In this document: in pieces, positions 1 through 21,666 of the stretch
Layout: each line of letters opens with the position of its first letter
Numbering within the stretch: position 1 is the stretch's first letter
Assembly (NCBI GenBank): GCA_030844625.1
Contig: JAUUNJ010000011.1
Location: 1 to 21,666 of the forward strand
Source: Roseburia sp.
Lineage (GTDB): Bacteria > Bacillota > Clostridia > Lachnospirales > Lachnospiraceae
Direction of reading: 5' to 3'
Length of the DNA stretch: 21,666 nt
The notes under the pieces: generated by a model
Database searches by the model: none
The model's input: only the letters and a program-made list of their open reading frames with translations
Told to the model about the DNA's origin: nothing
Program-made: the position numbers and the translations under genes

Positions 1-86
1 TGATTTACCGTAACATAATCGTCTTTTTGTGATTTAAGATACTGTCTGATATATTCCTGTTGTTTTGTTTTATATTTCCCCGCCAT
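1..86 (-). CDS. Fur-family metal-responsive repressor, N-terminal fragment
   Basis: Only the first 28 codons are in the window; the gene continues past base 1. The peptide begins MAGKYKTKQQEYIRQYLKSQ and goes on to KDDYVTV. This resembles the opening helix of Fur/PerR/Zur repressors, which carry a basic KTKQ-type motif before the winged helix and then a 'TVD/TVN' turn. The start at 86 is chosen because AGGAGG lies 7 bases upstream; an in-frame ATG at 92 is too close to that site. The upstream region carries a sigma-A-like promoter with Fur-box-like palindromes, which suits an autoregulated iron or peroxide repressor. The metal-binding residues lie outside the window, so Fur, PerR and Zur cannot be told apart from the protein. 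The family call rests on a short stretch plus context. Confidence 0.6.
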   Translation of the reverse strand, partial: MAGKYKTKQQEYIRQYLKSQKDDYVTVN

Positions 87-134
87 AGTCATTCCTCCTA
101 TTAGGTAAATATCTGCCTGGCTCATCTCTCTTGC

Positions 135-157
135 AAAATGAAAATCTTTTTCATTTT
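135..157. promoter_or_regulatory. Fur-box-like operator 1, overlapping the -10
   Basis: A perfect palindrome with 10-base arms (AAAATGAAAA and TTTTCATTTT) separated by TCT. Its core TGAAAAT-C-TTTTTCA follows the 7-1-7 layout of Fur-family boxes (TGATAATnATTATCA in Bacillus). It covers most of the -10 and the likely transcription start, so a bound dimer would block RNA polymerase. Assignment to the adjacent Fur-family gene is inferred. Confidence 0.65.
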
Positions 158-181
158 ACACTGACACTGTTTAAATGTCAA
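153..181 (-). promoter_or_regulatory. Sigma-A-type promoter of the Fur-family gene
   Basis: Read on the minus strand, a perfect -35 TTGACA (176-181) is followed after exactly 17 bases by a -10 TAAAAT (153-158). The Fur-family start codon is about 67 bases further on. It is the best promoter match seen in the window. The -10 is embedded in one Fur-box-like palindrome, and a second palindrome lies just upstream of the -35. Confidence 0.75.
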
Positions 182-187
182 CGAATT

Positions 188-202
188 TGAAAATGTTTTT
201 CA
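188..202. promoter_or_regulatory. Fur-box-like operator 2, upstream of the -35
   Basis: The sequence TGAAAA-TGT-TTTTCA is an inverted repeat with 6-base arms. It matches the core of operator 1 except for one central base. It lies 6 bases upstream of the -35, so the two boxes bracket the promoter and are centred 49 bases apart. Such pairing is expected for an autoregulated Fur-family gene. Confidence 0.55.
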
Positions 203-244
203 TTTTTATCGGACAGAAAAATTCACAGAACCTTTCTGTCCAAT

Positions 245-277
245 AAAAAAACCGCCAGCCACTACTGTGACTGACGG
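245..277 (-). terminator. Rho-independent terminator of the LRR operon
   Basis: The minus-strand transcript folds an 11-base stem (267-277 with 252-262, including two G-U pairs) around a 4-base loop. A run of seven U (251-245) follows. It begins 15 bases after the stop codon of the leucine-rich repeat gene at 292. Confidence 0.85.
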
Positions 278-291
278 CATATATTCTAAAA

Positions 292-1602
292 TTATATTGT
301 TATTACTCCTGCTGGAATTTTAATATTTTCATTCTTGCACATATAAAAAGCATCTTTTCCAATATATTTCAGGCTCTTTGGTAATGTAACATCTGTCAGT
401 TTATCACACATTGCAAAAGCCTCTTCCCCGATTGTTTGCACACCCTCAGGAATTACAACTTTTTCAAGTTTGGATTTTTCATTGGTATAATATCTTCTGT
501 TTCTAAAAGCTCTTGGTGCAATTTCTTTTACATTTGAAGGAATTATCACTTCCTGATCATTTCCAATATATCTGATCAGCACTCCATCATCTGTAATATA
601 CATATTGTTAACAACCTTAATCTTTTCCGGAAGCTGTTTTGCTATTTCCTCAATGGAAATTAAATTTTTCTTTTCATCAGGATAGAAATTATACATATAA
701 TCAAAAGTATCTACCAATGTGACAATACTCTTTGAATCTAACTTCTTTGTCTTAATAACAAATTCATCAATTGCCATTTCATCTACATTATCATAACTGG
801 TCCTATAACTTGTATTATCTATTCTTTCCACCGTTTCAGGAATTGTGACCTTCACTAATTCCCTGCAGAGAGCTACATCCCTGTCATCATCCAAATAATA
901 TCCATATAAAATTGACTGAAGGCAGAAATCTGTACAGCCGTTTTCGATTACAAGTTCTTTTCTTCCGCTTGGTACTCTGACAATCTTCTTTCCATCCTTT
1001 GAATAAATAACACCCTTAATGCTCTTATATTTCGTATCTTTCTTACTAACATATAAGTTATCTGCATAACAATAACTTACATTTTTCACCGAAAGTTTGG
1101 TGTTAAAGGTTACATTCTTAACCTTTGACATAATTCCGCACCATTCCCCGTCCCCGGCTTTCACCTTAACTTTAAATTTGCCCGGTATTGTAATGTTTTT
1201 TAATTTCTTACATCCGACAAATGCTTCGTTTCCTATAGTTTTTACACTGGTTGGAATGGTGATTTTTTTAATGGATGTGTTTTCAAAACTATGCCATCCA
1301 ATGGTTTTTACTGTCTTTGGAATCGTCACTGTCTTTAAATTTTTACATCCCGAAAATGCATATTTGGAAATATAAGTGATACCCTTTTTAATTACAACTT
1401 TTTTAATCTTCTTGTTGTTCTTAAATCTCATACTGTCAGGCATCCTGCCTTTTCCTCTAATTGTCAATGTTCCCTTTTTCAGTTCGTACGTTACTTTTTT
1501 CTTTGTTTTCTTTGTTGCTGCCTGGGTATTGGTTACGGACACCAGCGTAACTGTCAATGCTAAAAGAAAAACTATTACAAATGCTTTTGATATTTTTTTC
1601 AT
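292..1602 (-). CDS. Secreted BspA-like leucine-rich repeat protein (LRR_5 type)
   Basis: 436 residues. Residues 1-28 form a signal peptide with a KK-containing start, a long hydrophobic core and an AxA-like end (TQAA). The mature protein is Lys-rich. LRR_5 repeats of the form 'IG..AF..C..L..VTIP..V' occur around residues 70-150 (for example IGNEAFVGCKKLKNITIP) and again at 355-436 (IGEEAFAMCDKLTDVTLP). Between them is about 200 residues of less regular sequence. There is no sortase motif and no C-terminal membrane anchor, so it is probably released or held by charge. BspA-like proteins of other bacteria bind host matrix proteins or other bacteria; that role is inferred here. It lies 15 bases downstream of another LRR gene with its own AAGGAGG site, and a terminator follows, so it is the second gene of a two-gene operon. 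Confidence 0.85.
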   Translation of the reverse strand: MKKISKAFVIVFLLALTVTLVSVTNTQAATKKTKKKVTYELKKGTLTIRGKGRMPDSMRFKNNKKIKKVVIKKGITYISKYAFSGCKNLKTVTIPKTVKTIGWHSFENTSIKKITIPTSVKTIGNEAFVGCKKLKNITIPGKFKVKVKAGDGEWCGIMSKVKNVTFNTKLSVKNVSYCYADNLYVSKKDTKYKSIKGVIYSKDGKKIVRVPSGRKELVIENGCTDFCLQSILYGYYLDDDRDVALCRELVKVTIPETVERIDNTSYRTSYDNVDEMAIDEFVIKTKKLDSKSIVTLVDTFDYMYNFYPDEKKNLISIEEIAKQLPEKIKVVNNMYITDDGVLIRYIGNDQEVIIPSNVKEIAPRAFRNRRYYTNEKSKLEKVVIPEGVQTIGEEAFAMCDKLTDVTLPKSLKYIGKDAFYMCKNENIKIPAGVITI

Positions 1603-1617
1603 GCTGCGTCCTCCTTT

Positions 1618-2991
1618 TTAATTACCATTTACCTTGTATGCTTTTACAACTTCATTATTTGCTTTTATTACCACATTCTCATCACATGAGACACCATATC
1701 CGGCATACTTACCATATTCATCGGTTCGAATCATGTTCTTATTATTTGTAACATCAAGTTCTTTAATCCTTGTTCCCTCAATATTCAGATAATCCAGATT
1801 AGTGTTTTTTGAAATATCAATTGTTGATAATTTTGTATGATTCAATTGTGCTGAATAAAGCTTTGGACAGTTGGATAAATCAATCTGTGAAATTTCGTTA
1901 TTACCTGCTGTCAAATGGAATAATTCCTTTAGATTTGTTACATCCAGTTTGGTTAGTTTATTTTGGGAACAATCTAAATCGGATAACTTTGTCAGCCTAC
2001 TTAAATCAAGGGTTAATAATTGATTTCCACTACACTCCAGACTTTCTAAGCTCGTCAAATTACTCAAATCAAGTTTTTCTAACTTATTATTATTACAATC
2101 AAGTATCGTTAACTTTTTATTGTTCTTAAGATTTAATTTCTCTAAACTGTTATGATCAACGCTCAGACAATCAATTCTGGTGTTTTTACTGAAATCAATA
2201 TTCCTGATTTTTTCATTGCCTTGTATCATAACAAATGTTAACTGCTTATTATTTTTCAAATTCAGTTTAGAGAGATTGGTGTTTGTAATCCACAGCCGTT
2301 TTAATTTCTTGTTTTTTGTCAGGTTGGCCTTCTTTAATTCTTTTCCTTTCATTGTGAGAGAAGTAAGATTTTTCAGTTTTGTTATATCCACATTCTTTGT
2401 TTTTCCACTGATTTCAACACTTGTTAATTTTTGATTTTTTCCAAACCTGATCTTGCCAGTTTTTGAATTACTTATAAACTCCTTCAGTTTTTTATTGCCA
2501 GAAACAGTTATGGTTTTTATTTTACTGCTGGTAATGTTTACACTCTTTAATTTTTTTATTTTACTAATGCTTATGTTTCCTGCTTTTACATTAGATAAAT
2601 ATATCTCCTTCACTTCTTTACATTGGTTAATCTCTGAGAAATTTTTTAATTTTACTTTCTGTTTTTCTCCAGTAATATAAATGGTTTCAATCGCCTTAAG
2701 TTTGGAAATACCTTTTAGATTAATCGTACCTTTTTTTACATGAATATAAAGTTCCGCACCCTCTTCCTGATTTTTCTGCTCCATAATACTGATAAGTCCA
2801 TCGTTATTATCATCTATTGCCTTTAAAGTCTTTCTTAAATTGGCATCCGGAAAATTAGTCTTATTAAGTTTTACCCCTTCATATTGCTGGGAATTCAGAT
2901 CTGCCTTTACTGTTACATTAAAACCTGCTCCGACTGCTGACATCATCGCAAACATCATGGTTGTTGCCAAAACTTTTCTAAATGTCTTCAT
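1618..2991 (-). CDS. Secreted internalin-like leucine-rich repeat protein with an EF-hand loop
   Basis: 457 residues from the ATG at 2991, which has AGGAGGGAGG directly upstream; an in-frame ATG 14 codons earlier has no such site. Residues 1-30 are a signal peptide ending VKA. Residues 46-71 hold the 'NFPDANLRKTLK' motif common at the N-terminus of Clostridia LRR proteins, followed by a complete 12-residue EF-hand loop (D60, N62, D64, G65, I67, E71), so calcium binding is likely. From about residue 80 to 430 there are roughly 16 or more short repeats. The early ones are irregular and Lys-rich. The later ones are typical 'L..LDCSNNKL..LDLSNLT' units of 20-23 residues. No anchor is seen. It is the promoter-proximal gene of the pair with the BspA-like protein. 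Binding to a host or glycan surface is inferred from the fold alone. Confidence 0.83.
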   Translation of the reverse strand: MKTFRKVLATTMMFAMMSAVGAGFNVTVKADLNSQQYEGVKLNKTNFPDANLRKTLKAIDDNNDGLISIMEQKNQEEGAELYIHVKKGTINLKGISKLKAIETIYITGEKQKVKLKNFSEINQCKEVKEIYLSNVKAGNISISKIKKLKSVNITSSKIKTITVSGNKKLKEFISNSKTGKIRFGKNQKLTSVEISGKTKNVDITKLKNLTSLTMKGKELKKANLTKNKKLKRLWITNTNLSKLNLKNNKQLTFVMIQGNEKIRNIDFSKNTRIDCLSVDHNSLEKLNLKNNKKLTILDCNNNKLEKLDLSNLTSLESLECSGNQLLTLDLSRLTKLSDLDCSQNKLTKLDVTNLKELFHLTAGNNEISQIDLSNCPKLYSAQLNHTKLSTIDISKNTNLDYLNIEGTRIKELDVTNNKNMIRTDEYGKYAGYGVSCDENVVIKANNEVVKAYKVNGN

Positions 2992-3155
2992 ATTTTCCTC
3001 CCTCCTAATAATAACTTTGTTTTTCATACGCAACCTGTTTTACTTAAATCCCTTTTTTCATAACCCAACCTGCGCGTTTTTGATATAACATTGAACTGTT
3101 ATAATTATTAAACGCAAGTAAATCTGTTTTTATCGCACAATTTAATTATATATGC

Positions 3156-3161
3156 TATAAT
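3156..3161 (+). promoter_or_regulatory. Possible -10 box of the plus-strand orphan gene
   Basis: A perfect TATAAT lies 33 bases upstream of the start codon at 3195. No good -35 is seen at 16-18 bases, and the surroundings are AT-rich, so a chance match is possible. Confidence 0.35.
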
Positions 3162-3194
3162 TTTTATTATACTTTCAGAAAGGGTGCAAAATAT

Positions 3195-3749
3195 ATGAAA
3201 CTTATAAACATGCAAACTACTTTGCCTGTAAGTAAAGTAGAACAGAATTTAAAAAAGGAATCAAAATATTATTTATCCGGTGATGAAAGTTTTAACGAAT
3301 GGTCACTGACGAAATATAATAAAAATCAAACCGGAATACATGTATCATATGACGAAAAAATAAAAAAAATCTGTGCTTATTATGAGGACGGAGCAGAACA
3401 TAACAATTTTTTAATTCCTCTTACCCAGATTTTTACAGGAAAAATTAAAGCAAAGAATGGTATGACTTTTATTAAAGGACGAATTAACCTTTCCCCTCTT
3501 TTTAACATTCCCATCTTTCTTATATTCCTGGGACTGACTATTATGTATGAGGTTTTTGAACCACAAAGAAGTATTATTGGAACTATATATATTCTCTTTA
3601 TTGTATATTTTCTTTTTATAAAGAAAACATATCGGGATCTTGACAATAAAATCTCCATTTACCTGAATGCCTGTACCTATGGTTCTAAAAAGGTAAAGAA
3701 AAGCAATCCTAACAGGAAAAAAGGAAAATGGGCTGGCAGACACTATTAG
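3195..3749 (+). CDS. Uncharacterised two-helix membrane protein
   Basis: 184 residues; I do not recognise the family. There is no signal peptide. Residues 1-98 form a polar, probably cytoplasmic domain with beta-strand-like alternation (GIHVSYDEKIKKICAYYEDG). Two hydrophobic segments follow at about 101-120 and 124-142, separated by a short polar turn, then a basic tail ending KKGKWAGRHY. The layout (soluble domain, helical hairpin, basic tail) is like many small PH-domain-like or YcxB-like proteins, but no specific motif supports either. It is the only gene on the plus strand here. It is transcribed away from the LRR operon and ends at a hairpin shared with the converging HAD gene. A GAAAGGG site precedes the ATG. 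A long minus-strand frame overlaps it but has no ribosome binding site and no coherent protein character. Confidence 0.65.
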   Translation: MKLINMQTTLPVSKVEQNLKKESKYYLSGDESFNEWSLTKYNKNQTGIHVSYDEKIKKICAYYEDGAEHNNFLIPLTQIFTGKIKAKNGMTFIKGRINLSPLFNIPIFLIFLGLTIMYEVFEPQRSIIGTIYILFIVYFLFIKKTYRDLDNKISIYLNACTYGSKKVKKSNPNRKKGKWAGRHY

Positions 3750-3762
3750 GACGAAAATTTTT

Positions 3763-3808
3763 AAACCTTCCTGTTTCATATATCTGAAACAGGAAGGTTT
3801 TATTTTTT
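3763..3808. terminator. Terminator between converging genes
   Basis: A perfect 16-base stem (3763-3778 with 3785-3800) closes a 6-base loop. On the plus strand it is followed by TATTTTTTG, a good U tract for ending the orphan gene. On the minus strand the flank is AAAAATTTTC, weaker but usable, so it may serve the HAD gene too. Confidence 0.85.
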
Positions 3809-3813
3809 GTAAC

Positions 3814-4638
3814 TCACTCTTCACACAAAAGATATTTCTCTATTGCCTCTGCACATCCGTCATGATCACAATCAGAAACCATCACATCGCAAATTTCCCT
3901 TACTGTATCATTGGCATTACCCATCGCCACAGAAAGACCTGCTGTTTTCAATATCTCAACATCATTGTATGAATCGCCTACAGCAATTGTTTGTTCTATG
4001 GAAATCCCAAGGTGTTCACACAGCTTTACCAGCCCTATTCCTTTGTTCACTCCCTTTGCCGATATCTCAACAGATGTTTTTTCCGCATCAATTAATACCA
4101 AATCCAACTCTTCAAGCCTTTCTTTGGTTTTGTCCCTTTCCTCAGCATTAACATGGTAAATATTAAACTTTTCCACCGGAAAGCTGTTTTCATCATAAAA
4201 TGCCCAGATATCATCCACTTTTTTAGCTACTTTTTCAAACAACGGTATGTAATTTCCCATTTGAAAATGTTCCATATTCTCATAGTCACTTTTCTGTACG
4301 ATGGAATCATTTGTCATAATATGAGGCATACTGTCTTCCATTTTGGCAATCCTTAATATTTTTTTTACCTTATCCACAGGGATAGCATTGGAATAAATTT
4401 CTTTATTTTCTTTTAAATCATAAACCTGTGCGCCACTGACACAGTTAATATATCGAAGTCCCGGTATCTGCTCTATGTAACCGGAAAGCTCTGCAACACA
4501 TCTGCCCGTAGACAGAATTACCTCTTTACCGCTGTCAACTGCCTTACTAATCATTTCCAAACTTTTGGGTAAAATCTTTTTATCTGAATTTAAGAGCGTT
4601 CCATCCATGTCAAATGCTATTAATTTATATTTACTCAT
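3814..4638 (-). CDS. Cof-type HAD-IIB family phosphatase
   Basis: 274 residues, the usual length for the Cof/YidA subfamily. All four HAD motifs are visible: FDMDGTLL with nucleophile D10 and acid/base D12; ILSTGR with T44; K199 in KGVNKG; and GDSYNDVEIL with D222 and D226 for magnesium. The region from about 85 to 190 is the C2B cap. These enzymes hydrolyse sugar phosphates, nucleotides or cofactors in the cytoplasm, and the exact substrate cannot be read from sequence. AGGAGG lies 8 bases before the start. It sits downstream of proS but behind that gene's strong terminator, so it is probably transcribed alone or only by read-through. Confidence 0.9.
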   Translation of the reverse strand: MSKYKLIAFDMDGTLLNSDKKILPKSLEMISKAVDSGKEVILSTGRCVAELSGYIEQIPGLRYINCVSGAQVYDLKENKEIYSNAIPVDKVKKILRIAKMEDSMPHIMTNDSIVQKSDYENMEHFQMGNYIPLFEKVAKKVDDIWAFYDENSFPVEKFNIYHVNAEERDKTKERLEELDLVLIDAEKTSVEISAKGVNKGIGLVKLCEHLGISIEQTIAVGDSYNDVEILKTAGLSVAMGNANDTVREICDVMVSDCDHDGCAEAIEKYLLCEE

Positions 4639-4704
4639 GCCTTTTACCTCCTGTTATTTATTACCGGCAACACATACAATATTTTTCATATAATATCAAT
4701 AGTC

Positions 4705-4762
4705 TACAATATAAAACATCCACCTGCAATAATCAAATTGCAGGTGGATGTTTTATATTGTA
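4705..4762 (-). terminator. Terminator of proS, perfect 26-base hairpin
   Basis: A perfect 26-base inverted repeat (4705-4730 with 4737-4762) with a 6-base loop starts directly at the base after the proS stop codon. The GC core (CCACCTGC) is followed on the minus strand by TTTTATATTGT, which provides the U tract inside the outer AT arm. The symmetry means it could also stop transcripts on the other strand. Confidence 0.85.
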
Positions 4763-6499
4763 TTATTTAACCTGACTGTAAATATCATCTGTCAGTTTCT
4801 TTATAATTTTTTCAACCTCTGTAACTGCATCATCTACCGGTGTCTTCTGCTTATCAATGACCTTGTCACGGGTTGAAATTTCCACAGCGTTTTCTGCAAG
4901 GTTTCTTGGACTTACCACAACTCTTACCGGAACCCCCAGAAGGTCTGCATCTGCAAACATAGCTCCAGGTCTCACCTTTCTGTCATCATAAATCACTTCA
5001 ATTCCCTTATTCTGGAGTGTTTCATAAAGTTCATCCGCCTTAGCCTTACATTCCCCATCATCAGAACGTAAACAGCAGAGATGTACCTGCCAAGGTGCAA
5101 TGGTAATCGGCCAGATTGGACCATAATCATCATGTCTTACTTCACAAATAGAAGCCGCCATACGACCAACACCTATTCCATAACATCCCATAATCGGATA
5201 GTGACTTTCACCGTTCTCGTCTGTATATGTGAAATTCATTGACTCGGAATATTTTGTGCCAAGCTGGAAGATATTACCAACTTCAATCCCTCTTGAAATA
5301 TTAATAGAAGGCTTTCCGCATTTCGGACAGATACCACCTACAGAAATTTTTGCCAGGTCAAGATATTCAACTTTGCCGTAATCTCTCTCCACATTAAATC
5401 CCTGATAATGTGCATCTGCTTTATTGGCACCTGTTACAAGATAATCAATACCTTCAACAGAATTGTCAAACAATACGGTAATCTTATCGGAAAGTCCTAC
5501 AGGTCCGATAAATCCTGCTGTAAGTTCACAGTCATCTGTAATAATTGCCGGATGAATTGCCTCCCCAACAGCATTGGTAAGTTTTGTTTCATTAATATCC
5601 AAATCACCGCGAATAAATGCAACAATATAACTGTCATCTGCATTTCTCTGGTAAACCACTGCTTTACATGTGTTTTCAGCAGGAATATTCAGGAAATCAC
5701 AAAGTTCCTCAATGGTACCTGTTCCCGGTGTGGCAACCTCCTCCATATCCGCCAGAGGAATTTTGTTTTCATTTTTAATAATGCTTGCTGCTGCTTCCAC
5801 ATTCGCACTGTACCCACATTCCGGGCAGATTGCAATGGAATCCTCTCCGGCTGGTGTAAGAAGCATATATTCATGGGAAATACTTCCCCCCATCATACCG
5901 GAATCTGATGCCACAATGGCAACCTCCGGAATACCGCATCTTGCAAAGATTCTTGAGTATGCGTTATATACCTTTTCGTAATACTGCTCCAGATCTTCCT
6001 GTGATGTGTGGAAAGAATATGCATCTTTCATGGTGAACTCGCGGACACGGATCAATCCTGCCCTTGGTCTCGCCTCATCACGGAATTTGGTCTGAATCTG
6101 ATAAATCATAAACGGATATTTTGCATAACTGTTGGCATATTCTCTTACCAACTGAACAGATGCCTCTTCATGTGTCATTCCAAGAACCATCTTGCTTCCT
6201 GTTCTGTCTGTAAATCTGAGAAGCTCAGAACCAACGCTTTCATATCTTCCCGACTCCTCCCAAAGGCTTCCAGGTAATGTTACAGGAAACAGAACTTCCT
6301 GTCCGTCTAATTTATCCATTTCATCACGGATAATATTTTCTATTTTTTGAGAAATACGTTTCATTGGCGGGAATTGGGAGTAAATACCGTTGGCTACATT
6401 TTTGATATAACCTCCTCTTACCATTAATGCATGACTGTCAATAAGACAATTGGCAGGTCTTTCCTTAAATCTGTCGCCAATAAGTTTTGATAATTTCAT
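4763..6499 (-). CDS. proS: Prolyl-tRNA synthetase, bacterial type with editing domain
   Basis: 578 residues, typical for the long bacterial ProS. It joins proline to tRNA-Pro in the cytoplasm using ATP. Class II motifs are present: motif 2 in FRDEARPRAGLIRVREF followed by MKDAYSF, and motif 3 in GCYGIGVGRMAASICE. Between them (roughly residues 225-405) lies the YbaK-like insertion that hydrolyses mischarged Ala-tRNA-Pro (start near IEELCDFLNIPAE). A CPECG and a CPKCG flank this insertion, possibly a small zinc site. The C-terminal anticodon-binding domain begins near residue 440 (PWQVHLCCL) and includes VIYDDRKVRPGAMFADADLLGVP. AAGGAG lies 7 bases upstream of the ATG. A sigma-A-like promoter is seen at 6551-6579, and no T-box element was found. 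It stands as a single-gene unit. Confidence 0.97.
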   Translation of the reverse strand: MKLSKLIGDRFKERPANCLIDSHALMVRGGYIKNVANGIYSQFPPMKRISQKIENIIRDEMDKLDGQEVLFPVTLPGSLWEESGRYESVGSELLRFTDRTGSKMVLGMTHEEASVQLVREYANSYAKYPFMIYQIQTKFRDEARPRAGLIRVREFTMKDAYSFHTSQEDLEQYYEKVYNAYSRIFARCGIPEVAIVASDSGMMGGSISHEYMLLTPAGEDSIAICPECGYSANVEAAASIIKNENKIPLADMEEVATPGTGTIEELCDFLNIPAENTCKAVVYQRNADDSYIVAFIRGDLDINETKLTNAVGEAIHPAIITDDCELTAGFIGPVGLSDKITVLFDNSVEGIDYLVTGANKADAHYQGFNVERDYGKVEYLDLAKISVGGICPKCGKPSINISRGIEVGNIFQLGTKYSESMNFTYTDENGESHYPIMGCYGIGVGRMAASICEVRHDDYGPIWPITIAPWQVHLCCLRSDDGECKAKADELYETLQNKGIEVIYDDRKVRPGAMFADADLLGVPVRVVVSPRNLAENAVEISTRDKVIDKQKTPVDDAVTEVEKIIKKLTDDIYSQVK

Positions 6500-6550
6500 T
6501 TCTCTTCTCCTTGTAATTTGATAATTTTAATAGTCTTTTTTACTGGAAAT

Positions 6551-6579
6551 AGTTTAATACACTTTATCTTAAAAATCAA
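6551..6579 (-). promoter_or_regulatory. Putative sigma-A promoter of proS
   Basis: On the minus strand, -35 TTGATT (6574-6579) and -10 TAAACT (6551-6556) are separated by exactly 17 bases, about 52 bases upstream of the proS start. The match is moderate in an AT-rich region. Confidence 0.5.
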
Positions 6580-6630
6580 CTATACGCTGTTTAAATTAGA
6601 ATCATTATTCCTTTTTCATTTTTTGTTTAT

Positions 6631-8325
6631 CTATGTTCTTGTGAGAATCAGAAAACTGTTAAATACATTAATTTCTCCATATCCCCACTGCCTGCTTGGA
6701 TAAACAATATCTCTTTCTCTGCCCGCACCCCTTATCAGATAATTCTTAATGTAATTGGTTTTCATATAAATTTCATTCTGCTGAACAATCCCCCATTGAA
6801 GCATTTGGGCACAGCATCCTGCTGCCATTGCCGCTCCCACTGAAGTTCCTGACTTTCTGACAAAATTCTGGGCAGTTCCCGGTCCATATACATTCACAGA
6901 AGGTGCCACCACATCCGGTTTCACCCTGTTATCTGTTGTAAACCCTCTCCCTGACTGTGGATAAATACTATTTGTAACATGATTGAACCCACCAACTGTT
7001 ATGATATTTGAAGCAGAAGACGGCGGTGTTATTGTAATTTCCGGGTCCGGTTTCAAAAAGTATGTGTCTACATTAGTAAACTGCCTAAGGCCCGCCCAGA
7101 TGTTAAATCTTCCTGACAAGATATTGTTTCCATAAACCCTTATTGTCCATATTCCCGGAGAGGGATTGATAAATCTCATAAAAATAAGTTCTGCTCCAAC
7201 TCCCGATTCCACCAGACTATAATCTACATCTATCATTGTTCCTTCCAGAAGAAAATTCAGCCTGCTGCTTGTATCTTTTCTGGCAGGTATTCTGGGAACG
7301 CTTTCTCCTAATGGCGAAACAAAGGAAACAGAAAATACATCCGGGGAATTTCCCCACAGTTCAAGTACAAACCCCTTATTCCTCTCACCTACTCTGATTT
7401 CCACCTCATCAACCTGATTGTCTTCTACAACTCCTCCATAATGCAATCTTTCGTTTCCTTCATTGCCGCTGCACACTACCACACAGTTACCGATAATCTG
7501 TCCTATTTCATTTAATAGCTGGGACAGCGGCGAACCGCCTGCTCTGGAACCGCTGCCGGTACCCACTCCCAGAACAATAACAACAGGTTTTTTATATTGT
7601 TCCTTTAAATCCATTAAATAGGAAACAGCCAGCATAATATCATTCTCCTGATATGCCGGCTCATCTGTATCTATAAGAAAATATTCCCTTAAGTATTGCT
7701 TTGCCGGTTTCAGCTTTACCATCGCAATCAGACTGGCGGGAGCTGTTCCTATAAAATCATTTTGTTCATCATATCTGCCGCATGCCACTCCTGCCATAAA
7801 TGTACCATGTCCTATTGTGTCTCTATGCGGCACTACCTCTTCCGGATTTTCACTGCTCAACGCCCTGTTAATATCCTCCATTGTATATTCACTTCCATAG
7901 TCAAACCCTTTCGGATGATTCCCACTGTGATCTGTCTGGTCCCATATTCCCACAATTCTAGTCTGTCCTGTGGCGTTTCGAAACATATCGTTGGTATAAT
8001 CAATTCCCGTATCAATAAATCCTATAATTACGTCCTGTCCGGTAAGTTCAAATCCGGTCTGATTCTGAAGCCTGATTGCTCCTGTGGAAGCCGTTGCAGT
8101 GGTATCCATTAATCCATAAATTTTAGGAATAGCGCTGTAAGGATAATTTTCAACATTTAAGGCAGCCATATTTTCCAGTTTTCCATATAAAGAAACATAT
8201 CTGTTGTTAATAAACTGAGGACAGTTTTCTATATATTGCTCTAATACATTTTCTCTGTTAATACTAAATTCCCCTATAAAATCAGCATATTCTTCCGAAG
8301 TAATTATATCTGCACATTCCGCCAT
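6631..8325 (-). CDS. Csp-like subtilase (S8 family peptidase), probably cytoplasmic
   Basis: 564 residues. The subtilisin triad is complete: D105 (GFIDTGIDY), H173 (GHGTFMAGVA) and S495 (SGTSVGAAMAAG), with an oxyanion Asn in CSGNEGNE. There is no signal peptide. Residues 1-80 look like the short N-terminal prodomain of Csp proteases. Residues about 310-430 form a beta-rich insertion (ELWGNSPDVFSVSFVSP to IWTIRVYGN) matching the jelly-roll domain known from Clostridium CspB. CspB activates the spore cortex hydrolase SleC during germination, but Lachnospiraceae often carry several such paralogues whose roles are unknown. No sleC, cspC or other spore gene is nearby, so a germination role is possible but unproven. 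AGAGGAAA precedes the ATG. The gene lies behind the clpX-like terminator and no convincing promoter or terminator of its own was found. Confidence 0.88.
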   Translation of the reverse strand: MAECADIITSEEYADFIGEFSINRENVLEQYIENCPQFINNRYVSLYGKLENMAALNVENYPYSAIPKIYGLMDTTATASTGAIRLQNQTGFELTGQDVIIGFIDTGIDYTNDMFRNATGQTRIVGIWDQTDHSGNHPKGFDYGSEYTMEDINRALSSENPEEVVPHRDTIGHGTFMAGVACGRYDEQNDFIGTAPASLIAMVKLKPAKQYLREYFLIDTDEPAYQENDIMLAVSYLMDLKEQYKKPVVIVLGVGTGSGSRAGGSPLSQLLNEIGQIIGNCVVVCSGNEGNERLHYGGVVEDNQVDEVEIRVGERNKGFVLELWGNSPDVFSVSFVSPLGESVPRIPARKDTSSRLNFLLEGTMIDVDYSLVESGVGAELIFMRFINPSPGIWTIRVYGNNILSGRFNIWAGLRQFTNVDTYFLKPDPEITITPPSSASNIITVGGFNHVTNSIYPQSGRGFTTDNRVKPDVVAPSVNVYGPGTAQNFVRKSGTSVGAAMAAGCCAQMLQWGIVQQNEIYMKTNYIKNYLIRGAGRERDIVYPSRQWGYGEINVFNSFLILTRT

Positions 8326-8512
8326 AAAATTTCCTCTTATTAATCATTCTTTTTATAATATGTTTCTGATTTGTTTCTTAATAACTTTTTCTTGTAAATA
8401 TGAAATAATTACTTTTGCCGAAAAAATGTTAAATACAATAGAATGACAGACAACTGCGGAAAGAAGATGCTAACATAAGATATAATCTAAAAGCCGGAAC
8501 TTGTTACATATG

Positions 8513-8545
8513 AAAAAAGACCATTTCCTTTTTGAAAATGGTCTT
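8513..8545 (-). terminator. Terminator of the clpX-like gene
   Basis: A 10-base perfect stem (8517-8526 with 8536-8545) with a 9-base loop. On the minus strand it is followed by a run of six U (8518-8513, partly within the stem base). It lies 34 bases past the stop codon at 8579. Confidence 0.8.
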
Positions 8546-8578
8546 ATTCCATATACTATAATCACCCGGACTTTTATC

Positions 8579-10015
8579 TTATGTCAACAGGTCCTGACCT
8601 CTCATTCCAATGACCGGTCCACCCGTTCCTTTAATATACTCCTCTGTAATCTTCACCGTACCGATGTTATCATCTTTGGGAATCTCATACATAATATCCA
8701 GCATAAACTCTTCAATAATCGCACGCAATGCTCTTGCACCCGTCTTCTTCTCAATTGCCTTTTGGGCAATTGTTCTCAGTGCACCCTCTGTGAAATCCAA
8801 TTTGACCTCATCTAATTCAAGCAATTTCTGATACTGCCTGATAATGGCGTTCTTAGGATCTGTAAGAATTTTAACAAGCATATCTTCCGTAAGCCCCTCT
8901 AATGTAAATACAATCGGAAGTCTGCCCAGAAATTCCGGTATCATTCCAAATTTTCTAAGGTCTTCGGCAGCCACCTTTTTTATTATATCCGGATCATTAT
9001 CATACTTATCAATCAAATCGCTCTTAAAGCCAATGGCTGCCTGCTTATTAAGTCTTTCCTTAATAATATTCTCCAGATCAGGAAACGCACCACCACAAAT
9101 GAAAAGTATGTTCTTTGTATTAATTGTAGCAAGAGGTACCATAGCATTTTTACTTGTGGCACCAACAGGTACTTCAATTTCACTGCCCTCTAACAGTTTG
9201 AGCATGCCCTGCTGAACAGACTCTCCACTGACATCTCTGCTGCTTGTCGTCTGTTTCTTGGCAATCTTATCTATTTCATCAATAAAGATAATCCCGGTTT
9301 CTGCTCTTTCTACATCATTGTCCGCTGCTGCAAGAAGTTTTGAAACAACACTTTCAATATCATCACCTATATATCCCGCCTCAGTAAGAGATGTAGCATC
9401 CGTAATGGCAAGAGGTACATCAAGCAGCTTTGCCAATGTCTTTACCAGATATGTTTTTCCACAGCCTGTAGGTCCAATCATAAGCATATTAGACTTTTCA
9501 ATTTCTATTTCGTCCATAGTGTTTGTAGCTACACGTTTATAATGATTATAAACTGCTACAGACATAACTTTCTTTGCATAGTTCTGACCAATGACATAAT
9601 CATCCAGCTTTCCCTTGATAACATGTGGGGCAGGAATCTTGTTAATATCAATAACCGGAGCTTCTTTCTTCTCGCCTGTCTTTTTCTTCTTCAGCTTCTG
9701 CTTCTTCGGAATCTCATGTCTTAAATCATCACTTGTCATCATATGAACCCCTGGCATATTTAGCAATTCCTTTAATTCATCCTCGCTGATATTAACATTC
9801 ATGCCAATATTCTGAAAGCTGTTAAAGCTTTTCTGGAGACAATCTGTACACACGCAAATCCCTCCCGGCATATCAATCATCTTTCCCGCTTTACTTTCAG
9901 GTCTCCTGCATACATAGCATATTTTTTCATAATCATCCTCTTTGTCATTATCGGTTGAAGGATTCTCCACATGCTCCATCTTCATATCTTCGTTTTCTAA
10001 TATATCTTTATCCAT
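8579..10015 (-). CDS. ClpX-like AAA+ unfoldase, divergent form
   Basis: 478 residues from the ATG at 10015, preceded by TTGGAGAG; an earlier in-frame start would add 44 residues unlike ClpX. An acidic tail (1-30) precedes a four-Cys zinc finger (C33, C36, C56, C59), a Lys-rich linker (104-117) and the AAA+ core. That core has Walker A GPTGCGKT (181-188), Walker B IIFIDE (242-247), pore loop GYIG (214-217), arginine-finger region EFLGRLP and sensor 2 GARALRAI. The ClpP-docking tripeptide IGF (328-330) is present, so partnership with ClpP is likely. The RKH loop of typical ClpX is replaced by a sequence containing TSKN (288-291), which may alter substrate choice. ClpX is usually about 420 residues. 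No clpP, tig or lon is adjacent, so this may be a second ClpX paralogue. No CtsR or CIRCE site was seen upstream. Confidence 0.87.
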   Translation of the reverse strand: MDKDILENEDMKMEHVENPSTDNDKEDDYEKICYVCRRPESKAGKMIDMPGGICVCTDCLQKSFNSFQNIGMNVNISEDELKELLNMPGVHMMTSDDLRHEIPKKQKLKKKKTGEKKEAPVIDINKIPAPHVIKGKLDDYVIGQNYAKKVMSVAVYNHYKRVATNTMDEIEIEKSNMLMIGPTGCGKTYLVKTLAKLLDVPLAITDATSLTEAGYIGDDIESVVSKLLAAADNDVERAETGIIFIDEIDKIAKKQTTSSRDVSGESVQQGMLKLLEGSEIEVPVGATSKNAMVPLATINTKNILFICGGAFPDLENIIKERLNKQAAIGFKSDLIDKYDNDPDIIKKVAAEDLRKFGMIPEFLGRLPIVFTLEGLTEDMLVKILTDPKNAIIRQYQKLLELDEVKLDFTEGALRTIAQKAIEKKTGARALRAIIEEFMLDIMYEIPKDDNIGTVKITEEYIKGTGGPVIGMRGQDLLT

Positions 10016-10077
10016 TGTTTCTCTCCAAAATATTTTCAATTCTTTTATCTTGGTAAGTTTATCACATATTACGACAA

Positions 10078-10127
10078 AATAAAACACACAGACGAGAGAA
10101 ACATTATTTTCCTGTTTCTCCCGTCTG
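10078..10127 (-). terminator. Terminator of the HtrA-like gene
   Basis: A 15-base stem (10113-10127 with 10089-10103, one G-U pair in the minus-strand RNA) with a 9-base loop. It is followed by TGTGTTTTATTTTG, a broken U tract. It starts 29 bases past the htrA stop and separates that gene from the clpX-like gene. Confidence 0.75.
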
Positions 10128-10156
10128 AAAAAATTTAACCCTTTCAATTATAATAT

Positions 10157-11722
10157 TTATTGATTGTTTTGAACTACGCTTTTATCTCCCAGTGTTACAG
10201 TAACATCTTTTTCTTTGTATTGCTGTCCTGAATTATAAGCTACGGTTACCTTGACTTTCTCTCCTGCCTTGTAATACTCTAATATATTCTGCAGTGATGC
10301 CATGGTCGTTACTGTCTGTCCATCAAACTTGGTAATTACATCGTATTGCTTAATTCCCGCTTTATCTGCCGGACTGTCTTCAACTACCGTCTGTATACAG
10401 AGACCTATAGGCAAACCATACTGCTGTGATTCTTCTTCTGTAACAGGATAACCGCTAAGTCCCAGATAGCCTTTTTCGTCATCGCTTACCTTCTCTCTTG
10501 TTTCCTTAGTTTCAAGGGTACTGATAATACTCTTCACTGAAGAAATAGGTATTGCAAATCCCATTCCTTCAACGCTGGCACTTGTGTAATCTCCACTTGA
10601 TGAATACTTTGCAACGTTAATACCAATTACTTCACCCTGTGCATTCAGTAATGCGCCACCACTGTTACCGCCATTAATGGCTGCATCTGTCTGAAGAAGT
10701 TTCATTGTCTTGTTCTCAATTGTTGCTTCTCTGTCTTTCGCACTGATGACACCTGTTGTTACAGATTGTCCATATCCAAGGGCATTACCTATGGCAATGA
10801 CACCTTCACCAACTTTCACAGAATCTGAATCACCTAAAGTAGCCTTTTTAATGTTCTTTAATGTACTATCACTAATATCCTTTAATTTAACCGCCACTAC
10901 TGCAATATCTGCATTAGAATCTGTTCCTTTAATATATCCGTCTACAGAATCTTCAGATTCTTCTCCATTAAACTGAATTTTAAGACTGTCTGCTCCTTCT
11001 ACCACATGATTATTCGTCACGATAAGCAATTCTGAGTCTGTCTGATCAACAATAATTCCTGAACCGGCAGCTTCCTCTTCATAAGAATTATTACTGTCCC
11101 CTTTTCTTCCGCCAAAATAATATTCAAAGATATCATTTGTATAATCATTGGAAGCTTCCACCAAAGTTTTACTTGTAATGGCAACCACAGATGGCATTGC
11201 ACTGTCCACAACTGAAGATGCGTCTGTTACAAATACTCCACTGGAAGAACTGCTGTCTGTTGAACCGCTTTCAACTTTTGTAGAACCGATATCTTCATAA
11301 TTTCCACTGTCTTCTGTCTGCTCTGAGTTAGATTTGTTAGAGGTTATTTTATCTATATCAGAAGAATTTATGTTATTAAATGTTGTGGCGATAGTTACTC
11401 CAAGGGCTGCAACAAGAATAACTGCTGCTACTATAACTGCTACTACAACCATTGGAGTCTTATTTTTTCTTTTATTATTTTTGTTCCAATCCTGATTATA
11501 ATCATTTCCTGAATTATCATAATTACCACTTGTATTGTTCTGTGAACTGTTATAATAACTGTTATTATTGTCACCGGAATTATTGTAATAACTGTTGTTA
11601 TTATCTTCCCCGGAGTTATTGTAATAGCTGTTGTTATTTTCTTCCCCGGAGTTATTGTAGTAATTGTTATTATTATTTTCGGAATCATTATAATTTCCGT
11701 TATTATTTTCGTTATTGTACAT
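10157..11722 (-). CDS. htrA: HtrA/DegP-like membrane serine protease with one PDZ domain
   Basis: 521 residues from the ATG at 11722, which has AAAGGAG at good spacing; a TTG seven codons earlier is unlikely. Residues 1-80 are Asn-, Tyr- and Ser-rich low-complexity sequence with 12-residue repeats. A basic stop (KNNKRKNK) and one membrane helix (about 91-113) follow, giving a cytoplasmic N-terminus and an extracytoplasmic protease. After an acidic Ser-rich linker come the trypsin-like domain, with triad H239 (TNNHVVEGA), D272 (NADIAVV) and S354 (GGNSGGALLN), and a PDZ domain (about 415-505). HtrA proteases degrade or refold damaged exported proteins at the membrane surface. It stands alone between two terminators; no clear promoter or CssR-type site was identified. 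It is co-directional with the clpX-like and S8 protease genes. Confidence 0.93.
   Translation of the reverse strand: MYNNENNNGNYNDSENNNNNYYNNSGEENNNSYYNNSGEDNNNSYYNNSGDNNNSYYNSSQNNTSGNYDNSGNDYNQDWNKNNKRKNKTPMVVVAVIVAAVILVAALGVTIATTFNNINSSDIDKITSNKSNSEQTEDSGNYEDIGSTKVESGSTDSSSSSGVFVTDASSVVDSAMPSVVAITSKTLVEASNDYTNDIFEYYFGGRKGDSNNSYEEEAAGSGIIVDQTDSELLIVTNNHVVEGADSLKIQFNGEESEDSVDGYIKGTDSNADIAVVAVKLKDISDSTLKNIKKATLGDSDSVKVGEGVIAIGNALGYGQSVTTGVISAKDREATIENKTMKLLQTDAAINGGNSGGALLNAQGEVIGINVAKYSSSGDYTSASVEGMGFAIPISSVKSIISTLETKETREKVSDDEKGYLGLSGYPVTEEESQQYGLPIGLCIQTVVEDSPADKAGIKQYDVITKFDGQTVTTMASLQNILEYYKAGEKVKVTVAYNSGQQYKEKDVTVTLGDKSVVQNNQ
11543..11662 (-). repeat. Tandem repeats in htrA encoding an Asn-rich tail
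   Basis: Three near-identical in-frame units of 36, 36 and 33 bases, plus a partial fourth, encode YYNNSGEENNNS-like peptides (residues 21-60 of HtrA). Differences are mostly silent or Glu/Asp changes, which points to recent duplication. Unit-number change between strains would keep the reading frame. Confidence 0.85.
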
Positions 11723-11906
11723 TTCTTTATTCTCCTTTCCCAATCAACATTTTGTTGTTTTGATTTCTATATAAAGTTTAATTTTTATATGTGATTATTT
11801 TGTGTTCTATTTGTTAAAAACCTACGATTATTCTTTGTTAAATCTTTGAATTTCCAAACTGTATCAACATATTTTACTGATCTACCAATTACTGTCCACA
11901 CAAATA

Positions 11907-11933
11907 CAGGACATACTACTATAGTATGCCCTG
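11907..11933 (-). terminator. Terminator of the cdaA-to-LCP operon
   Basis: An 11-base stem (11923-11933 with 11907-11917, one G-U pair in the minus-strand RNA) with a 5-base loop is followed by TATTTGTGTG. It lies about 40 bases past the LCP stop codon. The U tract is poor, so the call is moderate. Confidence 0.6.
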
Positions 11934-11972
11934 ATTGTTTACTTGAAAAACATCTAAAACAACCTTTTCTTT

Positions 11973-13301
11973 TTAGTAAAAATCACTCTTGCCTTTATCA
12001 TCATAATCATAGTCTGTATTTTCATCATCATTTTGGTTTGCTGTTTCATCTGTATTTGTACCCACATCCGTTGGGTTATATCCACCTTCCGTATTTTCAT
12101 TTACTCCGGTATATCCTGCCACATAACTGTCTACAGACTGAACATTAGATGTTGGCTGATATTCCTTTTCTCCATACAAATACTCATGTAATACCGATAC
12201 GTTAGCACTTACTCCTTTTGGAATTACATAACTGGTGCCACTGATTGTTCCTGTTGTAAGCTGGGATGGGAATCCTTCGCTTCCGCTTAACTTAAAATCA
12301 AAAATAACCGGAATCAGATTTAAGATTTCTTCAAAAGAAAAACTTGTGGAAATAATCCTATCTTGATCTGTATTCTCATTAAGTACTGTCTGAACCATAT
12401 CCTGAAGTTCTGATATACTCGCTTTCTTTGCACGCTCTACCAGTTTCATTATAACGGAACGCTGTCTCGCTGCACGACCAAAGTCATTGCTGATTGCTTC
12501 GCCTGTATCCGGATCATAGAAAGTAGCTTTTCTTATTCTGCAATAGGTTGTGGCCTGAATTCCATTTAATTTTATGTTCTTACCACTTTTCTTTACCTCC
12601 GGTGCATATTTTCCTGTGGAACTGATTGTACTCTTCATATGATGATTCAACTGTGCCACCTCATCATCTGTAAGATTGACCTTAATTCCACCTAATGTAT
12701 CAATTATTTCTGCAACACCTGCAAAATTAACTGTAACATAATCTGTAATATCCAAATCCAAATTCATATTTAAAGTGTTAATCGCTGCCTCAGGTCCCCC
12801 CGCTGCATAAGCTGAATTCACCTTAAAATATTTGTTAAGGCTTCCTGTATTATCATAAATTCCAAGAAGAGTATCTCTGTAAACAGACACCATTTTTACT
12901 TCACCGGTTGTGTTGTGAATGCTTACAATTAATATAGAGTCACTGTTGGAAGCATCCACCTCACCATTTCTTGAGTCTACACCAAACATTACAAAATTAG
13001 TGTACTCTTCTGAATAGTTGTATTTGAGCTCATTTGTTTTTAATTTTTCGTTATCAAAGTTGGAATCGAAAACACTTTTCGCATATGCCTCACTTCCAAA
13101 CCAGCTTATAATCTGTTGTCCAACCGATGTAGATGCCAGCTCCTTAACAATTGCTGCCTTTACATTTGGAACAAAAAGTATAATTCCAAAAAGTATTAAT
13201 AATACGCCAAAAATAACTTCTACTGTAGTAACCAGTCTTCTTAACCGCTTTATCGTTTTCAACTGTTTTTCCGGTGTTTTTGCCTTTTTATTAGAACTCA
13301 T
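11973..13301 (-). CDS. LytR-CpsA-Psr (LCP) family glycopolymer ligase
   Basis: 442 residues from the ATG at 13301 (TTGGAG six bases upstream); the TTG at 13313 lies inside that site. A basic cytoplasmic N-terminus precedes one membrane helix (about 25-46), then an extracellular LCP domain (about 100-290). Conserved charged residues are visible: D109 and R111 in GVDSR, D121 in SNSDS, R142 and D143 in VYRDT, and the Arg cluster R276, R279, R281 near GRAARQR. LCP enzymes transfer undecaprenyl-linked polymers such as teichoic acids or capsule to peptidoglycan. The C-terminus (405-442) is an acidic, disordered tail (NDDENTDYDYDDKGK). It follows galE by 31 bases and ends the operon. The context suggests attachment of a galactose-containing wall polymer, which is inference. 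Neither the polymer nor its gene cluster is in the window. Confidence 0.93.
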   Translation of the reverse strand: MSSNKKAKTPEKQLKTIKRLRRLVTTVEVIFGVLLILFGIILFVPNVKAAIVKELASTSVGQQIISWFGSEAYAKSVFDSNFDNEKLKTNELKYNYSEEYTNFVMFGVDSRNGEVDASNSDSILIVSIHNTTGEVKMVSVYRDTLLGIYDNTGSLNKYFKVNSAYAAGGPEAAINTLNMNLDLDITDYVTVNFAGVAEIIDTLGGIKVNLTDDEVAQLNHHMKSTISSTGKYAPEVKKSGKNIKLNGIQATTYCRIRKATFYDPDTGEAISNDFGRAARQRSVIMKLVERAKKASISELQDMVQTVLNENTDQDRIISTSFSFEEILNLIPVIFDFKLSGSEGFPSQLTTGTISGTSYVIPKGVSANVSVLHEYLYGEKEYQPTSNVQSVDSYVAGYTGVNENTEGGYNPTDVGTNTDETANQNDDENTDYDYDDKGKSDFY

Positions 13302-13332
13302 GGCTTTCTCCAATCACTTTGTTTTTTTATTC

Positions 13333-14349
13333 TTATCTGTATCCGTTTGGATTATTTTTCTGCCAATTCCATGAATCAGCACACATTTCCCTGATACCAT
13401 ATTTCGCTTCCCAGCCTAATTCTTTCTTTGCCAGAGAAGCATCGGAATAACATTCTGCGATATCACCTGCTCTTCTATCTGTAATAACATAAGGAATATC
13501 AACACCACTTGCCTTGCTGAAATTCTCAATTACTTCCAAAACGCTGTATCCCTTACCCGTTCCAAGATTATAAATTTTCACCCCTGGATTTTCTTTTAAT
13601 TTTTCTATTGCATTCACATGACCAACTGCCAGATCCACCACATGAATATAATCTCTTACACCCGTTCCATCTGGTGTAGGATAATCATTGCCAAAAACAT
13701 TTACCTGTGGGAGCTGTCCTGTAGCAACCTTTGTGATATATGGCATAAGATTATTTGGAATACCGTTTGGATCCTCTCCAATCAGTCCACTCTTGTGGGC
13801 GCCAATTGGATTAAAGTAACGAAGAAGAATTACATTCCATTCATCATCGGCTTTCTGAATATCTGTCAATATCTGTTCCAGCATAGATTTTGTCCATCCA
13901 TAAGGATTGGTACACTGACCCTTTGGACATTCCTCCGTAATCGGAATAATTTCCGGATCACCATAAACAGTGGCTGATGAACTGAAAATTATATTTTTAA
14001 CCCCATGCTTTCTCATCACATCACACATTTCTAATGTTCCCGAAATATTATTCTTATAATATTCAAGAGGTTTCTGAACCGACTCCCCTACTGCCTTAAG
14101 CCCGGCAAAATGAATCACCCCATAAATATCATTTTCATCAAAGATTCGATTCATTGCCTCTGTATCTGCAATATCTGCTTCATAAAACCTAAGAGTCTTA
14201 CCTGTAATCTGTTCGACTCTCTTGATGGACTCTCTTGATGCATTGCACAGGTTATCTACAACAACCACATCATATCCGGAATCTAATAATTCCACACATG
14301 TATGGCTTCCTATAAATCCTGCGCCTCCAGTAACTAAAATTGTACTCAT
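13333..14349 (-). CDS. galE: UDP-glucose 4-epimerase
   Basis: 338 residues, the length of E. coli GalE, from the ATG at 14349 with TGGAGG upstream; six extra codons are possible but lack a site. It interconverts UDP-glucose and UDP-galactose (some homologues also the N-acetyl forms) with bound NAD. Visible features are the Rossmann motif TGGAGFIGSH (7-16), the catalytic Ser in SSSATVYG (123-130), the YxxxK pair Y150 and K154 in NPYGWTKS, and the family's RYFNPIGAH and GTGKGYSV segments. It sits 20 bases after cdaR and 31 before the LCP gene, with no gal genes (galK, galT) beside it. That placement argues for a biosynthetic role, supplying UDP-galactose for wall or capsule polymer, rather than Leloir catabolism. 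Confidence 0.96.
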   Translation of the reverse strand: MSTILVTGGAGFIGSHTCVELLDSGYDVVVVDNLCNASRESIKRVEQITGKTLRFYEADIADTEAMNRIFDENDIYGVIHFAGLKAVGESVQKPLEYYKNNISGTLEMCDVMRKHGVKNIIFSSSATVYGDPEIIPITEECPKGQCTNPYGWTKSMLEQILTDIQKADDEWNVILLRYFNPIGAHKSGLIGEDPNGIPNNLMPYITKVATGQLPQVNVFGNDYPTPDGTGVRDYIHVVDLAVGHVNAIEKLKENPGVKIYNLGTGKGYSVLEVIENFSKASGVDIPYVITDRRAGDIAECYSDASLAKKELGWEAKYGIREMCADSWNWQKNNPNGYR

Positions 14350-14369
14350 AATAATTTCCTCCAGCAAAT

Positions 14370-15611
14370 TTATTTTATTTTTATCTTTACACTAACCTGC
14401 TCAGTAAGTTCTGTTCCATCAGGGATAACAATTGATAACGGAACTTTTGAAGTTCCTTTGCCATAACCTTTCAGATCGATACTGGCTTTAATACTATTTG
14501 CGCTGACTTTTTCCATGACGGACTTTTCTCCCCGTAAGGTCACCTTTACAGACTTTTCTGATATATTTAATGACAATCCATCCTTTAAATTATTGACCTC
14601 TATATCTTCTGCCTTAATTGTATAGGTTTTTGTATCCAGCTGATCAATCTCAATTAACACCTGAATCTCAGACTCTCCATCTATTGAAACTCCGTCTGGA
14701 AGATATTTACTTAAATCTATTTTTTTCGTAACATCTTTTTTCTCCCCTGCAATATCAATATTGTCATCAATATCCAGCCGTTCAATATCTTTCAATACTT
14801 CCTCTGCACCAACTAACTTTACTGTATTCGGAGTCAGAGTAATCTGTGAAATATAATAGCCGTCTGCCGGCTCTCCTACAGAATTAATATTGACAGGAAC
14901 TTCTTTTTCTTTCAGAATATTTACATAAATTGTAACTTTATTGCTGGACATTTTAATGTTTTTGTCTTTTACCGTCTTGCCTCTTTTATCATATAACACC
15001 AACTCACATTTCTGGGAAATGTCTGAACTGTTCTCATCAAGGTCACACACTGCTACCACTCTCGCAATTTTATCAAGAATAGATGTAGGTGCTTTTATAT
15101 TAATCGTATTTTTTGACAAGGAATAATTCCCCGGTACATAGCCATCCGCTGCCTTTCCATTAAATTCAACTTCCACATGAAATTCCTGTTTTTCTATCTC
15201 TTCTACCGAAACTGTTACGGTCTGCATTGACTGTTTTACAATCGTGATTTTTCTACCTATGGAATTACTGTTGGCAGTAACCTCTACCGGAATGGCATTT
15301 ACTTGTGACAACTCCGCCAGTGACGCCGTTGCCGTAAAATCGTCTGCTGTCAAATTACTTACTATAGATCTCTTTCCTGATACTGTAATATTGACACTGT
15401 TTTTCGTCTCAAGATTATACACCATCCCCATATCAGTAATCGTCTCTTCATTTGTCATGGTAATCGGCACATTATATATTATTATGGTTTTTTCAGGGTC
15501 ACTGACATTCACAACTGCCAGCCAGACAATTGCTGCCACAATAACCGCAGTAATCTTTATACCCCAATTATTCGTCAATGACATCTTTAGTTTGATCATT
15601 ACGTTCTTCAT
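14370..15611 (-). CDS. cdaR: CdaR, YbbR-domain regulator of diadenylate cyclase
   Basis: 413 residues. One N-terminal membrane helix (about 17-36) anchors an extracytoplasmic part built of about four YbbR repeats (beta-rich units such as TVSVEEIEKQEFHVEVEF and ASIDLKGYGKGTSKVPL). In Bacillus, Listeria and Staphylococcus, CdaR/YbbR binds and modulates the diadenylate cyclase CdaA. Its gene overlaps the cdaA end by 44 bases, indicating translational coupling and fixed stoichiometry. GGAAGGGG stands before the ATG at 15611; an ATG four codons later is possible but less well placed. Confidence 0.93.
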   Translation of the reverse strand: MKNVMIKLKMSLTNNWGIKITAVIVAAIVWLAVVNVSDPEKTIIIYNVPITMTNEETITDMGMVYNLETKNSVNITVSGKRSIVSNLTADDFTATASLAELSQVNAIPVEVTANSNSIGRKITIVKQSMQTVTVSVEEIEKQEFHVEVEFNGKAADGYVPGNYSLSKNTINIKAPTSILDKIARVVAVCDLDENSSDISQKCELVLYDKRGKTVKDKNIKMSSNKVTIYVNILKEKEVPVNINSVGEPADGYYISQITLTPNTVKLVGAEEVLKDIERLDIDDNIDIAGEKKDVTKKIDLSKYLPDGVSIDGESEIQVLIEIDQLDTKTYTIKAEDIEVNNLKDGLSLNISEKSVKVTLRGEKSVMEKVSANSIKASIDLKGYGKGTSKVPLSIVIPDGTELTEQVSVKIKIK

Positions 15612-16470
15612 GGTGACCCCTTCCTTTCCAAAACCTCTTTTTGGTTTTTACTTCTTCTTTTGCCTGCGCCTTCATTAATTCATTTTTTAAAATTGCTGCA
15701 TCTGCATATCTGATTAACTTTCCTTCTCTGGCAATCGAAATACTTCCTGATTCCTCCGATACAATAATTACTATACAGTCCGTGACCTCGCTGATTCCCA
15801 GTCCTGCTCTATGTCTGGTACCCAGATCCTTACTTAATGAAGTACTGTCCGACAATGGAAGATAGCAGGTTGCCGCAATAATTTCATTTCCTTCAATAAT
15901 AACTGCACCGTCATGCAGCGGAGTGTTTTTTTCGAATATATTAATCAGAAGCTGGCTTGTAATTCTGGCATCTAACTTAATACCTGTTTCAATATACTGC
16001 CCCAGATCATGTTCCTGCTTAATTACCATCAAAGCTCCTGTTTTCGCCTTTGCCAGCTCCAGTGTTGCTCTTGTCAGTTCTTCTACTGATTTATCACTGA
16101 ATCCTTCTTCAGACATATTTCCACCAATCTTTAATAATCTGAAGATTACATTTTTCTTTCCAAGTTCTTCAAGAGCTCTTCTCAATTCCGGCTGAAATAT
16201 AATTACAATTGCAATAATGCCCACATTTAATGTTTTATTGATAATCCATAAAAGGGTCGTCAAATGAAATAATGATGCCACAACCATGAACAATACAAGT
16301 ACCGTAATACCTTTTAATAAAAACCAGGCTTTACTCTTTCTAAACCAAAGCATAAGATAATATACTATGACAGCAATTATAATAATTTCCACAACGTCAC
16401 TGGCATACATAGTTGGTATTGAAAGATATTTTTCTGCAAAATTCTGAACATAATTTAGTGCTGCGCTCAT
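15568..16470 (-). CDS. cdaA: Diadenylate cyclase CdaA (DisA_N domain, membrane form)
   Basis: 300 residues from the ATG at 16470; a GTG one codon earlier is also possible behind AAAGGGG. It makes cyclic di-AMP from two ATP at the membrane. Three membrane helices lie at about 24-42, 52-70 and 74-92. The DAC domain (about 125-260) holds the catalytic DGA (187-189 in TPLHDGAVII) and the ATP-binding GTRHR (217-221, then AGLGISE). The C-terminal tail is rich in Lys, Arg and Glu. c-di-AMP controls potassium and osmolyte transport and wall homeostasis in Firmicutes. Two membrane protein genes precede it, the nearer 108 bases away. That gap has only a 7-base stem hairpin without a U tract, so read-through from the promoter at 18039-18067 is likely. 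Confidence 0.96.
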   Translation of the reverse strand: MSAALNYVQNFAEKYLSIPTMYASDVVEIIIIAVIVYYLMLWFRKSKAWFLLKGITVLVLFMVVASLFHLTTLLWIINKTLNVGIIAIVIIFQPELRRALEELGKKNVIFRLLKIGGNMSEEGFSDKSVEELTRATLELAKAKTGALMVIKQEHDLGQYIETGIKLDARITSQLLINIFEKNTPLHDGAVIIEGNEIIAATCYLPLSDSTSLSKDLGTRHRAGLGISEVTDCIVIIVSEESGSISIAREGKLIRYADAAILKNELMKAQAKEEVKTKKRFWKGRGHHEERNDQTKDVIDE

Positions 16471-16578
16471 CACATTTCCCCTTTCCGGACACTCTCGTCC
16501 TTTTAATATACGATTCTTTATCTATTTTTATTTCATTTTTTAATCCTTTCCAAAAACATTTGGAATAAAATATAATTT

Positions 16579-17541
16579 TTACTTTGATTTTTTGCTTTGT
16601 GTTTTTCTCTTTCGCTGGGCGTTAATTCTTTTAACGTTCATTTCCGGAGCAGTTACATTAATCTTAGGAACTGCCTTTACATAATAATAATACTCATCAT
16701 CTTCAAACTGTGTATGTTCTGTTCGCGAATAATCCACAGAAAATACAAAAAACTGAAGTATACATGCTAAGAGAATCGATAGCACTGTTCCTACAATAAG
16801 CCATAAAATTGAAGTTTGTGTGTTCAAAATAAAACTTCCTACCAAAAGAATGACAAAATTTACAATCCCGCCTGTAAGAATGGCAAAAGTCCACGCATTA
16901 TTAACAGATGCTCTTTTAATAAGATACACCACAATAATAGTAACTGTAAACGCTACAATGGTTAATGTCATTTCCCTGTTATTTCCAATCATGTCAATAA
17001 TTGAATTAATACTTGCTGAACTTGTGCTTTCACTGGATATATTGCGAATAGCAACGGCATTATCACTTATTACTTTAATCATAAAATAAATAACTGTTCC
17101 ACACGCCACTGACACAATAGAAACCGGAGTACAGATTAATCCTGCCGCAATTGGAATGACATATGGTATCTTTAAGAAAAATGCCATTGGTATAATAATC
17201 AGGAATGCTCCCTCTCTTGGCGTAAACCGGAAAAATAACAGCAGCATAATCAGCATGCTTATTAACATCAATACTGCCAGTTCTGCAGATAATTCAAAAA
17301 CATTAACCGTAATAATGGCTGCAAGTCCCACAATAATCATTCCCCAGGGAATAAATGCAAACAATACGGAAATGCCCAACATAACCGGCCACATATTTAA
17401 CACACTCATATAACCTATATTAAACTTAATCAATACGAGTGCAAGAAATGAAGCAAGAAATTTAAGAACAGGTTTTAAATAAAATTCATGTTCTGCATAA
17501 AAGTTCTTTAATTTTTCTTTAAATACCAGTAATCCCATCAT
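16579..17541 (-). CDS. Uncharacterised polytopic membrane protein upstream of cdaA
   Basis: 320 residues; function not recognised. About eight or nine hydrophobic segments lie between residues 22 and 272, with a polar loop at about 165-190 (ISSESTSSASINSIIDMIGN). After the last helix the C-terminal tail of about 45 residues holds a short acidic and Tyr-rich stretch (FEDDEYYYYVKAVPKINV), then a strongly basic end (RKRKTQSKKSK). By the positive-inside rule the tail is probably cytoplasmic. No transporter signature was identified. The start codon lies two bases after the stop of the preceding membrane gene, with GAGG overlapping that gene's end, so the two are translated together. Position suggests a role connected with c-di-AMP signalling or the envelope, but this is context only. 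Confidence 0.75.
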   Translation of the reverse strand: MMGLLVFKEKLKNFYAEHEFYLKPVLKFLASFLALVLIKFNIGYMSVLNMWPVMLGISVLFAFIPWGMIIVGLAAIITVNVFELSAELAVLMLISMLIMLLLFFRFTPREGAFLIIIPMAFFLKIPYVIPIAAGLICTPVSIVSVACGTVIYFMIKVISDNAVAIRNISSESTSSASINSIIDMIGNNREMTLTIVAFTVTIIVVYLIKRASVNNAWTFAILTGGIVNFVILLVGSFILNTQTSILWLIVGTVLSILLACILQFFVFSVDYSRTEHTQFEDDEYYYYVKAVPKINVTAPEMNVKRINAQRKRKTQSKKSK

Positions 17542-17543
17542 TA

Positions 17544-17978
17544 TTATTCCTCGCCTCCTTCATTCAATTCATCAATTATTGCATCATATTCAAGTTCCTG
17601 AATTCTATGTAAAGTTTTTAAGTCTCCATTGTATTCTTTAAGATTTTTTCTGATCCGCTTAAACTTATGGGAATAAAAGGCATAGCTGAAAATCATATAT
17701 AATACAGTCCCAATGACATATATAAGTACCAGCACAACAACCAGTGCTATCAGCCTTCCTGTTGTGGTAAGACCGGATATAACCTTATCTGACTTGTACA
17801 TAAACCACAATACAAGACAGAGCAGATACGCAACAGTGACACACACAAAAGAACTTAACATCTTTAATGACATATAGTCTCCCCTGAAATATCTGCTGGA
17901 TTTTATTTCTCTTTTTTGATTTTTCTGCTCATATAACGACAGCTTTGTCATTAGTATAATCTTTTCATTATTAAGCAT
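17544..17978 (-). CDS. Small two-helix membrane protein, first gene of the cdaA operon
   Basis: 144 residues from the ATG at 17978 (AAGGAG six bases upstream); a start 13 codons earlier lacks a site. It opens with a hydrophilic region (LSLYEQKNQKREIKSSRYFRG), then two membrane helices (about 40-60 and 73-97), then a basic and acidic cytoplasmic tail (KFKRIRKNLKEYNG to ELNEGGEE) that may form a short coiled coil. I do not recognise a family. It is the promoter-proximal gene, directly behind a sigma-A-like promoter, and is tightly coupled to the 320-residue membrane protein. The two probably work as a complex; this is inferred from spacing. Confidence 0.75.
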   Translation of the reverse strand: MLNNEKIILMTKLSLYEQKNQKREIKSSRYFRGDYMSLKMLSSFVCVTVAYLLCLVLWFMYKSDKVISGLTTTGRLIALVVVLVLIYVIGTVLYMIFSYAFYSHKFKRIRKNLKEYNGDLKTLHRIQELEYDAIIDELNEGGEE

Positions 17979-18038
17979 ATAAATCTCCTTAAAACTCTGT
18001 TTTTTATTATCGGGCACAGAAACCCATAATTATTTTTT

Positions 18039-18067
18039 ATTCTAACATAATGATTATATTAGTGCAA
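18039..18067 (-). promoter_or_regulatory. Putative sigma-A promoter of the cdaA operon
   Basis: On the minus strand, -35 TTGCAC (18062-18067) and -10 TAGAAT (18039-18044) are exactly 17 bases apart, about 60 bases upstream of the first gene. The next element upstream is the serpin terminator, so this is where a new transcript must begin if that terminator is efficient. Confidence 0.55.
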
Positions 18068-18072
18068 TGAAA

Positions 18073-18119
18073 AACAGTGAAGCGTTAGGAAATTAAAAAT
18101 TTCCTAACGCTTCACTGTT
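18073..18119 (-). terminator. Terminator of the sigma/serpin operon
   Basis: A perfect 22-base inverted repeat (18073-18094 with 18098-18119) with a 3-base loop lies about 30 bases past the serpin stop codon. On the minus strand it ends in TTTTCATTG, a short U tract. Eleven bases of one arm (ACGCTTCACTG, 18108-18118) recur as a direct repeat at about 18135-18145. Confidence 0.8.
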
Positions 18120-18148
18120 CACTATTCGTTCTTTACGCTTCACTGCAC

Positions 18149-19591
18149 CTAAGGCGTAACAACTTTTCCCATAAATAATACATCCTTTGTTGTATTATCC
18201 ATTATAATGTATCCAAAAGGTCTGTCCAGACTGACCGTTTTTGAAGGTTCCGGTATATATGATGTTGCCTTGCACGACACTGAAGTCACGGCTGCCGCCT
18301 TAGTCCCTTCTTCATCCACAATAATCTTACACGCCTGAGAAATATCGGTGGCATAAACAGACTCTGATGTTTGCAGCATATTACCCAATGGATTGGCAGT
18401 CCAGTCGAAAATGGATTGAATCCCTGATGTTTTTAAAACTGCGGTTAAAGCCCCATTATCCTCCCAATCATATGTAAACTTAGGCATACTGATATTAACT
18501 TTATATTTTCCCGTTTTTGATTTTAAGAAGCTCTCAAGTTCCAAATTTGAAAGTTTAAATTCGCCCTCTATTTTCGGAAGTATGGCTATAAATGAATACT
18601 TTTCTTTTTTACCGTAAGTTTTTTCAAATCCAACAGCATAATCATTTTCATAATAAGCATATTCATCGGTATGCATCATATCCACTTTTACTTTTTTACC
18701 ATCAAATTTTGTAAAGTTTTCTTTTCGTGTATAATTTGCCTCAAAAGGTACTGTCCATTCTCCCTTAAATAATAATGCATTTGTAAGGACAACTGCTGTT
18801 TCCTCCGGAATCTCTTTGATTATTTCCTGAATCATTCCTTCGGTATTATTTGATGCCCACTGGTTAATTTCCTGAACTGTACTGTTATCCAATGGAGCCT
18901 TTTTCACTTCAGCATTATAATATTTTTTTACTGCATCATTAAAGAAATGCTTAATATTGTAGTCGTCCCTGTACCATACACCGTTTGCAAGCGTAAGCAT
19001 GGAATCTTTCGCTGCCTGGTTCATCAGTTTTAATGAATACTGATTGTACTCATCAAGCGGCTTGCCCAGATATTTTTCCAAATCTTTCTTCGCATTACTG
19101 ACCGCTCCATTTGCCACCATTCCAAGTGCCATATTTAAAGACGCTGCACTGATAATGATATTTTTCTTATTATAAAGTTTATCCAGTAAATATTCTGATT
19201 GTAATAGTGTAGATCCGTTCACTGACTTTACAGCTTTCTTCACTTTAATCTTACATTTATACTTTTTCCCTTTATATTTGGCTGTAATTGTAACCTTGCC
19301 CTTTTTCAGTGCTCTTACTTTTCCTTTCTTAGATACCGTAGCAACCTTTTTATTTGAACTGGACCACTTTACTTTTTTCTTTTTTGCATTCTTTAGCTTA
19401 AGCATAATTGTCTGATGTGCCCTGATTGTTGCTTTCTTTTTATTTAAAGATATTTTCTTTTTTTTAGATGCTGCACCTTTGGACTGTTGTGTGGAAGATG
19501 CTAATACCTCTGCATTCCCCATTGGAGGTATGTAAGCCGCACACAAAGTCAAAATCAATATGATTGCTGTTATTCTGAATATTTTTTTCAT
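18149..19591 (-). CDS. Secreted serpin (serine protease inhibitor) with N-terminal Big domain
   Basis: 480 residues. A signal peptide spans about 1-27. A Lys-rich bacterial Ig-like (Big_2-type) domain spans about 45-120, with the typical VKWSSSNKKVATVSKKGKV core. The serpin domain spans about 125-480, including TNALLFKGEW (270-279) and the C-terminal signature DRPFGYIIMD with FMGKVVTP. The reactive-loop hinge E427-E-G-T-K-A-A-A434 has the small residues needed for loop insertion, so it should be an inhibitor. Counting from the hinge as in antitrypsin puts the P1-P1' bond at T443-S444. The loop is about four residues longer than antitrypsin's, so K441-A442 is another candidate. Gut bacterial serpins inhibit host neutrophil or pancreatic proteases or rival bacterial ones. 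It is the last gene of an ECF sigma-led operon, 18 bases after an Ig-like secreted protein. Confidence 0.93.
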   Translation of the reverse strand: MKKIFRITAIILILTLCAAYIPPMGNAEVLASSTQQSKGAASKKKKISLNKKKATIRAHQTIMLKLKNAKKKKVKWSSSNKKVATVSKKGKVRALKKGKVTITAKYKGKKYKCKIKVKKAVKSVNGSTLLQSEYLLDKLYNKKNIIISAASLNMALGMVANGAVSNAKKDLEKYLGKPLDEYNQYSLKLMNQAAKDSMLTLANGVWYRDDYNIKHFFNDAVKKYYNAEVKKAPLDNSTVQEINQWASNNTEGMIQEIIKEIPEETAVVLTNALLFKGEWTVPFEANYTRKENFTKFDGKKVKVDMMHTDEYAYYENDYAVGFEKTYGKKEKYSFIAILPKIEGEFKLSNLELESFLKSKTGKYKVNISMPKFTYDWEDNGALTAVLKTSGIQSIFDWTANPLGNMLQTSESVYATDISQACKIIVDEEGTKAAAVTSVSCKATSYIPEPSKTVSLDRPFGYIIMDNTTKDVLFMGKVVTP

Positions 19592-19609
19592 AGGTTTTAC
19601 CTTCTTTCT

Positions 19610-20515
19610 TTACAATTTTTGTGATTTTGTTTTTACTCTGTAAGCACCCTGTTCTCGCCCATTTCTATAAAAAATTATTTCTGCATTCATTCTATATATA
19701 CCCTTTTTCTTAATCTTAAAATTTTTATTCACAAATGCTACACTGCTGTTTTTCACAACACTATATTTTTTGCATTTCTTCCATTTGTTTCCCCGTTTCC
19801 TTTGAATTTTAAGAATAATTTTCACTTTGTCCGTTTTTACATAACTTGCCTCTGAAAAAATCATTGCTCTGCCATTTCTCTTTTGATCCATATAAAAATC
19901 ATAGTTAAGCAATGAAAGGGCATTACTGTCACCGGTAATAGTTGCTCCACAAACAGTTGTGGCCGTAGTCCCCTTTGGAACTGCAGCAGGCATGGCTGAG
20001 TTAGTAACATATTGTTGATTATTATCGCTCTCCGTATCTTCTTTTTCTATTATAAAAGTTTTTCGTGCAAAATAACTCTTTCCCTGACACCTATATTTTA
20101 CATATAAACTATATTTTCCTGCCGGCAATCCCGATTGCGGAATTCTATAATTTTCCCAAAGCACAACACTACCATAAATAGTATTTTTCCCCGAAATCTT
20201 TATGCTGCATCCTGTTTTTACGTCTTCCCTTTTTTCAAAGGGTATCCAGCCGCTATTTTCTTGTACCTGGATTTCGATATTTTTAACTTTAATTTTTGTT
20301 TCAGTATTGTTTTTTATTTTAAAAACAATTTCTTTAACATCCTTGTCAATCTCATCATTTAAAAATGCGACCTTCACCTTTTGATTCAGTTGTTTTTTCA
20401 TCTCAACCTGTTTCGCTTCTACTTTGACAGAATTCAAACTTCCAGCCAATAATCCTATCACTAATATCACAGAAATCAGATGCCTGACAGAAAAAATTTC
20501 TCTTTGTCTTTTCAT
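19610..20515 (-). CDS. Secreted Ig-like protein of unknown function
   Basis: 301 residues. A signal peptide spans about 1-35 (hydrophobic LISVILVIGLLAG, end VEA). Residues 46-156 form a beta-rich domain resembling bacterial Ig-like domains of the type with 'IKNNTETKI', a 'GWIPFEK' strand and a closing 'GLPAGKYSLYVKY' strand. A Ser/Thr/Ala linker (157-190) joins a second, very basic beta-rich domain (195-301; IQRKRGNKWKKCKKY, KGIYRMNAEIIFY) that may be another Ig-like fold. No enzyme motif or anchor is visible. Its ATG directly follows the stop codon of the anti-sigma gene, with GGAGG inside that gene's end, so translation is coupled. Being between anti-sigma and serpin, it could be a ligand, a sensor accessory or a serpin partner; this is speculation from position. 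Confidence 0.75.
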   Translation of the reverse strand: MKRQREIFSVRHLISVILVIGLLAGSLNSVKVEAKQVEMKKQLNQKVKVAFLNDEIDKDVKEIVFKIKNNTETKIKVKNIEIQVQENSGWIPFEKREDVKTGCSIKISGKNTIYGSVVLWENYRIPQSGLPAGKYSLYVKYRCQGKSYFARKTFIIEKEDTESDNNQQYVTNSAMPAAVPKGTTATTVCGATITGDSNALSLLNYDFYMDQKRNGRAMIFSEASYVKTDKVKIILKIQRKRGNKWKKCKKYSVVKNSSVAFVNKNFKIKKKGIYRMNAEIIFYRNGREQGAYRVKTKSQKL

Positions 20516-21196
20516 TTACTGTTCCTCCAATTCTTCTATGATTCTGTCAACAAATTCCTTATTGGCATCCCTGCCCTGAATCTGGACAATATGATAGAAT
20601 TTTTCATCCTGGAAAAATGCCGTTATTCCATCTTCACTGGTTACATAACTTACCGACCAGTTTCCTACATTTCCGGTGTCCTGATTTCCCATTGCAATAT
20701 TTATCTCTGCAGTTTCCGTAATCAGATTTTCTGTATAAGTTATTGTACCATTTTCTGAGGTGAAATGCTGAACTGTCATATTATTTGTCTGATAAAATTC
20801 CAGTTCTGTATAATCATCCGGGATGTTTACAATTTTCATTCTGATAGCACTGGTATCAATATTGATTTTTTCATCCTGCATGTTAAAATTAAGATGAATA
20901 AACCGACTGGTTTTTGTAACAATCACCTGCCATATATTAACGTCAAATGCCTTCACCGACACAATATTAATCATGACAAGACATGCCACTGTCACCGCAA
21001 TTTTTGTCACATATCTGCTCATTCTCTCAAGCCAGATATGTCCGCCAAATTTACTGTCGGCAGAAATCAGCCGGTGCATCTTTTTTTCAAATTTTCTGGA
21101 AAATTTATGAATCCCTGTACTGTCCGGCAATTCTTCCATAAACCGGTTATTATTATTGATTAACGCCCGTGTCAGTAATTTATCATCTATTTTCAT
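20516..21196 (-). CDS. Membrane anti-sigma factor candidate with DUF4367-like sensor domain
   Basis: 226 residues from the ATG at 21196, whose A is also the last base of the sigma gene's TGA stop; a GTG one codon earlier is possible. A cytoplasmic part (1-62) includes HKFSRKFEKKMHRLI, a motif I associate with sigma-linked DUF4367 proteins of Clostridia. One membrane helix (about 64-82) follows, then an extracytoplasmic domain. That domain resembles DUF4367: 'VNIPDDYTELEFYQ' near its start, then alternating strands, and near its end 'EDGITAFFQDEKFYHIVQIQG'. It probably holds the ECF sigma factor at the membrane and releases it on an outside signal. No zinc-binding HxxxCxxC anti-sigma motif is present. 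The coupling by a stop-start overlap supports an equal-ratio pair. Confidence 0.8.
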   Translation of the reverse strand: MKIDDKLLTRALINNNNRFMEELPDSTGIHKFSRKFEKKMHRLISADSKFGGHIWLERMSRYVTKIAVTVACLVMINIVSVKAFDVNIWQVIVTKTSRFIHLNFNMQDEKINIDTSAIRMKIVNIPDDYTELEFYQTNNMTVQHFTSENGTITYTENLITETAEINIAMGNQDTGNVGNWSVSYVTSEDGITAFFQDEKFYHIVQIQGRDANKEFVDRIIEELEEQ

Positions 21197-21666
21197 CACT
21201 GCTCCTCCTTAAGCATCTCTTCCAGCATTTTTCGTCCTGTAAAAAGATGTTGTCTGACATTGGTTTCACTTAATCCTGTAATCTGGGATATCTCTTTTCC
21301 GGAATATCCCATTACATACTTTAAGACCATTATAGATGAGTATTTGTATGGCAATGCATTGATTGCATACTCCAATTCATTTACAATTTTATCTGAACCT
21401 TCTGCTTTGCACCTGTCAAAAAAAGTTTCTCCGTGATTTTTATTCTCTTCATCATTTAACTCAGATTCCAAAACTTCACTTCGTTTCTTCCACTTATCAT
21501 AAAGCTTCATCGCCTCTCTCTTGACAATAATCGCCACAAAATTTTTTGTCCTCCTGCCTTCCACATCTCCTATTTTATCCATGTTTTTAGCAATTCTTAA
21601 AAAAGCCTCCTGAACCGCGTCCTCGGAATCTCTTTCATCTTTCAGCACCTGAAATGCGATGTAGTA
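21196..21666 (-). CDS. ECF-type RNA polymerase sigma factor, 5' end cut by the window
   Basis: 156 codons plus stop are visible; the frame stays open to base 21666, so the start and the first part of region 2 are outside. The visible part begins YYIAFQVLKDERDSEDAVQE and AFLRIAKN, the -10-binding region 2 of ECF sigma factors. A variable, charged linker follows (ESELNDEENKNHGETFFDRCKAEG). Region 4 comes next: ALPYKYSSIMVLKYVMGYSG, then helix-turn-helix EISQITGLSETNVRQHLFTGRK, which reads the -35. It directs transcription of a small regulon, often including its own operon. The next gene, a membrane anti-sigma candidate, overlaps its stop codon, and a secreted Ig-like protein and a serpin follow. 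Its promoter lies beyond the window, so autoregulation cannot be checked. Confidence 0.92.
   Translation of the reverse strand, partial: YYIAFQVLKDERDSEDAVQEAFLRIAKNMDKIGDVEGRRTKNFVAIIVKREAMKLYDKWKKRSEVLESELNDEENKNHGETFFDRCKAEGSDKIVNELEYAINALPYKYSSIMVLKYVMGYSGKEISQITGLSETNVRQHLFTGRKMLEEMLKEEQ

Follow-up and report, generated by a model that had tools for sequence, protein, structure and literature searches.

An ECF sigma/anti-sigma-like pair with a secreted serpin as its probable output in Lachnospiraceae

Gut and rumen bacteria are surrounded by proteases of host and microbial origin. The serpin of Bifidobacterium breve is described as having a neighbouring, dedicated and protease-inducible two-component system (PMC8012564). 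In the open-access literature that we searched, this was the sole dedicated protease-inducible serpin regulator, and no serpin was placed under an ECF switch, in agreement with an earlier sequence-only reading of this DNA, which knew of no such system. Siropins of Eubacterium siraeum and the E. saburreum serpin are likewise gut serpins and inhibit elastase-like proteases, but the cited passages describe no regulator for them (PMC8201313). In Bifidobacterium longum a serpin and an ECF sigma pair were both raised on galactose, with no link drawn between the two in the cited passages (PMC10059941).

Among membrane-controlled sigma factors, sigmaV and RsiV of Bacillus subtilis and Clostridioides difficile resemble our locus, as we read it, in that an ECF sigma factor is paired with a membrane anti-sigma factor sensing an outside factor, and the output counters that factor (PMC9044953). 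A signal-peptidase site after the transmembrane segment (TM) is known for RsiV and RsiP (PMC9044953, PMC8844934). The RsgI proteins of cellulolytic clostridia carry an effector-like extracellular sensor domain on the anti-sigma factor; the domains described in the cited sections are carbohydrate-binding modules or enzymes, with no serpins, and cellulosomal serpins are treated there apart from the RsgI system (PMC12484212, PMC3413522, PMC3990059).

The stretch analysed here (the window) comprises 21,666 nucleotides of a Roseburia sp. contig, and the locus at its end has the following features.

21196..21666, minus strand: ECF sigma factor, truncated at its 5' end by the window edge and lacking about 30 residues relative to locus L001
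20516..21196, minus strand: single-pass anti-sigma-like protein of 227 residues, with a helical N-terminus (predicted cytoplasmic), a TM and an extracellular beta domain
20960..21010, minus strand: predicted TM (hydropathy; residues 64-80 of the 227-residue reading)
20948..20959, minus strand: S-V-K-A directly after the TM; S81 and A84 are invariant in alignment A2
20519..20845, minus strand: predicted extracellular beta domain; closest solved folds, by a small margin, are RseB/MucB C-terminal domains
19610..20515, minus strand: third secreted protein, with a Big_14-like N-terminal part and a conserved C-terminal part of about 90 residues
18149..19591, minus strand: secreted Big_2-serpin of 480 residues (Serpin 1e-76, Big_2 1.6e-11)
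18236..18307, minus strand: hinge and reactive-centre loop, GTKAAAVTS... (alignment A1, solved relatives)
18073..18119, minus strand: intrinsic terminator at the operon end, a hairpin of 20 pairs followed by a T-run

The four minus-strand open reading frames follow each other in the order ECF sigma, anti-sigma-like protein, third secreted protein and Big_2-serpin. The sigma stop codon and the ATG of the anti-sigma-like gene overlap by one base at 21196, the latter gene ends at 20516 directly against the start of the third gene at 20515, and the serpin gene follows the third after 18 bases. The terminator folds within 89 nucleotides at -47.2 kcal/mol (z -10.55), so the tight packing and closing hairpin described by the sequence-only reading are borne out.

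The sigma fragment scores over the Pfam cut-off for Sigma70_r4_2 (6.7e-14) and Sigma70_r2 (3.8e-7). As expected of an ECF factor, region 2 and region 4 are present with no further domain, both in the fragment and in the full-length proteins of L001, L010, L007 and L071; orthologues are encoded at L001, L002, L003, L007 and L071. The next gene directly follows sigma, and its product has the predicted topology of a membrane anti-sigma factor, namely a helical N-terminus, one TM and then a beta domain. Alignment A2 holds 22 homologues including the window protein, and a scan of viral contigs with A2 gave 60 pattern matches and 0 relatives. The 227-residue protein matches no family in Pfam or NCBIfam, and the DUF4367 match is absent for it and for L001 and L010, while all four distant relatives tested (L075, L077, L083 and L088, found with the anti-sigma profile) score DUF4367. 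The earlier label of DUF4367-like therefore applies through distant relatives only, not to the window protein itself. The AF2 model has a mean pLDDT of 66.5. RseB is a separate periplasmic protein; in contrast to sigmaE/RseA/RseB and MucA/MucB, this modest model would place an RseB-like domain, by its small margin, within the anti-sigma-like protein. The S-V-K-A motif is suggestive within the window family (A2) and might, speculatively, mark a signal-peptidase-type site 1, but it is not conserved in L010, L011 and L074.

The Ig-like part of the third protein scores below cut-off and is found only in the window and in P0144; in L001, L002, L003 and L007 the C-terminal 90 or so residues stand alone. 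The secreted Ig-like protein proposed earlier is thus present in the window, but its Ig-like part is not conserved. At L075 a homologue of the third protein follows a DUF4367 protein without a serpin. The AF2 model of the third protein has a mean pLDDT of 51, so that only the last 100 or so residues are usable. The Serpin domain covers residues 140-480 of its protein and positions 18-370 of the 370-position profile. Its small-residue hinge, GTKAAAVT, is as expected of an inhibitory serpin, P1 is predicted by the 17-residue rule to be Thr443, and the closest solved relatives include tengpin. In the window the serpin is encoded on its own, and its start resembles a signal peptide.

The window's gene order is more than chance because it is repeated identically in L001, L002, L003, L007 and L071, and the window serpin shares 47-49% identity with those of L001, L002, L003 and L007. 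We sampled 23 genomes of the genus of G001, reached via relatives of the window. The anti-sigma family occurs in five of them, always in cassette order with a secreted serpin; serpins occur in six, namely these five and one genome with an unrelated serpin (L072). The other 18 genomes lack both the anti-sigma family and the cassette serpin (one has the unrelated serpin). A flanking gene is present in 23/23, with the cassette beside it in four, elsewhere in G006, and other genes in its place in 18. The anti-sigma and serpin genes are hence present or absent together in the genus, which, with the promoter described below, upholds the earlier proposal of one coupled cassette.

An ECF-type site of the AAC type, TAACAT-N15-GRTT, lies upstream of sigma in all eight related loci inspected, with a tail that differs between two clades. 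The extended clade-1 form (up to three mismatches) was found only at the operon in 4/5 genomes, with 0 in the reversed control; G006 has one extra three-mismatch site inside a gene. This motif is selective, yet it was built from the very sites that it finds. The pattern TAACAT-N14-GGRTTWTAT is present in 4/8 genomes. For TAACAT-N15-GRTTWATAT, matches at one mismatch were in most genomes about as numerous as in the reversed control (7 vs 9 in G007; 4 vs 4 in G001), and exact matches alone were followed up (two in G005, one in G007, three in G008). In the clade of G005, G007 and G008 a site of this type is also present ahead of a membrane protein of about 308 residues (in G007 with one mismatch), so the regulon there is not confined to the serpin. 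In G008 one locus (L074) has the sigma/anti-sigma pair without a serpin, and on a different contig (L009) this promoter is followed by what is left of a sigma gene, a few codons, and next by a Big_2-serpin. No ECF site with up to three mismatches occurs anywhere in the window, where sigma's own promoter lies beyond the end. The shared site before sigma is probably an autoregulatory promoter.

We also surveyed the relatives' family in 100 regions around the top-scoring serpin places among the matches listed. A sigma-like gene lies just upstream of 20/115 serpin genes, as against 2/647 control genes (Fisher 1.5e-15, relatedness not corrected). Sigma region 2 is present in the gene adjoining 18 of these 20 serpins, and two of the 19 distinct sigma-like genes lack Pfam region 2 (L276, with HTH_3 and region 4; L281, with weak region 4 only). 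The sigma-linked serpins sit on scattered branches of a quick tree, in which 48/131 inner branches are open and changes can be gains or losses. Judged by these neighbourhoods, sigma and serpin are linked again where the anti-sigma-like protein is of another kind, a wider association than the sequence-only reading had guessed.

At the level of sequence, then, the operon, its conservation, the rare promoter-like site before the relatives' sigma genes and the serpin hinge are established, and the coupling of sigma and serpin is well supported. We consider it probable that the locus is an autoregulated ECF switch with the secreted serpin as main output; proteolytic stress outside the cell would be the likely trigger. 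In the resting state, the anti-sigma-like protein would bind sigma and keep it at the membrane. Serine protease attack, most likely, or the resulting envelope damage would make the extracellular domain yield, whereupon the anti-sigma protein would be cut stepwise and sigma freed. Free sigma would transcribe its own operon via the AAC-type ECF promoter and thereby raise both secreted products, the third protein and the Big_2-serpin. At the cell surface the serpin may trap proteases of the elastase or subtilisin type, which would damp the signal. Like the B. breve operon (PMC8012564), its closest functional parallel and a precedent for protease-inducible control of a serpin by a regulator of its own, the window would hold a gut bacterial serpin beside its own dedicated regulator, but with an ECF sigma/anti-sigma pair instead of a two-component system and in another phylum. 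By contrast with RsiV, which binds lysozyme (PMC9044953), has DUF4179 (PMC8844934) and whose output modifies peptidoglycan, the window combines a DUF4367-like domain with a serpin, and its stepwise proteolysis is hypothetical. An extracellular protease as the signal is our inference, borrowed from other systems because the window's sensor domain is no serpin.

Less probably, the pair could be a general envelope-stress switch for wall damage, antimicrobial peptides or lysozyme-like ligands, with the serpin one of several outputs and protease not the signal. The distant anti-sigma relatives never precede a serpin: none adjoins the 15 profile matches in the family sample or the 30 DUF4367 loci (inspected over about 1.5 kb on either side). 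The neighbours are instead other genes, varied and secreted or lipoprotein-like, and it follows that proteases need not be what the pair senses. The earlier worry that serpins might rarely adjoin the pair is partly justified in these sets and by the 95/115 serpins without an upstream sigma, and does not apply in the genus, where 5/5 pairs have a serpin and 5/6 serpin genomes have the pair. The promoter ahead of the membrane protein in G005, G007 and G008 and the lysozyme sensing of RsiV (PMC9044953) also fit an envelope switch, but the anti-sigma family of the window's genus is exclusively with serpin, the promoter form is rare, and other sigma systems took up serpins on scattered branches.

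Nine of the 115 serpins have a predicted cytoplasmic N-terminus and TM and lie beside a sigma-like gene, an arrangement in which the serpin itself may be the sensor. Seven share an anti-sigma-like N-terminal motif. Two further anchored serpins were found at class level (L338 and L362), and at L316 sigma is followed by two serpins in succession, one secreted and one anchored. L245, L285 and L362 take their anti-sigma label from position and topology alone, because the motif profile does not match them. A strict anchor rule fails L245 and L334, in which Met immediately precedes the TM, and three unlinked serpins satisfy it, which we read as owing to the serpin's own helix. The serpin reading frame of L275 overlaps its neighbour and was probably called too long. 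Anchored serpins recall the sensor layout of RsgI and point to proteases as the cue. It is conceivable, though we would not favour it, that Clostridia, Lachnospiraceae-like and others, use serpins as wired protease detectors: an anchored serpin would be the anti-sigma factor's sensor, attack on its reactive loop (serpin snap or protease trapping) would free sigma, and in the window type a separate anti-sigma protein would feel the same stress with the serpin as mass output. L316 would then hold both halves, and the irreversible serpin conformational change would gain a role as a transmembrane signal. An ECF switch with serpin output, together with sigma-adjacent anchored serpins, would open protease sensing in Clostridia to direct testing.

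We think it unlikely that the window serpin takes part in sensing, with feedback on the anti-sigma protein from serpin that has been cleaved or bound in a complex, or from the disappearance of its free form; the anchored serpins beside sigma, including L338, L362 and the series at L316, lend this some weight, but the window serpin is separate with its signal-peptide-like start, and contact with the anti-sigma protein is hypothetical. That the serpin stands behind the switch by chance under separate control is very improbable: most serpins in the survey lack an upstream sigma and sigma-70-like sites within the operon are at background level (18 found vs 15.8 expected), but genus co-occurrence with joint absence, the 18-base spacing, the promoter kept before the serpin after sigma loss in G008 and the enrichment over control genes all speak against it.

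Within the window as a whole, an Rfam scan gave nothing above threshold and there are no tRNA genes; an HtrA-like gene (10157-11743) and a subtilase gene (6631-8325) also lie there.

We found on the minus strand of the window an ECF sigma gene, truncated at the window end, followed by genes for a single-pass anti-sigma-like protein (227 residues), a secreted protein (301 residues) and a Big_2-serpin (480 residues). The first two genes overlap by 1 base, the second and third abut, and 18 bases separate the third from the serpin gene. A terminator hairpin with 20 pairs lies 3' of the serpin gene, and the next gene is listed here:

window 17544-18017, downstream neighbour of the cassette

The sequence-only reading had treated these four genes as one coupled cassette, a claim that our analysis partly supports. 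A serpin-alignment scan of genomes gave 28 loci, each inspected. Among the closest 15 (L001-L015), four (L001, L002, L003 and L007) have the full order of sigma, anti-sigma-like protein, third protein and serpin, and L010 and L011 have a diverged form with sigma, anti-sigma-like protein and serpin, but nine lack the sigma/anti-sigma-like pair in the DNA examined, where some contigs are short. The closest named loci by genome scan and serpin alignment are Eubacterium and Lachnospiraceae MAGs, and a public MAG labelled Eubacterium sp. encodes a serpin 99% identical to that of the window. Three further pairings are suggested by public proteins whose contigs match in length (6216, 45198 and 5072 bases). 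At L011:7955-9905, upstream of the serpin, three tandem ORFs match the anti-sigma-like profile, the second and third being shorter and lacking the N-terminal part.

Within the window's genus, as reached through its relatives, the anti-sigma-like family is present in five of 23 genomes. Serpins occur in six: these same five, the fifth being represented by locus L071, and one with an unrelated 369-residue serpin (L072). The downstream neighbour is kept in all 23 genomes; the cassette adjoins it in four, lies elsewhere in G006 and is missing from the other 18, which have other genes beside the neighbour. One of these 18 (L167) gave a weak serpin-profile match to a 234-residue protein in a genome lacking a Pfam serpin. 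As for the third protein, its C-terminal ~90 residues are the sole part common to L001, L002, L003 and L007, and its Ig-like part is shared only with the homologue P0144. Since L075 has another homologue after a DUF4367 protein but no serpin, the third protein may accompany the switch rather than the serpin.

A putative ECF-type promoter, TAACAT-15 bases-GRTT, precedes the sigma start and is common to eight loci. Scanning for its extended clade-1 form at up to three mismatches revealed a single site, at the operon, in each of G001, G002, G003 and G411, and in G006 the operon site plus one 3-mismatch site within a gene; the reversed control of this form gave no sites. In all three genomes of the second clade (G005, G007 and G008), a site of this type also precedes a membrane protein of ~308 residues and unknown family, possibly a second regulon member:

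L124:4423-5415, ~308-residue membrane protein behind an ECF-type promoter
L125:4348-5347, the same
L126:4236-5228, the same

The sigma/anti-sigma-like pair of G008 (L074) is followed, with no serpin between, by a 699-residue protein, which in L010 and L011 is encoded past the serpin. On a separate contig of G008 (L009:3795-3930), an ECF-type promoter and a sigma relic, consisting of the opening codons and an early stop, sit directly upstream of a Big_2-serpin, which looks to have kept the switch's promoter after the switch was lost.

In the sample of the family, presumably Lachnospiraceae, 140 of 397 genomes carry a serpin. We took 100 regions around the top-scoring places among the matches listed, holding 115 serpin genes, and called a serpin linked when a sigma-like gene lay upstream within three same-strand genes. 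This was so for 20 of the 115 serpins versus 2 of 647 control genes (Fisher 1.5e-15, relatedness uncorrected) and versus none of 66 controls bearing one hydrophobic segment at the N-terminus (Fisher 5.9e-5, likewise uncorrected); downstream, the counts were 4/115 and 12/647. Sigma region 2 reached the Pfam cut-off in 17 of the 19 distinct sigma-like genes. Ten linked serpins have one or two intervening genes, the sigma-adjacent one encoding a single hydrophobic segment; one (the first of L316) directly follows sigma with a signal-peptide-like start; and nine are themselves anchored. A quick tree built from 134 serpins, the 115 together with 19 of the window and its relatives, requires 14 changes in linkage, of which starred branches force at least 10 (mean 18.0 after shuffling), and seven changes in fusion to an anchor, at least five of them forced (mean 8.8 after shuffling). 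The association was therefore gained or lost repeatedly.

The nine anchored serpins (L245, L276, L281, L285, L307, the second of L316, L334, L335 and L336) have ~30-55 N-terminal residues, a transmembrane segment and then the serpin domain; by inspection, none of 106 unlinked serpins has a comparable anchor. An N-terminus profile built from L276, L281, L307, L334, L335 and L336 and searched against 1810 proteins matched seven further proteins at E < 0.1, five of them encoded directly after a sigma gene (base rate 53/1810). The other two are the second L316 serpin and an L321 protein followed by a serpin. None of five weaker rows (0.12 to 0.93) is encoded after sigma, and the L245 and L285 N-termini went unmatched. 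The neighbour of the L276 anchored serpin is not an ECF factor, and that of L281 is doubtful. Hinge-like motifs include GTKAGAATA (L245) and GTEAAAATV (L307); in three of the nine the hinge is less typical (GAEASAFT, GVEASAFT and GCTAAAYT). At class level, the serpin-fusion profile matches 175 of 391 genomes, mostly through its serpin part; among 30 loci listed, L338 and L362 have sigma plus anchored serpin, and L356, L357 and L365 have sigma, protein and serpin, all five with sigma region 2 by Pfam. The L245 serpin, beside sigma, carries a C-terminal BspA-type leucine-rich repeat region (L245:8355-10514). In L316:7436-11161, sigma is followed by a secreted serpin and then by another serpin, which has a cytoplasmic anti-sigma-like N-terminus and a transmembrane segment; such an operon could combine sensor serpin and output serpin.

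The best explanation is a putative autoregulated ECF switch, in which an outside signal would act through proteolysis to free sigma and raise serpin export. What most strongly suggests proteases as the cue is the presence of a serpin, at the expected sensor position, in several sigma-linked membrane proteins. Each component, whether ECF factor, anti-sigma protein or serpin, has been described before, and the novelty lies in joining them; our open-access literature search found neither a serpin under an ECF switch nor a serpin-type anti-sigma. The window serpin matches Serpin profile positions 18-370 of 370 and has the hinge GTKAAAVT. Its P1, predicted to be Thr443 by the 17-residue rule, is surrounded by small residues, which suggests elastase- or subtilisin-like targets.

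L085:958-3241 encodes a distant sigma/anti-sigma-like pair and, after it, a secreted protein together with a papain-like cysteine protease (Peptidase_C39_2/C70). The window's far end has two adjoining secreted ORFs (292-3033) that appear leucine-rich-repeat-like by eye.
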